Of a stretch of DNA of 64,000 nt, positions 1-64,000 are shown piece after piece. A program made the position numbers and the translations under genes. The stretch spans positions 1 through 64,000 of the forward strand of contig CAIQIE010000225.1 of the NCBI GenBank assembly GCA_903871805.1, written 5' to 3'. Each line of letters begins with the position of its first letter. Position 1 is the first letter of the stretch. The notes under the pieces were generated by a model that did not search any database, was not told where the DNA came from, and saw nothing but the letters and a program-made list of their open reading frames with translations. Source of the DNA: an uncultured Planctomycetaceae bacterium. Lineage in GTDB: Bacteria; Planctomycetota; Planctomycetia; Planctomycetales; Planctomycetaceae.

Positions 1-402
1 ACTGCCAACGCAGACCAGTTTTTGTGCCATAGACAAGGTTCTGGTCGTGGGCAGCGGCCGCGTCTGTTGAAATCAGGCAACAAAGCCGTGAATTTCATGA
101 AATATTGCGGACGTTCCGGAATCTACTGGCAAAGTTGCTTGAAAACACAGAAAAACAACTGGCGTGCCCGCCAGGTAAAACTGTTATTTCCTCTGTTCCT
201 GCTGACCATGGTTTCGGCGCAAACCAGGGCAATTCAGTTGGACGCAGAGGCTCGCTTCAGTATTCTTTCCCGTGGGTAGCTTGCCTGCAAATCATCCGCC
301 GTTCGTTCACCAGGCTGCCTGAAAGACATTGTCTCAGAGAATTGTGTGCGAAGTCGCCTTGAGATTTACTGTTTTCCGAATTCCACTGACGGGAACTTTT
401 CC
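1..402. other. Leading stretch without a supported gene
   Basis: Short reading frames here (for example 22-279 on the plus strand) have no recognisable domain and overlap one another in two frames. I see no RNA gene or repeat. It probably holds the upstream region of the DUF1080 gene that starts at 403. Confidence 0.5.
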
Positions 403-1125
403 ATGGTTATTTTCGGTCGATTGCCCGCTCTGCTGCTTGTGATACTCACTGTGTGTGCAAAGCCTGCATGCAGTGATCCTGCTGACGAAAAGGCGTCGGT
501 GCCTGTCCAGGTCAAGGCCAGTCAGGATGACAAGGGATGGGAGCCATTATTCAACGGAAAAGACCTTGAAGGATGGAAGGTCACCAACTTCGGCGGTGAG
601 GGCGACGTGCTGGTGGAAAAGGGCGATGTGGTGATCACTCAGGGAGCCGACCTTTCCGGGATACATACCGAGAAGAAACTGCCTAAGTCCAACTACGAAG
701 TGCAGTTTGAAGCGATGCGCGAGGCTGGTGGTGACTTTTTTGCCGGCCTAACCTTTCCGATCCAGGACAATTTCTGCTCACTGATTGTTGGTGGCTGGGG
801 TGGTGGAGTGTGTGGCATTTCCAGTCTGGACGGAATGGATGCTTCAGAAAATGAAACGACCACCTATCAGGCTTTTGATAAAGGTAAGTGGTACAAGATC
901 CGCCTTGTGGTGCGTGACAATCACATCAGCGCGTGGATTGACGATTCGCAGATTGTGAATGCTGACACCACCGGTAAAAAGATTGGTGTACGATTTGAAG
1001 TGGAACGTTCCAAGCCCTTTGGATTTTCAACATACTCCACGACTGCCCGCATTCGCAACGCCCGTATTCGCACTCTGCCTGCGGAGAAGGCCGAAAAAGC
1101 GGAAAAAGAAACGCCTTCAAGGTAG
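403..1125 (+). CDS. Exported DUF1080 (3-keto-disaccharide hydrolase-like) protein
   Basis: A 240-aa protein from the ATG at 403. I prefer this start to the in-frame one at 346 because it gives a clean signal peptide: a basic start, a hydrophobic run (LLLVILTVC), then a Cys-containing cleavage zone that could be a lipoprotein box. The mature part opens with WEPLFNGKDLEGWKVT, the hallmark of the DUF1080 concanavalin-like fold. Members are abundant in planctomycetes and are annotated as 3-keto-disaccharide hydrolase or glucanase-like carbohydrate-binding domains. The C-terminus is Lys/Glu-rich (EKAEKAEKE). The substrate is unknown. It stands alone, 61 bp before the fumarase start. Confidence 0.8.
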   Translation: MVIFGRLPALLLVILTVCAKPACSDPADEKASVPVQVKASQDDKGWEPLFNGKDLEGWKVTNFGGEGDVLVEKGDVVITQGADLSGIHTEKKLPKSNYEVQFEAMREAGGDFFAGLTFPIQDNFCSLIVGGWGGGVCGISSLDGMDASENETTTYQAFDKGKWYKIRLVVRDNHISAWIDDSQIVNADTTGKKIGVRFEVERSKPFGFSTYSTTARIRNARIRTLPAEKAEKAEKETPSR

Positions 1126-1186
1126 ATCTGTTCCGGTGTCTTCCGGTATTCCCTGACTTCCTTCCTGTTCTTTCAGAGTCCAACCT

Positions 1187-2818
1187 GTGCCAACTGCTGC
1201 TTTTGCCTACGAACCGCTGTTTGATCTGGGTGCTGATGAGACCTCTTACAGAAAACTGACCGGGGACTTCGTTGATGTCCGATCATTTCAGGAGAAAGAT
1301 GTTCTCTGTATCGACCGGCAGGCGTTAACGCTGCTGAGTTCGCAGGCATTTCACGATATCAACTTTTTCCTTCGTCCGGCTCATCTGAAACAGGTGGCTG
1401 CGATTCTGGAAGACCCGGAGGCATCGGAAAATGATCGGATGGTGGCGCTGACCATGCTGCGCAATGCGGATGTGTCCAGCAAGGGTGTCTTGCCGTTCTG
1501 TCAGGATACCGGTACGGCAACGATCCTGGGAAAGAAGGGACACCTTGTCTGGTCTTCCGGCGACGAGGAGGCATTGTCGCGGGGTGTTTACGAGGCCTAC
1601 ACGGAAAACAATCTCCGATATTCTCAGAACGCTCCGTTGACCATGTGGGAGGAAAAAAACACCAACACCAATCTTCCGGCCCAGCTGGATCTGGCCGCGT
1701 GTGACGGCAGCGACTATCGCTTTCTGTTTGTGGCGAAGGGTGGTGGATCAGCCAACAAGTCGTACCTGTACCAGGAAACTCGCGCTATCCTCAGCCCCAA
1801 AGCACTTGTTGAGTTTCTGACATCAAAGATGGTCTCACTGGGTACCGCCGCCTGTCCGCCGTATCACCTGGTGTTTGTGATTGGAGGAACTTCCGCCGAA
1901 GCGACACTGAAAACCGTCAAGCTGGCGTCCACGAAATACCTGGATCATCTGCCCACGACTGGCAGTGCCGGCGGACGGGCTTTCCGTGATCTGGAACTGG
2001 AAGCACAGATGCTGGAATCTGCCCGCAACTGTGGAATCGGGGCGCAGTTTGGTGGAAAGTATTTTGCTCTGGACGTCCGAGTCATTCGATTGCCTCGCCA
2101 TGGAGCGTCGCTGCCGGTGGGGATTGGCGTGTCGTGCAGTGCGGACCGTCAGGCCAAGGGAAAGATCACCAGAGACGGTGTGTTTCTTGAGCAGCTTGAG
2201 CAGCAGCCAATTCAGTACGTTCCGCAGTCTCTGCGGGAACAGCGTGATACCAGTGCTGTGCGAATTGATCTGAACAGACCGATGGCGGACATTCTTGCGG
2301 AACTGAATCAGTACCCTGTCACCACGCGTCTGCTGCTGAACGGTCCGATTGTTGTTGCCCGTGATATTGCTCATGCAAAGCTGAAAGAGCGTCTGGATGG
2401 TGGTCAGGCACTGCCAGAATATTTCAAAAACCATCCGGTGTACTATGCGGGTCCGGCCAAGAAGCCAGAGGGCTATGCGAGTGGATCGTTTGGCCCGACA
2501 ACGGCTGGGCGCATGGATTCTTATGTCGATCTGTTCCAGTCCCGGGGTGGCAGCATGGTGATGATAGCGAAGGGAAATCGAGGCCGTCAGGTGACGGACG
2601 CCTGTAAGAGCCATGGGGGATTTTATCTGGGAAGTATTGGCGGCCCGGCAGCGATTCTGGCAAAGGAAAATATTCGTTCGGTAGAAGTTGTGGAGTTTCC
2701 TGAACTGGGTATGGAAGCCATCTGGAAGATCGATGTCGTCGACTTTCCGGCGTTTATTCTTGTGGACAACAAGGGCAACGACTTCTTTGAAACCGTGGGT
2801 GGGGGCTGTTCGCACTGA
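1187..2818 (+). CDS. fumA: Class I (iron-sulfur) fumarate hydratase
   Basis: A 543-aa protein catalysing reversible hydration of fumarate to malate in the TCA cycle. The start is GTG at 1187. It is the single-chain, two-domain class I type. Three Cys suited to bind the [4Fe-4S] cluster sit at about 105 (PFCQDTGT), 223 (AACPPYH) and 317 (GVSCSADRQ). Their spacing (118 and 94 residues) closely matches known class I enzymes. The C-terminal domain carries [17 protein letters not shown] and the [16 protein letters not shown] segment that builds the active site. It converges with the decarboxylase gene, and a hairpin lies between them. Confidence 0.93.
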
Positions 2819-2828
2819 CCGTCAAAAT

Positions 2829-2861
2829 CCGAAGAGGGCTTGCCGTGCGAGCCTTCTTCGG
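2829..2861. terminator. Hairpin between convergent genes
   Basis: A 12-bp stem, 2829-2840 pairing with 2850-2861 with one G-U pair, and a 9-nt loop. It lies in the 71-bp gap between the convergent fumarase and decarboxylase genes and could serve as a terminator for both. There is no long U tract on either side. Confidence 0.5.
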
Positions 2862-2889
2862 CTGGGTCGTTTGGACTTCTCTTTGAACG

Positions 2890-4542
2890 TCAGGCCTGTT
2901 TTTCGGCATTGACTTTCAGTCGGGCGCGATCGATGGATTCCACCACCGCCTGAACGTACTGTTGATCTGAAAATGGACTCATGATGTACGACTTCAGTGC
3001 CACAACCGGTTTTCCATACTCGGTTTCGCGGTAGCGGTCTGTCATAGAGATCACAACGCCTTCTCCCTGAAGTGCCTCGGTCTGGACAGCGCGAAAGATC
3101 CTGCGGTTGTATTCGTTGTACTGCTGCAGTTTGTCTGCAAAGTCAGCGTTATTCTGTTCCAGTCGCGGGAACTCAAAGGTGTCCACGTCATCCGGATAGA
3201 CACGAAACAGCGTGACGGGGCCGAAGTTTTCCGGGTTCATGACACTGATTGCCGGGTGGGCTGCCAGTCGATTGCGGAGCGTCTCGGCCATTGTGACCAG
3301 GTGTCCCAGCAGAGTCCGCAGTCCGGTTTTTCCCAGCATCTGCAGGGCTCCCAGTGCGGAGAGCGGTCCACTGCCTGAGCGACTGGTTTCCAGTGTAAAT
3401 CTGCCGGGATTGTAATGACCGGACTGAAACAGGTACGGCGTTGTGGACTGATCACGGGTCACCAGTTTCAGATCACAGGCGTCGCGCACAAAAAACGCAC
3501 TGCTGATATAGGGCACAAATCCGGTTTTGTGGTAATCCACACCGATGGAATCTGCCAGATTCAGATGCCGAATGCGTCGATTTGTACCTGCCAGATCCCG
3601 CAGTGTGCGATCCGGAAACTGCAGCGGATTTGATGTAAAATCGTAATCACTGAAGACGCTCCATGCCCATCCGATGACCGCATCGGCATGCAGGTGTGGC
3701 ACGTAATCCAGCGAAAATTCGTGCACCAGAGTGTCACGTAGTTCCCGCATTTGTTCGAGATTATCCAGGCCGAAGGCATCTGTCGTGCCCGTGGTGGCCA
3801 CGATGCAGGCAATCTTACGTCCCTCTCGCAGCAGGCGACGCAGTTCGGATTCCAGCAGGCACATACGAATTTCATTGTTGGGAGCTGACGGAATGGAAAC
3901 CACATTTCTGAGTCCCAGCCCCAGCCAGGAGGCTGCGGTCTTGTTGGCATAGTGACTTTGGCTGGAGCAGACGACGACAGGAATGTCTCCTTCAAAGCCA
4001 TTCTGGAACGTTCCCGGCAGTGCCTTTTCGATTCCCAGTCGAATGGCGTACAGCAGTGTTCCTGTACCTCCAAACGTGAAGACGCCGCCGGAGCGTTTTG
4101 GGTCATAGCCCATCAGGGCTGCCGTCATGCTGATCACTTCAGCTTCTGCAAAAGCCACTCCCCGACTGGCCTCCTCACCGCAGATATTCGGATTGTAAAT
4201 GGCTGGCAGCAGTGTTCCCAGAATTCCCGGGATGCAGGGGGGTGGAATCACATTGATCTGTGACCGCGGATGTCCCCAGATAAACATACCTTCCAGATGA
4301 TCGACCAGTTCTCGGGACACGCTTTCCACTGTTTGCATGTGTTCCTGAACCGTGCATTGCGTCGCGAGGGAAAAATCGATCTCGCGTGGTTCACCCAGAA
4401 TCGGGCGTTGAGATTTCATGGCATCCACGCGATCCAGTGCACGCAGGACCGAGAACACGAACCATGCGTCGTGTTCCTGATCAGAAACCGGCTGGGGAAA
4501 TGCTCGCCGAAGCGTTTCCAGATGTTTGCGGTAGAGACTCAT
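2890..4542 (-). CDS. PLP-dependent group II decarboxylase
   Basis: A 550-aa protein of the glutamate/tyrosine/aromatic amino acid decarboxylase fold (type I PLP enzymes). The Schiff-base lysine is K339 in SIGVDYHKTGF. It is preceded by HLHADAVIGWAW, where the Asp that contacts the pyridine nitrogen lies. A glycine-rich phosphate-binding stretch (GVFTFGGTGTLLYAIRLG) lies near residue 155. The substrate cannot be read from the sequence; glutamate, aspartate, tyrosine and DOPA decarboxylases all share these motifs. It has no operon partner: convergent with fumarase downstream and divergent from the 4768 gene upstream. Confidence 0.85.
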   Translation of the reverse strand: MSLYRKHLETLRRAFPQPVSDQEHDAWFVFSVLRALDRVDAMKSQRPILGEPREIDFSLATQCTVQEHMQTVESVSRELVDHLEGMFIWGHPRSQINVIPPPCIPGILGTLLPAIYNPNICGEEASRGVAFAEAEVISMTAALMGYDPKRSGGVFTFGGTGTLLYAIRLGIEKALPGTFQNGFEGDIPVVVCSSQSHYANKTAASWLGLGLRNVVSIPSAPNNEIRMCLLESELRRLLREGRKIACIVATTGTTDAFGLDNLEQMRELRDTLVHEFSLDYVPHLHADAVIGWAWSVFSDYDFTSNPLQFPDRTLRDLAGTNRRIRHLNLADSIGVDYHKTGFVPYISSAFFVRDACDLKLVTRDQSTTPYLFQSGHYNPGRFTLETSRSGSGPLSALGALQMLGKTGLRTLLGHLVTMAETLRNRLAAHPAISVMNPENFGPVTLFRVYPDDVDTFEFPRLEQNNADFADKLQQYNEYNRRIFRAVQTEALQGEGVVISMTDRYRETEYGKPVVALKSYIMSPFSDQQYVQAVVESIDRARLKVNAEKQA

Positions 4543-4767
4543 AATTCCCCCATGATTAAAAAGGGCGTTGTCCAGCCGGGACGCAGTGGAAATTAAAGCC
4601 GGCGATCAAAGACGCTGAGAGCCGGGAAAACGAAAGTATACGTCCTGACTGAATTTGCCGCTGCGGAAATTCCCGCTGTCGGCTCCCCACTTTCTTTCGA
4701 TGCCGCTGCAGCGTACTATCAACAATTGTGCAACTCGCGGTACAGGGGCATTTTAGCAGAAATTGTC

Positions 4768-6681
4768 ATGAACAGTGTTTCTGACGTCTTCAGGCTTGGA
4801 CGAAATCTCACAGTCTTCCCCGTTGTCCATGGAAGTGGCGACAGTGCGGTGGAAGTGCGTCGGCTGATGCTCAACAGCAAATTTTCCTGCCTTGCGGTCC
4901 CATTGCCGGCGTCTTTTCAGGCCGACGTTGAGTACGCCGTAGACTGTCTGCCACAGGTTTCCGTGGTGCTTCAAAGGCAACCGATTTCCAGTTTCCAAAC
5001 GGCAGCGCCTGATTTCAGCGACGCGATGGAAGTGGCCGAGACGCCCGTGGAAATGGACTCCGAGGCCCGCAGTGCCAGCTACGTTCCGATTGATCCCTGT
5101 CAGCCCGTCATTGCTGCGCTGCGGATTGCCCGACAGGAACGCATGGCACGAGCATTTATTGATATCGAAACAGACAATTACATCCCGCAGTCAAGCATTC
5201 TTCCCGACCCTTATGCTTTAAAACGTGTCACTCCCGAGCAATTTGCGGCGGCCGTTTTGCCTGCGCTGCCTGCACCATCGGACGAAGACCAGTGGAATCG
5301 TTTAAGGTGGATGGCTGCAGAACTGCATGCACTCTCTGCGAAATATGAATCCGTCCTGTGCCTTTGCAGTCTTCCGGACTGGCCCTGGCTGCGTGATCTG
5401 TTCAATTCGGCGGTTGATCGTCCTGCGACACCGGAGTGGTCCGAGACCCCAACGGAGCTTTACGGAGTTTCCCCGCGAACGCTGACCTTTGTGTTGGGCG
5501 AACTTCCTTTTATCACCGGGCTCTACGAGCAGGCTCGCGTGGATCTGGATGACGACGAAAATCTTTCCATCGATGGAATCAAGGCCCTGATGGTACACGC
5601 ACGGGATCGATACCGTCAGGAATTTGGAACGCGAGCCCGTCGAATTACTCCCAGCCTGCTGTCCAGATGTCTCAAATACATCCGCAATCTTTCGTTGATT
5701 GAACGACGCTTTACGCCGGATCTGTACACCCTGGTTGTGGCAGCCAAACAAACGGCTGGCGATCAGTATGCCGTGCACGTTGCAGAGACAGCGCGGGAGT
5801 ATCCGTGGACACCTGTTGAGGCCTTTCCGCAGGTTCGGTTTGGTATCGATCGCGCGGGACTGCCGGATGGCACGGAACTGCTGCCGCTCAGTCGCCTTCC
5901 CGGGCCACCGGTGGTCTGGAGAACATGTCAGCTGAACACGCGGCCTGACCCCCGTACCATTTATAAATGGCAGAAATCCTGGGATCCGCACGGACAATGC
6001 AGCTGGCCCCCTGAGGACGTCGCTGTCGAGCGCTTCCGGACTCATGTGCGTGATGTGGCACTGGACCTCATTGGGAATGATCTGGCCAAAACAGAAAAGT
6101 TCTCCGCCAGCATGAAGGATGGTCTTGATATCCGCGAAACCCTGCGAAACTGGCACACTGGTGAACTCTACGTACGAGTCTTTCCTCCGGCACGTGGAAA
6201 GATTGACTGCGTTGTGATGCTCTTTGATAGTCCCGCCGATCCGCGAAACTATCCATGGAGGATTACCTGGCATGCGGAACATCAGGATGAATCCACGTTA
6301 TCCCTGTTTGCCACAAATTTTGTCCAGGAAATGGTCGGCCCCGGGATTGCACTGGCACGTTATGGTGGAGCGATGTTTCTGTTTCCTCCGCGTCCGGTTG
6401 CTGATATCTGGAGAGACCCTCAGTTTGATTTTGCGGACACACTGGAAGAACGACTGCTGGCAGCGGGGCTGCATTATTCCCGAGAAAAGCATGTCGCCCT
6501 GATGAGTCATTCGCCACCGGGGGCCGGCTGGCGGAGGCTGGCATCGAAGTACCGCAAAAAGATCGTCCACGTCCCTCTTGCCCGCTTTGGCGCCGAAACA
6601 ATCGAAAAACTAAGGATTTTTCACGTTTTGAATGGGCACGAGGTCCGTTCCTATGCCGATCACTTCATCCGCAAGCCCTGA
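4768..6681 (+). CDS. Uncharacterised 637-aa protein, possibly TraB/DUF5682-like N-terminus
   Basis: Not recognised with confidence. The frame is open from 4726, but I prefer the ATG at 4768, which gives 637 aa. The first ~230 residues alternate beta and alpha and resemble the TraB/ChaN/DUF5682 group: an opening FPVVHGSGDSAVEVRRLM, then CLAVPLPASF, then a segment pairing PVIAALRIARQER with ARAFIDIET. The rest is helical then mixed and matches nothing I know. There is no signal peptide or membrane segment, so it is probably cytoplasmic. Long antisense frames (for example 5302-6282) are shadows. Divergent from the decarboxylase, and 224 bp before argF. Confidence 0.6.
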   Translation: MNSVSDVFRLGRNLTVFPVVHGSGDSAVEVRRLMLNSKFSCLAVPLPASFQADVEYAVDCLPQVSVVLQRQPISSFQTAAPDFSDAMEVAETPVEMDSEARSASYVPIDPCQPVIAALRIARQERMARAFIDIETDNYIPQSSILPDPYALKRVTPEQFAAAVLPALPAPSDEDQWNRLRWMAAELHALSAKYESVLCLCSLPDWPWLRDLFNSAVDRPATPEWSETPTELYGVSPRTLTFVLGELPFITGLYEQARVDLDDDENLSIDGIKALMVHARDRYRQEFGTRARRITPSLLSRCLKYIRNLSLIERRFTPDLYTLVVAAKQTAGDQYAVHVAETAREYPWTPVEAFPQVRFGIDRAGLPDGTELLPLSRLPGPPVVWRTCQLNTRPDPRTIYKWQKSWDPHGQCSWPPEDVAVERFRTHVRDVALDLIGNDLAKTEKFSASMKDGLDIRETLRNWHTGELYVRVFPPARGKIDCVVMLFDSPADPRNYPWRITWHAEHQDESTLSLFATNFVQEMVGPGIALARYGGAMFLFPPRPVADIWRDPQFDFADTLEERLLAAGLHYSREKHVALMSHSPPGAGWRRLASKYRKKIVHVPLARFGAETIEKLRIFHVLNGHEVRSYADHFIRKP

Positions 6682-6905
6682 CGTCTGCCACGGCTGCTGC
6701 TGTCAGTCCTGAACGATTGATCAGGTGCAACCGATTAAGTGATGTGAACAGTTCGTGAAATTCTGTTTTTTCGCTTAACGGAACGCCCGGAACCTGCCAG
6801 GATTGCCTTTTCGGGGCTTTCTGCGACTGAGCGATGTCCGCAAGGAATCACTCAGTTTTTTTGTTTCAGGAAGCCGCTCTGTTTTCACACTGTTCCCTGT
6901 GATGC

Positions 6906-7841
6906 GTGATCATGAAGCATCTGACGTCACTTCTGGACCTCTCGCCCGAGGATCTGTTTGCCATCCTTGATCAGGCTGCAGAACTCAAAACGCTTTTCAA
7001 GCGTGGAGAACGACCGCAGTTGTTTCCTGGTCGCGTGCTGGTGCAGCTCTTTGAAAAGCCCTCGCTGCGCACCCGAAACAGTTTCGAAGCCGCCATGATT
7101 CATCTGGGAGGATCCGGGATTTTTCTGACCACCGCAGAAGCCGGTCTGAATGGTCGTGAAAGTCTGGCAGACATTGCGAAAGTCGTCAGTTCTTTCAGCG
7201 ATCTGATCACCATGCGAACATTCTCTCAAAAGCTGATCGAGGACGTTGCAAAGTACTCGTCATGTCCCGTCATCAATGGATTATCTGACGAGCGACATCC
7301 TTGTCAGGCTTTGACGGACTTGATGACCATTCGAGAATCCCTTGGTGAACTTCGCGGAAAGCACATCGTGTTCGTGGGTGACGGCAACAACGTGTCGATG
7401 TCGCTGGCCATTGCGACGGCCATGACTGGCATGAAGATGACGCTGGCTGCACCGCAGGGATTTGAGTTTACGCAGGAGTTTACGACTTTGCTGACGGATC
7501 GTTATCCTGACCATCAGGTGACGGTCTGCACTGAGCCCTTCGAAGCAGTCCGGAATGCTGATGTCGTGTATACGGACGTCTGGGCCAGCATGGGACAGGA
7601 AGACGACGCGGAGCGGCGCAAGGCTGCGTTTTCTGGTTTTCAGGTGAACGCAAAGCTGATGGCGACGGCACCGGACACCGCCCTCTTCATGCACGATCTG
7701 CCTGCGAAGCGGGGCCTTGAAGTCACAGACGACGTCATGGATGGTCCGCAAAGTCTGGTTTTCCCGCAGGCCGAAAACCGCATGCATCTTGCCAAAGGGC
7801 TTTTTGTCTGGTTGCTGAACCAGGCTGCAGTGCGTGCCTGA
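6906..7841 (+). CDS. argF: Ornithine carbamoyltransferase family protein
   Basis: A 311-aa protein (ATG at 6906; a second ATG at 6912 is possible). The family makes citrulline from ornithine and carbamoyl phosphate in arginine synthesis. Visible motifs are the carbamoyl-phosphate loop EKPSLRTRNSFE, HPCQALTDL, and the ornithine-side SMG loop DVWASMGQEDD. The usual HCLP signature reads HDLP here (D264), so the conserved Cys that contacts ornithine is replaced by Asp. The length is normal. No other arginine gene is nearby. A different carbamoyl acceptor is possible. Confidence 0.85.
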   Translation: MIMKHLTSLLDLSPEDLFAILDQAAELKTLFKRGERPQLFPGRVLVQLFEKPSLRTRNSFEAAMIHLGGSGIFLTTAEAGLNGRESLADIAKVVSSFSDLITMRTFSQKLIEDVAKYSSCPVINGLSDERHPCQALTDLMTIRESLGELRGKHIVFVGDGNNVSMSLAIATAMTGMKMTLAAPQGFEFTQEFTTLLTDRYPDHQVTVCTEPFEAVRNADVVYTDVWASMGQEDDAERRKAAFSGFQVNAKLMATAPDTALFMHDLPAKRGLEVTDDVMDGPQSLVFPQAENRMHLAKGLFVWLLNQAAVRA

Positions 7842-8529
7842 GATGAAACCGGCTGCAGGCTGGTATTTTTCGTGCTGAAGACGGGGGCTCGACGGCGATT
7901 TCTGTCGCTGCGGCGGCGAAGTACCACCGCACCGCTGATTGACCTGCTCCAATCCGCAGGTCATCCTTCAATTCTTGTGTGACTGTGTTTTGCTGTCAGA
8001 CTGCGACTGGGTAGCCGGGAGTTCACTGGAGCTGGAACTCAAGAATTGAGACCACCATTTGCCCACGCGGCAAACCACTCTGAAACGGTGGTGAGGACAG
8101 TCCGGCAGGGGCATCGTTCCCAGGCCGCGTTCAACGCAGAAAGGCGGCGAAAGGTAACGCCATGGTGTGTTCGACAACAATTGCCCGATCACCCTGATTT
8201 CCACCACATTTTCGCAACTCAGAATATTCCTACCCCGACGCAGCGCTCTTTGCCGTTGAAACTTCCGTGCGACTCGCATGACACGGTCATCGACCGGTGG
8301 CCAGGAACCACCCCGTCCCACGTCAGCAATCCCCCAAATCTCCGAATTTTCTCAGCAAGTTTACCCGGCGGCATGATACGAACGTGTCTGCTGACCAAAC
8401 GTGCTTTCTTTTGCAAGGTGCATGGCACCGGGGGCTCAATCCTCATGGCACCGGGGGCTCAATCGCTCTCGCCGCTGCCGCGACAGTGCCGCTTCATACT
8501 TCCACAGCAGATGGTCTCAATCACAAGTC
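7842..8529. other. Non-coding accessory stretch upstream of vapBC-1
   Basis: About 690 bp with no supported gene. Overlapping frames on both strands (plus 8046-8612, minus 7968-8321) have no domain, and the plus one would run through the antitoxin start. It contains the 23-bp tandem repeat listed separately. It may be a decayed gene or an insertion scar. Confidence 0.45.
8421..8464. repeat. Two perfect 21-bp direct repeats, 23-bp period
   Basis: The unit CATGGCACCGGGGGCTCAAT plus C occurs at 8421-8441 and again at 8444-8464, separated by CT. Both copies are identical. It lies about 100 bp upstream of the vapBC-1 promoter. Confidence 0.9.
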
Positions 8530-8558
8530 TTGACCATCCTGAGGTAAGACGTTATCTT
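8530..8558 (+). promoter_or_regulatory. Predicted sigma70-type promoter of vapBC-1
   Basis: TTGACC at 8530-8535 and TATCTT at 8553-8558 are separated by 17 bp. The expected start point falls at about 8565-8566, on the A of the antitoxin ATG. No Shine-Dalgarno sequence precedes that ATG, so the transcript may be leaderless. Confidence 0.6.
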
Positions 8559-8560
8559 AC
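8544..8560. promoter_or_regulatory. Inverted repeat overlapping the -10, likely VapB operator
   Basis: GTAAGA at 8544-8549 and TCTTAC at 8555-8560 form a perfect inverted repeat with a 5-bp spacer, covering the predicted -10 box. AbrB-fold antitoxins usually repress their own promoter through such palindromes, so autoregulation is the likely role. Confidence 0.55.
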
Positions 8561-8565
8561 TTTCC

Positions 8566-8796
8566 ATGAAAACAAGAGTCTCAAGCAAAGGTCAAATCGT
8601 TCTGCCTGCTGAGTTACGGGCACAGGATAGCATTTTGCCGGGACAGCAGTTTCAACTTGAACGGCTTGAAGCCGGCCAGTATCTGCTGAAGCGAGAACCT
8701 TCCGCAGAGAACGCAGGAGTTGTGGACTGGCTGCTGTCCTGTCCGTCGAGTGACTGGTACCAGTCACTGCCTTCTGAATCGACCGACGATCTATGA
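8566..8796 (+). CDS. vapB: VapB-type antitoxin, AbrB/SpoVT DNA-binding fold
   Basis: A 76-aa protein. Residues 1-45 form the swapped-hairpin AbrB domain: MKTRVSSKGQIVLPAELR, then PGQQFQLERLEAGQYLL. The remaining C-terminal tail is the usual toxin-binding part. It would neutralise the PIN-domain RNase encoded just downstream and repress the operon by binding the palindrome over its promoter. Its TGA stop overlaps the toxin ATG (ATGA at 8793), so translation is coupled. Confidence 0.88.
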   Translation: MKTRVSSKGQIVLPAELRAQDSILPGQQFQLERLEAGQYLLKREPSAENAGVVDWLLSCPSSDWYQSLPSESTDDL

Positions 8797-9200
8797 AGTA
8801 TCTCGTTGATGCCAATGTGCTCAGCGAGGTCACTCGGCCTGAACCGCATCCCGCGGTTGTCGAATGGCTGCGAAAGCACGAGCGACACATCACTGTGACG
8901 CCCATCGTACTGGGGGAAATCGAATACGGTATTGGACTGACGGCTTCGACTCGCAAGCGAAACGAGTTGGAACGCTGGTTTGCCGAAGGCATGAAGAGAT
9001 TGCGTGTAATCGATCTCGATGCTGACACCGCATCAATCTGGGCTGCTCTGCTCGTTCGCCTCAAAAAAAAGGGAAAAGCCATGCCCGTGAAAGACAGTCT
9101 GATCGCAGCGTCCGCACTGCAGCATCACTTGACGATCGCAACTCGCAACATCAGCGACTTTCAAAATGCCGGAGTGTCGCTGTTCAATCCTTTCGAGTAG
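8793..9200 (+). CDS. vapC: VapC-type toxin, PIN-domain ribonuclease
   Basis: A 135-aa protein of normal PIN length. Acidic residues for Mg2+ are in place: D6 (YLVDANVLSE), E42 (VLGEIEYG), D101 (PVKDSLIAA) and D122 near the end (RNISDF). VapC toxins cleave tRNA or rRNA when free of antitoxin. The gene overlaps vapB by 4 nt. It belongs to the FitB/VapC group that pairs with AbrB-type antitoxins. Confidence 0.9.
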   Translation: MKYLVDANVLSEVTRPEPHPAVVEWLRKHERHITVTPIVLGEIEYGIGLTASTRKRNELERWFAEGMKRLRVIDLDADTASIWAALLVRLKKKGKAMPVKDSLIAASALQHHLTIATRNISDFQNAGVSLFNPFE

Positions 9201-9713
9201 CCGGGGAACAGCACCTGCGTCGCCCGCATTCTCATGCGTTTTGGCCGTCGGAATAACGCGAACCGTTTTTTGAGCGTCTGCAGATTTCGGCCGAGTCATG
9301 GGTAGAGTGTGTCGAAAACCTCCATAAATGGTTCCGCTCCAGCGTGGGCCGTCCGAAATCGATGTCGACTCACGCGGGCGCGCAAGGCCACAGCCGAGCG
9401 ATCAGCATCACGTCCTCGCGCCGGGTGTTTGCATAAAAGTGAAACGGCTCGAGTCGTCCGGTATCGGTTCTTTGTCCTGAATCGTGCGAGCGACGGCTTT
9501 GTATTTTGACGGTGATGTCAGAAGACACGGGGCTCAAGGTATGCCGCGTTGTCTGCAACCCTTTCAGGGTTGGTTGACGTTTGGGGGAAGTTCCGATGGC
9601 GGCGCTCGGCTTGCCACCGGCTATGTTCTGCCAGCCCTTCAGGCTGAAGCGGCGGGACGACAACAGGACAACGATGGATGGTTCTGTTTTCCCAAATTGC
9701 TGACTCGTGTGAC
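9201..9713. repeat. Non-coding stretch with palindromic dispersed-repeat sequence
   Basis: There is no supported gene in these 513 bp. Around 9556-9572 a near-perfect palindrome reads CAACCCTTTCAGGGTTG. At about 9630-9647 the text CAGCCCTTCAGGCTGAA follows. The second motif recurs, diverged, in the repeat at 46481-46638, which suggests this is another member or fragment of that dispersed family. Confidence 0.5.
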
Positions 9714-11636
9714 TCAGGGGACCTGGCCGAAGGAAATCGTCGCCGGATGCTGATTGTTACGCCAGATGCGGTGCGTGGCCCGGCGGAAATCTTCGGGCTT
9801 TGCGAAGTAAATGTTGGGAACAAATGTTTGCGGATTTCTGTCAACCAGCGGAAACCATGTGCTCTGGATTTGAATCATAATCCGATGCCCTTTGCGAAAT
9901 CGGTGCATCACATCCAGCAGTTCAAGACGAATGGTCGTCGGCTTACCCGGTTCAAACGCCTCCGGATGTTCATAGGAATTGCGGAAGCGACCACGCAGCA
10001 CTTCACTGCGAACCATCATCTGGTAACCGGGCAACAGAGTCGGATCGGTGCCATCCGGAAAGACGTCAATCAGTTTCACGATGAAGTCCGCATCAGTCCC
10101 TGTGGTGGAGATGTCAAACTGCGCCTGCAGTGGCCCGGCGATTGAAAGGTCTTCTGACAGATTCTCTGTCTGATACACCAGCACATCCGGCCGGCGACCG
10201 GCGAATCGCTGATCTTCGGCCATGTATTCCACCGTCATGCGATTGGTGACAGCTTCTGTGTAGGGCACTGGTTTTGCCGGATCACTGACATATTCATCGT
10301 AGCCGGGATCTGGGTCTGACAGAGGTGCGACTGAAGATGCTGGCTGATGTCCGGCAGCAGATTCAACAGTCAGCCTGCCCCCGTTGTGCAGTCGCAAGTG
10401 CGATTTCTGAGCATTCTTAGGAGGCCATGAGTCGAACGTACGCCAGGTATTGGAGCCGGTTTCAAAGACAGTGGCTTCCGCAGGAGCCGGTCGGTCTGCG
10501 TCCTTCAGGTATTTTTCAAAGAACGGAAACTCAATCTCAGCTCGGTAAAACGCGCCTGTGCGCGAAGAGAACGAAACCTGACCCAGGCGGTCGCCTTCCG
10601 TCGACGCCCATCCGCCGTGAATCCATGGTCCGACCACCAGCACATTGTTGACATGGGGGTTGAGCTTTTCGACGGACTGATATGTCTTGAACGAACCATA
10701 AAGATCTTCCGCATCGAACCAGCCGGTGACTACCATAACAGCCGGAGCCACATTTTTCAGATGCGGCAGAATCTCGCGTTTCTTCCAGAACTCATCCCGG
10801 TTGGGATGGGCCATCATGTCATTCCAGAACGGGACCGTGTCTTTGAGATAACGCTGGTTGATTTCTGCAATCGTTCCGGCCTCCAGGAACAGGCGGTAAC
10901 CATCGATGGAGGGCAGTGGACTGGCCGCTGGTCGGTCGGTTGTTGGTCCCTGACGTTCGTGGGCGTTGTTGTTCAGCCAGCGAAATGCATGTGCCAGAAA
11001 AAACGCTCCATGATGCAGAAAGTCATCGAAGTACCAGTCACCCACGGGAGCCTGAGGTGAAACTGCGACAAGCGCGGGATGGGCATCAATCATGCCGGCA
11101 GAGGCATAGAAGCCGGGATACGAAATCCCCGCCATACCAACTCGGCCGTTGTGTCCCGGAACGTTCTTTGTCAGCCACTCGATCGTATCCCATGCATCGG
11201 TGCTTTCGTCGACGTCGGCTGTTCCGTTTTTTTCTGGCACGTGTGGAGTGACCTGTTCAAAGTTTCCTTCCGAGAGGAATCGACCGCGAACATCCTGATT
11301 AACGAAGATGTACCCGGCACGAACGAAATGCTCACTCGGCCCCAGGGACGATGGGTATTTGTCGTCGCCGTAGGGCGCACAACCATACGGCGTTCTTTTG
11401 ATCAGGATCGGATAGGTTTTGGACTGATCACGCGGGCGAAACACGGCGGTAAACAACTTTGTACCGTCCCGCATGGGGACCATGTGTTCCTGCTTGACAT
11501 AATTCAGTCGAATGTAGCTTTCCAGAGTGGCCGGATCGGTTGTGACGTTTTGCCCGTGGCTTGCCGCCGAGTCTGCAATCAGGCAGAAGAGTCCCAAACA
11601 ACAGACGACCACTTTCCAACTGAATGCCCGCTGCAT
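9714..11636 (-). CDS. Exported CocE/NonD-family alpha/beta hydrolase
   Basis: A 640-aa protein. I place the start at the ATG at 11636 (the frame opens at 11717) because it begins a good signal peptide: QRAFSWK, then VVVCCLGLFCLIADSAAS. The X-Pro dipeptidyl-peptidase S15/CocE catalytic domain follows, with MRDGTKLFTAVFRP and the nucleophile S172 in GMAGISYPGFYAS. A C-terminal jelly-roll domain (residues ~430-640) carries LSIAGPLQAQFDISTTGTDADFIVKL. Family members hydrolyse acyl esters or amides such as cocaine, glutaryl-7-ACA or alpha-amino-acid esters. The natural substrate is unknown. It stands alone between two vapBC loci. Confidence 0.88.
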   Translation of the reverse strand: MQRAFSWKVVVCCLGLFCLIADSAASHGQNVTTDPATLESYIRLNYVKQEHMVPMRDGTKLFTAVFRPRDQSKTYPILIKRTPYGCAPYGDDKYPSSLGPSEHFVRAGYIFVNQDVRGRFLSEGNFEQVTPHVPEKNGTADVDESTDAWDTIEWLTKNVPGHNGRVGMAGISYPGFYASAGMIDAHPALVAVSPQAPVGDWYFDDFLHHGAFFLAHAFRWLNNNAHERQGPTTDRPAASPLPSIDGYRLFLEAGTIAEINQRYLKDTVPFWNDMMAHPNRDEFWKKREILPHLKNVAPAVMVVTGWFDAEDLYGSFKTYQSVEKLNPHVNNVLVVGPWIHGGWASTEGDRLGQVSFSSRTGAFYRAEIEFPFFEKYLKDADRPAPAEATVFETGSNTWRTFDSWPPKNAQKSHLRLHNGGRLTVESAAGHQPASSVAPLSDPDPGYDEYVSDPAKPVPYTEAVTNRMTVEYMAEDQRFAGRRPDVLVYQTENLSEDLSIAGPLQAQFDISTTGTDADFIVKLIDVFPDGTDPTLLPGYQMMVRSEVLRGRFRNSYEHPEAFEPGKPTTIRLELLDVMHRFRKGHRIMIQIQSTWFPLVDRNPQTFVPNIYFAKPEDFRRATHRIWRNNQHPATISFGQVP

Positions 11637-11764
11637 CTTAGATACCTCAAACGGAAGACGATCATCCCCGGACCTGGAAACCTGTGGCAGGGTAGATTCC
11701 TGAATGCGTTCTGTCACCAGACCCGGCGCGGAATTGCCTCCGTTTTCTTTGTCATTCTGTCGGC

Positions 11765-11808
11765 GAGTGGCCGAGATCTGGATCGTGGTTCACGGTTCTC
11801 GTTCGCCA
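11765..11808. repeat. Dispersed 44-bp repeat, copy 1
   Basis: The sequence from GAGTGGCCGAGATCTGGATC to GTTCTCGTTCGCC matches 12895-12938 with only two differences. Both copies lie in the same orientation, on either side of vapBC-2. A CCTGGCAACAT motif lies just after copy 1 but just before copy 2, so the two sites are rearranged relative to each other. Confidence 0.85.
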
Positions 11809-11994
11809 CCTGCCTGGCAACATTGGCAGCTCAGTTTTAGTAATTCCGGCACCAGTCGCCCCAGGGCTGGTCTCCCAGGCCAACTGGAGTGCTCGTTATC
11901 AAGCCCATTTCCCACAGATGCTCAGGGCGGGAAGTCCGACCATGAACAGAAGGTTGACAGTGGATAACTGTGGATAGAGGTTGTTTCGGGGCTC

Positions 11995-12024
11995 TTGCTA
12001 TAGGCGTTCCTGCTGTAGTACAAT
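11995..12024 (+). promoter_or_regulatory. Predicted promoter of vapBC-2
   Basis: TTGCTA at 11995-12000 and TACAAT at 12019-12024 are 18 bp apart. This leaves a leader of about 50 nt ending in the GGAGG ribosome binding site at 12071-12075. Confidence 0.45.
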
Positions 12025-12082
12025 GCCAACGAGCGGCCTACCCGGCCTGGTTGCACAGGGATTCTCAGGTGGAGGTCATCTG

Positions 12083-12307
12083 GTGGAAAAAACACTCATC
12101 GTTCACGGGTGGTATGCAGATGGTCGGTTCGTTGCCAGCGAACCTCTTCCGGATCAGGAAGGGCGTGCCGAATTGCTGATTACTCCAGTGTCGCGGGCAG
12201 CGGCAGCCTCAATAGCAACCGCCTTCGGCAAGGCGTCGAAGCTTCGAACAAGCGAAGAGATTCTCGCACAAGTGCGGGCAGCCCGCGATGAATGGGGCGA
12301 CCGGTGA
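12083..12307 (+). CDS. Probable antitoxin of vapBC-2
   Basis: The frame opens at 11981, but I choose the GTG at 12083. It follows a strong GGAGG at 12071-12075 with 7-nt spacing and gives a 74-aa product starting EKTLIVHGWYADGRF. There is a short beta-rich N-terminus, then a helical tail (TSEEILAQVRAARDEWGDR) of the kind that wraps a PIN toxin. The DNA-binding fold is not one I can name. The call rests mainly on size and on overlap with the PIN gene. Confidence 0.7.
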   Translation: MEKTLIVHGWYADGRFVASEPLPDQEGRAELLITPVSRAAAASIATAFGKASKLRTSEEILAQVRAARDEWGDR

Positions 12308-12699
12308 TCTACCTTGATACCAACGTCATCATACGACTTGTGGAAGGCGATGCGGCATCGAGGCACCCGCTGGAAACCAGGCTTGCAACTTCCATTGGCG
12401 TACCGGGTTCACTATTGACCTCGCGCCTGACGAGGCTGGAGTGCCGTTCAAAACCGCTGATGCTGGGTGATTTGGTGACACTGGCTCAGTTTGAAACGTT
12501 TTTTAACGGGATTGAGATTTCAGTAGCGGAACTTAGCGCAGCCGTAATTGAAAAGGCCACGGAACTTCGTGCACGGTATAGGCTGCGGACTCCAGATGCG
12601 CTGCACTACGCGACTGCAATTGAATCAAGTGCCACTGTTTTTTTGACCGGAGATCTGGCTTTCGCGCGCTGCTCTGAAGTAGACGTGGAACTGTTGTAG
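12292..12699 (+). CDS. vapC: VapC-type toxin, PIN-domain ribonuclease (second locus)
   Basis: A 135-aa PIN protein with D9 (IYLDTNVIIR), E50 (RLTRLECR), D102 (TPDALHYATA) and D121 (LTGDLAFA) as the expected acidic set. The ATG at 12292 overlaps the antitoxin by 16 nt. A GTG at 12304 would give the usual 4-nt overlap (GTGA) and is an equally good start. It is only distantly like the toxin at 8793, so this is not a recent duplication. The locus is bracketed by the 44-bp repeat. Confidence 0.88.
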   Translation: MGRPVIYLDTNVIIRLVEGDAASRHPLETRLATSIGVPGSLLTSRLTRLECRSKPLMLGDLVTLAQFETFFNGIEISVAELSAAVIEKATELRARYRLRTPDALHYATAIESSATVFLTGDLAFARCSEVDVELL

Positions 12700-13525
12700 G
12701 TCGAATCCGTCGAATGGGGCCACCGTCTGGGCGCTGATTGATGCTTTAGCACAGCGACCCAACCTGCTGTATGCTCGATGTGTTTTAGCAACTCGTCATA
12801 CTTCGAATTCCGTTGTCAATCTGTCGGTTGGTGGCCGGCAGCGTTGAGATTCCATTGGTCGGCCGAAACACCTGGCAACATGGCAACTACCGATGAGCGG
12901 CCGAGATCTGGATCGTGGTTCACTGTTCTCGTTCGCCCGATCCGTGGGATCGGTTTGCTTGTTCTGGCGTTCGGGCTGCTTATGTTTGGCAGGTCTCCGG
13001 GATCAAAGCTGTCTGCGGTTGTTAGCTGAAGATGCCGCGTCGTGTGTTGGACCGGTGATGCCTGTGAACAACGCAGGCAACAGCAGGGTGTATTCGGTAC
13101 GGCTTAAGCCCTTGCAAGGACCTGGAAAATCGGTTCCGTGTGAGGCGGGTCAGAGTTGGGTCGGGGCTGAAGCCGTGTGCTGTCACCAATTTTCCGAAGA
13201 GCAGGATGGGACGAAGCGGCCGATTTTTGCTGGTTTTTTCGTAAAACCGGGTTTGACCGGCAGAATCGGTTCGATTTCGGGCGTAAAAACCCCGCCGGAA
13301 ATGTCGGAATCGGCAATCGCTGGTGGATGTAGCTGGGGTCGGCTTGAATCTGCTTTGGGGTGATTGTTATGATCTTCTACCCCTCAGTTTCTGAATTCGC
13401 CGGTCTGCATGACGCGTTCTGGCATTCTTCAGAAGCCACGGTAGTGCTGCTTAAAAGGTTCTGTCCTCTTCAAATGGCAGGCTGTTTGGGCTGTGCTCCG
13501 TTATAAAACAGGTGAAAGTGACATT
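12700..13525. other. Non-coding stretch between vapBC-2 and tRNA-Leu
   Basis: 826 bp. Frames such as 12778-13029 and 12893-13363 have biased composition and no domain, and repeat copy 2 sits inside them. Apart from that repeat I see nothing I can name. The position next to a tRNA gene and a toxin-antitoxin pair would suit an old integration site, but no integrase or duplicated tRNA end is visible. Confidence 0.4.
12895..12938. repeat. Dispersed 44-bp repeat, copy 2
   Basis: Partner of 11765-11808 in the same orientation (GAGCGGCCGAGATCTGGATC ...). It is preceded by CCTGGCAACATGGCAACTAC, whose first part lies after the repeat in copy 1. Confidence 0.85.
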
Positions 13526-13607
13526 GCGGTAGTGGCGAAATTGGCAGACGCGCACGCTTGAGGGGCGTGTGGAGCAATCCGTGCAGGTTCAAGTCCTGTC
13601 TACCGCA
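13526..13607 (+). tRNA. tRNA-Leu (anticodon GAG)
   Basis: An 82-nt class II tRNA. The acceptor stem GCGGTAG (13526-13532) pairs fully with CTACCGC (13600-13606), followed by discriminator A. The anticodon stem CACGC/GCGTG (13553-13557, 13565-13569) encloses loop TTGAGGG with anticodon GAG at 13560-13562, reading CUC/CUU. The T arm GGTTCAAGTCC is present. The variable arm is long, as in Leu tRNAs. CCA is not encoded. Confidence 0.95.
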
Positions 13608-13757
13608 TTTTCTGTAGTCTGTTCGGCAATGTGTCAGGGCTGTGATGCTATGATTTGTCATGGCGTGTCACAGCTTTTTTTATGCGCGGTGGACGGCGGG
13701 ACGATTGTCGGGCACGGCTACGCATTTTTTGATGACACTGGTCGCAAGGACAGGACC

Positions 13758-15974
13758 ATGACTTCTTCGGATTTGTCGCCCCCTTCCGGTATTCCGGAGT
13801 TTGTTTTTGATCCAGGCCGGTTTGCCGCAGTGGCTGCGCAGGAACTGCAGGTGACCGCGTTGCAGGTCGAGGGGGCCTTGCGGTTGCTGGAGGACGGCAA
13901 CACGATTCCGTTTATCGCGCGTTACCGCAAAGAGGCAACTCGGGGATTGGACGAGCGGCAGCTGCGAGCGATTGAAGATCAGCTGCAGCGGGCGCGGGAC
14001 CTTGCCGCGCGAAAGAATACGGTTCTGCGGACGATCGCAGAACAGGGGCGGCTGACCGCTGAGTTACAGTCGAAGATTTTTGGAAGTCCCGATCTGAAGC
14101 ATCTGGAAGAGTTGTATCTTCCATACAAGCCGCGCAGAAAGACGCGTGCCGCCGTCGCTCGTGAGCGTGGTCTGCAGCCGCTGGCGGACGTGCTGTTGTC
14201 GCAGAGGGGCACTGGCAAATCACGCAGGGAGTTGCTGGCGGGATTTGTGAACGCGGCGAAGGACGTTCCGGATGAAAGTGCGGCGCTGCGTGGGGCGTGT
14301 GACATCATCGCGGAAGTATGGTCCGACGACGCTGTAAATCGCAAAGTGGTCGTTGAGCGAGTTCAGCAGGGCGAGTTGGTCTCTGTGGTGAAAAAGGGAA
14401 AGTCAGAATCGGAAGAGGGAGCACGATTCGAAAACTACTTTGACTGTAAAGAGCGAGTGTCTGGCATGCCATCCCATCGCTTTCTGGCGATGCAGCGGGG
14501 GGAAGCGGAAGGGATATTGCGACTCTCGATGCAGGTGAACGACGACGCCAGTGTGGCAGCGTTGTCCCGCCGTCTGATCACAGCTCCTGCGTTTGAATTT
14601 CGCCGCGAGCTGGAAGAGACGGTTGCGGACTGTTATTCGCGTCTGCTGCGTCCGGCGGCAGAGAGTACCGTTATGCAGGAGTTGCGGGAGCGAGCGGACC
14701 GGGAAGCCGTGGAAGTTTTTGCCCGGAACATGCGGGATTTGCTGATGGCGGCGCCGGCCGGCCCGCAGGTCACGATTGGAATTGATCCGGGATTTCGAAC
14801 CGGGTGCAAGCTGGCGGTCGTAGACGCAACGGGACGGTTTGTCACCAGCGAGACCATTTATCCAACGCCTCCGCGTGAGGATCTGCAGCAGGCCGAATCT
14901 GTGCTGGTGCGGCTGATGAGAACACATGGGGTGAGTCTGATTGCGATTGGCAATGGGACGGCTTCACGCGAGACGGAAAAATTTGTGGCGGATGTGCTTC
15001 GTCGCAATGACCTGAAGGCGACAAAGGTGATGGTCAACGAATCCGGCGCCTCCGTGTACTCGGCCAGTGAAACGGCGATTGAAGAGTATCCGGATCTGGA
15101 CGTGACGGTTCGGGGGGCGATCAGTATTGCTCATCGCCTGCAGGATCCCCTGGCAGAGCTGGTGAAGATTGATGCACGGTCCATTGGGGTGGGGCAGTAT
15201 CAGCACGACGTGGATCAGACGTTGTTGAAGAAGACACTGGAACGCGAAGTGGAATCCTGTGTGAATGCCGTGGGGGTCGATCTGAACACTGCCAGTGCGT
15301 CGCTATTGTCATACGTCGCGGGGATTGGACCTGTGCTGGCAAAGAAGATTACGGGCTGGCGGGACGACCATGGCGCCTTTTTGTCTCGGAAGGACCTGCT
15401 GAAGGTTCCGCGTCTGGGTCAGAAGGCCTTTCAGCAGGCGGCCGGATTTCTGCGGATCCGTGGGGGTTCAGAGCCGCTGGATAATTCGGCTGTGCATCCG
15501 GAGCAGTATTCGCTGGTGCATCGCATGGCAAAAGTCCTGAAGACGGATGCCATGCAATTGATTGGCAATGAGCGTGTGGTTGGTCAGTTGAAGGCCGCGG
15601 ATTTTGTGGGTGAGGAGGCGGGGGAGTTTACGGTGCGGGATGTGTTGTCAGAGCTGGCGCGTCCTGGCCGGGATCCTCGCAGTGAATTCCAGACAGCCCG
15701 TTTTCTGGACAATGTCAGCGAGCTGGAGCATTTGGCGCCGGGGATGGTGCTGGAGGGAGTCGTCACCAACGTAACGAAATTTGGAGCGTTTGTGGACGTG
15801 GGCGTCCATCAGGACGGATTGATTCATATCTCGCAGCTGGCAGACCACTTTGTGCGTGATCCTTCTGAGGTGGTTGCTGTTGGGCAGATTGTGAAGGTGA
15901 CAGTGTTGGAAGTGGACACGGCGCGGCGTCGAATTTCGCTCAGCCGAAGATCCCCCGACAGTTCAAAGCGTTGA
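13758..15974 (+). CDS. tex: Tex family RNA-binding transcription accessory protein
   Basis: A 738-aa protein (ATG at 13758 after AAGGA; the open frame extends back into the tRNA and is not used). Tex is a conserved nucleic-acid-binding protein linked to transcription and to toxin gene expression. The order is typical: N-terminal helical domain with IPFIARYRKEATRGLDE; a YqgF/RuvX-like domain starting TIGIDPGFRTGCKLAVVD; helix-hairpin-helix segments (VGVDLNTASASLLSYVAGIG); and a C-terminal S1 domain, VLEGVVTNVTKFGAFVDVGVHQDGL. The length is normal for the family. Confidence 0.95.
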   Translation: MTSSDLSPPSGIPEFVFDPGRFAAVAAQELQVTALQVEGALRLLEDGNTIPFIARYRKEATRGLDERQLRAIEDQLQRARDLAARKNTVLRTIAEQGRLTAELQSKIFGSPDLKHLEELYLPYKPRRKTRAAVARERGLQPLADVLLSQRGTGKSRRELLAGFVNAAKDVPDESAALRGACDIIAEVWSDDAVNRKVVVERVQQGELVSVVKKGKSESEEGARFENYFDCKERVSGMPSHRFLAMQRGEAEGILRLSMQVNDDASVAALSRRLITAPAFEFRRELEETVADCYSRLLRPAAESTVMQELRERADREAVEVFARNMRDLLMAAPAGPQVTIGIDPGFRTGCKLAVVDATGRFVTSETIYPTPPREDLQQAESVLVRLMRTHGVSLIAIGNGTASRETEKFVADVLRRNDLKATKVMVNESGASVYSASETAIEEYPDLDVTVRGAISIAHRLQDPLAELVKIDARSIGVGQYQHDVDQTLLKKTLEREVESCVNAVGVDLNTASASLLSYVAGIGPVLAKKITGWRDDHGAFLSRKDLLKVPRLGQKAFQQAAGFLRIRGGSEPLDNSAVHPEQYSLVHRMAKVLKTDAMQLIGNERVVGQLKAADFVGEEAGEFTVRDVLSELARPGRDPRSEFQTARFLDNVSELEHLAPGMVLEGVVTNVTKFGAFVDVGVHQDGLIHISQLADHFVRDPSEVVAVGQIVKVTVLEVDTARRRISLSRRSPDSSKR

Positions 15975-16271
15975 GTGGTCGATTCATTGCGGTTTGCAGG
16001 CGGGGGATGGTCCTGAAACCTGCGGTGGGGCTTTCTGCAGGTGCGACAAAGAATCCGCTGCTGGTCGGCGTATCTGGCCTGACACTTCGGAAAATTCGGG
16101 TTTGTTGCCACGTACCGGACTGGAACGGTAAGATAGACTGACTTGAAGCAAGTCACAGCAATCTGTCTCGACGCACTGGAGAGCCTGTCGGCGGCAGTCG
16201 GACCTGGTTTTGCTGGAGTCGCGCCTGCCTTCCCGTATTCCCCACTGAGACATTCTGGCCGGATTTCACGC

Positions 16272-19200
16272 ATGAATTATCGCCACTTTCTGATTCCTGG
16301 GCTGTTGTTGCTGGCGCATGGTCCTGCGTTTTCCCAGGACCGTGTTCTGGATACGTTTCAGCGTCAGCCGCTTTCGGATGTTTACTATTCGGAAGGGATT
16401 TCGGCAGGCGACCTGAACAATGACGGCATCAAAGACATGGTTTACGGGCCGCATTGGTACGCGGGCCCGGATTACGGGGTACGTCAGGAAATCTATCCCG
16501 CAGTACCTCAGCCGCGCGAGCGATACGCGGACAATTTTTTCAACTGGGTGTATGACTTTAACGGTGACGGCTGGAACGACATTCTGGTTGTCGGTTTTCC
16601 TGGCACGCCCGGGTTTGTGTATCAGAATCCTGGAAAGGATGGTCTGACGGGGCTTTGGGAGAAGTTTCAGGTTGCGGATTCCGTCAGTAACGAAGCGCCG
16701 CAGTTTGTGGACATCACGGGGGATGGCCGGCCGGAGCTCATTTGTACTCGCCAGGGCCATTATGGTTTTTATGTGGCGAAGAGTGACGAGCCACTGGGGG
16801 CATGGGGCTTTGTCTCGGTTTCAGAGAAGATCGCTCCGACTCCTTTCGGGCATGGTCTGGGTGTTGGCGACGTGAGTGGCGATGGGCGAATGGACATGCT
16901 GGCCACGGATGGCTGGATGGAGCAGCCGGCCGCGGGTGCTGTCGAAGGCAACTGGAAGTTTCATAAGTACCCGTTTGCTCCTGCGGCCGCGGACATGTTC
17001 GCACTGGATGTGGACGGCGACGGGGATGCGGACGTCATCACAGCATTGCAGGCTCACGAGTATGGTCTGGCATGGTACGAGAACACGGGAACGACGGACG
17101 GTGAAATCATTTTCACTCAGCATCTGATCATGGGCAAAACCGCATCTGATAATCCCTATGGCGTGTTGTTTACAGAGCCGCATGCCGTGAAGTTGGCGGA
17201 CATCAACGGGGACGGTTTGCAGGACATTGTGACGGGGAAGACGTACTGGTCGCATCATCGATCCAGTCCGATGTGGGATGGTGGTGCGGTTGTGTACTGG
17301 TTTGAGTTGCGACGGACTGCTGGTCAAGGTGGCGTGACAGAAGTGGAATGGGTACCGCATCTGGCGGACGGTGTTTCCGGTGTAGGTCGGGGTCTGGTTG
17401 TGGAAGACCTGAATCGTGACGGGTTAATTGACATTGCCAGTGGCGGCATGGTGGGAGCCAGCGTTCTGACTCATGTGGCAAAGCCGGTGTCTCAAGAGGA
17501 ATATGATGCAGCGCAGCCGCAGCGGCGGAAGGATATGGCGGAAGGTTTGTCTCCGGAAGACGCGGCGAAGCAGATGAGTGTTCCGCAGGGCTTTCGAGTT
17601 CAGCTGGCAGCGGGCGAGCCGATGGTTCACCAGCCGATTGCCATGTGTTTTGATCATCGCGGCCGACTCTGGGTCGCGGAAGCGCACACCTATCCACTGC
17701 GGGCCGCGGATGGTCAGGGTAAAGACCGAATTGTGATCTTTGAGGACAAGAATGCGGATGGTGTTTTTGATACTTCAAAGACGTTTATTGAAGGGTTGAA
17801 TCTGGTTAGTGGACTGGAAGTGGGCTTTGGCGGCGTCTTTGTCGGAGCACCTCCGTATCTGATGTTTATTCCGGACCTGAATGGGGATGATGTTCCCGAC
17901 ACACAACGACCGGCGTCGGGAGCCATAGCCGCGATTTCTCAGCAGGGCCTTGCGTTTCCGGGCGACGTGCCTTCCGGAGCCACTGTGTTGCGGGATGGAT
18001 TTGGCTGGCAGGATACTCATGAAACGCTGAACGCGTTTATCTGGGGGCCGGACGGTTGGCTGTATGGCTGTCACGGCGTGTTCACGCATTCGAAGGTGGG
18101 GCATCCCGGCGCAGGGGACGACCAGCGAGTGCCGGTGAACGCTGCTGTCTGGCGGTATCATCCGACGAAGGACATCTTTGAAACGTTCATGAATGGCACC
18201 AGTAATCCGTGGGGAGTGGACTTCAATGACCGGGGTCAGGCGTTTATTACGGCCTGTGTCATTCCGCATCTGTGGCACGTGATCCAGGGGGCTCGGTATC
18301 AACGACAGGGCGGTCAGCATTTCAATCCTTATACGTATGAAGACATCCGGACAATTGCGGATCACGCGCACTATGTTGGTGACATTAAGGATCATGCGTG
18401 GTGGGGTCATGAACCACATGCTGCCGGAGCGACGCTGGATGCGGGAGGAGGGCATGCGCACTGTGGCGGGATGATTTATCTGGGTGATAACTGGCCAGAT
18501 GAGTATCGCAATCAGATTTTCTTCAACAACGTGCATGGCAATCGCGTGAACTGCGATGTGCTGGAACCGGTTGCCGGCAGTTCCGCCTGGGTTGGTCATC
18601 ATGGCAGGGATTTGTTGCTGGCCAACGATCATTATTTTCGCGGCATTAATCTGCGTTATGGTCCTGACGGCACTGTCTACCTGATTGACTGGTACGACAA
18701 AAATGCGTGTCACCGGACGAATCCGGAGGTCTGGGATCGAACTAATGGCCGCATTTATCGGATTTCCTGGGGGGCTGCGGAAGTGGTTCCCGTGGATGCC
18801 TCGAAATGGGGAGTGACGGAGTTGCTGGAAGCGCACGAGCATCGGAATGAGTGGCATTCCCGGATGGCGCGAAAGCAGATCATGGAAAAGGGTTGTCCGG
18901 ATCCTCTTGCAGAATCGCTCTGGCAATGGGCTGCGGACGCACGCCAGCCGCAGCAGACGCGCCTGCGATGTCTCTGGAGCCTGCATGCGTCGAAAGGCCT
19001 GACAGAGGCTCAGGCACAGACCTTACTGCGTGATTCGGACGAGTACATTCGAGCGTGGGTGATTCAGCTGGAACTGGAAGATCAGCAGATCTCCGGGTCG
19101 CTGCTGGCGAAGCTGGAAGAGCTGGGAGCGAAGGACGCATCCCCTGTCGTTCGGCTGTACCTTGCGTCAGCACTTCAGCGACTTCCGCTGGAATCACGAA

Positions 19201-21008
19201 CTGGGCTGGCCGCTGCGTTGTCGATGCACGAGAGTGACGCTGCGGATCACAATCTGCCGTTGATGCTGTGGTATGGGCTGGAGCCGACAGTGATTGAGGA
19301 TCCTGAGGCTGCGCTGGCCATTGCGGAGCAGACGAAGATTGAAAAGCTGCGCAGGTTTATTATTCGTCGGGCTTCGGGCGACAACAGTTCGCTGCCGGCG
19401 GTTGTGGCCCTTCTGGGGCGGACCGATGCGGTCGATCAGCAGCGACTGATTTTGGAGGAAATGATGGCCTCATGTGAGGGGCGCGTGGATATTCCGATGC
19501 CGGATTCGTGGAAGTCTGCGTATGACGTTCTGCAGAAAAGTGATCAGGAAGAGATTCGGGACCGAGCGGATCAGTTAGCGGTGCTGTTTGGAGATCGGCG
19601 TGTCTTCGGGACAATGCGGCGTCTGCTGGGCGATACTGGTGCCGTCACAGATCGTCGGCAGAAAGCGTTGAGCGTGCTGGTGAAGGGCCAGGATCGGGAA
19701 TCTGCGGACACGTTGCTGAGTGACGCTGTGCTGAGTCAGCCTGAACTTCAGGGCCCGGCGATTCGGGCGCTGTCGACTTTGGGAAATGATCGGACTCCCA
19801 CGGTTCTTCTGAAACAGTATGCAGCGTTGTCGCCGGCAGCGCGAGCCGATGCGGTGAGCACGCTGGTGTCTCGTCCCGCATGGACTCGACTGCTGCTGGA
19901 TGCGATTGGCAACAAGGCGATTCCCGGCAGTGAGCTGCATGCGTATCACGTGCGTCAGATTCTGACCTTTAACGACGCGGAGCTGAATGAACTGCTGCGC
20001 ACAAACTGGGGCGAGATTCGGGAATCCTCTGCGGATCGAAAAGCCCAGCAGGAGGAATGGAAAAAGCAGCTGGGAGCGAAGGTTCTGGCGAAGGGCAGTG
20101 CCGGCAACGGACGTCGCGTCTTTGCGAAGACCTGTCAGAACTGCCATCGTCTGTTTGGAACGGGAGGCGAGATTGGTCCGGACATTACAGGATCAAATCG
20201 AGCCAACCTTGACTATATTCTGGAGAACATTCTGGACCCGAGTGCAGTTGTCGGTCGTGACTATCAGGTGACGGTTTTGGCGCTGAATGACGGGCGGGTG
20301 ATTCAGGGGTTACTGAAAAAGGAAACGGACAGTGCGCTGACGATCCAGACGATCAATGACTCCGTGGTTGTTCCGAAGGCGGAGATTGAGGAACGCAGTC
20401 TGTCGAATACCTCGATGATGCCGGAGCGGCAGCTGGATTCGCTGACGAAGGAAGAAGTTCGGGATTTGATTGTGTATCTTGCGAGTCCGGGTCAGGTTGC
20501 CTTTTCCGGTCCGCGAGCACCGATAGCAGCGGCGACGGGTAAGGTCCCAGGGGCCCTTGAAGGTGAGGCCCTGAAAATTGTGGAGAAGACTGGTGGAAAC
20601 GCGATCAGTCAGGGGATGGGGAGTTTTACGGCAGACCGCTGGAGCGGCAATGATCAGCTCTGGTGGACCGGCGCAAAGCCGGGGGATCGGCTTGGTCTGG
20701 AAGTGATGGCAGAGCAGGACGGAATCTATGACGTTGAACTGGTGATGACCCGGGCCCGTGATTATGGGATTGTGAAGGTGATGATTGACCAGACGGTTCT
20801 GGATGCGGGTGTGGACCTGTTCAATCAGCCGGACGTCGTAACCACCGGGGTTTTGTCGTGGAATCGGATTCCATTGACAAAAGGCGTTCATCGAGTGACT
20901 CTGGAAATCACGGGCGCGAACCCGGCTGCGGTGAAGGGCTATATGGTAGCCGTGGATTATCTGCGACTGGTCCCGTCGGCTGAGACATCGGCGACGGACA
21001 AGAAGTAG
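16272..21008 (+). CDS. Giant exported PVC-type dehydrogenase/cytochrome c protein with FG-GAP repeats
   Basis: A 1578-aa protein from the ATG at 16272, which starts a signal peptide (FLIPGLLLLAHGPAFSQ). The first ~420 residues hold seven FG-GAP/VCBS calcium-type repeats (DLNNDGIKD, DFNGDGWND, DITGDGRPE, DVSGDGRMD, DVDGDGDAD, DINGDGLQD, DLNRDGLID). Next is a beta-propeller membrane-bound dehydrogenase domain (TIGR02604-like, from PQGFRVQLAAGEPM). HEAT-like helices follow to ~1270. A heme c domain has CQNCH at ~1288-1292 (TIGR02603-like). The C-terminus is a carbohydrate-binding-like beta domain. I infer periplasmic oxidation of sugars or sugar alcohols; the substrate is unknown. The next gene is a relative. 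Confidence 0.88.
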   Translation: MNYRHFLIPGLLLLAHGPAFSQDRVLDTFQRQPLSDVYYSEGISAGDLNNDGIKDMVYGPHWYAGPDYGVRQEIYPAVPQPRERYADNFFNWVYDFNGDGWNDILVVGFPGTPGFVYQNPGKDGLTGLWEKFQVADSVSNEAPQFVDITGDGRPELICTRQGHYGFYVAKSDEPLGAWGFVSVSEKIAPTPFGHGLGVGDVSGDGRMDMLATDGWMEQPAAGAVEGNWKFHKYPFAPAAADMFALDVDGDGDADVITALQAHEYGLAWYENTGTTDGEIIFTQHLIMGKTASDNPYGVLFTEPHAVKLADINGDGLQDIVTGKTYWSHHRSSPMWDGGAVVYWFELRRTAGQGGVTEVEWVPHLADGVSGVGRGLVVEDLNRDGLIDIASGGMVGASVLTHVAKPVSQEEYDAAQPQRRKDMAEGLSPEDAAKQMSVPQGFRVQLAAGEPMVHQPIAMCFDHRGRLWVAEAHTYPLRAADGQGKDRIVIFEDKNADGVFDTSKTFIEGLNLVSGLEVGFGGVFVGAPPYLMFIPDLNGDDVPDTQRPASGAIAAISQQGLAFPGDVPSGATVLRDGFGWQDTHETLNAFIWGPDGWLYGCHGVFTHSKVGHPGAGDDQRVPVNAAVWRYHPTKDIFETFMNGTSNPWGVDFNDRGQAFITACVIPHLWHVIQGARYQRQGGQHFNPYTYEDIRTIADHAHYVGDIKDHAWWGHEPHAAGATLDAGGGHAHCGGMIYLGDNWPDEYRNQIFFNNVHGNRVNCDVLEPVAGSSAWVGHHGRDLLLANDHYFRGINLRYGPDGTVYLIDWYDKNACHRTNPEVWDRTNGRIYRISWGAAEVVPVDASKWGVTELLEAHEHRNEWHSRMARKQIMEKGCPDPLAESLWQWAADARQPQQTRLRCLWSLHASKGLTEAQAQTLLRDSDEYIRAWVIQLELEDQQISGSLLAKLEELGAKDASPVVRLYLASALQRLPLESRTGLAAALSMHESDAADHNLPLMLWYGLEPTVIEDPEAALAIAEQTKIEKLRRFIIRRASGDNSSLPAVVALLGRTDAVDQQRLILEEMMASCEGRVDIPMPDSWKSAYDVLQKSDQEEIRDRADQLAVLFGDRRVFGTMRRLLGDTGAVTDRRQKALSVLVKGQDRESADTLLSDAVLSQPELQGPAIRALSTLGNDRTPTVLLKQYAALSPAARADAVSTLVSRPAWTRLLLDAIGNKAIPGSELHAYHVRQILTFNDAELNELLRTNWGEIRESSADRKAQQEEWKKQLGAKVLAKGSAGNGRRVFAKTCQNCHRLFGTGGEIGPDITGSNRANLDYILENILDPSAVVGRDYQVTVLALNDGRVIQGLLKKETDSALTIQTINDSVVVPKAEIEERSLSNTSMMPERQLDSLTKEEVRDLIVYLASPGQVAFSGPRAPIAAATGKVPGALEGEALKIVEKTGGNAISQGMGSFTADRWSGNDQLWWTGAKPGDRLGLEVMAEQDGIYDVELVMTRARDYGIVKVMIDQTVLDAGVDLFNQPDVVTTGVLSWNRIPLTKGVHRVTLEITGANPAAVKGYMVAVDYLRLVPSAETSATDKK

Positions 21009-21157
21009 CGCGGTCAGCAGCAGCACCAAAGACTGCATGAGTAATGAAATTCAGAAACGCTCCTGCCTATGGCGCGGTTTGTGGATGGCCGTGGGGTGTT
21101 GTCGGAGCGTCGTATCGTAAATTCTCGCCGTGAATCTTTGCGGAAGGTGTTGTCTGA

Positions 21158-24100
21158 ATGCGAACGGCATGCTTCAGTTGGCTGATCCTGTCTTTTGTGT
21201 CTGCCGCGTTGCTGCAATGGGAGGGGACCAGTTGTAGTGCTGCGGCGGAGCCTGCGATTATGCCGGATCCGCCAGTCCGTGACGGATTGCGGATCTGGCT
21301 GGACGCCAATGCGATTGTGGACGGTCGAAAGTCGGGAGATTTGCAGGGCCGGCTGGTGAATCAGACTGGTCTGACTGGCGAGTTTTCTCAGCCGGACGTG
21401 GTTCAGCAACCGAAGGCGATCGAGTTATCGGGGACGTGGTTTCTGCGATATGACGGAGACAATGACAATCTGCGTCTGACTGGCACAGGTTTGACCGCGG
21501 AATCCGTGACGATTTTTCTTGTCGCGGCACCGCATTCGAATGCGGGTGATTTTCGAGGCCTGTTTGCGGCGAATGCCCCGCAGCGTCGGGATTATGAATC
21601 CGGACTGACCCTGGATCTTGGCCCTGGTCCGACGCGTGCTCTGGATCAGATCAATGTGGAAGGCAGGGGATTTAGCGGCGCGAGTGACGTATTAACGACG
21701 ACTGCGCCGTTTGGAACGGTGCATATTTTTGAAACGCATGTGGATGCGTCTGCGAAGGAAATTCGATTTCTGATGGACGGCAGGTCTGAGGGCACGCGGG
21801 CCTTTCAGCCCGACGCATTATCTCTGGAAGAGCTGACGCTGGGAGCCCGGTACTACACCAATGGTCCGGTAGAGCAGCAGGTTCGTGGTTCGTTTCAGGG
21901 GGATCTGTCGGAACTTCTGGTATTCGATCGCGTGTTGTCTGCAGCAGAGGCGCAGGCAGTTCGTGAATACCTGAGGCTGAAGTATGCGAAGCTGACAGAG
22001 GAGTTGCCGGCAACGCTTTCTTTATCGGCGACTTTGGGAGTCCCGCTGGTGCTGGCGGAAAATCCGCCGCCGGTGCAGATGATCGTCCCGGGTTTTGACG
22101 TGGACGAATTGCCTGTGCAACTGACAAACGTCAACAACGTTCGTTATCGGGAAGATGGAGTGCTGGTCACGCTGGGATATAACGGTGACATTCATCTGCT
22201 GCGGGACACCGACGGAGACGGTTTGGAGGATACGGCGAAGGTTTTCTTTAAGAACACGGGCAGTCTGCGGGGGCCGATTGGGCTGTTACTGACGCCGCCT
22301 GGATATTCAAAGGGACGCGGTGTGTTTGTCGCATCCAAAGGCAGAGTGTCACTGATTACGGATACCGATGGTGACGATGCAGCGGATTCGGAAATCATAG
22401 TGGCAACGGGCTGGCAGGAGATTGCTCAGAACGTTGACGCGGTAGGATTGGCCATGGGGCCGGACGGGAGTCTGTATTTTGGGCTGGGAACAGCGAATTA
22501 TGCGAATGCTTATCTGATCGATGACAGCGGAAAAGCGGGCTGGGACATTCGCAGTGATCGTGGAACGGTGCAGCGGGTGTCACCGGACTTCAGTGTTCGC
22601 GAGACGATTTGTACGGGAATTCGCTTCCCGATTGCCTTTGCCTTTAACGACCGGGGTGATCTGTTCTGTACAGAGCAGGAGGGGGCGACGTGGCTGGCGA
22701 ATGGCAACCCGCTGGACGAGCTGCTGCACATTCGGCTGGATTCACCGGCGAAAAAAGAGAATCCGACGGGGCGGCAGCATTTTGGATTTCCGCCGCGTCA
22801 TCCGCGGTATAACCCCGGGGTGATTGATGAGCCATCGACGTTCGACTTTGGGCCTCAGCATCAATCCACGTGTGGCATGGTCTTCAATCAGTCCGTGAAT
22901 GGGGGACCTGTTTTCGGGCCGATTTCCTGGAAGGGCGACGCGTTGATTGCGGGAGAGTCCCGAGGCAAGATCTGGCGGACCAGTCTTGTACAGACGGACG
23001 CGGGCTATGTGGCGCAGTCACAATTGATTGCCTGTCTGCAGATGCTGACTGTGGATCAGTGTGTCTCACCGGCAGGAGATCTGATCATTGCGTGTCACAG
23101 CGGACCTCCGGACTGGGGGACCGGGCCGACGGGTATTGGCAGTTTGTTTCGGGTTCGCATGACGGAGCCTGATGCACCGCGTCCCGTGGCGACCTGGGCC
23201 GAGGGATCGCGGGAGATTCGCGTGGCATTTGACCGCCCGATAGATCCTGCAGTGATGACGGGGCTGGCGGAAAAAATCGTTGTCGAATATGGCGAATATG
23301 TGCGTGCGGGGGATCGATTTGAAGGGTTGGTTCCTCCGTATGCGGTCGTGAAGGCTCAGCAAATGAAGGCTCGCCGACGATTGTCTGTTGGTAGTGCAGC
23401 GCTGACGGCAGATCTGCGGACATTGATTGTGAACACAGAGCCGATGCCGGGGCGTACGCACCTTGCGGTTTCGGTTCCCTGGCGATCGACGAAGTCTGTT
23501 GAGAAGTCAGTGAAGGTTCCGCAGCATCCGCAGATGGATGTGGATCTGGCTGCGACCGGTGTTTCGGTGCAGTTGAAGCACGGACAGCAGACGATCGTCA
23601 ATGCGGCGAGCTGGATTCCCCACCTCGATCTGAACGTGTCTCGAAGTCTGACAGCGGGGTCTGCTGGCCATGATGTACTCTGGGAATCCCTGAAGCAGAA
23701 GGGGACAATGACGCTGCTGCAGGGAAAACTGGATTTGCGTGGAATGCTGCGGCCTGCGATTCAGCCGGGGGCGACCATTGATTACGAATGGCCCGCAGAG
23801 ACTGTGACGCTGACTGTCAGATCGGATCGCGACTTTTCGCTGACTGTCCATCCTGCGGGGTCTGCCATGGCGGAAGTCGCTGTGGCTGTGGCTTTGGTTC
23901 CGGCTGTGGCTGCGGACGGTCAGCGGATTGCTGTCTGGCGTGGTCCGGAAAATCTTCGGGACCTTGTGGCCTGGACATTGTCTCTGGAAACCGGAGACAC
24001 AGCACCGTCGATTTCGGTGACATGGCACACAAATGAAGATCCCACAGAGCGCCCCTTGCCACTGCATCGATTTCTGCTTCCCTGGGTCGATGAGCATTTT

Positions 24101-25348
24101 CAGGAGGGTGATTCCGGAGAAGCATCGCAGGTGATCGCGGAGCTGGAAGGTGGCAGTTGGGGACGCGGTCGGCGAGTTTTTCACAGCGAGGCGGCTGGCT
24201 GTTTCAAGTGTCACGCGGTGCATGGCACGGGAGCAGTCATCGGACCGGATCTTGGCAATCTGGTGCATCGCGACTACGCCTCGGTACTGCGTGACATTCA
24301 GAACCCGGGGTTTGCGATTAACCCGGACTATATTGGACAGATTGTGGCCATGGACGACGGTCGTGTGCTGACAGGGGTCCTGCAGACTCGCGACAATCAG
24401 TTGATCCTTGGAGATTCGCAGGGGCGTACAACGCAGCTGGATCGGACTCAGATTGAGGAGATCAAGCCGTCTCCTGTTTCTGTGATGCCTCAGGGGATTT
24501 TAGAGAAGCTTTCACCGGAGCAGTTGCGTGACCTGCTGACGTACCTGATGAGTCCGGCGCCGCGCATGCCGCTGGATGCTCCGTTGACGGCACCACCATT
24601 GAGAACGCGGGCAGAGGTTGCCGCGGCGCTGGAGGGAAGTCAGCCCGTGGGAACGCTGCGGCCGTTGAATCTGGTGTTGATTGACGGAGTCAAGGATCAC
24701 GGACCTGGAGAGCATGATTATCCGGCCTGGCAAACCGCCTGGCAGGAACTTCTTGCTTCGGCAGAACAGGTTCAGATTACTTCGGTGCACGAGTTTCCGG
24801 ATGACAAAACCCTTGCGGAGGCAGACGTGTTGATCTTCTTTCAGAAGGGGAGTTTCGCTGATCGGCGTCCGGAGAAACTGGATCAGTTTCTGAAACGCGG
24901 AGGCGGTGCGGTTTACATTCACTGGGCGGTCAATGGAAACGATCAGGTTCAGGAGTTCTCGCGACGGATTGGACTGGCATCATGGGGCGGGCGAATTGCA
25001 TTTCGTCATGGTCCGTTGACGCTGGACATTCACAATCGGCAGCATCCCATTGTTCGGAACTTTGAGAGGCTTCAGCTGTACGACGAAAGTTACTGGAAGC
25101 TGACGGGGAATCCCGGCGATGTGACTCTGCTGGCCAGCAGTACAGAAGACGGCATGGCAACTCCCCAGATGTGGGTTCGGGATCATCATCCGGGGCGGAT
25201 CTTTGTGAGCATTCCGGGGCATTATAACTGGACATTTGACGATCCGCTGTTTCGGATTCTGTTGTTGCGAGGGATTGCGTGGACGGCGCAGGAGCCCGTG
25301 GATCGGTTCAATGATCTTGTCTCTCCGGGAGCGCGCGTCAGTCGCTGA
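21158..25348 (+). CDS. Giant exported PVC-type dehydrogenase/cytochrome c protein with LamG and ThuA-like domains
   Basis: A 1396-aa protein, ATG at 21158, signal peptide FSWLILSFVSAALLQ. Residues ~30-285 form a LamG/concanavalin-like domain ending ELLVFDRVLSAAEAQAVREYL. The dehydrogenase propeller follows (ADTDGDGLED-type turns, then GVFVASKGRVSLITDTDGDD). A heme c site CFKCH lies at ~1015-1019 with GTGAVIGPDLGNL after it. The last ~220 residues resemble ThuA (Trehalose utilisation): NLVLIDGVKDHGPGEHDY, RGGGAVYIHWAVNG, GHYNWTFDDPLFR. It follows the other giant gene by 149 bp on the same strand, so the two may act together in extracytoplasmic carbohydrate oxidation. Confidence 0.87.
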   Translation: MRTACFSWLILSFVSAALLQWEGTSCSAAAEPAIMPDPPVRDGLRIWLDANAIVDGRKSGDLQGRLVNQTGLTGEFSQPDVVQQPKAIELSGTWFLRYDGDNDNLRLTGTGLTAESVTIFLVAAPHSNAGDFRGLFAANAPQRRDYESGLTLDLGPGPTRALDQINVEGRGFSGASDVLTTTAPFGTVHIFETHVDASAKEIRFLMDGRSEGTRAFQPDALSLEELTLGARYYTNGPVEQQVRGSFQGDLSELLVFDRVLSAAEAQAVREYLRLKYAKLTEELPATLSLSATLGVPLVLAENPPPVQMIVPGFDVDELPVQLTNVNNVRYREDGVLVTLGYNGDIHLLRDTDGDGLEDTAKVFFKNTGSLRGPIGLLLTPPGYSKGRGVFVASKGRVSLITDTDGDDAADSEIIVATGWQEIAQNVDAVGLAMGPDGSLYFGLGTANYANAYLIDDSGKAGWDIRSDRGTVQRVSPDFSVRETICTGIRFPIAFAFNDRGDLFCTEQEGATWLANGNPLDELLHIRLDSPAKKENPTGRQHFGFPPRHPRYNPGVIDEPSTFDFGPQHQSTCGMVFNQSVNGGPVFGPISWKGDALIAGESRGKIWRTSLVQTDAGYVAQSQLIACLQMLTVDQCVSPAGDLIIACHSGPPDWGTGPTGIGSLFRVRMTEPDAPRPVATWAEGSREIRVAFDRPIDPAVMTGLAEKIVVEYGEYVRAGDRFEGLVPPYAVVKAQQMKARRRLSVGSAALTADLRTLIVNTEPMPGRTHLAVSVPWRSTKSVEKSVKVPQHPQMDVDLAATGVSVQLKHGQQTIVNAASWIPHLDLNVSRSLTAGSAGHDVLWESLKQKGTMTLLQGKLDLRGMLRPAIQPGATIDYEWPAETVTLTVRSDRDFSLTVHPAGSAMAEVAVAVALVPAVAADGQRIAVWRGPENLRDLVAWTLSLETGDTAPSISVTWHTNEDPTERPLPLHRFLLPWVDEHFQEGDSGEASQVIAELEGGSWGRGRRVFHSEAAGCFKCHAVHGTGAVIGPDLGNLVHRDYASVLRDIQNPGFAINPDYIGQIVAMDDGRVLTGVLQTRDNQLILGDSQGRTTQLDRTQIEEIKPSPVSVMPQGILEKLSPEQLRDLLTYLMSPAPRMPLDAPLTAPPLRTRAEVAAALEGSQPVGTLRPLNLVLIDGVKDHGPGEHDYPAWQTAWQELLASAEQVQITSVHEFPDDKTLAEADVLIFFQKGSFADRRPEKLDQFLKRGGGAVYIHWAVNGNDQVQEFSRRIGLASWGGRIAFRHGPLTLDIHNRQHPIVRNFERLQLYDESYWKLTGNPGDVTLLASSTEDGMATPQMWVRDHHPGRIFVSIPGHYNWTFDDPLFRILLLRGIAWTAQEPVDRFNDLVSPGARVSR

Positions 25349-25665
25349 TCTGCGGGTGACTGGGATTTTTCAGGGAATGCGTCATCGCGGATGATTCCTC
25401 GTGCCGTGACAGAAAGCGTATGTTTGGGGGACTTTGTGCTGACAAATGTCCCGGTCTCTGCGAAGATGTCTGATTCGCGTCATTGGCGAGTGCAGATGTT
25501 TGCAGTGCAGATCGCAGGAAGGCGCTGTCGTTTCGAGCGTGGGGCGGTCTTTGAAGCGCGAGGCGGACTGAAAGTGCAGCGAGCGACTTTCTGAGCGGTG
25601 GCCTCAGAGAAAGCTGGACGAGGATTTTGGGGATCATAAATTACAGTCAGGGAGACTGCGTTAGA
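25349..25665. other. Intergenic region before rodA-like gene
   Basis: 317 bp. Small frames on both strands (25391-25594 plus, 25338-25637 minus) look like noise. No hairpin, repeat or RNA gene was noticed. Confidence 0.4.
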
Positions 25666-26793
25666 ATGTCGGGCGGAATACGACGAATTCCATGGATGAT
25701 TGTGATCGCGAGTCTGGGGATTACGGTCCTGGGGCTGAGTGGTCTGATTCGTGCGGACGAGTTGTATGGCAGAACGCAGCTGGTAGAGCGTCAGTTGATC
25801 TGGCTGTTTCTGGCGGTCCCTGTGATGTGTCTCGCGGCTGCAGTTCCTTACCGGGTTTTTCGGCCATGGAGTGTTGCTGCGTACGTGGCCTGTCAGTTGC
25901 TGCTGCTGGTCACGCTGTTTATGGCGCCGATCAATGGGTCGCGCAGGTGGATTCCTCTGGTTCTGTTTGATTTTCAGGCGAGTGAACCGGCAAAGCTGTC
26001 ATTTATTCTGGCGCTGGCGGCATGGCTGATGCATCGTGACAGCCAGAAAACGGCAGTCGGGCTTCTGGCTCCGACGGGGCTGACATTGCTGCCGATGCTG
26101 CTGATTGTGCCTGAACCGGACCTGGATACGGCCCTTCTGTTTGTCCCTGTGCTTGGGTGCATGTTATTTGCTGCGGGTGCGAGGATTTCGCATCTGGCCG
26201 TTGCAGGTCTGCTGGGTGTGGCATGTCTGCCGCTGTTATGGAGTCAGATGACTCCGGAACAGAAATCACGGATTGTGTCAGTGGTCATACAGAAGGACGG
26301 TGGAAGTGCTCCGTCTGGTGACGGATTTCATCTTCATCAATCGAAACAGGTGCTTGCGCTGGGAGGTGTGAAAGGCAGTTTCCTGCAGGACGAACCACCG
26401 GTGGATGATTCTTCAGCGTGGCAGTTACCGGCATCGCGAACGGACTTTGTCTTTGTGATGATTGGAGAAAAGTTTGGTCTGGCTGGCTGCGGGCTGGTGA
26501 TGCTTTTTTATGCCATTCTGATCTGGAGTGGGCTGTGGACCGCCTTGAGGACTCAGGAGCCATGGGGCAGGCTGGTTGCCGTCGGGATCACCGTGTTGCT
26601 GGGGAGTCAGGTGTTGCTGAACACCGGGATGACGGTTGGGTTATTGCCGATTACCGGGACGGCATTGCCTTTGTGCAGTTATGGTGGAAGCAGTCTCCTG
26701 TCCACCTACGCATCTGTTGGACTGTTGATCAACATTCGCATGCATCAGACGTGGGATGTGGCGGGCCAGCCGTTTGCTGTGGAGCGTGCCTGA
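25666..26793 (+). CDS. rodA: RodA/FtsW/SpoVE (SEDS) family membrane protein
   Basis: A 375-aa protein. The frame opens with TTG at 25627, but the ATG at 25666 follows a GGGAG and is preferred. About eight to nine hydrophobic segments are visible. SEDS signatures are GSRRWIPLVLFDFQASEPAKL, VPEPDLDTALLF (the Asp of this region is needed for glycosyltransfer in known members), DFVFVMIGEKFGLAGC and LPLCSYGGSSLLS near the end. Family members polymerise peptidoglycan glycan strands with a class B PBP. No PBP or mreB gene is next to it here, so it is an isolated SEDS gene. Confidence 0.85.
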   Translation: MSGGIRRIPWMIVIASLGITVLGLSGLIRADELYGRTQLVERQLIWLFLAVPVMCLAAAVPYRVFRPWSVAAYVACQLLLLVTLFMAPINGSRRWIPLVLFDFQASEPAKLSFILALAAWLMHRDSQKTAVGLLAPTGLTLLPMLLIVPEPDLDTALLFVPVLGCMLFAAGARISHLAVAGLLGVACLPLLWSQMTPEQKSRIVSVVIQKDGGSAPSGDGFHLHQSKQVLALGGVKGSFLQDEPPVDDSSAWQLPASRTDFVFVMIGEKFGLAGCGLVMLFYAILIWSGLWTALRTQEPWGRLVAVGITVLLGSQVLLNTGMTVGLLPITGTALPLCSYGGSSLLSTYASVGLLINIRMHQTWDVAGQPFAVERA

Positions 26794-26826
26794 TTGGCGG
26801 GGGGGGCATCAGGAGTTTGCTGGACT

Positions 26827-27552
26827 TCAGCGGACCGCGAGGATAGACGCGAAGTTGAAACACTGGAACCAGGGGGTGACAGTGGAATAACCGACATCGC
26901 GAAGTCGCTGCACGTGAGTTTCGAGGGATTCGGGGATCAGGCGATTTTCAATTGCTGTGCGTTTCTGGGCGATCTCCAGATCACTGTAGCCATGGGCTCT
27001 TTTGAAATCGTGGTGCAGTTCCGTCATGAGATGCTGTTGTCCGGGGTCGTGGAAGCAGATTTTCTCGGACAGCAGCAGAGCGCCGCCGGGGAGTGTTCCG
27101 TGGGCGATGGATTGAAGGATTCCGGTTCGCTCGGACGGAGGCAGAAACTGCAGGGTCAGATTCAGCACGACCAGGGATGCGTTGGTGACCTGCACGGCTC
27201 GCAGATCGGATTCGATCACATGGACGCAGCAACCGGCGTCCGTAGATTCGGTGAGGTATTTGCGAAGCTGGGCCACCATGGAGGGGGAGTTGTCTACGGC
27301 ATGAATTACAGCGGAGGCGGGACTTCGTCGGCGGATCAATCGAGTAGCAGCACCGAGGGAGCAGCCCAGGTCCCAGACGGACGTATCGGGGCGGACAAAA
27401 CGGGTAGTGAGTTGTTCGATGACGGACAGGATCGAGGCGTACCCGGGCACTGAACGAGCGATCATGTCGGGAAAGACTTTGACAACGTCGTCGTCGAATT
27501 CGAAGTCCCCGACTTTTGTCAGGGGGACCGAGTAGATTGTGTCTCTGGACAC
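26827..27552 (-). CDS. cmoA: Carboxy-S-adenosyl-L-methionine synthase CmoA
   Basis: A 241-aa Rossmann methyltransferase-fold protein. It makes carboxy-SAM from SAM and prephenate, used by CmoB for the wobble modification cmo5U34 in tRNA. Recognised by the N-terminus (YSVPLTKVGDFEFDDDVVKVFPDMI), motif I VWDLGCSLGAATRLI, and HAVDNSPSMV. CmoB is not in the window. It converges with the RodA gene (33-bp gap) and is 39 bp downstream of the TraB-like gene on the same strand. Confidence 0.88.
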   Translation of the reverse strand: MSRDTIYSVPLTKVGDFEFDDDVVKVFPDMIARSVPGYASILSVIEQLTTRFVRPDTSVWDLGCSLGAATRLIRRRSPASAVIHAVDNSPSMVAQLRKYLTESTDAGCCVHVIESDLRAVQVTNASLVVLNLTLQFLPPSERTGILQSIAHGTLPGGALLLSEKICFHDPGQQHLMTELHHDFKRAHGYSDLEIAQKRTAIENRLIPESLETHVQRLRDVGYSTVTPWFQCFNFASILAVR

Positions 27553-27591
27553 GGGCGGGTTTGCCGAATTGGGGAGGAGAGGAGTGGGAGC

Positions 27592-28671
27592 CTATTTTTT
27601 TCCGGTGGCATTTTCTGATTTTGGATTGCGAAGATGCCATGCCACGATCCAGTCTTCCGCGGTTCTGGCGAATTCAAATTCCTGCAGCATGCGTTTTTCC
27701 ATGTCGGAAAAATGTCCGGCGCCGTAGAAGATCCCGATTTTCCGGTGTTTCCTTTTCAGTTGCTGATCCAGTACTGCCAGGCATTTGCGATTACGTTCTG
27801 TGATGATTGTGGATGTCCCGTCAGCGGTGGCAAAGGCTTCAGTTTCACCGGCCTTCGCCAGTTGATTGGCGGCAATTCGTCGGATTGCGTAGGCTCTGTC
27901 GGAAGAGAACGCAGAAAGCATCATGTCCAGATTAGTGGCGAGGGGATTTTGCTTCTGCTGGGAGGATACGGACTTCCCCATTTCTGACAGCAGCATGCCG
28001 GAGAAACTCTCGCCGCGTGTTTTCATGGATTCTTCAAATTCTTCGGCCGTCATGTCGGCGTGTACGAAGTTGTCAGGGGTGTAGTCCACTCCCGACAGTT
28101 GAAATTCCATACCGAGGGCGTCTTTCATGCCCAGTTGCACGACAGAGATCGCGGTAAATCCGATTTTCGCATCATTCCAGTCCTGCTCATCGGCCAGGTC
28201 TCCGCGGCGGGCACCTTCTTCTCCACCTGGGCGTAAGCCGTTGCGCACGGCTTCTTCGGGCATGACGGCTTCGAAGAGAACGACGTCGTAGTTCTTAAAG
28301 AGCTCGTTGAGCTGATCGTAGTACTCGGGTTCACCCAGGTGGACTGCACCGATCAGATCGACAGTGGCACCTGGAAATTTGGGGGAATTGCTGAACGTGA
28401 CAACGGCCGTCTCCATGGCAACAGCCAGTTTCCGTTCGTTTTTGCGAATCCGAATATACTGTGGAGTTTCGGCCTTCTTTTGATTTTCCGTGGCGGCATT
28501 AATTGGAGCAGGGCTGGCCGGACTCCGCGGCTTGTCATCGGCGGTGGCCGGGACTAATGCAGTGGACAGGGCAATAAAAGCAGGAGCCAGGATCACTATC
28601 GCGAACAGATGGATCATATATTTTTTGAGGGTTTTCCGTGACGCAATGTTCATCGGGAGACTGAAGTTCAT
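27592..28671 (-). CDS. Exported TraB/GumN-family protein
   Basis: A 359-aa protein with the start set at 28671, because AGGA precedes that ATG at good spacing and a hydrophobic signal follows (MIHLFAIVILAPAFIALSTAL). The core has the paired TraB/TIKI motifs: VDLIGAVHLGEPEYYDQLNE with VVLFEAVMPE near residue 125, and GIFYGAGHFSDMEKRML near the C-terminus. The Glu and His residues fit the proposed metal-dependent hydrolase site. Its biological role is unknown. It lies upstream of cmoA on the same strand, and there is no clear functional link. Confidence 0.75.
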   Translation of the reverse strand: MNFSLPMNIASRKTLKKYMIHLFAIVILAPAFIALSTALVPATADDKPRSPASPAPINAATENQKKAETPQYIRIRKNERKLAVAMETAVVTFSNSPKFPGATVDLIGAVHLGEPEYYDQLNELFKNYDVVLFEAVMPEEAVRNGLRPGGEEGARRGDLADEQDWNDAKIGFTAISVVQLGMKDALGMEFQLSGVDYTPDNFVHADMTAEEFEESMKTRGESFSGMLLSEMGKSVSSQQKQNPLATNLDMMLSAFSSDRAYAIRRIAANQLAKAGETEAFATADGTSTIITERNRKCLAVLDQQLKRKHRKIGIFYGAGHFSDMEKRMLQEFEFARTAEDWIVAWHLRNPKSENATGKK

Positions 28672-29203
28672 GAATGGAATCCTGCAATTCTGAAAATGGT
28701 TCATCACCGCATGCCGCCAATGAACGAATCTGAACAACTACGATTTTTTGGGAAAACACGGAGACGCTGAGACAACCAGTTTGCCGGCAAAAAGTTTTTC
28801 CTGCGGGAAAGTCTTTGTTGTGTGGGGTTCAGGCATTTCAGGGTTTCTTCGGGGCCATGGCATTCGCCGAGGGCATTGGACGTGTTTAATCATGCCGGAG
28901 TTTGCGGGAAAACTCCAGTTCTATCCTTCGTTTGCACGTTGAAAATCCTGGGGATTTTCTGTTTGCCTCAAGTGGGATGTTTCTGATTTTCTACAATTCT
29001 GCAGATTCGGGAATATGGGATGGATTGGAACTGGTAGTGGAAGGCCCTGGTTTGAGTGTTTTTTCAGAATCGACCGACACTTTTTTCTCTGAATGCTGTT
29101 CAAGGGAGTGAACCTGCAAAGCAAGCACCTACTCAGAAGAAGCGTCTGAATGTGGGTCTGCTTCCCGTCAATTCTCTCCCCATCTCTGGAACTTTCTGCA
29201 TCT
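28672..29203. other. Divergent intergenic region
   Basis: 532 bp between the TraB-like gene and the small membrane protein gene. No domain-bearing frame, RNA gene or repeat was seen. It should hold promoters for both directions. Confidence 0.4.
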
Positions 29204-29365
29204 ATGATTATTCCTTGTGTAATTGCGTACCTTGATCCCGGCGCTGGCAGCATGTTGCTTCAGGCGATTGTTGGGGGTACGGCTGGCATGCTGGTCTTTG
29301 TTCGTCATTTGTGGCGAACCTATCAGGCGCAGCGCGGGTCGCGTTCATCGATGGATGGGCGGTAA
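29204..29365 (+). CDS. 53-aa membrane protein with AYLDPGAGS motif
   Basis: A small protein starting at the ATG at 29204. It opens MIIPCVIAYLDPGAGSMLLQ, continues as one transmembrane helix (AIVGGTAGMLVFV) and ends in a basic tail (RHLWRTYQAQRGSR). The AYLDPG-GS start followed by one helix is a recurrent small-protein type that I remember beside methyltransferase and membrane sulfatase genes. Its TAA stop (29363-29365) is in the same frame as the methyltransferase gene that starts 3 nt later, so the two are surely co-translated. Confidence 0.7.
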   Translation: MIIPCVIAYLDPGAGSMLLQAIVGGTAGMLVFVRHLWRTYQAQRGSRSSMDGR

Positions 29366-29368
29366 GCC

Positions 29369-30814
29369 TTGGCTGGATCCCTATCGGAACCATCGTTTGT
29401 CTCTGGTTCGTGGCGCGACCGATCCTCTCGGGTTTTTGAGTACGACCATCGTGTGTTTCGGGCGCTGGATGAAGCGGCCGCAGATACGTGGAACTCGATC
29501 ACGGCAACCAGATTCTTTCGTGACGCTCTGACAGCGGGCGAGATTGTTGGGACGAAGGTCTCTTCGGAAGCGGGGGGCTTTGTGCGCAGTGCCGGATATA
29601 GTTGCGCACTGGAGCACGACCGAATAGCGACGATTTCGTGGCCGTGGGAGTGGTCGTTTTCGATGCTGCAGGATGCTGCATTGCTGCAACTCAGGTTGTT
29701 GGCAAATGCTTTGCAGGAAGACTGCGCACTTTCAGACGCGACTCCGTTCAACTATCAGTTTGAAGGCGTAAAGCCGCTGCTGATGGATACGGGTTCGCTT
29801 GTGGTGCTGCGTGAAGGGCAGACATGGGAAGGTTATCGCCAGTTCTGTGAGCAGTTTTTGAATCCCCTGTTGCTTCAGGCGTGGAAGGGTGTGGACTTTC
29901 AACCGTGGCTCAGGGGGCGTCTGGAAGGAATTACCGCGGAGCAGTTCAGTCATCTGTTGTCTGCACGGGATTTGCTGCGCCGCGGGGCTCTGACGCATGT
30001 CTGGCTGCACGCACGTCTGTCGCGGCATGGGCAGGCTGTGTCGGTTTCTGATTCATTGAGTTCTGCGGGATTTCACAAAGACATCATTCTCAGAAACGTC
30101 GCAGGACTGCAGAAGATTGTCCGTGATCTGCGGTGGGCTCCCGGGCGATCATCGTGGTCTGAATACGTTCAGCAGTGTCCCCATGTGACAGATGACGAAC
30201 CCGTAAAGTCGGCATTTGTTCGGGAAGCCTGTGTGCAGTTTTCCCCAGGAATGGTCTGGGATATTGGCTGCAATCAGGGGCATTATTCCAGGATTGCTGC
30301 AGAGTTTTCGCGAGTACTTGCGCTGGATTCGGACCACCTGACAATTGACCGTCTTTATCAACGGCTGCGGGACGAAGCCAGCGCCAGTCGGACACCCGGT
30401 CGGATTACGCCTCTGATTTTCAACGTTGCGGATCCTGCACCATCGCTGGGGTGGCGACATCAGGAGCGACCGTGTCTGGAAGAGCGTTCGCGTCCTGATC
30501 TGGTATTCAGTCTTGCCCTGATTCATCACCTTGTGATTGGCAGCAATCTGCGCCTCGGAGATGTGCTGGACTGGTTGCACAGCCTGCAGTCGGGAGTCGT
30601 CCTTGAGTGGGTTGATCGACAGGATCCGATGGTTGTGCAGATGTTGAAAAATCGGCGAGATATTTTTTCGGATTATCATGAAGAGCGTTTGCTGGAGGAA
30701 TTGACGGGGCGATTCACGATCCTTCGGAGCGTTCAGCTTCCTTCAAAAACCAGACGTTTGTACCTGCTGCAGCCTGTTTCAGGCACAGTCACCGGGAAAC
30801 GGACCGTGGGGTAG
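29369..30814 (+). CDS. NoeA-like SAM-dependent methyltransferase
   Basis: A 481-aa protein. The start is TTG at 29369; a TAA in frame at 29363 rules out anything longer. The N-terminal half carries the kinase-like region seen in this family (PWEWSFSMLQDAALLQL, GVKPLLMDTGSLVVL, FCEQFLNPLLL). The C-terminal half is a class I methyltransferase with motif I MVWDIGCNQGHYSRIA and VLALDSDHLTIDRLY. The target is unknown; relatives are annotated nodulation protein NoeA-like. It is flanked by the tiny membrane protein and a membrane sulfatase, which suggests a joint role at the envelope. Confidence 0.72.
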   Translation: MAGSLSEPSFVSGSWRDRSSRVFEYDHRVFRALDEAAADTWNSITATRFFRDALTAGEIVGTKVSSEAGGFVRSAGYSCALEHDRIATISWPWEWSFSMLQDAALLQLRLLANALQEDCALSDATPFNYQFEGVKPLLMDTGSLVVLREGQTWEGYRQFCEQFLNPLLLQAWKGVDFQPWLRGRLEGITAEQFSHLLSARDLLRRGALTHVWLHARLSRHGQAVSVSDSLSSAGFHKDIILRNVAGLQKIVRDLRWAPGRSSWSEYVQQCPHVTDDEPVKSAFVREACVQFSPGMVWDIGCNQGHYSRIAAEFSRVLALDSDHLTIDRLYQRLRDEASASRTPGRITPLIFNVADPAPSLGWRHQERPCLEERSRPDLVFSLALIHHLVIGSNLRLGDVLDWLHSLQSGVVLEWVDRQDPMVVQMLKNRRDIFSDYHEERLLEELTGRFTILRSVQLPSKTRRLYLLQPVSGTVTGKRTVG

Positions 30815-31118
30815 ATGACATCTCTGCGACAGTCCGCACATACCTCGTCACTGCATCGCTGAAACTCCGTAGTCAGACCTCAAATCCATTCGACTTCGAC
30901 ACTCACGGCAGGGCATCAGGAGCTGGCGGGATTGGGCTGAAAACCTGTGGTCTTCAGCGACTGACGCCGCGAATAATCTGTGCACAGTGGCCTTGAGATT
31001 TTTCAACCGAAGTTTTGAGACGAGCGTGATATTTGGCTGGAAGTTTTTGGTGCTGTGCTGAAGTCCGCCGGTTTTGTTCCTCCTTCATCCGTACGCTGGA
31101 ATAATTACAGGATTGCAG
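30815..31118. other. Intergenic gap in the methyltransferase-sulfatase row
   Basis: 304 bp. No hairpin followed by a T run, repeat or RNA gene was noticed. The sulfatase may have its own promoter here. Confidence 0.35.
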
Positions 31119-33338
31119 ATGTCACAGCCCCAAAGAGGCGTTGCCAGTTCCGACAGCGGGACTCGTCAGTTACTGCATCTGCTTGCGCTGAATGCATTTG
31201 CCCTTGCCCAGCCCATCATGGATCGCCTGAGGTCCAATCCGGAATACCTGATTCTGGAAGACTACTCTGCATCGGCAGTTTTCATCACGCTGGCACTCGT
31301 GTTGATCGCACCACCGGTTGGTCTCTGGCTGATCGTCCGAGGCCTGCGTTGGATTGGGATGACTGGAACAAGCAACGTCATAATGAGTACCAGCATGGCG
31401 TTGTATGGTATCCTGACCATGCTGATCCTCATGCGGTGGGTATGTTCTTCGATGCGTCTGCTGGAGCAGGGGATTCCGGAAACGGTCGTGGCCGTTGTTG
31501 CGGCCGTGACGGGACTCTTTCTTCCGTGGCTGCGAAATCGTTCAGAGTTGTTTCGACAGGGGCTTTCGCTGCTGTCGATTGGTCTGATTCTGTTTCCTGC
31601 GGGCCTGCTGATGTCGGCTCCAGTTCGTCAGCACGTGCTGAAACTGGAATCGCCGCATGAGCAGCCGCGATCCACAATAAAAAATCCTGTGCCGGTCGTG
31701 ATGATCATTCTTGACGGACTTAGCGGCATGTCACTGCTGGACAAGCAGCACGAGATTGACAGGGATCGCTATCCGTCCTTTGCACGGCTGGCCGCGATCA
31801 GTCATTTTTACCGCAATGCGACCACGGTTCATACACGCACAGATCATGCAGTCCCGGCCCTGCTGGCAAGTACGATTCCTGAGGAATGGCGTTCACCGGT
31901 TGAGGCGGACTATCCTCAGAATCTTTTTCGGATGATTTTTGACAGTCAGCAATACGACATGAGTGTCTTCGAGCCTGTCACTCGGCTTTGCCCGGCCGAG
32001 CTTCGGCAGATTGAGCATCAGTGGAGCCTGACGCGTCAGATCAGGACGCTTCTGACCACAACGCTGACCGTCTACGTTCAGGGATCATTGCCGCAGGAGC
32101 TATCCGGAGGATTTCCCGTTATTCCGCGCGAGTGGTTTGGTTTGATTCCCCGGACAGTCGGCGGCAGGAAGTCCATGAAAGGACAGATCGTGTACGCGTG
32201 GGACGAGTATCGTCAGGCGCAGGTGGAACACTTTCTTGAGTGTCTGGCCCCAGGGGAACGCCCCGGCTTTCGGTTTCTGCACATTGCACTTCCTCACTAT
32301 CCATGGTCAATTCTGCCTTCTGGTCAGTCCTGCCTTCAGTACCCGAAACTTTCGCAGCCCACCTATGGACTGCTGCAGGAAACCTGGTCCACAGATCCGT
32401 GGCCGGTGCAGCAGGCCTGGCAGAGAAATCTGCTGCAGTTGCAGTACGCAGATCGCTGCCTTGGAAAGGTGCTTGATCGTCTGGAATCCACGGGGCAGTT
32501 GCGGCAGGCGCTGGTGATTGTGACGGCAGACCATGGGATGTCGTTTGTTCCCGGAGCCAGTCTGCGTGAACCGACGGACGAGACGCTTCCCGACATCCTT
32601 CCGATTCCCCTGTTTGTAAAATTGCCAGGGCAAACGGTCGACAGTATCTCCGACCGAAACGTGGAGACTATCGATATTCTTCCGACGATTGCGGAGGTGC
32701 TGCAGATGGACGCAGCCCCGGAATGGCAAGGCGCATCTCTGCTTTCCGGACAGGAGCGGCCAAGGAAGACAATTCGGGGGTCTTTGAATACGATCCTTGA
32801 GCCCAACTTTCAGGCTCGATTTCGGCACATTGAGCGGCTGACCGAGGTTTTTGGAACCGGCGGTGTGGATGATCGTCTTGGGAAGCTGAATCATCGTCCG
32901 GATTTGGTCGGTCGACTGGTATCAGACTTCACAGTGGACCAGTCAGAATGGGTCACATGGGTAACCCGCAGGCAGGTTCAGGCGCTTGTGAAGGTGCAAC
33001 CAGGGGACCTTGGCACAGACTACGTCCCGGCTCTGATCCATGGAAAGCTCCAGGGCGGAAGTCCGCCAGCAGCACCAGTGTCTCTGGCCATCGCGGTAAA
33101 CGGCCGCATCTGCGTGACCACCCGAACGAGCACAGACGCGAATGTGGGTTTGGCGTGGAGTGTCCTGATTCCACCGGAAGATTTGCCTGCCCTTGCAACC
33201 CCGCTGGAGATTTACGAGATCAGCGACGAGGGCGAAGGTTTACTGCGGCGGATTGCGAGTCCGGAAGGAGCGGAACTGGATCTTCGGGACATCCTTGAGG
33301 CCTGGAGCGAACCCCGGTTGCCAATGAAATTGCCTTGA
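31119..33338 (+). CDS. Membrane-anchored sulfatase/alkaline-phosphatase superfamily protein
   Basis: A 739-aa protein from the ATG at 31119. Four transmembrane segments occupy residues ~40-180. An alkaline-phosphatase-fold domain follows: first metal Asp in MIILDGLSGMSLLD, probable Thr/Ser nucleophile region TTVHTRTDHAVPALLAS, and metal ligands in VTADHGMSF. There is no C-x-P-x-R sulfatase signature, so a phospho- or phosphoethanolamine-type transferase is as likely as a sulfatase. The layout resembles LtaS/EptA-type proteins. It is third in the small-protein, methyltransferase, sulfatase row. Confidence 0.75.
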   Translation: MSQPQRGVASSDSGTRQLLHLLALNAFALAQPIMDRLRSNPEYLILEDYSASAVFITLALVLIAPPVGLWLIVRGLRWIGMTGTSNVIMSTSMALYGILTMLILMRWVCSSMRLLEQGIPETVVAVVAAVTGLFLPWLRNRSELFRQGLSLLSIGLILFPAGLLMSAPVRQHVLKLESPHEQPRSTIKNPVPVVMIILDGLSGMSLLDKQHEIDRDRYPSFARLAAISHFYRNATTVHTRTDHAVPALLASTIPEEWRSPVEADYPQNLFRMIFDSQQYDMSVFEPVTRLCPAELRQIEHQWSLTRQIRTLLTTTLTVYVQGSLPQELSGGFPVIPREWFGLIPRTVGGRKSMKGQIVYAWDEYRQAQVEHFLECLAPGERPGFRFLHIALPHYPWSILPSGQSCLQYPKLSQPTYGLLQETWSTDPWPVQQAWQRNLLQLQYADRCLGKVLDRLESTGQLRQALVIVTADHGMSFVPGASLREPTDETLPDILPIPLFVKLPGQTVDSISDRNVETIDILPTIAEVLQMDAAPEWQGASLLSGQERPRKTIRGSLNTILEPNFQARFRHIERLTEVFGTGGVDDRLGKLNHRPDLVGRLVSDFTVDQSEWVTWVTRRQVQALVKVQPGDLGTDYVPALIHGKLQGGSPPAAPVSLAIAVNGRICVTTRTSTDANVGLAWSVLIPPEDLPALATPLEIYEISDEGEGLLRRIASPEGAELDLRDILEAWSEPRLPMKLP

Positions 33339-33447
33339 TCGCGGGGAATTCCTGATTTTTGGACTTGAAAAGGCCGAAGAGAGGGCGCGGAAATCGGGCA
33401 GGGGAGCTGAAGAATCTGTGATTCGGAATTCCGATGGGGAATGCGGT

Positions 33448-33476
33448 TTGACGCTTCCCGGATCGCCCTGTATCAT
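33448..33476 (+). promoter_or_regulatory. Predicted promoter of rpsB
   Basis: TTGACG at 33448-33453 and TATCAT at 33471-33476 with a 17-bp spacer. Transcription from about 33483 would give a leader near 180 nt before the rpsB ATG at 33666, long enough for translational control by ribosomal protein S2, as known in other bacteria. I could not identify a conserved leader fold. Confidence 0.6.
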
Positions 33477-33665
33477 ACGCCGCTTCGTTTTTGGGGAAAT
33501 CACGGGATTTCTCCCCGGAATTTGTCACCTCCGGTATTTTGATCGGTGACGTGCTGCGTGTCAAAATGCGAAATTCGCGGTTTGGCATTCACACAATTGT
33601 TCTGTGCCGTGGTCAAAATTTGACTGCGGCAATGTGGCGACGTCCACAGAAACAGGAGATCGGCA

Positions 33666-34421
33666 ATGGCTGAGATTGTGGTGAAAGACATTCTGGATGC
33701 AGGTGTCCATTACGGACATCGTTCCAGTCGTTGGAACCCCAAGATGCGACCGTACATTTACGGTCGTCGTAACCAGATTCATATTATCGACATCAAAGAA
33801 ACGATCCGCGGGCTGATTCGCGCTCGGAAGTATCTTCTGAAGGTCGCTGCTCAGGGTGGATTGATTCTGTTCGTCGGTACCAAGCGACAGGCTGCTGCAT
33901 CAATCGAAGAGCTGGCCCTTGATTGCCGGATGCCATTCTGTACAGAGCGATGGCTGGGTGGTACGCTGACAAACTTCCGCACGATTCGTACTCGGCTGAA
34001 GCGTCTGGAAGAACTGGAAAAGATTCGTGAATCAGACGGCATCCGCAACTACTCAAAGAAGATGCAGTCCACGCTGAATCGCGAGTACCAGAAAATTTAC
34101 CGCAACCTGAACGGTATGCGTGAAATGAATCGATTGCCGGAATGCCTGGTGATCGTTGACCCAACCAAGGAAAAGAATGCCGTTCATGAAGCACGACTGC
34201 TGGGCATTAAGGTTGTCGCGCTAATCGATACGGACTCTGATCCGGACATGGTTGACCTGCCGATTCCGGGAAATGACGACAGTCTGCGATCGATTCGACT
34301 GGTGATTCAGCATCTGTCAGATGCCATCAAGCAGGGACGCAGCCTGCGTCCTGAAGATCCTCGCAAGAAGGATGAAGGCGCTGACGAAGCCTACAAGGCT
34401 GTGCCTTCAATCCGCGACTGA
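33666..34421 (+). CDS. rpsB: 30S ribosomal protein S2
   Basis: A 251-aa protein of normal length. Diagnostic stretches are [23 protein letters not shown] near the start, [30 protein letters not shown] and [21 protein letters not shown]2 binds the small subunit with S1 near the mRNA exit. The ATG at 33666 follows AGGAGAT. It is separated from tsf by an intrinsic terminator, unlike the simple rpsB-tsf co-transcription of many bacteria. Confidence 0.97.
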
Positions 34422-34790
34422 TGAAATCAGGTTCGCCTTCACACAGGCCTGAGGGATGTTTATTCCGGCGGGTCTGTGTCACTGGCTGATCCTGGATTTG
34501 ATAGAAGCGCTGATGCGACGGTTCGGTGGCGAACCGTCGCATCTTTATTGAAGTTTGTGTTAAGTTGACAAAACCTGTCTATAAGCACTGCAGCGTTGGT
34601 CTGCTGCGGTTGCCAGCGCCCTGCCTGTGCAGGCTGTGTGCCCAAAATCGTATTGGGGCTCTCTAAAAAGCAGCCATGGTGAACATCGCGGGGTTCGCTG
34701 ATCTGTTCATTGATATTCCGTTTTGGTTGTGCCTGGCGTTCCGGTACTAATCGATCGTCGGACAACCGTGAAGAACCAGGGAGTTTACAG
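34422..34790. other. rpsB-tsf intergenic region
   Basis: 369 bp. It contains the rpsB terminator (34512-34549). It also has an AT-rich patch with TTGACA at 34565 and TATAAG at 34580, spaced too closely (9 bp) to be a standard pair, though either hexamer could belong to a tsf promoter. No frame is supported. Confidence 0.45.
34512..34549 (+). terminator. Intrinsic terminator after rpsB
   Basis: A perfect 14-bp stem (34512-34525 with 34530-34543), loop GTGG, followed by TTTATT. It lies about 90 bp after the rpsB stop and 240 bp before tsf, so it should cut or attenuate read-through into tsf. Confidence 0.85.
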
Positions 34791-35630
34791 ATGGCCGAAA
34801 TTACAGCAGCAGCCGTGAAGGCTCTTCGTGAAAAAACCGACCTCCCGATGATGGAGTGCAAGAAGGCTCTGACCGAGGCTGGTGGTGATGAAGCCAAAGC
34901 CATTCAGATCCTGAAGGAAATGTTTAAGAAGGTCCAGGAAAAGCGAGCCGACAACGTCACCGGGGAAGGTCGAATTTTTCTGGCCTGTCTGCCTGATAAT
35001 TCAGAAGCAGCCATGGTCGAAATTCAGTGCGAGTCGGCTCCGGTGGCAACCGGAGAAGTAATGCTGCAGTTTGGACAGGCGTTGGTGGGCCATCTGCTAA
35101 GAGGTCCCGGAGCTGCTGATCCTGCGGCCCTGATGGCTCAGACAGCGACGGGCGCCAGCCAGTCGTTCCAGGCCCAGTACGAAGAAATTGTTAACAAAAT
35201 TCGTGAAAAGATCGTGATCAACAAAATCGCCCGAGTCAAAGGACCGGTTAGTGGTTACGTTCACCACGACTTTAAAATCGGGGTTCTGTTGATTGCTTCT
35301 GGCGAGGGAAAAAACCACGAAGTTCTGAAGGATGTCGCGATGCATATCGCCGCCCTCAACCCTGCTGTCACAAAACCGGAAGACCTCAATCCGGCTATGG
35401 TCAACGAAGAACGCGAAAGGCTCAAAGCCGAAGCGCGAGCTTCTGGTAAGCCCGAGAACATCATCGACAAGATGGTCGACGGTCGCATGAAACTGTACTT
35501 TGCAGAACAGGGTGCTCTGACCATGCAGCCATTTGCAAAGGACGACAAAAAGACTGTGAGTCAGGCACTGTCAGAGGCTGGATTTGAAGCTGTGAAGTTT
35601 CTCCGCTGGAAGGTCGGCGTGGCGGGCTGA
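34791..35630 (+). CDS. tsf: Translation elongation factor Ts
   Basis: A 279-aa protein from the ATG at 34791. The N-terminal domain has the signature VKALREKTDLPMMECKKALTEAGGDEAKA. The core domains follow with YVHHDFKIGVLLIASG and VAMHIAALNP. EF-Ts recycles EF-Tu by GDP/GTP exchange. The order rpsB-tsf-pyrH is conserved in many phyla. It sits between two strong terminators and so appears to be its own transcription unit. Confidence 0.97.
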   Translation: MAEITAAAVKALREKTDLPMMECKKALTEAGGDEAKAIQILKEMFKKVQEKRADNVTGEGRIFLACLPDNSEAAMVEIQCESAPVATGEVMLQFGQALVGHLLRGPGAADPAALMAQTATGASQSFQAQYEEIVNKIREKIVINKIARVKGPVSGYVHHDFKIGVLLIASGEGKNHEVLKDVAMHIAALNPAVTKPEDLNPAMVNEERERLKAEARASGKPENIIDKMVDGRMKLYFAEQGALTMQPFAKDDKKTVSQALSEAGFEAVKFLRWKVGVAG

Positions 35631-35655
35631 TGCCCAATCAGACCAGAGAAATACC

Positions 35656-35690
35656 AAAGCCCGGTGTTCTGTGAACACCGGGCTTTTCTT
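35656..35690 (+). terminator. Intrinsic terminator after tsf
   Basis: A perfect 14-bp stem (35656-35669 with 35673-35686), 3-nt loop TGT, then TTCTT. It lies 26 bp after the tsf stop. Confidence 0.92.
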
Positions 35691-35899
35691 ATGGATCTTC
35701 CTGATTTCGCAGACCCCCGTTGTCTGCCTTTAAAAAACGCCGCAAATGGCTTCGGGCTGGTTGTCCTCCGGAAGATCGGATGACGGACATTTCCTACGTC
35801 AGACTGTTGCGGGATCTGCTAAACTTCGGAAAACAAACACCGGGCACTCTGACTGTTTCTGCGGGCCTGGCAATTTACTGTAACACGGGATTTCTACTG

Positions 35900-36646
35900 A
35901 TGACAACGACAACAAATCGCTCTCCTTACCGTCGAGTTCTGCTGAAGATCAGCGGAGAGAGTTTCTGCCGCGAGGGTGAATCCGGTATCAGTATGAATGA
36001 GCTGTCCTCTGTGGCGGGTCAGATTCGTGATGTCGTTCAGAAGGGAATACAACTTGCGATCGTGTGCGGTGGTGGCAATATCCTTCGTGGAAAGCAGTTT
36101 GCGGATATTAGTCAGTCCATCGTACCGTCCACGGCGCACTACATGGGGATGTTGGCCACTGTGATTAACGGGCTGGCGCTTCAGGATGCACTGGAAAGCG
36201 CAGGTGTTCAGACACGATTGCAAAGTGCCATTCGCATGGAGGGGGTTGCAGAACCCTTCATTCGCCGCCGATGTCTGCGTCATCTGGAAAAGGGGCGTGT
36301 GGTGATCCTTGCGGCTGGCACTGGAAGTCCGTTTGTGACCACAGATACGGCAGCGGCTTTGCGAGCTCGTGAAATTGATGCGGAAGTGGTTCTGAAGGGG
36401 ACCAAGGTAGACGGGGTCTATTCCGAGGATCCACTGCGAAATCCGCATGCCATTCGTTATTCGGATATCACATTCCGAGAAGTGCTGTCTCAGAACCTGC
36501 AGGTCATGGATGCACAGGCCATGCATCACTGCATGGAACACAACATTGACATCATTGTGTTTAACTACAAACGAGTCGGCAACATCGCACGCGTGGTGGC
36601 TGGTGAGCGAATTGGGACTCGTGTTTCCAACGAGCCGCGAAGCTGA
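35900..36646 (+). CDS. pyrH: UMP kinase
   Basis: A 248-aa protein. The frame opens at 35720, but the family start matches the ATG at 35900 ([21 protein letters not shown]). UMP kinase phosphorylates UMP to UDP with ATP. Motifs are [48 protein letters not shown] and [14 protein letters not shown]. The frr gene that often follows pyrH is absent; the next genes run in the opposite direction. Confidence 0.96.
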
Positions 36647-36845
36647 CGCCCCTTCCTGCGTTTCAGTACCCGGGAAAAAGGAACCAGGCTGCCATGCATA
36701 TTTGTCAGGTAGCAGGGGGCCTGTGTGGCCCACGCGGAGAACACCGGAACTGTTTGTGCCCGAGCAGTTCCGGCTATTTCTGAGGCAGGATCATTCTTCA
36801 GGGGCAAGGTGTCTCGCTCGATCCGGATTGCAGTGTCCAGCGGAC

Positions 36846-38264
36846 TCAGACAATATGGCGTCCACCGGGCTCCGCAAGGGGCATCGGCTGACCAGAGCCG
36901 GCCGTTCCGGCAGCGGATAAAAAGCGTTCCTGAATCATCGCCAGACCGTCCCGCAGACTCTGCCGTGACGGCAGCATGATCAGTGATCGCTGGCGGTAGA
37001 TCATCACCACCACGAGAATATTCCAGATGCAGCGTCCCAGCAGATAGGCCAGAGCGGCACCTTCGACTGCTGCCATCCGGCTGAAAACATACAGCAGTAC
37101 TAACTGCAGGGGAATGTAGGCGAACAGCAGGCGACTGTAAGCCCGTTCCATGCCGGTGGTCTGCATGACCGGGATTGTCGGCCCGGTCAGGCAATCCACG
37201 ATGGTGGCCAGCAACAATGCGGGCAGAAGTACTGTCACAGTCTGCCATTGTATCCCGAGGATCCGTACGAACAGGGGTGAGGCGACCATGATCGCTGCGC
37301 ACAGCGCAGTGGAGATCAGAAAAATGAGTGTTGCCGCGTTTCGGGCAAGCACCCGGGATTCGTCGTTTCTGCCGGAATGATACAGCCTCGCAAATCCCGG
37401 AATCAGACTCATATTCAGGAGACCAAGCGGGATGCTGGGCAGACCTGCAATCAGCATAGCGTAGGAGAGCTGAGCGGTGTCAGCGAAGCTGCAGCCCGCA
37501 GCAACAGCGAGGGGAATACTTCGCTGGCAGAGGATGCCTCCGACGGCGACAAAGACAAACGGAAGACCGGCATGAAACCGATCGCGCAGGGCACCGTTCG
37601 GCAGAATGTTGCTGGCTATTGCTGCCGAGTAGAGGGGTTTCAGGACTCCGTGGCACGAGGTGAGTCCCCAGACGGTGATGGTCAGTCCGGAAAACAGCAG
37701 GGCGGCGGTTCTGGCTGTCAGTGCCGATGGCATAAGTAAGAACAAACCCGGCAGCAGAATCAGGGAGCACCCCGGGATCAGAATCTGTTCCGGCATCACA
37801 GCTCGCCGCGTGCCGATCAGAGGAATCGCAATCCACTGTCTCAGGTAGGTCAGTGTCAGCGGCCCGAACATCAGTGCGGCCAGCAGTGTCGTTTCACGCC
37901 ATGGGTAAAGTCTGAGCTGGTGACAGAGCAAAGCGATCACCAGACAGCCGGCGAGCAACGCGCCGGACACCAGCAGAGCACATCGATGGGTAAGACGAAC
38001 TTCCGGGGCCGCGTCATCCAGCGATGGCCGGATCGACAGGTTCCGGATCAGAATCCGATCCGTTCCAAGTGGTGCGAGGGTTGCGAGCAGCATCGCAAGG
38101 GACAATCCGGCGCTGTAGGTTCCGTATTCTGCGGGTCCGAGGAGTTTTGCGGTCAGGGTCGTGGATGCGAACAGCAGCAGGATCCCGAGCGCGCGAATCA
38201 GCAGGGTTCCCGAGGCCGCGGAACGGATGGATTCCTTCCCTGATTCTGATCCTGAGACACTCAC
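36846..38264 (-). CDS. Polysaccharide flippase (Wzx/MOP family)
   Basis: A 472-aa protein with ~12 hydrophobic segments, typical of MOP-superfamily lipid-linked oligosaccharide translocases. The N-terminus reads ALGILLLFASTTLTAKLLGPAEYGTYSAGLSL, the classic RfbX/Wzx opening. I choose the GTG at 38264 because a CTGGAG ribosome binding site lies 6 nt upstream; an in-frame TTG at 38270 would overlap that site. It would flip an undecaprenyl-linked sugar chain across the inner membrane. It is the last gene of a six-gene minus-strand row, 28 bp after the dehydratase. Confidence 0.82.
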   Translation of the reverse strand: MSVSGSESGKESIRSAASGTLLIRALGILLLFASTTLTAKLLGPAEYGTYSAGLSLAMLLATLAPLGTDRILIRNLSIRPSLDDAAPEVRLTHRCALLVSGALLAGCLVIALLCHQLRLYPWRETTLLAALMFGPLTLTYLRQWIAIPLIGTRRAVMPEQILIPGCSLILLPGLFLLMPSALTARTAALLFSGLTITVWGLTSCHGVLKPLYSAAIASNILPNGALRDRFHAGLPFVFVAVGGILCQRSIPLAVAAGCSFADTAQLSYAMLIAGLPSIPLGLLNMSLIPGFARLYHSGRNDESRVLARNAATLIFLISTALCAAIMVASPLFVRILGIQWQTVTVLLPALLLATIVDCLTGPTIPVMQTTGMERAYSRLLFAYIPLQLVLLYVFSRMAAVEGAALAYLLGRCIWNILVVVMIYRQRSLIMLPSRQSLRDGLAMIQERFLSAAGTAGSGQPMPLAEPGGRHIV

Positions 38265-38292
38265 GGTCAACTCCAGAGTTCTGTCGGCAGGA

Positions 38293-39405
38293 TCACGCGG
38301 CTCGTCGCAGCGGCTTCTGAGGCATTTGAATGATGGGGCGTTCCCTGAGATAGGGAGCCAGCAGGTTATGGTGATCGCAGTAGTTTCTCAGTTCCTCCAG
38401 AGACATCGCGTTTGCGGGCGAGCTGATGTAGGCGTCATGGACTTCCGGGGAGACGAGGTCGCTGTAGTCATACGCGATTTCCTCATAAACACTGCGGAAA
38501 GCGGGGAGTACGGCAAACATCTCGGTGAGTTCCACGGTTCGTCGTGTTTCCTCATCGCTCATCAATTCTTCGTACAGTTTTTCGCCAGGCTTGGCTCCGA
38601 TCTCGGTGATGGGCATGCGAGTCGAAGAGAATCCGTACTGATCGGCCAGCGAGTCGATCATGACTCGTGCAAGATCGGCAATCTGAATGACAGGCATCTT
38701 TGTTACGAAGACTTCACCGCCGCGGGCCTTTTCAGCGGCTGCAAGCACGAGGCGACAGCTATCCTCAAGCGTCATAATAAATCGTGTCATGCGGTGGTCC
38801 GTCAGCGTGACGGGGCCACCATTTTCGATTTGTCGGGCGAAAATCGGAATGACCGACCCACGGGAGCCGAGGACATTTCCGAAGCGGGTAGAGCTGAAGA
38901 TTGTGCGTCGCTGCATCTTCAGGCTGTTGGCTGCAGTAAACAGGCGTTCGCCCATCAGTTTGGACGTCCCCATCACGTTGGTTGGGTTTACCGCTTTGTC
39001 GGAGCTTGTAAAAATCACGCGTTCCACATCATTGTTCAGCGCGGCATCAATCACATTTCTGACGCCCATAATGTTCGTCTGCACGGCGTCAAAAGGTGCG
39101 CGTTCGCACAGAATCACATGTTTCAGGGCTGCCGTGTGCAGGACAATATCCACACCTGCGAACATGCGATTGAGCTTATCGGCATCGCGTACGTCACCAA
39201 TCTGGCACAGACTGGAAACACGCTGTTCCGGATGCTGTCGGGAATGCTCCATCAACTCCTGTTCAAGAAAGAACACCTCTGATTCATTGGTGTCGATCGC
39301 CCGGATTTCCCCTGGCTGATGACTGAGCAGTTGTCGTACCAGCTCGCGTCCTACGGTTCCACATCCACCTGTCACAAGTACTGTTTTGCCGGAAAAAAAA
39401 GACAT
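38293..39405 (-). CDS. CapD/PseB-like nucleotide-sugar dehydratase (extended SDR)
   Basis: A 370-aa protein. The Rossmann glycine motif TVLVTGGCGTVGRELVRQLL is at residues 8-27. AALKHVILCERAPFDAVQTNIMG and SSDKAVNPTNVMGTSKLMGERL are hallmarks of UDP-GlcNAc 4,6-dehydratases (inverting PseB/FlaA1 and CapD-type polysaccharide proteins). The usual catalytic Y-x3-K reads M-x3-K here (NVMGTSK), as in PseB-like enzymes. It should make a deoxy-keto sugar nucleotide for the glycan. The protein ends MPQKPLRRAA, a tail shared with other proteins in the row. Confidence 0.82.
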   Translation of the reverse strand: MSFFSGKTVLVTGGCGTVGRELVRQLLSHQPGEIRAIDTNESEVFFLEQELMEHSRQHPEQRVSSLCQIGDVRDADKLNRMFAGVDIVLHTAALKHVILCERAPFDAVQTNIMGVRNVIDAALNNDVERVIFTSSDKAVNPTNVMGTSKLMGERLFTAANSLKMQRRTIFSSTRFGNVLGSRGSVIPIFARQIENGGPVTLTDHRMTRFIMTLEDSCRLVLAAAEKARGGEVFVTKMPVIQIADLARVMIDSLADQYGFSSTRMPITEIGAKPGEKLYEELMSDEETRRTVELTEMFAVLPAFRSVYEEIAYDYSDLVSPEVHDAYISSPANAMSLEELRNYCDHHNLLAPYLRERPIIQMPQKPLRRAA

Positions 39406-39468
39406 GAGATTTCTCTGAGAGTAACGGAGGTGTCGGGGAAGAGTCGTCTGGAAGCGGATGGGAATTCA

Positions 39469-40389
39469 CTAGGCCGCGCGGTGTCGGTACAGGCTCTGAT
39501 CAATCATCTGCAGCATCGCGGTGGTGTTCAGCGAAGAGCCGAAGTGACGATTAATCTGGGCCAGCGTGATTTCCGGGTGTGCCAGCAGTTCGTTGTAACT
39601 GATATTGACCAGATTCAGGTGGGGCTGGGATGGCAGCCATCCGTAAAAATTGCGGAGTTCGCGTTCAAACAGGGCCTTCATGATGGCGTCGGGAATGTCT
39701 GTTGCAATTCCTTTGCGTTCGAGCATTTTTTTCTGAGACTGCAGAACTTCGTCCACCTGCCTTCGCATAAAGATGACCCGATACTGGCGATCGGCTGGCA
39801 GGTGTCTAAGCAGACTGTAAACCATCTTGACGGAATGCCCCGGGGCGTGATCAATCCACGAAGTGTTCTCCTGAATGGCCTTCACATCTTCAAACTCATA
39901 GTAGCCATTCGGATTGTCTTCATCGGGCGTCCTGAGCGAATCCGTCAATGCGGGAATTCCTCCAGCTTCCAGCATTCGCATCATCAGCGACGTTCCGGAC
40001 CTTGGAAGACCGGAAACGACCGTGACCCAGGGGCGATTGGTTTCTGCCGCAGGGACCTGCTCCAAAGGCGGCATCGCATCACTGGCTTTTTTCAGCAGTG
40101 TCATCAGCTGCCCTTCTGTCAATGCTCCTGTGCGACGATCCACGGTCTGACCGCTGGCCCAGGCGATGAATGTTGGCACACCGCTGATCTGATATTGCGC
40201 CGCGATGGCGGGACTGCGGTCGATGTTGAGGGAATACACATCTGCCCAGTCGCTGACTTTCACCGCCAGCTTGTCCACAACCGGCTGCATCATTTTGCAG
40301 GGTGGGCACCAGGAAGCCCAGAAGTCTACCAGGACAGGGCGGTCTGACTTCAGCACCAACTCTTCAAAATCGGATTCTCGCAGTTCCAT
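39469..40389 (-). CDS. Thioredoxin-sulfotransferase fusion protein
   Basis: A 306-aa protein. Residues 1-105 are a complete thioredoxin domain with active site WCPPC (C28, C31) and the cis-Pro loop GVPTFIAW. Residues ~120-306 are a sulfotransferase domain: 5'-phosphosulfate loop SGLPRSGTSLMMRML (from ~126), then YRVIFMRRQVDEVLQSQKKML, which fits the 3'-phosphate site. The sulfotransferase part should move sulfate from PAPS to an acceptor, probably a sugar. The fused redox domain is unusual. It lies between the dehydratase and a sulfoquinovose-synthase-like gene. It ends RHRAA. Confidence 0.85.
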   Translation of the reverse strand: MELRESDFEELVLKSDRPVLVDFWASWCPPCKMMQPVVDKLAVKVSDWADVYSLNIDRSPAIAAQYQISGVPTFIAWASGQTVDRRTGALTEGQLMTLLKKASDAMPPLEQVPAAETNRPWVTVVSGLPRSGTSLMMRMLEAGGIPALTDSLRTPDEDNPNGYYEFEDVKAIQENTSWIDHAPGHSVKMVYSLLRHLPADRQYRVIFMRRQVDEVLQSQKKMLERKGIATDIPDAIMKALFERELRNFYGWLPSQPHLNLVNISYNELLAHPEITLAQINRHFGSSLNTTAMLQMIDQSLYRHRAA

Positions 40390-40545
40390 GGTTCGTTTCG
40401 TTTCACTGTTGATAAGCCGTCAGGATTGACGGGGTCTGAAATCTGTTTTCCAGGGATCCGTTGTTAAAAATACAGGGAGCCGGGGATGGGTTGATGTGAT
40501 TGTTCTGCCAGTGACCATCGGAATCTGATCCGCATTGTCCGGGGA

Positions 40546-42024
40546 TCAGGCAACGGGTTTCCATGTCTCCAGAACTTCCAGTTTTCCATGCTCGCCCGAC
40601 CACTTGGTTTTGGGGAAAAGTGTGTCTTTCTGTGCGAGAATCCGTTCACGATGTTCGGGCTGCATCAGAACCCGGAACAGGTGACGAACTTCATCGGCAA
40701 AACCAGATTCGGACGCAAATCCGAAGCGTTCCCCAAGCTTCTCGTGGATGACCTCGTACGGATGTTCCTCGGCTTCCACTCGCGGGTTTTCGATACGCTG
40801 AACCTCAACATCCAGGCCGAATTCCCGGCCAAGTGTGGCCACCATTTGTGCGATTTGCAGCACACTGAAGACATCCGTCACCTGATTGACAACGTCGTAT
40901 TGCCCCGGTTCGGGAGGGGCGACAATCAGCCGAGTGATGCACTGCATGGCATCTCGAAGTGTGATGTAACCGCGTCGCTGATTTCCTGAGCCGTAGATCG
41001 TCAGGGGCATACCGATAACAGCCTGAGCCACAAAGCGGTTGACCACCGTCCCCCACCATTCGTCGATGTCAAATCGGGTGCTGAGGTCTGGATGAGCCTG
41101 CAGTTCTTCGGAATAGTTACCGTAGATCACACCCTGCATCACGTCATAGCTTCGCAGCCACCAGTATTTGCAGGCTTCGTAAACACTGAACGTGCCCTGC
41201 ACTTTGCTGACGTGGTAGAAACTGACAGGATCCCGAGGTGTCAATTCTCCTCCAAGACTCCATTCCTGCCCCTGATACTGCAGTACGGCGTCGCCTGGGA
41301 ACAGTCCTTCGAACAGAGGGCGTCCGGTGAGCGGACTTCCGTATTCCCCCATGGTCCCCAGTTTGATGATCGACGCATCGGGAGCATGATCACGAACACC
41401 AAAGAGCAGGCCCAGAGTTCCCACGACATTATTCTGGATCGTGTTTACAGCGCGATCCACGTCTGCCATGCTGTAGGGAGCGCTGGGGATTTCGGCGAAC
41501 TGCACGATCGATTCTGGTTGAAATTCGCGGATACAGGCAAACAGGGCATCGCGGTCCAGAAGATCGATCTCCCGAAAGTCGATATCCACACCCAGATGTT
41601 CTTTTGCGGCGGCGATTCTCTCCTGCATGGTTCGAATTTCCGTGACCGAATGAGCGCCTCGTTCGGCAACCAGTTTGCGTCTGAGCAGATTGTCGATGCC
41701 CATGACACGGCATCCCAGCTTTGCCAGTTTCAGTGCCAAAGGCCAGCCGAGGTAGCCATCCATGCCAAGAATCAGCACGCGCATTCCGTCCAGCAGATAG
41801 CCGCTGTCGGTCTTCTTCCACTCGCTGCAGGATTCAAAAGTGATGGACATCGGATCAAAATATCCAATGTCCGGGCGTCGTCGGCATTCAACAACCAATT
41901 GCCCTTCCGCAGCCTTGCGAAAGGCCGCCTGACCGCACGCGCGAAAATCCACGTGCCCCTTGAATTCCACCGCAGGACAACTCCAGCAGGTCTGGTTTGC
42001 ATTGTGGCAGGATGATTGTGTCAT
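40546..42024 (-). CDS. UDP-sulfoquinovose synthase-like epimerase (SQD1/SqdB/Agl3 family) with Cys-rich N-terminal extension
   Basis: A 492-aa protein from the ATG at 42024. From residue ~82 on it follows SQD1 closely: MRVLILGMDGYLGWPLAL, SAPYSMADVDRAVNTIQNN, KLGTMGEYG (catalytic Thr), FYHVSKVQGT (Tyr and Lys), GNQRRGYITLRD and NPRVEAEEHPYE. SQD1 makes UDP-sulfoquinovose from UDP-glucose and sulfite. The first ~80 residues are an extra segment with Cys at ~6, 13, 16, 30 and 47, possibly metal-binding. The core could start at M81 (41784) instead. No SqdX/SqdC-type lipid glycosyltransferase is adjacent, so a glycan product is more likely than sulfolipid. Confidence 0.8.
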   Translation of the reverse strand: MTQSSCHNANQTCWSCPAVEFKGHVDFRACGQAAFRKAAEGQLVVECRRRPDIGYFDPMSITFESCSEWKKTDSGYLLDGMRVLILGMDGYLGWPLALKLAKLGCRVMGIDNLLRRKLVAERGAHSVTEIRTMQERIAAAKEHLGVDIDFREIDLLDRDALFACIREFQPESIVQFAEIPSAPYSMADVDRAVNTIQNNVVGTLGLLFGVRDHAPDASIIKLGTMGEYGSPLTGRPLFEGLFPGDAVLQYQGQEWSLGGELTPRDPVSFYHVSKVQGTFSVYEACKYWWLRSYDVMQGVIYGNYSEELQAHPDLSTRFDIDEWWGTVVNRFVAQAVIGMPLTIYGSGNQRRGYITLRDAMQCITRLIVAPPEPGQYDVVNQVTDVFSVLQIAQMVATLGREFGLDVEVQRIENPRVEAEEHPYEVIHEKLGERFGFASESGFADEVRHLFRVLMQPEHRERILAQKDTLFPKTKWSGEHGKLEVLETWKPVA

Positions 42025-42114
42025 GAAACCTGAATCCGAAATCAAAGGCAAATTGTGGCAGGGATGCGAGCACAGTTACTGGAGCCCATGGCCTGCTGAA
42101 TGATCATTATTCCG

Positions 42115-43401
42115 TTACGCCGCTCGCCGCAGTCGGCCATATTTTTGAGGCAGAACGACCTCCAGAACATTTTCCACATGCATGTCGCCCGGAATCTGCC
42201 CATGTCCCTCGCCACGAACGAAGAATGATGATTCTTCATACGTATGCCGACCGTTGATCAGCGTGGGTTCCACCAGGGCCGAAAGATTCATACGTCCGGA
42301 AAGAGCCACATCTGTCGCGGGCATTACGATCAGGTCCGGCGCCCGATGCGAGAAGGGACCACTGTAAACTCCGGCGCCACGAATCACTTCGGTGGAAATC
42401 GGCATTCCTTCAACCGATACCTGCAGCAGGTACGATGTGATCGCCTGCATCAGTGACTCAGCCTCATCGGCCAGCACGGTACCGCCCGGATACCGTCCCT
42501 GACGATGCAGATAAATTCGTCCCGGATCCATGGCAAATGCTGTCGACTCGGGAAGAATATCCATACAGGAAGGACGAGCAGACGCTTTCAGCTTCAGAAA
42601 TCCGCCCTCAGCCAGAACACAGTTGAGATTTACACTTCTGCGCTGGCGAGCAAATCCGTGGTCTGAAACGGCGGCCAGTGTGGTGCGATCATCCAATCGC
42701 TCCAGAATGCGACCAATCTGCGCGTCAACCTCGTGATAGTAATCCAGAAATGTCTGGTGGAAGGACGAAGTGCTGTCTTCGTAGTCTTCCCAGAGGTAAT
42801 GGTTCAGACGGTCGGTTCCGGTGAACACGAACATGATGTTCTGCCACGATTCCCGGTCCCAGTGGTGATGCAGTGCTGAGCAGCGAGTACTCATGACACG
42901 CCGCAATTCTTCTACGAAACGCCCCTTGCCCTTTTCGACCAGAGACATGTCTGCATCAACGGAGTACTGAATACTTTCAAGCCATGGTAACTGCTCAGCG
43001 GGGTAGACCGCCCGCTTCAGATCGAGGGCCACAAAACCGGAAACCAGCATACCATTCAGTGGCTGGGCCGGGTAGGTTTGCGGCACATTCATAATCAGAC
43101 TCGGCCCCGCATCCGGCTCCGCCCAGAACGGTTTTGCACGAAATGTTCTGGACGACGTAAACCCCAGGCTGTAGCTGCCGTCCATCAGATCCGTGAATCC
43201 AAAGACATTGTGCCCGCCGGAGTTCTGCCCCGTCACGATCGACGCCCATGCCGCTGAGGAAACCTCGGGCAAGGCGGATTTCATGGGCACCAGCGTCCCC
43301 GTTTTCAGCAACTGCGCACTATTCGGCATCACGCCCATATCAGCGAATTTTTGCCACATCCATCGTGGCAGTCCATCGATGCCAAGAAGAAACAATTTCA
43401 T
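42115..43401 (-). CDS. Alkaline-phosphatase-fold phosphodiesterase/nucleotide pyrophosphatase
   Basis: A 428-aa protein. The start is the ATG at 43401, preceded by GGGAGG. The N-terminus LFLLGIDGLPRWMWQK gives the first metal Asp, EVSSAAWASIVTGQNSGGHNVFGF holds the nucleophile region, and AAVSDHGFARQ gives later metal ligands. No signal peptide is present. It belongs to the type I phosphodiesterase/nucleotide pyrophosphatase group and could act on a sugar nucleotide or lipid-linked intermediate. It is second in the minus-strand row, 90 bp before the SQD1-like gene. The C-terminus LPQKYGRLRRAA resembles that of the dehydratase. Confidence 0.75.
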   Translation of the reverse strand: MKLFLLGIDGLPRWMWQKFADMGVMPNSAQLLKTGTLVPMKSALPEVSSAAWASIVTGQNSGGHNVFGFTDLMDGSYSLGFTSSRTFRAKPFWAEPDAGPSLIMNVPQTYPAQPLNGMLVSGFVALDLKRAVYPAEQLPWLESIQYSVDADMSLVEKGKGRFVEELRRVMSTRCSALHHHWDRESWQNIMFVFTGTDRLNHYLWEDYEDSTSSFHQTFLDYYHEVDAQIGRILERLDDRTTLAAVSDHGFARQRRSVNLNCVLAEGGFLKLKASARPSCMDILPESTAFAMDPGRIYLHRQGRYPGGTVLADEAESLMQAITSYLLQVSVEGMPISTEVIRGAGVYSGPFSHRAPDLIVMPATDVALSGRMNLSALVEPTLINGRHTYEESSFFVRGEGHGQIPGDMHVENVLEVVLPQKYGRLRRAA

Positions 43402-43477
43402 GACCCCGGCCTCCCTTCCGCGATCCTGCACTCCATCGATTTCACGGTTCACTGCACAGGAAGCAGCACCCGACGGA

Positions 43478-43882
43478 CTATAAGTACCCAAGTTGCCTCA
43501 GCCGCTCAGTGACTGCTTCCGTATCTTCCTCATCCATAAATGCATCTGCTTCACACAACTCCATCAGCGTGCAGTGCAAATGAGGGATATTCTGCCTCGA
43601 AAGTTCTGAAACCAGCTTTTTTGCGTCGCTGCAGTGTTCTTCCGAGACCACGACAATTCTGCAGATCTCGCTGCCATGCAGTGAAGCCAGGGACGCCCCC
43701 ATGGAATCCCGCCAGGTCAATTTTCCTGGCGTTGTACCGCAACTGAGCGTATCGCCACTGTCAGTGACGTAAAGCGTCCCTTGCGTGGTATTCAGAGTCT
43801 GTTGTGTCAGATTCAGCAGCGCGTCGCCGCCCAGAATGACTTCCGTAATGGAGTTGGCGGTACTTGAACAGGCAGTCGTCAT
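43478..43882 (-). CDS. Uncharacterised 134-aa protein
   Basis: Not recognised. It begins TTACSSTANSITEVILGGD. A beta-rich middle (TLYVTDSGDTLSCGT, WRDSMGASLASLHGSEICRIVVVSEEH) is followed by an alpha/beta end with an acidic patch (DAFMDEEDTEAVTERL). There is no signal peptide. It is the first gene of the minus-strand glycan row, 76 bp before the phosphodiesterase, so co-transcription is likely. Confidence 0.6.
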   Translation of the reverse strand: MTTACSSTANSITEVILGGDALLNLTQQTLNTTQGTLYVTDSGDTLSCGTTPGKLTWRDSMGASLASLHGSEICRIVVVSEEHCSDAKKLVSELSRQNIPHLHCTLMELCEADAFMDEEDTEAVTERLRQLGYL

Positions 43883-44193
43883 GTTTCACCATCCCTGGTG
43901 GGTTTTTATCCCTGAACGGGGGACACGGTTATCTCAGCGGCAGTCATCCTTCCTGCGCCATAGAACAGCGGAACTGTAATCTTCTGCGGATTTTGACACA
44001 ACACGGGTTTCTGCCGCACTTTTTGCCGATTCTCGGTGAGAACATTGCCGCCAGTGGATTGTCAGGGAACAAGAGAGTTCCCCGGACGTAACTGATTTTG
44101 TGGCATGAGCGGGTGTGCGAACCCTGGGAAATTTGCTGATACGCGACAGTCTATTTTGCACACACAGTCCCGTTCCCGGGTCACGTTGGGTGC
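43883..44193. other. Divergent intergenic region
   Basis: 311 bp upstream of the glycan row and of the 44194 gene. Nothing specific was seen beyond short overlapping frames. It should contain the row's promoter. Confidence 0.35.
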
Positions 44194-44826
44194 GTGATGC
44201 TTGCAAGGCGATTCCTCGAGTTTCTACAAAACAGCGAAAACGACCGGCTTTTGCCCAAAATCCCGTTGTTTAGCGGGGCTGTTCTCGCTACAAACTCCCG
44301 CGGGTACAAGGCTGACGCTCCAGTGGGGATCTGCGGTGCGGATTCTGTTATCCAGCGACGACTTCCGGGGGGAAGATTCTTCCAGACAGGACCACGGGGC
44401 GCCGAAAACTACTGGAAGCGTCGGACTGAACAGTTCATCACTGAGATCCTCAATACAGTGGTATTGAGAGTTCGGAAGGGTGCCTTTTCGGTAGAGGGCC
44501 GTGCGTTGCAGAACAGTTCCTATCAGCGTGGTGATCTGGTTATCTATACCGTGACGAAGCAGAGCGCGCATCCGGGGCCTCGTGCCCGAGAGATCCATCC
44601 TTCGCAACTTGGTGAGGACTATTCGTATCTGGTCGACAAGTTCTGGATGGTAGCCGAGCTTCGATCCAACGAAGAGATTGTGATTGTAACACGACGTGGA
44701 AAGACCCGTCAGGTTTCGGTCAACGACCCTCTGCTTCGAAAAGCCAACTGGTGGCAGCGTCTGCGTCACCGCAATCGATTTCCCAACCCGGAAATTCTGA
44801 ACACCGCCGCAGCAAGTCACCAGTGA
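44194..44826 (+). CDS. Uncharacterised protein, start uncertain
   Basis: The frame is 210 aa from the GTG at 44194. The first ~90 residues look compositionally random. The part that reads as a real protein begins near TVVLRVRKGAFSV and includes YQRGDLVIYTVTKQSAHPGPRA, GEDYSYLVDKFWMVAEL, IVIVTRRGKTRQV and KANWWQRLRHRNRFP. A shorter start is therefore likely. This beta-rich core looks like a planctomycete-specific conserved hypothetical protein. No domain, signal peptide or partner was identified. Confidence 0.55.
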   Translation: MMLARRFLEFLQNSENDRLLPKIPLFSGAVLATNSRGYKADAPVGICGADSVIQRRLPGGRFFQTGPRGAENYWKRRTEQFITEILNTVVLRVRKGAFSVEGRALQNSSYQRGDLVIYTVTKQSAHPGPRAREIHPSQLGEDYSYLVDKFWMVAELRSNEEIVIVTRRGKTRQVSVNDPLLRKANWWQRLRHRNRFPNPEILNTAAASHQ

Positions 44827-45327
44827 ATCGCAAAAAGGGGACATTCTACTTTCTGCCGTAGGGATACCCTTAATGTACCCCGCGCCTGTGCCGCGGCTTC
44901 AAGCCGTCCTGACGCACCCCGGCAAAAGGGTACCAGAAAATAGCCAGTTGTCAGCGTAACGCCTCCACCGGAACTGTGCCCCCACGATCGTTGGAATTCG
45001 AATCCGCAAGGATGAGTCCGTCCCATTTAGATTCTCCGTCTGGTGATGAGTCATGGGAGAGGAGATCAGGATGCGCCTTCGGTTTTCTGTCACCTCTTCA
45101 GGGTGAAATTCATCAATTTGGCGATGCCTGGGGTGGCGTTCTAACTGACACCCTGTGAATGTCGCCAATCTGACTGCGATGATTTCAGAACATGCCTGCA
45201 AGGGTAGTAACTGCAGATATTCCGGGGTGAAAATAGGCAGATGCGAAATGTCATCAGCGGCCGGTGGTCCGGGTGTCGGCGAAGATGTGGATAAATTCCA
45301 CTTCATCTCCGGTTTTGATATTTGACC
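44827..45327. other. Region upstream of the HExxH gene
   Basis: 501 bp with no supported gene. It contains repeat copy A. It also contains a small stem (CGGCTTCAAGCCG near 44898), and TACCCTT at 44867 with AAGGGTA at 44927 as a longer-range inverted pair. Confidence 0.4.
44966..45109. repeat. Dispersed ~150-bp repeat, copy A
   Basis: Aligns over its length with 46481-46638 in the same orientation. Shared blocks are CACCGGAA, CCCACGAT, GGAATTCGAATCC, TCCGTCTG-GGTGAGTC-TGGGAGAGG-GATCAGGA and a final CTTC-AGG-TGAAAT. Read on the minus strand, both give fragments such as SP-THHQTE-LN and IRIPTIVG, which I take to be a repeat artefact and not a gene. Confidence 0.8.
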
Positions 45328-46464
45328 ATGCCCAGTGAGGCTGAACAGGATGTGCCCGCGTGCAATGGCCAAACATCGGCGTTCGTTGACAGTGGCGAGC
45401 GTCCTTCGATTAGCATCCTGAGGGACATCATGGGTACAGTGGGAAATGCCTCCGCATTACCGGAGAGCATCGGGGCAATGAATCAGTCCATGTTCTCCGA
45501 CGACATCGCCGCGGAGTGGTTTACCTGCAAGCCCTGTGCGATCGGCAGCCAGCAGGTTGGCGAGATTTGGCGTCGTTTCTGGCAGAATAATGCAGAAAAC
45601 GCCCTGCAATCTGCGGCAGATGGTTTAGGTCAGAGCCTGGATCGCCTGCTACATCATGTCCGCAATTTTGATCTGACCAGACGTCTGGCTCCGAGGCTAT
45701 GTGCACGGGTAGCGGATCTGATGGAGGCGATGGACCGACGGGATGGATACGCGGTGATGGATGGACTTCAGGTCTGGTGCAATGATGCCCCGGAAGACTG
45801 GTATGCAGATGACCTGATTACCGAGTCGATTGCTGCGCATGCATGGGAACAACCCCTGCTGCGAGAAATCCGATCGACTCAGGTCAGCGGCATGGGGCCG
45901 CTGGAGTTCTTTCCGCTGCTGGAATCTGACACGCTGCGGTATCACCAGATTGCGATGCATGCGCTGCACCTGATTGGTGAGGTGGATCCCGACATGCACG
46001 CGGAGATCAGCACGCATGTCTCAATGATCAAACTGTTCACCGGCAGCGGCATCGAGGGGCTCAGCACACCCAAGGCTTTTGGAGCGTTATGGCTGAAGGT
46101 TCCGACTGAAGAAAACGCATTGGCATGGTTTCTGGAGCATCTGGTCCACGAATGTTCTCATCTGCATCTGAATGCGCTCTTCTCCCTCGATCCACTGCTT
46201 TATAATCCGAACGAGATTCACCAGGCTCCGATTCGCCCTGATCCTCGTCCGATGTTCCAGATTCTTCACGGTACGTTTGTACTGGCGAGAAACTGTCGCG
46301 TTCACGCACGGCTTTGTGAGCGATTTCCGGAGTTGAATCTGCAGCCTGCCTTAGAGAAGTTTCATGAGCAGTTCCAGCGTGGGATTGCTGTCGTTGAGGG
46401 ATGTATGAAGCCAACGCGGCGGGGAGCATTGCTGTTGCAGTCTCTCAGTGAGGCAGCTGCATAG
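45328..46464 (+). CDS. HExxH putative peptide-modification protein (TIGR04267-like)
   Basis: A 378-aa protein from the ATG at 45328. The metal-site motif is HECSH at residues 274-278 inside FLEHLVHECSHLHLNALFSLDPLLYNP, followed by APIRPDPRPMFQILHGTFV. Both blocks match what I recall of the HExxH family thought to help mature ribosomally made peptides, often beside radical SAM genes. No radical SAM gene or obvious precursor peptide is within reach here. There is no signal peptide. The C-terminus is QSLSEAAA. The gene is bracketed by two direct copies of a dispersed repeat. Confidence 0.75.
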   Translation: MPSEAEQDVPACNGQTSAFVDSGERPSISILRDIMGTVGNASALPESIGAMNQSMFSDDIAAEWFTCKPCAIGSQQVGEIWRRFWQNNAENALQSAADGLGQSLDRLLHHVRNFDLTRRLAPRLCARVADLMEAMDRRDGYAVMDGLQVWCNDAPEDWYADDLITESIAAHAWEQPLLREIRSTQVSGMGPLEFFPLLESDTLRYHQIAMHALHLIGEVDPDMHAEISTHVSMIKLFTGSGIEGLSTPKAFGALWLKVPTEENALAWFLEHLVHECSHLHLNALFSLDPLLYNPNEIHQAPIRPDPRPMFQILHGTFVLARNCRVHARLCERFPELNLQPALEKFHEQFQRGIAVVEGCMKPTRRGALLLQSLSEAAA

Positions 46465-46897
46465 ACATAACGAACATCGTCACCGGAATCGGTCCACCCA
46501 CGATGGTCGGAATTCGAATCCCGAACAACGGATGACGGACAAACGCGTCTCGTTCAGATGCTCCGTCTGCCGGTGAGTCGTGGGAGAGGCGATCAGGAGG
46601 CATTCGCGGCTTTCTGGCAGCCCTTCGAGGCTGAAATGCGTGCCGGCTGCGCAACACGACAATTCAGCACAGGTGGGGATTACAGACGGCTCATTTACCG
46701 CTTCCTCACGGGCGCGGCTCCTGGGAGTTTCGGCTTCCTGGCCGGTTGTGGGTCCTGGGATTTTTCCGCTTCCTCACGGGCGCGGCTCTTGGGAGTTCCA
46801 CTCCCTGGTCGGTTGTGGGGCTGGGATTTTTCCGCTTCCTCACGGGCGCGGCTCCTGGGAGTTCCGCTTCCTGGTCGGTTGTGGGGCTGGGATTTTT
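46465..46897. other. Repeat-filled gap between HExxH and BatA genes
   Basis: 433 bp almost wholly made of dispersed repeat copy B and the 66-68 bp tandem array. No gene is supported. The flanking genes converge here. Confidence 0.7.
46481..46638. repeat. Dispersed ~150-bp repeat, copy B
   Basis: Direct counterpart of 44966-45109. It begins 16 bp after the HExxH stop codon, so the two copies flank that gene. The end GCAGCCCTTCGAGGCTGAAA is also like the motif at 9630-9647. Confidence 0.8.
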
Positions 46898-46899
46898 TC
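46699..46899. repeat. Three tandem 66-68 bp repeats
   Basis: Units at 46699-46766 (68 bp), 46767-46832 (66) and 46833-46899 (67). Each starts CGCTTCCTCACGGGCGCGGC and ends GGCTGGGATTTTT or close to it. The array overlaps the first two bases of the reversed stop codon of the BatA/vWA gene (46898-46900). The plus-strand 164-aa frame across it is a product of the repeat. Confidence 0.92.
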
Positions 46900-49333
46900 A
46901 GGTTGCGGGACTGCTGACAGCTTCGTCATAGAAGAAGTTGGACATGATGTGTTCGGCGCAAAAGAGCAGGATCACCAACCCCAGCAGGACGGGAAAGACT
47001 TCGACCCCCAGCCGGCTGGCGCGAACAGCATTCTGCAGATCTTCGGGCTGACGAATGATCGTCAGGTGATCTGAGCTGGCCAGAGACTGCAGCTGATCAT
47101 CCGGAATTCTGGTGAGGTCTGTTTCGTCATCCGGAAAATTGACGGAAAACGCAGCTTCATAGGAGGACGGGGATTCGAAGGGTTTCAGCAGATAATGTCC
47201 CTGGTCGCTGACATCCGTCAGCAGGACGCTGGACTGATCCGCTTCCAGTTTTCCTCGTGTCTGTCGTAACCCGGGGCGTCGGAGCAGAAATTGTTCAAAT
47301 CGCTGTGTTGGGGGGACGGGGAAATCCAAGATTGTCCCAGAGGTGAAGTTTCTTTGCAGCGAGGTGAAATCTGTCAGATGTGCGAGAAGTTCATCCGCCA
47401 GGACCAGGAAGGCCCAGCTGGTGACGAGGTTATTCCACCGACTTCCGCCTTCCGGCAGATTGTCCATCGCGGAGGTAAACATCAGGCACCGTCCTGCGCC
47501 GACTTTGCGTTCCAGAAGTGCGGGCCTGGCTCCCGGACCGGTAAATGTCATCAGCGTTGTGGTATCGGGAAGATTCTCGACAGCCCAGCATTTGTCGAAT
47601 GCGGCAGCGCCCAGTTCCACCCGCAGCGCTTCGTCGCTGGAAAAATCCCGCAGGACAGGATGTTGTGACGGGGCAAGTTTCAGCTGGCCGGGTTCATTGA
47701 GAAATCGGACGATGGTCAGCGGCGTTGCGGGCAGTACCTGCCGAGCGGCGGGTGTGGACCATGTTCCGGGCTGAATCCGGGAAGACCCAGCCACGACAAA
47801 GACTCCGCCTCCATTTTGCAGATATTTTGCCAGCGCATTCCAGAGGGATTCGTCCGGACGCTGAATGCCAACGAGAAAGACGGCGTCAAATCCGGTCAGC
47901 GTTTGCTCTGCGGCGCTGGCGGTGGGAATACTGACGCACTGGCAGAGTCGCACGCCGGCTCTTTCCAGTTCCTCGGGTTGAAGTGCATTTTTTAGGTACA
48001 GCGATTCTTCAGGACGATCAGCGATCAGCAGAACTTTCGGTGCCGGCCGAACGCCACAGGAAAAGTAACGGACGTTGTCGTCCATCAGCGGATCTTCTGC
48101 GGTCAGTCGGATGACGCCTTCCACGCAGGATGCTGCTCCGGTGATTTTTATGAGACTTTGAATTCTGGCGGCATTGCCATCGAGTTTGACAAGAACCGGT
48201 GCGCCGCTTCGCACCTCCTGTCCTGAAGCATCGATAAGACTGGTCTCGACAGTGGCCATTGCCGGAAGGCCCTGAGTTGACGCAATGGACATGGAAAGTA
48301 CAAGATCACGTCCGGTGACGGTGGATTCGTCTGAAAGAGTGAGTTGTGTAATTCCGGCATTCACCGGGGCTGGAACAGAAACATCCACAAGATAAATGTG
48401 CAGCCATGGCAGCTGCGTCAGCAGATCTGCCAGACCATTTTCATCAGGAATCTGGAGGGACGCTCTGGAAAAATCAGACAGGACATAAATGTCACGAGCA
48501 AACAGATCTGCGGAGCCACCCAGTCCGGCCTGTTCCTGCACCAGACGCCGGTCTTCGACCTGTGCTTTGATTGCCGCCTGAATCTGACGATTGAGGCGGC
48601 CGGGTACTGCGGTGACTTCCATGGCTTCCATGCGGGATGACGTGCCGGACAGATCGGCCTGAAAGATGATTTCTTCATCTGCTTCGGAGGAAGCCACTGC
48701 GGCGCGACTTCCGGACGGAAATCGTTCGAGGAGTTGCTTTGCCAGCTGGGATGCGGCTTCCATGCGAGTCAGATTTTCCTGGCGATAGTTCATGCTGATG
48801 CTGTTATCGATCAGAAATACGGCCGCGACGGGAACGTCCTCGGTGCCCTCATTGCGAGGTGACAGAAGTTCTGCCCGCACCCGCAGGCCCCACGGGATGC
48901 CGGTCAGCAGAATCACCATCAGGAGTCCCATGAGCAGGCACAGGACCTTCTGGCGACTTCTGCGTTGAACACTGTTGACGGCGGCCGACTGGCTGGCAGC
49001 ATCGCGGCGGCCCATCAGGACGTAGATAACTCCGCTGAGACCGGCAGCCAGGCCAACTCCTGCCCATTCCCACCACCTTAGACCGTAATTAGCGGCGGGC
49101 AGTGACGGTCTGGCAATGGCGACGACCAGTGTGCAGATCAGCAGGACGCGCAGCGCCAGCAGCAGAATCTGACGCAGTCGCATGCGGCGGGCATTGGATG
49201 GTTGGCGAGCTTTCAGCAGTCGCAGCGCCGGAAACTCAATCCGTTTTGGTTTGGCACGCATCACCAGATGAAGAATCAGGGGAATGCCTGCGAGGATCAA
49301 ACCCAGCAGCAGTGAGGAATTGATCAGAGTCAT
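46898..49333 (-). CDS. BatA/vWA-domain membrane protein
   Basis: An 811-aa protein. Residues 1-80 are the N-terminal double-transmembrane BatA segment (SSLLLGLILAGIPLILHLVMRAKPKRIEFPALRLL, then LLLALRVLLICTLVVAIARP). A third helix and a further one lie near 90-150. A von Willebrand A domain follows, with the MIDAS motif FLIDNSISMNY at ~175. A second half (~440-700) contains a glutamine-amidotransferase-like segment (FDAVFLVGIQRPDESLW, GGGVFVVAGSS). A last helix precedes the C-terminus. Such proteins are common in planctomycetes and often sit beside MoxR and DUF58 genes, which are not in this window. Confidence 0.85.
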   Translation of the reverse strand: MTLINSSLLLGLILAGIPLILHLVMRAKPKRIEFPALRLLKARQPSNARRMRLRQILLLALRVLLICTLVVAIARPSLPAANYGLRWWEWAGVGLAAGLSGVIYVLMGRRDAASQSAAVNSVQRRSRQKVLCLLMGLLMVILLTGIPWGLRVRAELLSPRNEGTEDVPVAAVFLIDNSISMNYRQENLTRMEAASQLAKQLLERFPSGSRAAVASSEADEEIIFQADLSGTSSRMEAMEVTAVPGRLNRQIQAAIKAQVEDRRLVQEQAGLGGSADLFARDIYVLSDFSRASLQIPDENGLADLLTQLPWLHIYLVDVSVPAPVNAGITQLTLSDESTVTGRDLVLSMSIASTQGLPAMATVETSLIDASGQEVRSGAPVLVKLDGNAARIQSLIKITGAASCVEGVIRLTAEDPLMDDNVRYFSCGVRPAPKVLLIADRPEESLYLKNALQPEELERAGVRLCQCVSIPTASAAEQTLTGFDAVFLVGIQRPDESLWNALAKYLQNGGGVFVVAGSSRIQPGTWSTPAARQVLPATPLTIVRFLNEPGQLKLAPSQHPVLRDFSSDEALRVELGAAAFDKCWAVENLPDTTTLMTFTGPGARPALLERKVGAGRCLMFTSAMDNLPEGGSRWNNLVTSWAFLVLADELLAHLTDFTSLQRNFTSGTILDFPVPPTQRFEQFLLRRPGLRQTRGKLEADQSSVLLTDVSDQGHYLLKPFESPSSYEAAFSVNFPDDETDLTRIPDDQLQSLASSDHLTIIRQPEDLQNAVRASRLGVEVFPVLLGLVILLFCAEHIMSNFFYDEAVSSPAT

Positions 49334-49693
49334 GGAATTCCATTCGTATCAGGCATCCTGCCTCTGTACGGTACCGCCTGAAGTTTCTGCGGGTTCCGTC
49401 AGTCCATTCGTCAACGCTATTCTCTGACAGAGTTTCTGTGGTACCATGGTTCTGCGAGAACGTTCAGTCTTCATCAAAAAGGTGACTGGGTGGCTACGTT
49501 AAGGAGTTTTTCGCGTTCCGGCAATCGAATCCAACGGGGCACACGGCGACGGGGAGAGCGGCAACGGGGAAAGCTGGGGCATTGTCGAAGCCTCCTGAAG
49601 GACCGCCCGGTTGGTTTTGAGGGATTGGGCTAATTCCGCAGGCGGCGCTGCGTTACCGCGTTGGCAGGATAGCAGATTTCAGCCGTTCCGGCG
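49334..49693. other. Divergent intergenic region
   Basis: 360 bp upstream of both the BatA/vWA gene and the 49694 gene. No RNA gene, repeat or clear promoter pair was picked out. Confidence 0.35.
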
Positions 49694-51097
49694 ATGACGT
49701 CAGTTTCTTACTTCTTTGAACAGGTGGGCATTGTGTCTTCTGTGACTATCGGCAACAGGCTTCGAGCCGGGCTGGGTCTGATCCTCTGGCTGTCTCTGGC
49801 TGTCTGGGCGGCTTTGGGAATCCGCAGCCAGACGGGGGGTGACACACGGGCATTGTCCTTGTTATCGGGTGAGTTGCTGCGATGGTTAGTGGGCGTAAAC
49901 CGGGAGTATTCCGCGGCTGCCGAGTCAACCCTAATACTGGCACCAAACGATCCGATTTTCCTGAAAAATGCGGAAGGCAGACTGGTTCAGATTGGGCGTG
50001 TTCGCACGGCTTTTGGGTTGACGCAGGATCCAGTGACCACGCAATCAGCGATCCTGCTGATGGATGAGCAGCAGCTTCGGTCGGTTTGTCCGGGAAGTTT
50101 TTCTCTTGAATACCATACAACTCCCACGTCGCTTGACTGGGTCGCGAAGACCTTGATTTCCCCGGACCGTCGGGACGAGATCGCGGGGATTCTTGCGCGG
50201 GACTGGGAACTGCAAAGTGCTCAGGTGCTTTCGCGTCTGGAACCAGTTCTGCTGCAGGGGCTGAAGCAGCTTGCGGCGGCTGTAGAAGCGGAGTTACCGG
50301 CGGTGCTGGATCGCCATCGGTCGGACTTTGCGGGGCTGGCAGATCGATATCAGGGCGAGTTGGTGCAGCAGAAAATTGTGCCCCTGGTTCGGCGGGAGAT
50401 TCTTCCGATTGTGGAGCAGGAAATTCGACCTGTCGCTCTGCAGCTTGGCCGGGAATTGTGGGAGCGGGTGTCTTTGTGGTCATTTACATGGCGATATCTG
50501 TACGATGTTTCTCCGCTGCCTGAAAGAAATGCCGTTCGAAGAGAGTTCGAGAGATTCCTTGCCGACGAGATTACGCCCGCGCTGGAATCCCGTACTGAAA
50601 TTTTCGTGGCGGTGACGGAGCGGATTGTTGCGAGGATCAGTGCCAATCAGGAAGTGCGTCGCGTTGTGCGGGAGAGTCTGCGTTCGGCGGCAACGGATGC
50701 GGAACTGCAGAAGGTTTTGGGATCCATTCTGCATGATTTGTTTCTTGACAATTCCGCGATGCATCGAGCATTGGAAGACTATCTTGCCGGCGATGAAGTG
50801 CGGTCTGCCCTTGAGGTGGCCACGAGCCACTTTGAGCCATCAGCACGAGCGATTGGCACAGCGGTGTTCGGGAGTCGGACGGAAGGGATCACCGCGGAGT
50901 TTTCCCGCGTCATGAGGACTCAGATTCTGCTGAAGGACCGGCGATGGCTGGTGGTGGTTCCTGAATCCGGAGCAGCCGGCGTGCAGGACGACGAGGCGGC
51001 GATTACAATCCGCTTCTCAGTATCCGGTGCTGAATTTCCGCTGGAGTTTGAAGGCAAGCAGCAAAGTCCGCTGACCGTTTCTGAGCAGCAGCCCTGA
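49694..51097 (+). CDS. Uncharacterised helical membrane protein
   Basis: A 467-aa protein, not recognised. One transmembrane segment lies near the N-terminus (LRAGLGLILWLSLAVWAALGI). The rest is predicted helical and extracytoplasmic, with long amphipathic stretches (GLKQLAAAVEAELPAVLDRHRSDFAG, KIVPLVRREILPIVEQEIRPVALQLG). A short beta-rich end (WLVVVPESGAAG, AITIRFSVSGAEF) closes it. It could form a coiled scaffold or adaptor in the periplasm. It is divergent from the BatA gene. A MITE-like element begins at the base right after its stop codon. Confidence 0.6.
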   Translation: MTSVSYFFEQVGIVSSVTIGNRLRAGLGLILWLSLAVWAALGIRSQTGGDTRALSLLSGELLRWLVGVNREYSAAAESTLILAPNDPIFLKNAEGRLVQIGRVRTAFGLTQDPVTTQSAILLMDEQQLRSVCPGSFSLEYHTTPTSLDWVAKTLISPDRRDEIAGILARDWELQSAQVLSRLEPVLLQGLKQLAAAVEAELPAVLDRHRSDFAGLADRYQGELVQQKIVPLVRREILPIVEQEIRPVALQLGRELWERVSLWSFTWRYLYDVSPLPERNAVRREFERFLADEITPALESRTEIFVAVTERIVARISANQEVRRVVRESLRSAATDAELQKVLGSILHDLFLDNSAMHRALEDYLAGDEVRSALEVATSHFEPSARAIGTAVFGSRTEGITAEFSRVMRTQILLKDRRWLVVVPESGAAGVQDDEAAITIRFSVSGAEFPLEFEGKQQSPLTVSEQQP

Positions 51098-51233
51098 CAG
51101 CCTGTTGAAAATCGACAGTCATCTGCGCAGGTGGGGATCTATGGTCGGTGTTCTTCAAATCACAGGATTCGTGCCTGCGCGGGCATCCAGTGCCTGAGGC
51201 TGACACAATCAGCCGGAGTTTTTCAACAGGCTG
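51098..51233. mobile_element. MITE-like element, copy 1 (136 bp)
   Basis: Bounded by perfect inverted ends, CAGCCTGTTGAAAA at 51098-51111 and its complement TTTTCAACAGGCTG at 51220-51233. No coding capacity. Its reverse complement aligns along most of its length with 53934-54071: AGCCTGTTGAA-AACTCCG, CAGCCTCAG-CAC, ACACCGAC and GACT-TCGATTTTCA are shared. It begins right after the stop codon at 51095-51097. No target-site duplication could be defined. Confidence 0.75.
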
Positions 51234-51693
51234 CTAACTGTGGGATGCTGTAAAGTGGCTTGAGAAACTTGTCTGAAAATCAAAATTAGAAATCAGAAAG
51301 TGTGCCAGAATGGCGCACATGGCCGTAAATGAGCGAATCACCGCCTGAATTTTGCCAGGAAAAATACGCTGACTTAGAACTTTCGATCACCACGCGATCC
51401 ATGGGGGGAACTTCCGGGGGGTGTTTGGTCGGAAATGCGGGATTTCCTGTGAAAAAACATGCTTTGGGGGTTCGCGGGCAAGGTGAAGTTCCTCGTTCGG
51501 CTGGAAAGACAGCGTGATCCTGTTGATTTTCGGGGCCAGGAGGCCACGGATTTCAAAAAATGCAGGGAAATCGAGCCTGTGGTTTTTGGCCAAAGATTCA
51601 CAATTGCCTAAAACAGGAAGCGGTTCGCCGTCGGGGACAAGGTTATGCGTTTTCAGGATCCTTGATTTTTGATTTCTTCTGTGAGAAACGGTT
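51234..51693. other. Region upstream of the MerR/B12-like gene
   Basis: 460 bp with small overlapping frames on both strands, none with a domain. It follows the MITE-like element. No promoter was assigned. Confidence 0.35.
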
Positions 51694-52560
51694 GTGAGCC
51701 AGTTCTTTTCGCCAAGAGAAGTTGCCGTAGCAATCGGGGTCAGTGAATCATCGCTGAAACGATGGGTGGACAAGGGATTGATCGTTGCTGCAAAGACCGG
51801 TGGTGGGCATCGGCGACTGCAACTGGATTCTGTGCTGCGCTACATCCGCGAAGAGCGGATGTCGATTGCGCAACCGGAAGTGATAGGGTTACCTCCGGGG
51901 ACGGGTGTTTCGCCGCCTTCGGATGAAGGCGCCGTGGGGGATTTTCTGCGTTCGCTGAGTGTTGGTGATGAGGCTTCATGCTGCCGGGTGGTTCTGGATT
52001 TGTTTCTTGCTGGCAGCAGTGTGTCGAAGATTTGTGATAATGTGATCGCCCCGGCCTTTCACCGCATCGGGGATCTCTGGCGGGGTGGCAACATAGAAAT
52101 CTACCAGGAGCGACGGGCCTGCGAGGTATGCAGTCGCGTCTTTCACGAATTGCGGCGGGCGGTTGGCAACGGCCCCGACAATGGCCCGGTTGCGTTCGGA
52201 GCGACTTTGGACGGCGACCCGTACACACTGGCTGTGAATATGGCGGAACTGGTGCTGCGGGACAGCGGTTGGCGAGCGATGTCACTGGGCCACATGCTGC
52301 CCTTCGACACATTACGTCAGGCGATCGAGACAGATCGGCCAGCGCTGATGTTTGTCAGTGTGACATCGATTCGTGATCCCGATCGATTTGTTGCCAGTTT
52401 TAACACACTGTATGACGCGGCTTCGGCCTTTGATTGTGCATTGGTTGCGGGTGGTCAGGCTTTGAAAGCGGACATTCGTCAGCGACTGCGTTACACCACG
52501 TTCTGCGATAATTTCCAGCATCTGGAAGCCTTTGCAAGAACGATCAAGCCAAAATTCTAA
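51694..52560 (+). CDS. MerR-type regulator with degenerate cobalamin-binding domain
   Basis: A 288-aa protein with GTG start. Residues 1-60 are a MerR/excisionase-type winged helix (FFSPREVAVAIGVSESSLKRWVDKGLI, GGGHRRLQLDSVLRYI). Residues ~85-160 match the helical cap of B12-dependent regulators (FHRIGDLWRGGNIEIYQERRACEV), where the usual W-x9-E-H reads W129-x9-E-R. The Rossmann-like B12 domain follows, but the E-x-H-x-x-G cobalamin signature reads D175-P-Y177-T-L-A180. The overall order is that of CarH/LitR photoreceptor repressors. It probably does not bind B12 in the usual base-off/His-on way and may sense something else. Confidence 0.8.
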   Translation: MSQFFSPREVAVAIGVSESSLKRWVDKGLIVAAKTGGGHRRLQLDSVLRYIREERMSIAQPEVIGLPPGTGVSPPSDEGAVGDFLRSLSVGDEASCCRVVLDLFLAGSSVSKICDNVIAPAFHRIGDLWRGGNIEIYQERRACEVCSRVFHELRRAVGNGPDNGPVAFGATLDGDPYTLAVNMAELVLRDSGWRAMSLGHMLPFDTLRQAIETDRPALMFVSVTSIRDPDRFVASFNTLYDAASAFDCALVAGGQALKADIRQRLRYTTFCDNFQHLEAFARTIKPKF

Positions 52561-52774
52561 GCCGCCATGCTGCCGGGTATGAGCAGCGGGATAGATGATT
52601 CGGGCAAGCGGAATGTCTGGATCTGTCGTGCCAACCTGCGACCGGCTGCTATAATCGAGCACGCTTCAGTAGATCGTCGCTGAAGATCGGCGAATTGTCG
52701 CTTGTTGGCCATGGGGCGTGATTTCAACGTCTGCAGGTCGACGCCCATCGAACATCAGCAGTAGATTCTTCCGC

Positions 52775-53842
52775 ATGTCTTCAGAAAATCCTTATGATGC
52801 CATTCTGATTCTGTCTTTTGGCGGCCCAGAGGGGCGGGACGATGTCATTCCATTTCTGGAAAATGTCCTTCGCGGTAAGCCCGTTCCCAGAGAGCGTCTG
52901 CTGGAAGTTGCGGAACATTATTACCACTATGATGGGATCAGTCCGATCAACGAACAGTGCCGTGAGTTGCTGGCTGCCCTGCGAGTGGAACTGGAAGCCA
53001 ACGGCATCAATCTACCCGTGTATTGGGGCAATCGAAACTGGAACCCTCTGCTTCCCGAAACCATGGCGCAGATGAAGCGTGACGGTGTCCGCCGTGTGCT
53101 GACGTATGTCACGTCCGGTTTTAGTTGCTACTCCGGGTGCCGGCAGTATCGCGAGAACATTCAGGCAGCACTGAGTGACCCGGAAATTGCAGGGATGGAG
53201 GTTCACAAGATCCGAGTGTTTTTCAACCATCCGGACTTTATTGACGTGCTGTCGGAGCATGTGGGGCATGCTGTGCAGCAGGCCACGGAATCGGGGCAGC
53301 GTCCGTTTGTGGCCTTCACCGCTCATAGTATTCCCATGAGCATGGCCAGCACATCGGACTACCAGAAACAACTGCAGGAAACCTGTCGTCTTGTGGCCGA
53401 GCGGTTGCATCTTCCTGCTGATAGCTATCGCCTTGTGTATCAAAGTCGCAGTGGACGTCCTGAAGATCCATGGCTGGAGCCGGACATTCTGGACTTTGTG
53501 AAAGAACTTCACACCGCCGGGCAGCGCAGTCTGGTCATTTCGCCCGTAGGATTCCTGTCGGACCACATGGAAGTGTTGTACGACCTTGACGACGCGGCGA
53601 AGCATTTGTGTGACGAGTATGGAATGACCATGGTGCGTGCCCGGACGCCTGGTTCACATCCCCAATTTGTCCGTATGATTCGCAAGCTGATTCAGGAGCG
53701 ACTTCAGGGCGCAGTGCAGGAGTGTGTCGGATTGTTTCCGGCGAATCATGATGTTTGTCCTGTGGACTGTTGTCCTGCCCCGGTACGCCCAGCGGCCGCA
53801 CGTCGCCCCGAGGGTGTGAATCCAGGTGGCGGACGGCCATAA
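52775..53842 (+). CDS. hemH: Ferrochelatase
   Basis: A 355-aa protein from the ATG at 52775 (the frame opens at 52718). It inserts Fe2+ into a porphyrin in the last steps of heme synthesis. Motifs are AILILSFGGPEGRDDVIPFLENV at the start, YWGNRNWNPLL, the metal-site His in FVAFTAHSIPMSMA, VYQSRSGRPEDPWLEPDI, and the Glu in VISPVGFLSDHMEVLYDLD. The C-terminal tail contains three Cys (VCPVDCCPAP). The window does not show whether protoporphyrin or coproporphyrin is the substrate. It follows the MerR/B12-like gene by 214 bp. Confidence 0.93.
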   Translation: MSSENPYDAILILSFGGPEGRDDVIPFLENVLRGKPVPRERLLEVAEHYYHYDGISPINEQCRELLAALRVELEANGINLPVYWGNRNWNPLLPETMAQMKRDGVRRVLTYVTSGFSCYSGCRQYRENIQAALSDPEIAGMEVHKIRVFFNHPDFIDVLSEHVGHAVQQATESGQRPFVAFTAHSIPMSMASTSDYQKQLQETCRLVAERLHLPADSYRLVYQSRSGRPEDPWLEPDILDFVKELHTAGQRSLVISPVGFLSDHMEVLYDLDDAAKHLCDEYGMTMVRARTPGSHPQFVRMIRKLIQERLQGAVQECVGLFPANHDVCPVDCCPAPVRPAAARRPEGVNPGGGRP

Positions 53843-53933
53843 GAAAACGGCTGGCTGCGACTGTTCGGCAACCGGAAGAATGGGGTGGACCTGCGCCTCG
53901 AAGGATGTATTCTCCCTGGGAGCAGCCTTCAGG

Positions 53934-54071
53934 AGCCTGTTGAATAACTCCGCCTGGCTGTGGCAGCCTCAGACACGTCAGTCTCGCGCCGGCCGAAACC
54001 CAGTGAATTTGGAGTACACCGACGCTGCATCCTGCCCCGCGCGGGGTTGACTATCGATTTTCAGCAGACTG
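53934..54071. mobile_element. MITE-like element, copy 2 (about 138 bp)
   Basis: Opposite orientation to copy 1. It starts AGCCTGTTGAATAACTCCGC and ends ATCGATTTTCAGCAGACTG. The terminal inverted repeats are imperfect (about 11 of 14), so this copy is older or diverged. It lies 92 bp after the ferrochelatase stop. Confidence 0.7.
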
Positions 54072-54441
54072 TGAAGCTCTGGCACCCGCGGAAAATTTTC
54101 TACGGGTGTCCCCCACGGGAAAAAAACGGCACATCCCTGGTGCTGATTCGGCTCAACTGGACGAAGGTTTGAAATTGCTTGTTGCTGGACAAGGTGGCGT
54201 TAAAGTTTGCCGGGATTCCCTGACCGGCGACAGAGTCAATTTGTAAGAACTGCGAGTGGAGAAGATTGCGGGGTGCCTGGGCAAATCCTGTGTGGAACCT
54301 TGCGGGCCGGTGCTTCCCGGGTGAAGCGGACAGGTGAGATTGGCCGAAGACAGAGGCAGGTTTTGCCGATGACGACGATCACAGTCAGCCAACCGGCCGG
54401 GAACCTGATGGTAAAACCATTTCGCATTCAGGGCAGCAGCA
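54072..54441. other. Region between MITE copy 2 and small membrane protein
   Basis: 370 bp. Short frames on both strands lack domains. No RNA gene or terminator with a T run was seen. Confidence 0.35.
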
Positions 54442-54645
54442 ATGGAACTGAACGGCATTTTCTCCGACGACCAGATCGCAATTCTGGGTAGTTTTTTGGC
54501 GTTGACGGTCTGCGGACTGATTACGGCGATCAGTTTTCGATTTGGAAGTGCGGGCCGTTCCGAGGCGACTCAGAAGCCACTGGATCTTGTCCCTGCCGAA
54601 CGCAAGATCAGTGCCGAAGCGAGCCAGGGGCGTCGTGCTGCCTGA
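54442..54645 (+). CDS. 67-aa single-pass membrane protein ending RRAA
   Basis: Not recognised. One transmembrane helix (IAILGSFLALTVCGLITAISF) lies near the N-terminus, followed by a polar, charged tail of about 35 residues (SAGRSEATQKPLDLVP ... EASQGRRAA). The size and the helix make it plausible as a real small protein. The R-R-A-A end matches two proteins in the 38-43 kb row. It lies 115 bp before the next exported protein on the same strand. Confidence 0.5.
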   Translation: MELNGIFSDDQIAILGSFLALTVCGLITAISFRFGSAGRSEATQKPLDLVPAERKISAEASQGRRAA

Positions 54646-54760
54646 CAGGTCGACGACATAGACACTCCGGGTCATTTTTTGACGGCAGTGGGACAATCGA
54701 AGCCTCGGCAATTTGTTCGCTGTGAGGCTGATGCTGTGTGTAATTTTCGGGACGGGAACA

Positions 54761-55243
54761 ATGATTCGGATTCGAACACTGGCAACCGGAGTTCTGCTGC
54801 TGGTCGCAGGGTACTCCACGGGCGTTCTGACGACTGCGAATTCCGTAACGCTGCAGGCTCAGGAGGGTGACGATCAACCATTCGGGACTGATATTCTGCG
54901 GGCGTATCGGCTAGTCAATAAGTCTGTCCGGGAACTGAACAGTCTATTATTGGCGGGTGGCCAGATCACAACTGTAACAACGGGGATCAACTTTTTCGGC
55001 GTTTCTGTGGGCGGCGTGAATGCCGAGCAGGATCTGGAAGAGGGACGGGGCGTGGACCCGGAAACTTTCGCCGCGTTGTACGCTGACATGGCAACACCGA
55101 AAATTGCTGAACACCTGGATTATGACGAGCAGGGACGATTGCGATACAAAAAGAATGTGATTCGCATCTATTCAAAGGAGAGGCTGCGGACTTTGTTTAA
55201 TCAGAAGGACCAGTTGGACGTCCGATCGGAGACCGCCAACTGA
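54761..55243 (+). CDS. Uncharacterised exported protein
   Basis: A 160-aa protein from the ATG at 54761, which starts a signal peptide (RIRTLATGVLLLVAGYSTGVLTTA). The mature part has FGTDILRAYRLVNKSVRELNSLLLAGGQITTVTTGINFFGVSVGGVNAEQDLEEGRGVDPETFAALYADMA. It ends with a charged segment (YKKNVIRIYSKERLRTLF). No family is recognised. The conserved-looking core suggests a planctomycete-specific periplasmic protein. It follows the small membrane protein. Confidence 0.65.
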   Translation: MIRIRTLATGVLLLVAGYSTGVLTTANSVTLQAQEGDDQPFGTDILRAYRLVNKSVRELNSLLLAGGQITTVTTGINFFGVSVGGVNAEQDLEEGRGVDPETFAALYADMATPKIAEHLDYDEQGRLRYKKNVIRIYSKERLRTLFNQKDQLDVRSETAN

Positions 55244-55706
55244 AGGACGGCCGGATCCAGGTTCAGGCCTTGCGTCCCTGAGGAGTTTTCCGGCAGGTCG
55301 AGTTCCGGCGCTGGGCACGCAGGGTTTGTTACAAACGGGTTCTCGGAATGCTCCGCAGGGTTCATTCGGGATGGTACCTGACCAAAGGAATCTGCCGAAG
55401 GTCAGACTCTCCGACTTTTTCAGCAGGAACGCAATACGGTGTGTTCCCAGGGTGGCGTCTGGACCTGAGCCGTTCTGAGGGCGGCGAGTGAGACAATTCC
55501 GACGCATTTTCCTCGACATGGTCCCAGGAACTTCGGATACTTCTGAAAAATCAGAGCAGTCAGGGTGACCGCTGTTTGGGCGTCTGATGTGTGTCGGACT
55601 GGTTTTTTCTGCCTGTTTTGACAACGTTGAACGAACTTCCCCGGGTTCCATGATAGTCCCAGGGAATTGTCTCTCTGTTTTTTACGGCACTCTTCGGATC
55701 GTCAGC
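55244..55706. other. Intergenic region upstream of FHA gene
   Basis: 463 bp with no supported frame, RNA gene or repeat. The open frame of the FHA gene extends back to 55587, but the extra 40 residues look random. Confidence 0.35.
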
Positions 55707-56447
55707 ATGGCCGCTCTTCTGCATCCTCTTGGCGCTGGTCGGCAGATCGCTGTGGATCGCGCCGTGATTGTGATTGGCCGCAGTGCTGAATGTGACGTTG
55801 TGCTGGACTGCAGTTCGCGGATTTCACGAATTCACTGTGCCATTGTGCAGGTCGACAGCGACTATTACCTTCGCGACCTTGGCAGCATGAATGGAGTCTG
55901 GGTCGGTAGCCAGCGAATTGTCAGGGAGCAGAAGCTGCAGAACGGAGTGGAAGTTTCGATCGGTGATCTTCGCTTTCTTTTTCTGGATAACGTGACAGTG
56001 GTGCCAAAGCAACCACAGATGCAGGCGTCTGGCAACAATGGCCCTGTGCAGGTGCTTGTGCAACCGGGAAATGTGGGTACTGCTTCGCGGCCTGTCGTGC
56101 CGGCCGTCGAACGCCCCGAATCGTCACGCGGGGTGTTTGCTTCAGAAGCCACTCTTCGCCCGTCGTCCCTGCAGGATCTTTATGAGGCTGGTGACGACCT
56201 TTCTGCCAACGCTGGCATGGTTCCGAACGATGCACCGGATGTAACAGTTCAGGCGTCGGAGGACGATTACTTCGACAATGTTGAAGTGCTGGTCGATGAG
56301 GACGAACTGGCCCCAGGCATCTTCTGTGATCTTGAACTGATCGAAGATGTGGAACTCATTGACGATGACGATGTGGAACTCATTGACGACGTGGAGATTC
56401 CAGAAGCTCCATCGCACACTGGCAGAAATCTGCGCAAGAACAACTGA
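55707..56447 (+). CDS. FHA-domain protein with acidic repeat tail
   Basis: A 246-aa protein from the ATG at 55707. Residues 10-95 form a forkhead-associated domain that binds phosphothreonine peptides: VIVIGRSAECDVVLDCSSRISRIHCAIV, YYLRDLGSMNGVWVGSQRI (Gly-Arg, Ser-x-x-His and Asn-Gly signatures all present). A linker of ~100 residues leads to a strongly acidic end with repeated D-V-E-L-I-D blocks. The DNA shows a near-exact 24-bp repeat at 56347-56394. It probably bridges Ser/Thr kinase signalling to a partner. No kinase gene is in the window. Confidence 0.85.
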   Translation: MAALLHPLGAGRQIAVDRAVIVIGRSAECDVVLDCSSRISRIHCAIVQVDSDYYLRDLGSMNGVWVGSQRIVREQKLQNGVEVSIGDLRFLFLDNVTVVPKQPQMQASGNNGPVQVLVQPGNVGTASRPVVPAVERPESSRGVFASEATLRPSSLQDLYEAGDDLSANAGMVPNDAPDVTVQASEDDYFDNVEVLVDEDELAPGIFCDLELIEDVELIDDDDVELIDDVEIPEAPSHTGRNLRKNN

Positions 56448-56660
56448 GCCGACTGGTCTGCGGGTTGCGTGGTGGAATGGCCGCGACAAATCCACGGGAC
56501 GGAAGACAGGGGCCACCGACTGCAGCGCGGCAGACACTGCTCCGGTCACTCTCTGCGGTTTTCGCAACCTCATTGCGGGAAAACTGGCGTCAGATCTGTT
56601 ACTGTCTGTAGTTGATGCAGCGCAGCATGGCACATCAACGACTGAACAGGGCCTGTCAGC

Positions 56661-58166
56661 ATGAAACGAATCGGTATTCTGGCACTGCTCCATGAGAGCA
56701 ATACATTTCTGGATGAACCGACAACGTCTGATCATTTTCGGTCCAATCTGCTGACAGAGGGAGCCGGCGTCCTTGAGGCCTTCCGCGGTACTCAGCATGA
56801 AGTGGGCGGCTTTCTGAACGTGATTGACGGCACCCCGGATTTTGAGGCCGTGGGGATTTTTGCGGCACGGGCCATGCCCTTTGGAACCATCACAGAGGCA
56901 TGCTGGGCAGAGCTGACAGAGCGATTGATCCATCGGCTGCAGCAGGAGCTTCCCCTGGACGGCTTGCTGGTGGCGCCGCATGGAGCGACAGTCGCGTGCG
57001 GAGCGGCGGATGCGGACGGAGACTGGCTGCAACAGGTGCGTCAAATAACTGGCCGAGGGATGCCAATTGTGGGGACGCTGGATCTGCATGCGAATGTTTC
57101 ACAGCAGATGGTGAAAAACTGCAACGCTTTGTTCGGTTATCGAACAAACCCGCACCTTGATCAGTTTGCCAGAGGTCAGGACGCGGCGCGCTGTCTGTTG
57201 AACTCCATCCGCACGGGATTGATGCCTGAGATGGAACTTGTTCAGTTGCCTTTGTGTGTCAACATCGAGCGACAGGCGACAGAAGAACCGCACGGAAGAA
57301 AGCTCTGGGACGAAGCGGATCGTCTGCAGTCACGCCCCGGGGTGATTAGTGTGTCGTGCCTCTATGGGTTTCCCTATTCTGACGTTGAGGAAATGGGAGC
57401 TTCCGTGATTGCGGTTGCCGATGGCAATCGCGAAACAGCTCGGCAGGCTGCGGCAGAAATGGCGACATTCTGGTGGGCGAGGCGTGCGGAATTCGACGGA
57501 CAAATGATCAGTGTGGAGGAGGGCATTAGACGAGCCCTGACAATTCGCGGTGCCTCACCGGACAGACCTGTGGGGTTGCTGGAAATGGGAGACAACGTGG
57601 GGGGCGGAAGTCCGGGAGATGGCACCTGGATTGCGCATGGATGGAAAGCACTGGGATGTGGTCCATGTCTGACCGTACTTGCCGACCCGGACCTTGTGAA
57701 ACTGGCAGAAAAAACAGGGATCGGTGGTGTCTTCACTGCAGAGGCTGGTGGCAAAGTGGATCCGGAGCGACATGGACCATCGTATCCGGACACCTGGACG
57801 GTGGAGAGAATCACGGACGGACATTTTTCCGAGAGTGAGGCCCGTCACGGAGGTTATTCCGTGTTCTTTCAGGGACGTACGGCAGTACTTCGGGGAGTAA
57901 CGGGGTTGACAGTCATCGCCACGACGCTGCGAATGGCTCCCCTGAGTCTTCAGCAGGTGCTTTCGCAGGAAGTGGATCCTCAGAGTTTCGCTGCAGTGAT
58001 ACTCAAGGGAGTTCACGCCCCTGTTGCGGCCTATGCGCCAGTCTGCAGTCAACTGATTCGAATCAACACCAGGGGCGCAACGACTGCAGACCTTCACAGT
58101 CTGCACTTTCAACATCGCCGCCAGGCTCTTCATCCCTTTGAAAATAATGATGGCTGGATTCCATGA
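56661..58166 (+). CDS. M81-family metallopeptidase (MlrC/microcystinase C-like)
   Basis: A 501-aa protein. The N-terminus RIGILALLHESNTFLDEPTT, then GLLVAPHGATVACGAADADGDWL, DLHANVSQQMVKNCNALFGYRTNPHLD and MGDNVGGGSPGDGT, are typical of the MlrC family, whose founding member finishes microcystin degradation. Planctomycete homologues probably act on other small peptides or amides. Its TGA overlaps the transporter ATG by 4 nt (58163-58166), so the pair is translationally coupled and the transporter likely brings in its substrate. Confidence 0.85.
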   Translation: MKRIGILALLHESNTFLDEPTTSDHFRSNLLTEGAGVLEAFRGTQHEVGGFLNVIDGTPDFEAVGIFAARAMPFGTITEACWAELTERLIHRLQQELPLDGLLVAPHGATVACGAADADGDWLQQVRQITGRGMPIVGTLDLHANVSQQMVKNCNALFGYRTNPHLDQFARGQDAARCLLNSIRTGLMPEMELVQLPLCVNIERQATEEPHGRKLWDEADRLQSRPGVISVSCLYGFPYSDVEEMGASVIAVADGNRETARQAAAEMATFWWARRAEFDGQMISVEEGIRRALTIRGASPDRPVGLLEMGDNVGGGSPGDGTWIAHGWKALGCGPCLTVLADPDLVKLAEKTGIGGVFTAEAGGKVDPERHGPSYPDTWTVERITDGHFSESEARHGGYSVFFQGRTAVLRGVTGLTVIATTLRMAPLSLQQVLSQEVDPQSFAAVILKGVHAPVAAYAPVCSQLIRINTRGATTADLHSLHFQHRRQALHPFENNDGWIP

Positions 58167-59560
58167 CTGATGAATTCCCTGCCTCTTCAAAGCAGCGTTC
58201 GCCTGTTCCGGCAATCCAGCCTACCGGGGTTCGGCACTGGATGATTCTGCTGGCAACACTGGTGGCGGTGCTGCTCTATCTGGATCGGGTCTGTATCAGT
58301 ACGGCTGGAGAGACCGTTTCCGCCGACCTGAAGATCACAAAACCACAACTCGACGAAGTGCTTTCTGCATTTTTCTGGACATATGCTCTGGGACAATTAC
58401 CGGCCGGCTGGCTGGGCGATCGTTTTGGCGCGAGGTGGATGCTGGGTTCCTACGTTCTGCTCTGGTCGCTGAGTACTGGTTTGCTGGGAATTGCCTGGTC
58501 ATTGAACACGGTTCTGCTGTTACGGCTTGCATGTGGACTGTTTGAGGCGGGGGCCTACCCTCTGGCAGCCAGCATCGTCGGGCGCTGGGTCCCGATAAAG
58601 TCGCGTGGCCTTGCAAGCTCACTGGTTGCCGTCGGAGGAAGACTGGGGGGCGCGTTGGCGCCGATTCTGACAATACAGCTGATGCTGATGTGGACATGGG
58701 GATCGGGATGGTGGACGCTGCCCGGCGATGCGGTCGCTGACCTATTCAGCTGGCGGCCAGTGATGGGTCTGTACGGAATCGTGGGAATCCTGATCGGCCT
58801 GATCTTTATTCTCTGGTTCCGCGACTGGCCTCATCTGCATCCTGCGGTCAACGCCGCAGAGCTCAGCCTGATCCGAGGAAATGCATCTGTGACGCCGGTT
58901 GCCAGACGTGGTGCCGAACCTCCGCCGGTTCTTGCGATGATGTGTTCATTTCCTATGTGGATGAACTGCTTCGTCCAGTTTTCAGCCAATCTGTGCTGGG
59001 GGTTTCTTGTGACAAAGTTCCCTCAGTATCTGAAAGACGTTTTTGCGACGACGCAGCAGGATCAGGGCTGGCTGCAGAGCCTTCCTCTGGCGGCTGGAAT
59101 TCTGGGATTGTTCCTTGGCGGTGTCTTTACCGACGTTCTGACTCGAACATTTGGTCTTCGCTGGGGACGGTCAATTGCCATGTCCGTTTCACGCCTGCTG
59201 GTGGTCATCGCACTGATGAGTGTCAGTTGGGCAAATTCTGCGCTGACGGCGACAATCTGCCTTGCTGTCGTTGGGCTTGCCACGGACCTGGGAACTCCGG
59301 CAGTCTGGGCCTTTGGTCAGGACGTGGGCGGACGATTCGTGGGCTCTGCTGTTGGCTGGGCCAACATGTGGGGCAACTTTGGTGTGGCCTTGTCACCACC
59401 TTTTTTTGGGTGGATTGCAGGGGCATCCGCCACCGGTGAAAGCTGGAATCAGGCCTTTGTCGCCTGTGCCATTGTGAACCTGATTGCAGCTGTGGCAGCA
59501 TTGGGAGTCAACGCTTCCAAACCACTCGTTCCGGAATCACATGACGGGCACGTCGCCTGA
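58163..59560 (+). CDS. MFS transporter (anion:cation symporter type)
   Basis: A 465-aa protein with about 12 transmembrane segments. The loop motif between helices 2 and 3 (QLPAGWLGDRFGARWML) and VCISTAGETVSADLKITKPQLDEVLSAFFWTYALGQ resemble the ACS family of organic-anion and sugar-acid carriers (ExuT/GudP-like). Start ATG at 58163, overlapping the M81 gene by 4 nt. It probably imports the substrate of that enzyme. Convergent with the pilin-like gene downstream. Confidence 0.85.
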   Translation: MTDEFPASSKQRSPVPAIQPTGVRHWMILLATLVAVLLYLDRVCISTAGETVSADLKITKPQLDEVLSAFFWTYALGQLPAGWLGDRFGARWMLGSYVLLWSLSTGLLGIAWSLNTVLLLRLACGLFEAGAYPLAASIVGRWVPIKSRGLASSLVAVGGRLGGALAPILTIQLMLMWTWGSGWWTLPGDAVADLFSWRPVMGLYGIVGILIGLIFILWFRDWPHLHPAVNAAELSLIRGNASVTPVARRGAEPPPVLAMMCSFPMWMNCFVQFSANLCWGFLVTKFPQYLKDVFATTQQDQGWLQSLPLAAGILGLFLGGVFTDVLTRTFGLRWGRSIAMSVSRLLVVIALMSVSWANSALTATICLAVVGLATDLGTPAVWAFGQDVGGRFVGSAVGWANMWGNFGVALSPPFFGWIAGASATGESWNQAFVACAIVNLIAAVAALGVNASKPLVPESHDGHVA

Positions 59561-59646
59561 TCCTGACGCATCCTGTCCTGCGGTAGCTGCTTCGGAAGCA
59601 CAGAAAGAACTCTCTGCGCCCCTGGACTGCGCAACTTCCGGGTTTT

Positions 59647-59676
59647 GTTGTCAGGCAGGCATTCCTGCCTGACAAC
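59647..59676. terminator. Bidirectional terminator hairpin
   Basis: A perfect 13-bp stem (59647-59659 with 59664-59676), loop CATT. TGTTTTCC follows on the plus strand, and the reverse complement side carries CAAAACCC. It lies between the convergent MFS and pilin-like genes. Confidence 0.8.
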
Positions 59677-59709
59677 TGTTTTCCATTCAGAGACTACTGC
59701 GCACATGCG

Positions 59710-61218
59710 CTACCATACGTACTCGGGAAACCGTGGTTCGTGACGATTTCCGGCATACGGATTCCATGGTGTCCAATGATAGACGACTCGTGGTGCCGGG
59801 CCATGGGGACCGCCAGGACGGGGAGCCCATTGATACTGCACGCCAGCAGGCGCGGGGCCTGGCGGAACTGGTGCCTGTGGAAACTGTTCGTGTGAATAGT
59901 GTCCGGGCGGAGTCGGGATGTAGCCCTGGTTTGCCGGGCCCCGAAATTCCCGTGGAGCTCCCGGAACCGGGGGAATTGCATAGCCGTCATGCGGCGGCAT
60001 GTCAGACTGCGGGTGAAACGACGAGGCCGGTCCATTGTGTGGAACTGGCGGCACTGGTCCAAATGCGCCGTTCGGCATTGGGCCGTGGTGGTTTCCATGG
60101 AACGGTGTGTAAACCGGAAAAGGTGGATTTGGTGCATAGCCGACCTGCTGCGGAAAATACCGCGGACCAGGACTTAGTGGCCATTCGGAAACTCGCATGT
60201 GTCGTACATTTGTGCATCGTTCATGGGGGCCGTAGCCGTAATCCCCACAGCCGCCGCAGCGGTATGAGCCGCAGCTGCCACATGCCGGACGGTATTCATA
60301 GCGAGGAGAACCGCCGCAGGTTCGGCAGGAGCCTTCAGGTCGTGAATAGCCACAGGAAGAACAGCCATGACTTCTTCGGCAGGAATCACAGCCACTGTCA
60401 CGACAGCGGTCGCATCCCAGCATCGCAGAGTAGTAGGTTGTCAACACATAATCGCTCGGGTTCCGGCGATGTGCAGCCTCCCGATCTCCGTCTTCCTCTT
60501 CATTCTCTTCACTCTCTTCACCATTGCCAACTTCCTCCTGGCCGTCCTCTTCGCCGTCCTCGTCATCCCGATCTTGATCTTTGGAATCGGAGTGGCGGCG
60601 CGAACTGCGGGAGTTGTCATCCCTGCGTCCGTCGTCTCGTGCATCGGAGGCATCTCCGGACCTTCGATTGGACTCATCGTTTCGCGAATCGCTGGAATCG
60701 GAACCCGGCCTGCGTCGAGTTTCCGGCATCGGTGCTCGTCTTTCGGATGGTCTGCTTTCAGAACGTTCGGCATTTTGAGGATCGCGAACAGAACGTCGTT
60801 CCTGAATTCGGTCGCCCGCCTGCTCATGATGTTCATGCACACGACCGCAGTCCGGGCACGGTGCGCCCTGGTGACGTCGTGCGTCATAGGTGATGAACGG
60901 CGGTACTTTGTGCTCTGCCTGAGGACTTGCATCGGCATCAGCAGCACGGTCTGCTGGGTCCAGGAAACAGGACCCGGAATTGTACGCGCAGATTCGGTCA
61001 CAGTAACCGACCTTGGCGTGTCCTGAAAAGCAGTAGGACTGATCCAGTGCACCAAAGGCACCCGCCAGATCCTGGAGTTCGCTGGTCAGAGACTGCTGAA
61101 GGCAAGTCAGTCCAGTAATCAGCCCCAGCACCAGGACTGTCCCCACCAACACGATCTCTGCAGACAGAATGGCCCCGTCTTCGCAGAATAACCACCTGCT
61201 GAATAATCGTTTCACCAT
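59710..61218 (-). CDS. Flp-pilin/TadE-like mosaic protein with Cys-rich and Pro-rich regions
   Basis: A 502-aa protein with ATG at 61218 after GGGAGC. Residues 1-60 look like a Flp/TadE pilin head: a short basic leader, FCEDGAILSAEIVLVGTVLVLGLITGL and an amphipathic helix ending LDQSYCFSG. Residues ~110-260 are extremely charged, first Arg/Ser/Asp, then a Glu/Asp block. Residues ~270-345 are Cys-rich with many C-x2-C pairs (CDRCRDSGCDSC, CSSCGYS, CGSCGSYRCGGCG). The last ~150 residues are rich in Pro, Gly and His. It is probably exported and disulfide- or metal-stabilised, perhaps a surface protein. Confidence 0.7.
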   Translation of the reverse strand: MVKRLFSRWLFCEDGAILSAEIVLVGTVLVLGLITGLTCLQQSLTSELQDLAGAFGALDQSYCFSGHAKVGYCDRICAYNSGSCFLDPADRAADADASPQAEHKVPPFITYDARRHQGAPCPDCGRVHEHHEQAGDRIQERRSVRDPQNAERSESRPSERRAPMPETRRRPGSDSSDSRNDESNRRSGDASDARDDGRRDDNSRSSRRHSDSKDQDRDDEDGEEDGQEEVGNGEESEENEEEDGDREAAHRRNPSDYVLTTYYSAMLGCDRCRDSGCDSCRRSHGCSSCGYSRPEGSCRTCGGSPRYEYRPACGSCGSYRCGGCGDYGYGPHERCTNVRHMRVSEWPLSPGPRYFPQQVGYAPNPPFPVYTPFHGNHHGPMPNGAFGPVPPVPHNGPASSFHPQSDMPPHDGYAIPPVPGAPREFRGPANQGYIPTPPGHYSHEQFPQAPVPPGPAPAGVQYQWAPRPGGPHGPAPRVVYHWTPWNPYAGNRHEPRFPEYVW

Positions 61219-62189
61219 ATTGAAAGCTCCCTGTCAGAATTGCGTACGCACCTGGAACCGACGATGCCTGCAACCGACGCACGGCGTGAAAACAGCGCGA
61301 GATTCGGCACAGACACAGCGGTCACGGTCAAAGACAAACGACCGTTTCTGAACAAAGGAGATGGCTGTTCATGTGTATGGAATGCACGGATGAACTGCGC
61401 ACCGCAGTCCATAAAGGGCAACGACGCTGATCGTCCGAACCCCGGGAGTCAGCAGACGTGCTGACGGACACGCAGAGTGTGCCCCGGCTTGCTGCTGCCA
61501 GACGGATGCCGACAGAACATAAGCAGGCGTCGCTCTGATATCTGCGAGCACCACTGCCAGACTTCCGATGTGCATAAACACCGGAAGCGAGACGGAGCAC
61601 AAGGCCCCGTCTCGCTTCAGATGAACTCGACGACTGAAATCCTTTCAGTCGAAGGGCGGTTTCTCAGGCCGCCATTCTCTCTCGCAGTGAACAGAGCCGA
61701 TTCCAGACAGATCTACAGACCGCGCGATCGCTATCCCTGTGGTCGAAAACACAGCGACAACCCGCGAATTGAAGCCTCAGATCTACTGCAACCGATACAG
61801 TCACAACATCAGGACTATTTGGCATATACCGTACCATCAGCAGAAACGGCAGAATCGTCACAACCGGACTTTTTGTAAGTTGTTTCTGCGAAGAGACTTA
61901 CCGAAAACGGGTGTTTTTCTGCGTCGTTGGCATGAAGGTTTGCGCTTAAAAGTCTTTACGAATTGGGTGACGATTTTGTTAATTGTTCTGATCATGCGGA
62001 ACAGAACGATTCTGCGGCCTGAGCGGATTCTGCTGGTATCGGAGGAAAGCAGGCAGATTCGGCCTTCGAATTCGTTCCTTCCGGACAGTTGGGGCTTCTC
62101 GGTCGAATCATGGGCAAATTGCTGCTATTGTCATGGATCTGGCGCAGCGGATTGATGAGACCTTCCAAGTAAATTCGGATCTGAAGATC
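61219..62189. other. Long non-coding region with three hairpins
   Basis: 970 bp between the pilin-like gene (minus) and the epimerase gene (plus). Short frames on both strands lack domains. A cluster of three hairpins lies at 61584-61673 (listed separately). The region should include promoters for both genes. Confidence 0.5.
61584..61673. ncRNA. Cluster of three stem-loops, possible structured RNA or terminator array
   Basis: Stem 1: 12 bp perfect, 61584-61595 with 61607-61618, 11-nt loop. Stem 2: 9 bp perfect, 61631-61639 with 61643-61651, 3-nt loop. Stem 3: GGCGG with CCGCC (about 61655-61673). All three lie within 90 bp in a region without genes. There is no T run typical of an intrinsic terminator. 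A small RNA, a repeat unit or a structured leader are all possible. Confidence 0.45.
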
Positions 62190-63164
62190 ATGGCAAAGTG
62201 TCTGGTGACGGGTGGATCAGGCTTTATTGGCAGTCATCTCACGGAACTGCTGCTGCAGCAGGGGCACAGTGTTGTTGTATTGGATAATCTTTCCACTGGG
62301 CGCATGGGAAATCTGGCGGCGGTCCGTGATAACGGGCAGCTGGACATTCGTAACGGTTCCATCACAGACCCGGTAGCGTTGTCAGAAGCTGTTCACGGAG
62401 TGGACATGATTTTCCACCTTGCGGCGGCGGTGGGAGTCAGGTTGGTTGCGGACGATCCGGTGCGTACGATTGAGACCAACATTTATCCTACGGAGCAGCT
62501 GCTTCGCCTTGCTGTTCAGGGCAATGTGAAGAAGTTTTTCCTGGCCTCCACCAGTGAGGTCTACGGAAAGAATCCAAAAGCTCGCTGGACTGAGGAAGAC
62601 GATCTGCATCTGGGCCCAACTAGTCGACCACGCTGGGCCTACGGATGCTCCAAAGCGATCGATGAATTTCTGGCTCTGGCCTATTTCCAGAAATATGGAC
62701 TTGGAGTCACCATCGGGCGATTTTTCAATGTCGTTGGCCCGCGGCAGGTAGGCAACTACGGGATGGTCGTACCGCGGTTTGTGGAGGCGGCGCTTCGCGG
62801 AGGCCCCGTGGTTGTTTACGACGACGGCTCACAGGTGCGATGTTTCGCGCATGTGGCAGAAATCGTGGGATGTGTTCTGGACCTGACCATGAACGACGCT
62901 GCGGCGGGACGGGTGTTCAATATCGGCAGTGATCAGCCAGTGTCGATCCTGCAACTGGCCGAGTTGGTCATTGCAAAGACGCAGTCTGCTGCCAGCATTG
63001 AGTTTCTTCCCTACAACAAAGCTTACAGCGATGATTTTGAAGACGTGCAGCGGCGGGTTCCCTGCGTGGATCTTCTCGAACGCACGATCGGCCGGAAACC
63101 CTCACTGACTCTTAGCCGAATTCTGGATGACATTATTGCATGGAAAAAAGCACAGCAGACTTGA
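62190..63164 (+). CDS. NAD-dependent nucleotide-sugar epimerase/dehydratase
   Basis: A 324-aa extended SDR. I use the ATG at 62190, which puts [21 protein letters not shown] at the N-terminus as usual; the frame is open from 62133. Catalytic features are STSEVYG and [10 protein letters not shown] (Y-x3-K). The substrate-side region [29 protein letters not shown] and the FAHVAEIVG block resemble UDP-glucose/UDP-GlcNAc 4-epimerases and UDP-glucuronate decarboxylases. The exact sugar is not clear. It is not next to the glycan row but could feed it. Confidence 0.85.
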
Positions 63165-63737
63165 CCTGCAGTAGCCTCAGGACACCACTCGCTACGTGGT
63201 CTATGCCGTGAAAATCGGTCATTGGCTCCATCGTGAAGCGGTGGTATGCGGATTTGGTGGGGAGGCTCGGCTATTGTGGGCTCGGCTGGTAGCGCGTATG
63301 AGTAACCACTGTAAGCGGCGGAGCACACGCCCTACGGTGGGTGATTCGGTTGCGGTGTGACACCGGCCCGTTTGCGCCGTTCTGCTTCTGTGTGTACGCC
63401 TGACGAAGCATGCGTACAAACCTCGCTTCCTATCGTCTTCTTGCGAGGAGTATTCGCGAAACCGTGTGGTGGATGTAAACCGCAGCTTTGATCAGCAGTT
63501 GCAGGGAATACGACAGATCGATGGCCCCGTTTTCGTTCGGGCCCCCTTTTCATTCCATTTTCGCTGCCCCGTTTTTGTGCAGTCGCTGTTTTTTTCTCTC
63601 CTCGCTGAGGACTACGCGAAAAGTTGTCGTGGTAGGATATTTGTGAAGGAATCTTACGGATCTTTTCGATACCAAGCTTTGATCCCCTTGTTTTCCGACA
63701 AGTCCAAAATCCGCCCGTAGAGTAATGTCAGGCACAA
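63165..63737. other. Intergenic region before the last gene
   Basis: 573 bp. Frames such as 63466-63720 are low in coding character. No RNA gene or repeat was identified. Confidence 0.35.
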
Positions 63738-64000
63738 ATGCCCCTGCAGATAACATTTGATCAAGTGACCGGAATCATTCAGGTATGCAGTTCTGGTGAA
63801 GTGCATAAGAGCGATCACCTTGCCGCATGGAGTGCCGCCGTGCGGTTGTCTCGAGAAGAACGCTGCCGCAAGTTGCTGGTTGATTTGCGCACCCTGCCTG
63901 TCGGCGCATTGACAATTGCCGAATGCTTTTCATTTGGCGAGATGGTTGCCGCATCGCAGGACATCGATTTTATTGCGCATGTGCTGCCTTCAGCGAAAGA
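63738..64000 (+). CDS. Partial CDS, possible STAS/SpoIIAA-like protein (runs off window)
   Basis: An open frame from the ATG at 63738 to the window end, 87 codons so far: MPLQITFDQVTGIIQVCSSG, then AVRLSREERCRKLLVDLRTLPVGALT. The alternating strand-helix pattern and a KLLVDLRTLPV-type strand resemble SpoIIAA-like/STAS proteins. The fragment is too short to be sure. The gene continues beyond 64000. Confidence 0.5.
   Translation, partial: MPLQITFDQVTGIIQVCSSGEVHKSDHLAAWSAAVRLSREERCRKLLVDLRTLPVGALTIAECFSFGEMVAASQDIDFIAHVLPSAK

Follow-up and report, generated by a model that had tools for sequence, protein, structure and literature searches.

Sulfite is usually made by PAPS/APS reductase working with thioredoxin, and its safe delivery to UDP-sulfoquinovose synthase is, to our knowledge, still an open point. 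The closest described relatives of the enzyme studied here are SQD1 of plants and Agl3 of Sulfolobus; the Agl3 study reports that alanine in place of H95 or R101 abolishes activity (PMC4388408). The superphylum of planctomycetes carries many sulfatases, according to PMC6388578, and titles and abstract openings in the open-licence PMC literature yielded no paper on sulfoquinovose making in planctomycetes or Asgard archaea.

The window analysed is a stretch of 64,000 nt from an uncultured Planctomycetaceae bacterium (contig CAIQIE010000225.1). Its minus strand carries six ORFs from 36846 to 43882, arranged as the original prediction stated, which had read them as a tight, single-strand row for a sulfonated or sulfated exported glycan. 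ORF positions and family matches bear out this layout:

43478..43882, minus strand: hypothetical protein, 134 aa, first gene of the row; no known family among family profiles.
42115..43401 (listed ORF 42115-43491), minus strand: AlkP-superfamily phosphodiesterase / nucleotide pyrophosphatase-like protein; PF01663 106.5 bits, cut-off 23.
40546..42024 (listed ORF 40546-42051), minus strand: extended SQD1-like enzyme, 492 aa from ATG; NF041015 422.6 bits, cut-off 575.
41785..42024, minus strand: N-terminal extension of the SQD1-like enzyme with five invariant cysteines (C13, C16, C30, C47, C66); without Pfam family.
40090..40389, minus strand: thioredoxin domain with a CPPC active site, in fusion with the sulfotransferase; PF00085 90.7 bits, TIGR01068 100.4 bits, above its cut-off of 96.8.
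39469..40071, minus strand: sulfotransferase domain of the fusion; PF13469 (Sulfotransfer_3) 44.4 bits, cut-off 27.
38293..39405, minus strand: CapD/PseB-like nucleotide-sugar 4,6-dehydratase; PF02719 337.7 bits.
36846..38270, minus strand: Wzx-like flippase (polysaccharide exporter), weak family match; PF01943 23.6 bits, under the cut-off of 28.2.

The intergenic gaps, computed from likely ATG starts, are short: 22 bp between the CapD-like and flippase genes, and 63, 156, 90 and ~76 bp elsewhere. The dehydratase matches the wider PF02719 family and scores 286 bits against TIGR03589, the profile of the inverting UDP-GlcNAc 4,6-dehydratase PseB, below the cut-off of 407.75. No glycosyltransferase family was found among the six genes with family profiles. 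The phosphodiesterase (first), the extended SQD1-like enzyme and the thioredoxin (third) form a three-gene core. The gene originally called a UDP-sulfoquinovose synthase-like epimerase is of the SQD1 family but is longer than a plain SQD1, with a likely start at 42024 that gives ~80 extra N-terminal residues. The cysteine extension and the archaeal phosphodiesterase/SQD1/thioredoxin cassette described below, both missed at first, are the more unusual features of the row.

The best Foldseek matches of the SQD1-like enzyme are 1qrr, 1i2b and 1i24 (E ~1e-43 to 1e-42, target TM 0.94), with an E of 1.3e-43 to 1qrr versus 9.1e-20 for the best non-SQD1 match. A plain epimerase is rejected on this fold comparison and on sequence. 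The catalytic T/Y/K triad (T224, Y270, K274) and the MGEY motif (M225-Y228) are present; T224, M225, E227, Y270 and K274 are the counterparts of SQD1/Agl3 catalytic residues. At the places of Agl3 H95 and R101, the window enzyme has Q175 and P180. Proline fills the R101 place in 26/26 clade rows of the tree alignment; glutamine at the H95 place occurs only in planctomycete rows, and L048-L056 keep the histidine but have the proline. M145 of Agl3, also needed there, is leucine in clade members L048 and L054. None of 392 Planctomycetota genomes reaches the NCBI curated cut-off of NF041015, the UDP-sulfoquinovose synthase profile, and 7 match below it. On whether the enzyme clusters with non-sulfur epimerases, the answer is divided: fold and sequence place it in the SQD1 family rather than among ordinary epimerases, but the extended enzymes form a clade of their own (SH-aLRT 100) on a long stem. 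The length of this stem, 1.01 changes per column, makes a change of reaction possible. The proposal that the enzyme puts a sulfonate on glucose thus has the fold and the triad in its favor; we grade it as plausible and no higher because of the separate long-stem clade, the loss of H95 and R101 and the missed NCBI cut-off.

The extension comprises ~80 residues, and its five cysteines are invariant in all 23 clade rows in which the region is visible. Among the loci examined, the cysteine motif is confined to the extended-SQD1 clade. Four members searched against Pfam at E up to 10 gave no match, and phmmer against the PDB returned chance-level matches only (E 0.78 and worse), giving no sign of a known domain; conservation from planctomycetes to archaea with all five cysteines rules out a frame or start-codon artefact. 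The extension with its five invariant cysteines is undescribed. L055, the sole clade member with a visible N-terminus but no extension, also has neither a thioredoxin nor a phosphodiesterase neighbor.

Comparison with 15 further, non-planctomycete genomes that encode the extended enzyme, mostly Asgard and other archaea, revealed the cassette. Of the 13 loci whose downstream side could be read, 12 have a thioredoxin gene directly after the extended SQD1-like gene; a phosphodiesterase gene lies within 3 kb at 11 of 13 visible loci. Both partners are within 3 kb at 9 of the 11 loci where both can be judged, and directly adjacent at 8; neither neighbor was found at any of 68 loci whose SQD1-like gene lacks the extension. 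In two Asgard genomes (L144, L145), the three genes are on their own, surrounded by genes with no apparent glycan connection. Thioredoxin and phosphodiesterase are regular company of the extended enzyme, a new observation; titles and abstract openings of the open-licence PMC literature describe neither the cassette nor a thioredoxin beside an SQD1-like gene. On a Haladaptatus plasmid, an alkaline-phosphatase-family gene, whose product is 23% identical to the window's phosphodiesterase, lies directly upstream of a non-extended SQD1-like gene, so the phosphodiesterase link is not exclusive to the extended enzyme. The occurrence of the cassette in archaea and planctomycetes may reflect a so far undescribed means of attaching sulfur to sugars.

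The predicted phosphodiesterase model (pLDDT 92.4) has phosphonoacetate hydrolase 1ei6 and Xanthomonas NPP as its closest folds, and model and sequence point to the NPP/phosphonoacetate hydrolase group. Two archaea encode paralogues next to sat and cysC; these form one group (99/99), which joins the Haladaptatus phosphodiesterase (100/99, long branches); because of this grouping, no PAPS role was transferred from them to the cassette phosphodiesterase.

The thioredoxin is a separate gene beside extended SQD1 in archaea and is fused to the sulfotransferase in the window. The usual CGPC motif occurs in 0/15 cassette thioredoxins versus 9/16 other thioredoxins from the same genomes (16 of the 40 found there were used). 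A single clade of cassette thioredoxins is neither established nor rejected (AU p 0.385), and in the best tree 2 of the 15 are nearer to ordinary ones. In the sulfotransferase domain, the best PF13469 stretch, although above the cut-off, spans only profile positions 99-212 of 216, and the motif PRSGTS, read by eye, is presumably the P-loop. A designed armadillo repeat match of this domain in the PDB phmmer search covered one short stretch and was disregarded as compositional. The domain is 34% identical (E 1e-30, pairwise) to a stand-alone sulfotransferase (L149) whose gene, in one Asgard genome, is flanked by sat and cysC. Sulfotransferases are not tied to the cassette: of 17 genomes with the extended enzyme, 13 have one above the cut-off. 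As to PAPS supply, APS kinase is above the cut-off in 7/9 genomes, and PF01507 (PAPS/APS reductase) has no match in 4 of the 9 genomes tested.

The original prediction made its joint role depend on the row being conserved in some relative. An SQD1-like gene is present in 16/18 genomes of the window's genus, its own included (G003 and G015 lack it), and in a single further genus (G059), with 84-93% identity across full-length matches. Among 18 fetched loci, the complete six-gene order is present in 10, and five cut by contig ends agree as far as visible (L028, L031, L034, L035, L037). The 13 kb fetched for one locus (L025) contain no flippase match, the row of G059 (L033) retains genes one to five with a weak flippase further on, and G076 (L036) has an SQD1 of the usual type only. 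The row is thus conserved, and its gene order is more than chance. The hypothetical protein, 33-67% identical in relatives, was seen in the window's genus and G059 and adjoins the phosphodiesterase wherever both are visible; tblastn did not find it at the non-planctomycete loci compared. Downstream of the flippase, the row continues with a Wzy_C gene in G004 and G014 and with a glycosyltransferase gene and a second sulfotransferase gene in G004 and G011. In the window itself, no Wzy_C or glycosyltransferase gene adjoins the flippase; the stated absence of glycosyltransferases is true of the window's row, whereas the rows of G004 and G011 do have one. These continuations fit a Wzx/Wzy-type locus for an exported, sulfated polysaccharide and lend support to the glycan-export part of the original prediction.

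Observed gene order, families, fold, residue losses and cassette conservation are the starting point for a model in which the row is the sugar supply and export end of a Wzx/Wzy-type locus, with a distinctive three-gene core that makes a C6-sulfur UDP-sugar with a thioredoxin of its own. We rate this model as having an even chance of being correct. From the sequences, we infer its substrate, its sulfur donor and its product, a C6-sulfonated or other sulfur-modified UDP-sugar. The SQD1-like enzyme would most likely oxidise C4 of UDP-glucose, loss of water would then give the 5,6-ene, and addition of a sulfur nucleophile at C6 would yield UDP-sulfoquinovose or a closely related sugar with sulfur at C6. 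Its dedicated thioredoxin may act on the cysteine extension, either holding it in the reduced state or freeing sulfite or sulfur at that site, and the phosphodiesterase may clear a nucleotide by-product or trim the nucleotide sugar. Within the window's genus, this core is joined to a probable PAPS-type sulfotransferase (the thioredoxin fusion), a CapD-like dehydratase and the flippase, and the exported chain would therefore also carry sulfate esters.

A bolder version, which we put forward tentatively and think unlikely to hold in full, is a sulfur relay common to bacteria and Asgard archaea. The thioredoxin, in planctomycetes fused to the PAPS-binding sulfotransferase domain, would pass sulfonate (as S-sulfocysteine, then sulfite) or persulfide sulfur via the five cysteines to C6 of UDP-glucose, and the phosphodiesterase would remove the nucleotide by-product, giving a sulfonated or 6-thio sugar without free sulfite. 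We know of no PAPS reduction by a sulfotransferase fold.

The enzyme may instead have left sulfur chemistry, acting as a UDP-glucose 5,6-dehydratase or epimerase/dehydratase that makes a deoxy or modified sugar, with sulfur entering only as sulfate ester from the sulfotransferases. This is possible, if somewhat improbable. R101, required in Agl3 (PMC4388408), is lost, as is H95 in planctomycetes; Arabidopsis SQD1, a Sinorhizobium row followed by a glycosyltransferase gene and a Sulfolobales row all retain R101; and even when no sulfite is present Agl3 forms the 5,6-ene, according to PMC8987622. Proline at the R101 place is also widespread (58 of the 71 rows of a hand-picked set), but these rows include many without a known product, the fold and the remaining active-site residues are still SQD1-like, and a partner thioredoxin, the cysteines of the extension and the fusion to a sulfotransferase all speak for a role in sulfur handling.

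It is doubtful that the enzyme is an ordinary UDP-sulfoquinovose synthase using free cytoplasmic sulfite, with thioredoxin and cysteines for redox control and a product like the Sulfolobus sulfoquinovose N-glycan. The SQD1 fold and triad agree with this, and sulfoquinovose can enter glycans, as Agl3 shows (PMC4388408, PMC8987622); H95 and R101 are missing, however, the NF041015 score is too low, and regulation alone would not explain the phosphodiesterase as companion. Very improbable is an ordinary planctomycete polysaccharide locus that resembles the archaeal loci because a general nucleotide-sugar gene was transferred repeatedly alongside unrelated thioredoxins: both partner families are common, the thioredoxin clade is not established and Haladaptatus has its phosphodiesterase beside a non-extended gene, but the contrast between 9/11 loci and 0/68 controls, the lack of CGPC and the lone cassettes of L144 and L145 argue against it.

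If the favored model of a thioredoxin-served C6-sulfur sugar is true, Asgard archaea and planctomycetes would share a second, thioredoxin-dependent route to such sugars, the dedicated cysteine domain and thioredoxin would make sulfite delivery directly testable, and the sulfatases of the superphylum would be linked to sulfated and sulfonated glycans that planctomycetes make themselves.

Compared with SQD1 and Agl3, the window enzyme shares the fold, the Rossmann start, the T-M-G-E-Y and Y-H-x-S-K motifs and the likely substrate UDP-glucose; it differs in the ~80-residue five-cysteine extension, in Q and P for H95 and R101, in a few-residue insert before the YxxxK motif, in scoring below the NCBI cut-off, and in its regular thioredoxin and phosphodiesterase neighbors. 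The SQDG lipid pathway (SqdB, SqdX or SqdD, SqdC) likewise uses an SQD1-family enzyme, but the row, with no glycosyltransferase-type gene among its six, gives no support for a plain lipid route. Relative to PAPS/APS reductase with thioredoxin, PAPS and thioredoxin would again serve sulfite making, whereas PAPS binding would here fall to a domain of sulfotransferase fold. As in the Sulfolobus N-glycan pathway of Agl3, an SQD1-family enzyme would feed a surface glycan and not a lipid; here, however, the setting is a Wzx/Wzy-type locus with sulfotransferases and no Agl-type genes in the row. The flippase, Wzy_C, glycosyltransferase and sulfotransferases of the relatives resemble bacterial sulfated capsular and exopolysaccharide loci of the Wzx/Wzy type, from which this locus differs by its core of extended SQD1, thioredoxin and phosphodiesterase.

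The six genes lie on the minus strand in the tight order of the original prediction:

36846-43882, minus strand: six-gene row, closely spaced, in the order hypothetical, phosphodiesterase (PF01663), SQD1-like enzyme, thioredoxin-sulfotransferase fusion, CapD/PseB-like dehydratase, flippase

Profile matches agree with the family labels assigned from the sequence, but two are weaker than claimed: the flippase scores 23.6 bits, below the Pfam cut-off of 28.2, and the dehydratase 286 bits, below the PseB cut-off of 407.75. Thioredoxin and sulfotransferase share a single ORF, and pyrH lies 3' of the flippase on the opposite strand. The divergent neighbor of the row (45322-46464, plus strand) encodes an aKG-HExxH-type peptide beta-hydroxylase domain (TIGR04267, 77.4 bits; cut-off 40). 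A short stretch at 46558-47074, with overlapping frames that read as repeats of ARLLGVPLPGRLWGWD / LPHGRGSWEF, looks like a dispersed repeat rather than a gene.

A homologue search of 99 genomes, the window's own included (E up to 1e-30), found the SQD1-like protein in 18/99. It is present in 16/18 genomes of the window's genus and, outside the genus, in G059 (84%) and G076 (44%, a usual-type enzyme). The gene order proposed for testing is conserved in other planctomycetes: 10 of the 18 fetched loci contain all six genes in identical order, five agree as far as contig ends allow, one lacks a flippase match within the fetched stretch, and G059 keeps the first five genes. None of the row's neighbor genes is found beside SQD1 at the G076 locus. 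A small gene, presumably GxxExxY-like, separates the phosphodiesterase and SQD1-like genes in G014 (L027 8282-8686, minus strand) and G059 (L033 9586-9876, minus strand). A record titled Candidatus Kuenenia stuttgartiensis (L046, CAMAVB010000097.1) carries the row at 89% identity, with the match positioned as in G001:C97 of the window's genus; its title looks wrong.

We compared the genes beyond the flippase or dehydratase in four relatives. Past the flippase, both G004 and G014 encode Wzy_C, which is accompanied in G004 by a group 1 glycosyltransferase and a second sulfotransferase, and in G014 by a methyltransferase. G011 has an ORF that by look resembles the Wzy_C gene, then a glycosyltransferase of group 1 and, after it, a second sulfotransferase. 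In G059 the dehydratase is followed by a sulfotransferase, Wzy_C-like and flippase-like genes (both below cut-off) and a methyltransferase. By gene content, the row in relatives resembles a polysaccharide locus of the Wzx/Wzy type. Since sulfotransferases occur both within and beside the row, the glycan likely carries sulfate esters.

The core formed by the phosphodiesterase, the SQD1-like enzyme with its N-terminal cysteine extension and the thioredoxin reaches far beyond planctomycetes. A scan of named genomes yielded 80 loci: three from the window's genus, nine other members of the clade of extended enzymes, and 68 others (L057-L124). The nine, at 57-64% identity, belong to Thermoplasmatales, Aminicenantes (two), Geothermarchaeum, Lokiarchaeota, Hodarchaeota, Bathyarchaeota, Gemmatimonadetes and Omnitrophota. 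Searches within the phyla of three of these taxa were positive in 8/227 (Asgard), 2/247 and 2/300 genomes and added six Asgard loci, giving 15 genomes for neighbor counts. A thioredoxin gene lies directly 3' of the enzyme at 12 of the 13 loci with visible sequence on that side (the exception is L055; L054 and L146 end there and are uncounted). The phosphodiesterase is within 3 kb at 11/13 loci, directly upstream in 10 and about 2 kb downstream in L049; none was found in L055 or in L048, where the neighboring stretch is partly masked. L053 and L056 start inside the enzyme and fall outside this count; L056 has no phosphodiesterase in the 8 kb downstream. Neither partner was detected at E 1e-4 at the 68 other loci (0/68; flank lengths vary). 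On a Haladaptatus plasmid (L126 4389-7167), an alkaline-phosphatase-family gene directly precedes a non-extended SQD1-like gene with P at the R101 position. Its product is 23% identical to the window phosphodiesterase and groups with other paralogues. This pair speaks against an exclusive link of the phosphodiesterase to the extended enzyme and may be a trace of an earlier association of the two families. At L144 and L145, the cassette genes sit among neighbors without a glycan-related look; L144 has a Pfam-confirmed TrmB-type regulator beside them.

The extension comprises about 80 residues ahead of the Rossmann start. C13, C16, C30, C47 and C66 are invariant in 23/23 rows (11 planctomycete, 12 from Aminicenantes and archaea), a count that excludes L055, which has no extension, as well as L053 and L056, whose sequences are truncated there. 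A Pfam search of the extension returned no matching domain, and a cysteine motif scan over the fetched loci matched this clade only. In the AlphaFold model, confidence is high for residues 11-20 (mean 90), fair for 41-60 (79-88) and lacking for 24-40. Five cysteines conserved in this way would be compatible with a metal site or with a redox/sulfur relay.

The claim of SQD1-type sulfonation of glucose stands in part. The best structural matches of the model (pLDDT 88.1, pTM 0.90) are crystal structures of SQD1 (E about 1e-43; best non-SQD1 structure, 9.1e-20), and the triad and MGEY are retained. However, the enzyme scores 422.6 bits against the NCBI UDP-sulfoquinovose synthase model (cut-off 575), and H95 and R101 of Agl3 are replaced by Q175 and P180; the Agl3 study reports that activity is lost when either is changed to Ala (PMC4388408). 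P is common at the R101 position in the aligned set; R occurs in Arabidopsis SQD1, Acidobacteria, Dormibacterota, some Chloroflexi rows, one Sulfolobales row and a Sinorhizobium row adjoining a glycosyltransferase gene. In a tree of 71 rows built by a quick method, 58 have P, 10 have R and 3 are scored as other, and the window enzyme falls in a clade of 26 rows (SH-aLRT 100, stem 1.01). With these replacements in an enzyme of a separate, long-stemmed clade, the sulfonation reaction is not to be presumed. The main rival reading is that this clade has lost sulfur chemistry. Among L057-L124, a large and widespread branch of SQD1-like enzymes carries P in place of the essential R101 of SQD1 and Agl3, and its members may too often be annotated as sulfoquinovose synthases.

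None of the 15 cassette thioredoxins has the usual CGPC motif, against 9/16 of the other thioredoxins used. Eleven non-cassette thioredoxins group apart (97/97), with two cassette rows near them; the single-clade test for cassette thioredoxins gave p 0.385. One Aminicenantes cassette thioredoxin (L052 6191-6520, plus strand) has CLPS instead of CxxC and so keeps only the first active-site cysteine. In G059, thioredoxin and sulfotransferase are two ORFs in the same frame with stops in between, and so are separate genes or a split fusion.

APS kinase exceeds its cut-off in 7 of the 9 genomes tested; a profile search of nine genomes for PF01507 (PAPS reductase and kin) gave no match in G011, G466, G467 and G468, completeness being known for some only. 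Sulfotransfer_3 matches occur in 15/17 genomes, above cut-off in 13/17, and therefore show no strict tie to the cassette. An Asgard locus (L149 7462-10827) reads sat, DHH protein, sulfotransferase (34% identical to the window's sulfotransferase domain), cysC, a complete-looking set for making and using PAPS. The Geothermarchaeum cassette has cysC and sat at a distance of about 6.5 kb, and the interval holds another PF01663 gene and a similar-looking ORF; in Lokiarchaeota a PF01663 paralogue lies between sat and cysC on the cassette contig. These paralogues, between sat and cysC in Lokiarchaeota and beside them in Geothermarchaeum (L148 5643-8765, L150 6533-10578), group together and are possibly PAP- or PAPS-handling enzymes.

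Most likely, the SQD1-like enzyme would make a UDP-sugar with sulfur at C6, the thioredoxin would work on its cysteine extension, and the phosphodiesterase (NPP / phosphonoacetate hydrolase fold) would deal with a nucleotide; product, donor and roles we infer. The window fusion suggests joint action of thioredoxin and PAPS chemistry. Titles and abstract openings retrieved in a literature search contain no description of the extension, the cassette or the fusion. Like known SQD1-family enzymes in glycan loci, the window enzyme is an SQD1-family member inside a glycan locus; as far as can be told, the cysteine extension, the thioredoxin/phosphodiesterase cassette in two domains and the thioredoxin-sulfotransferase fusion are new.
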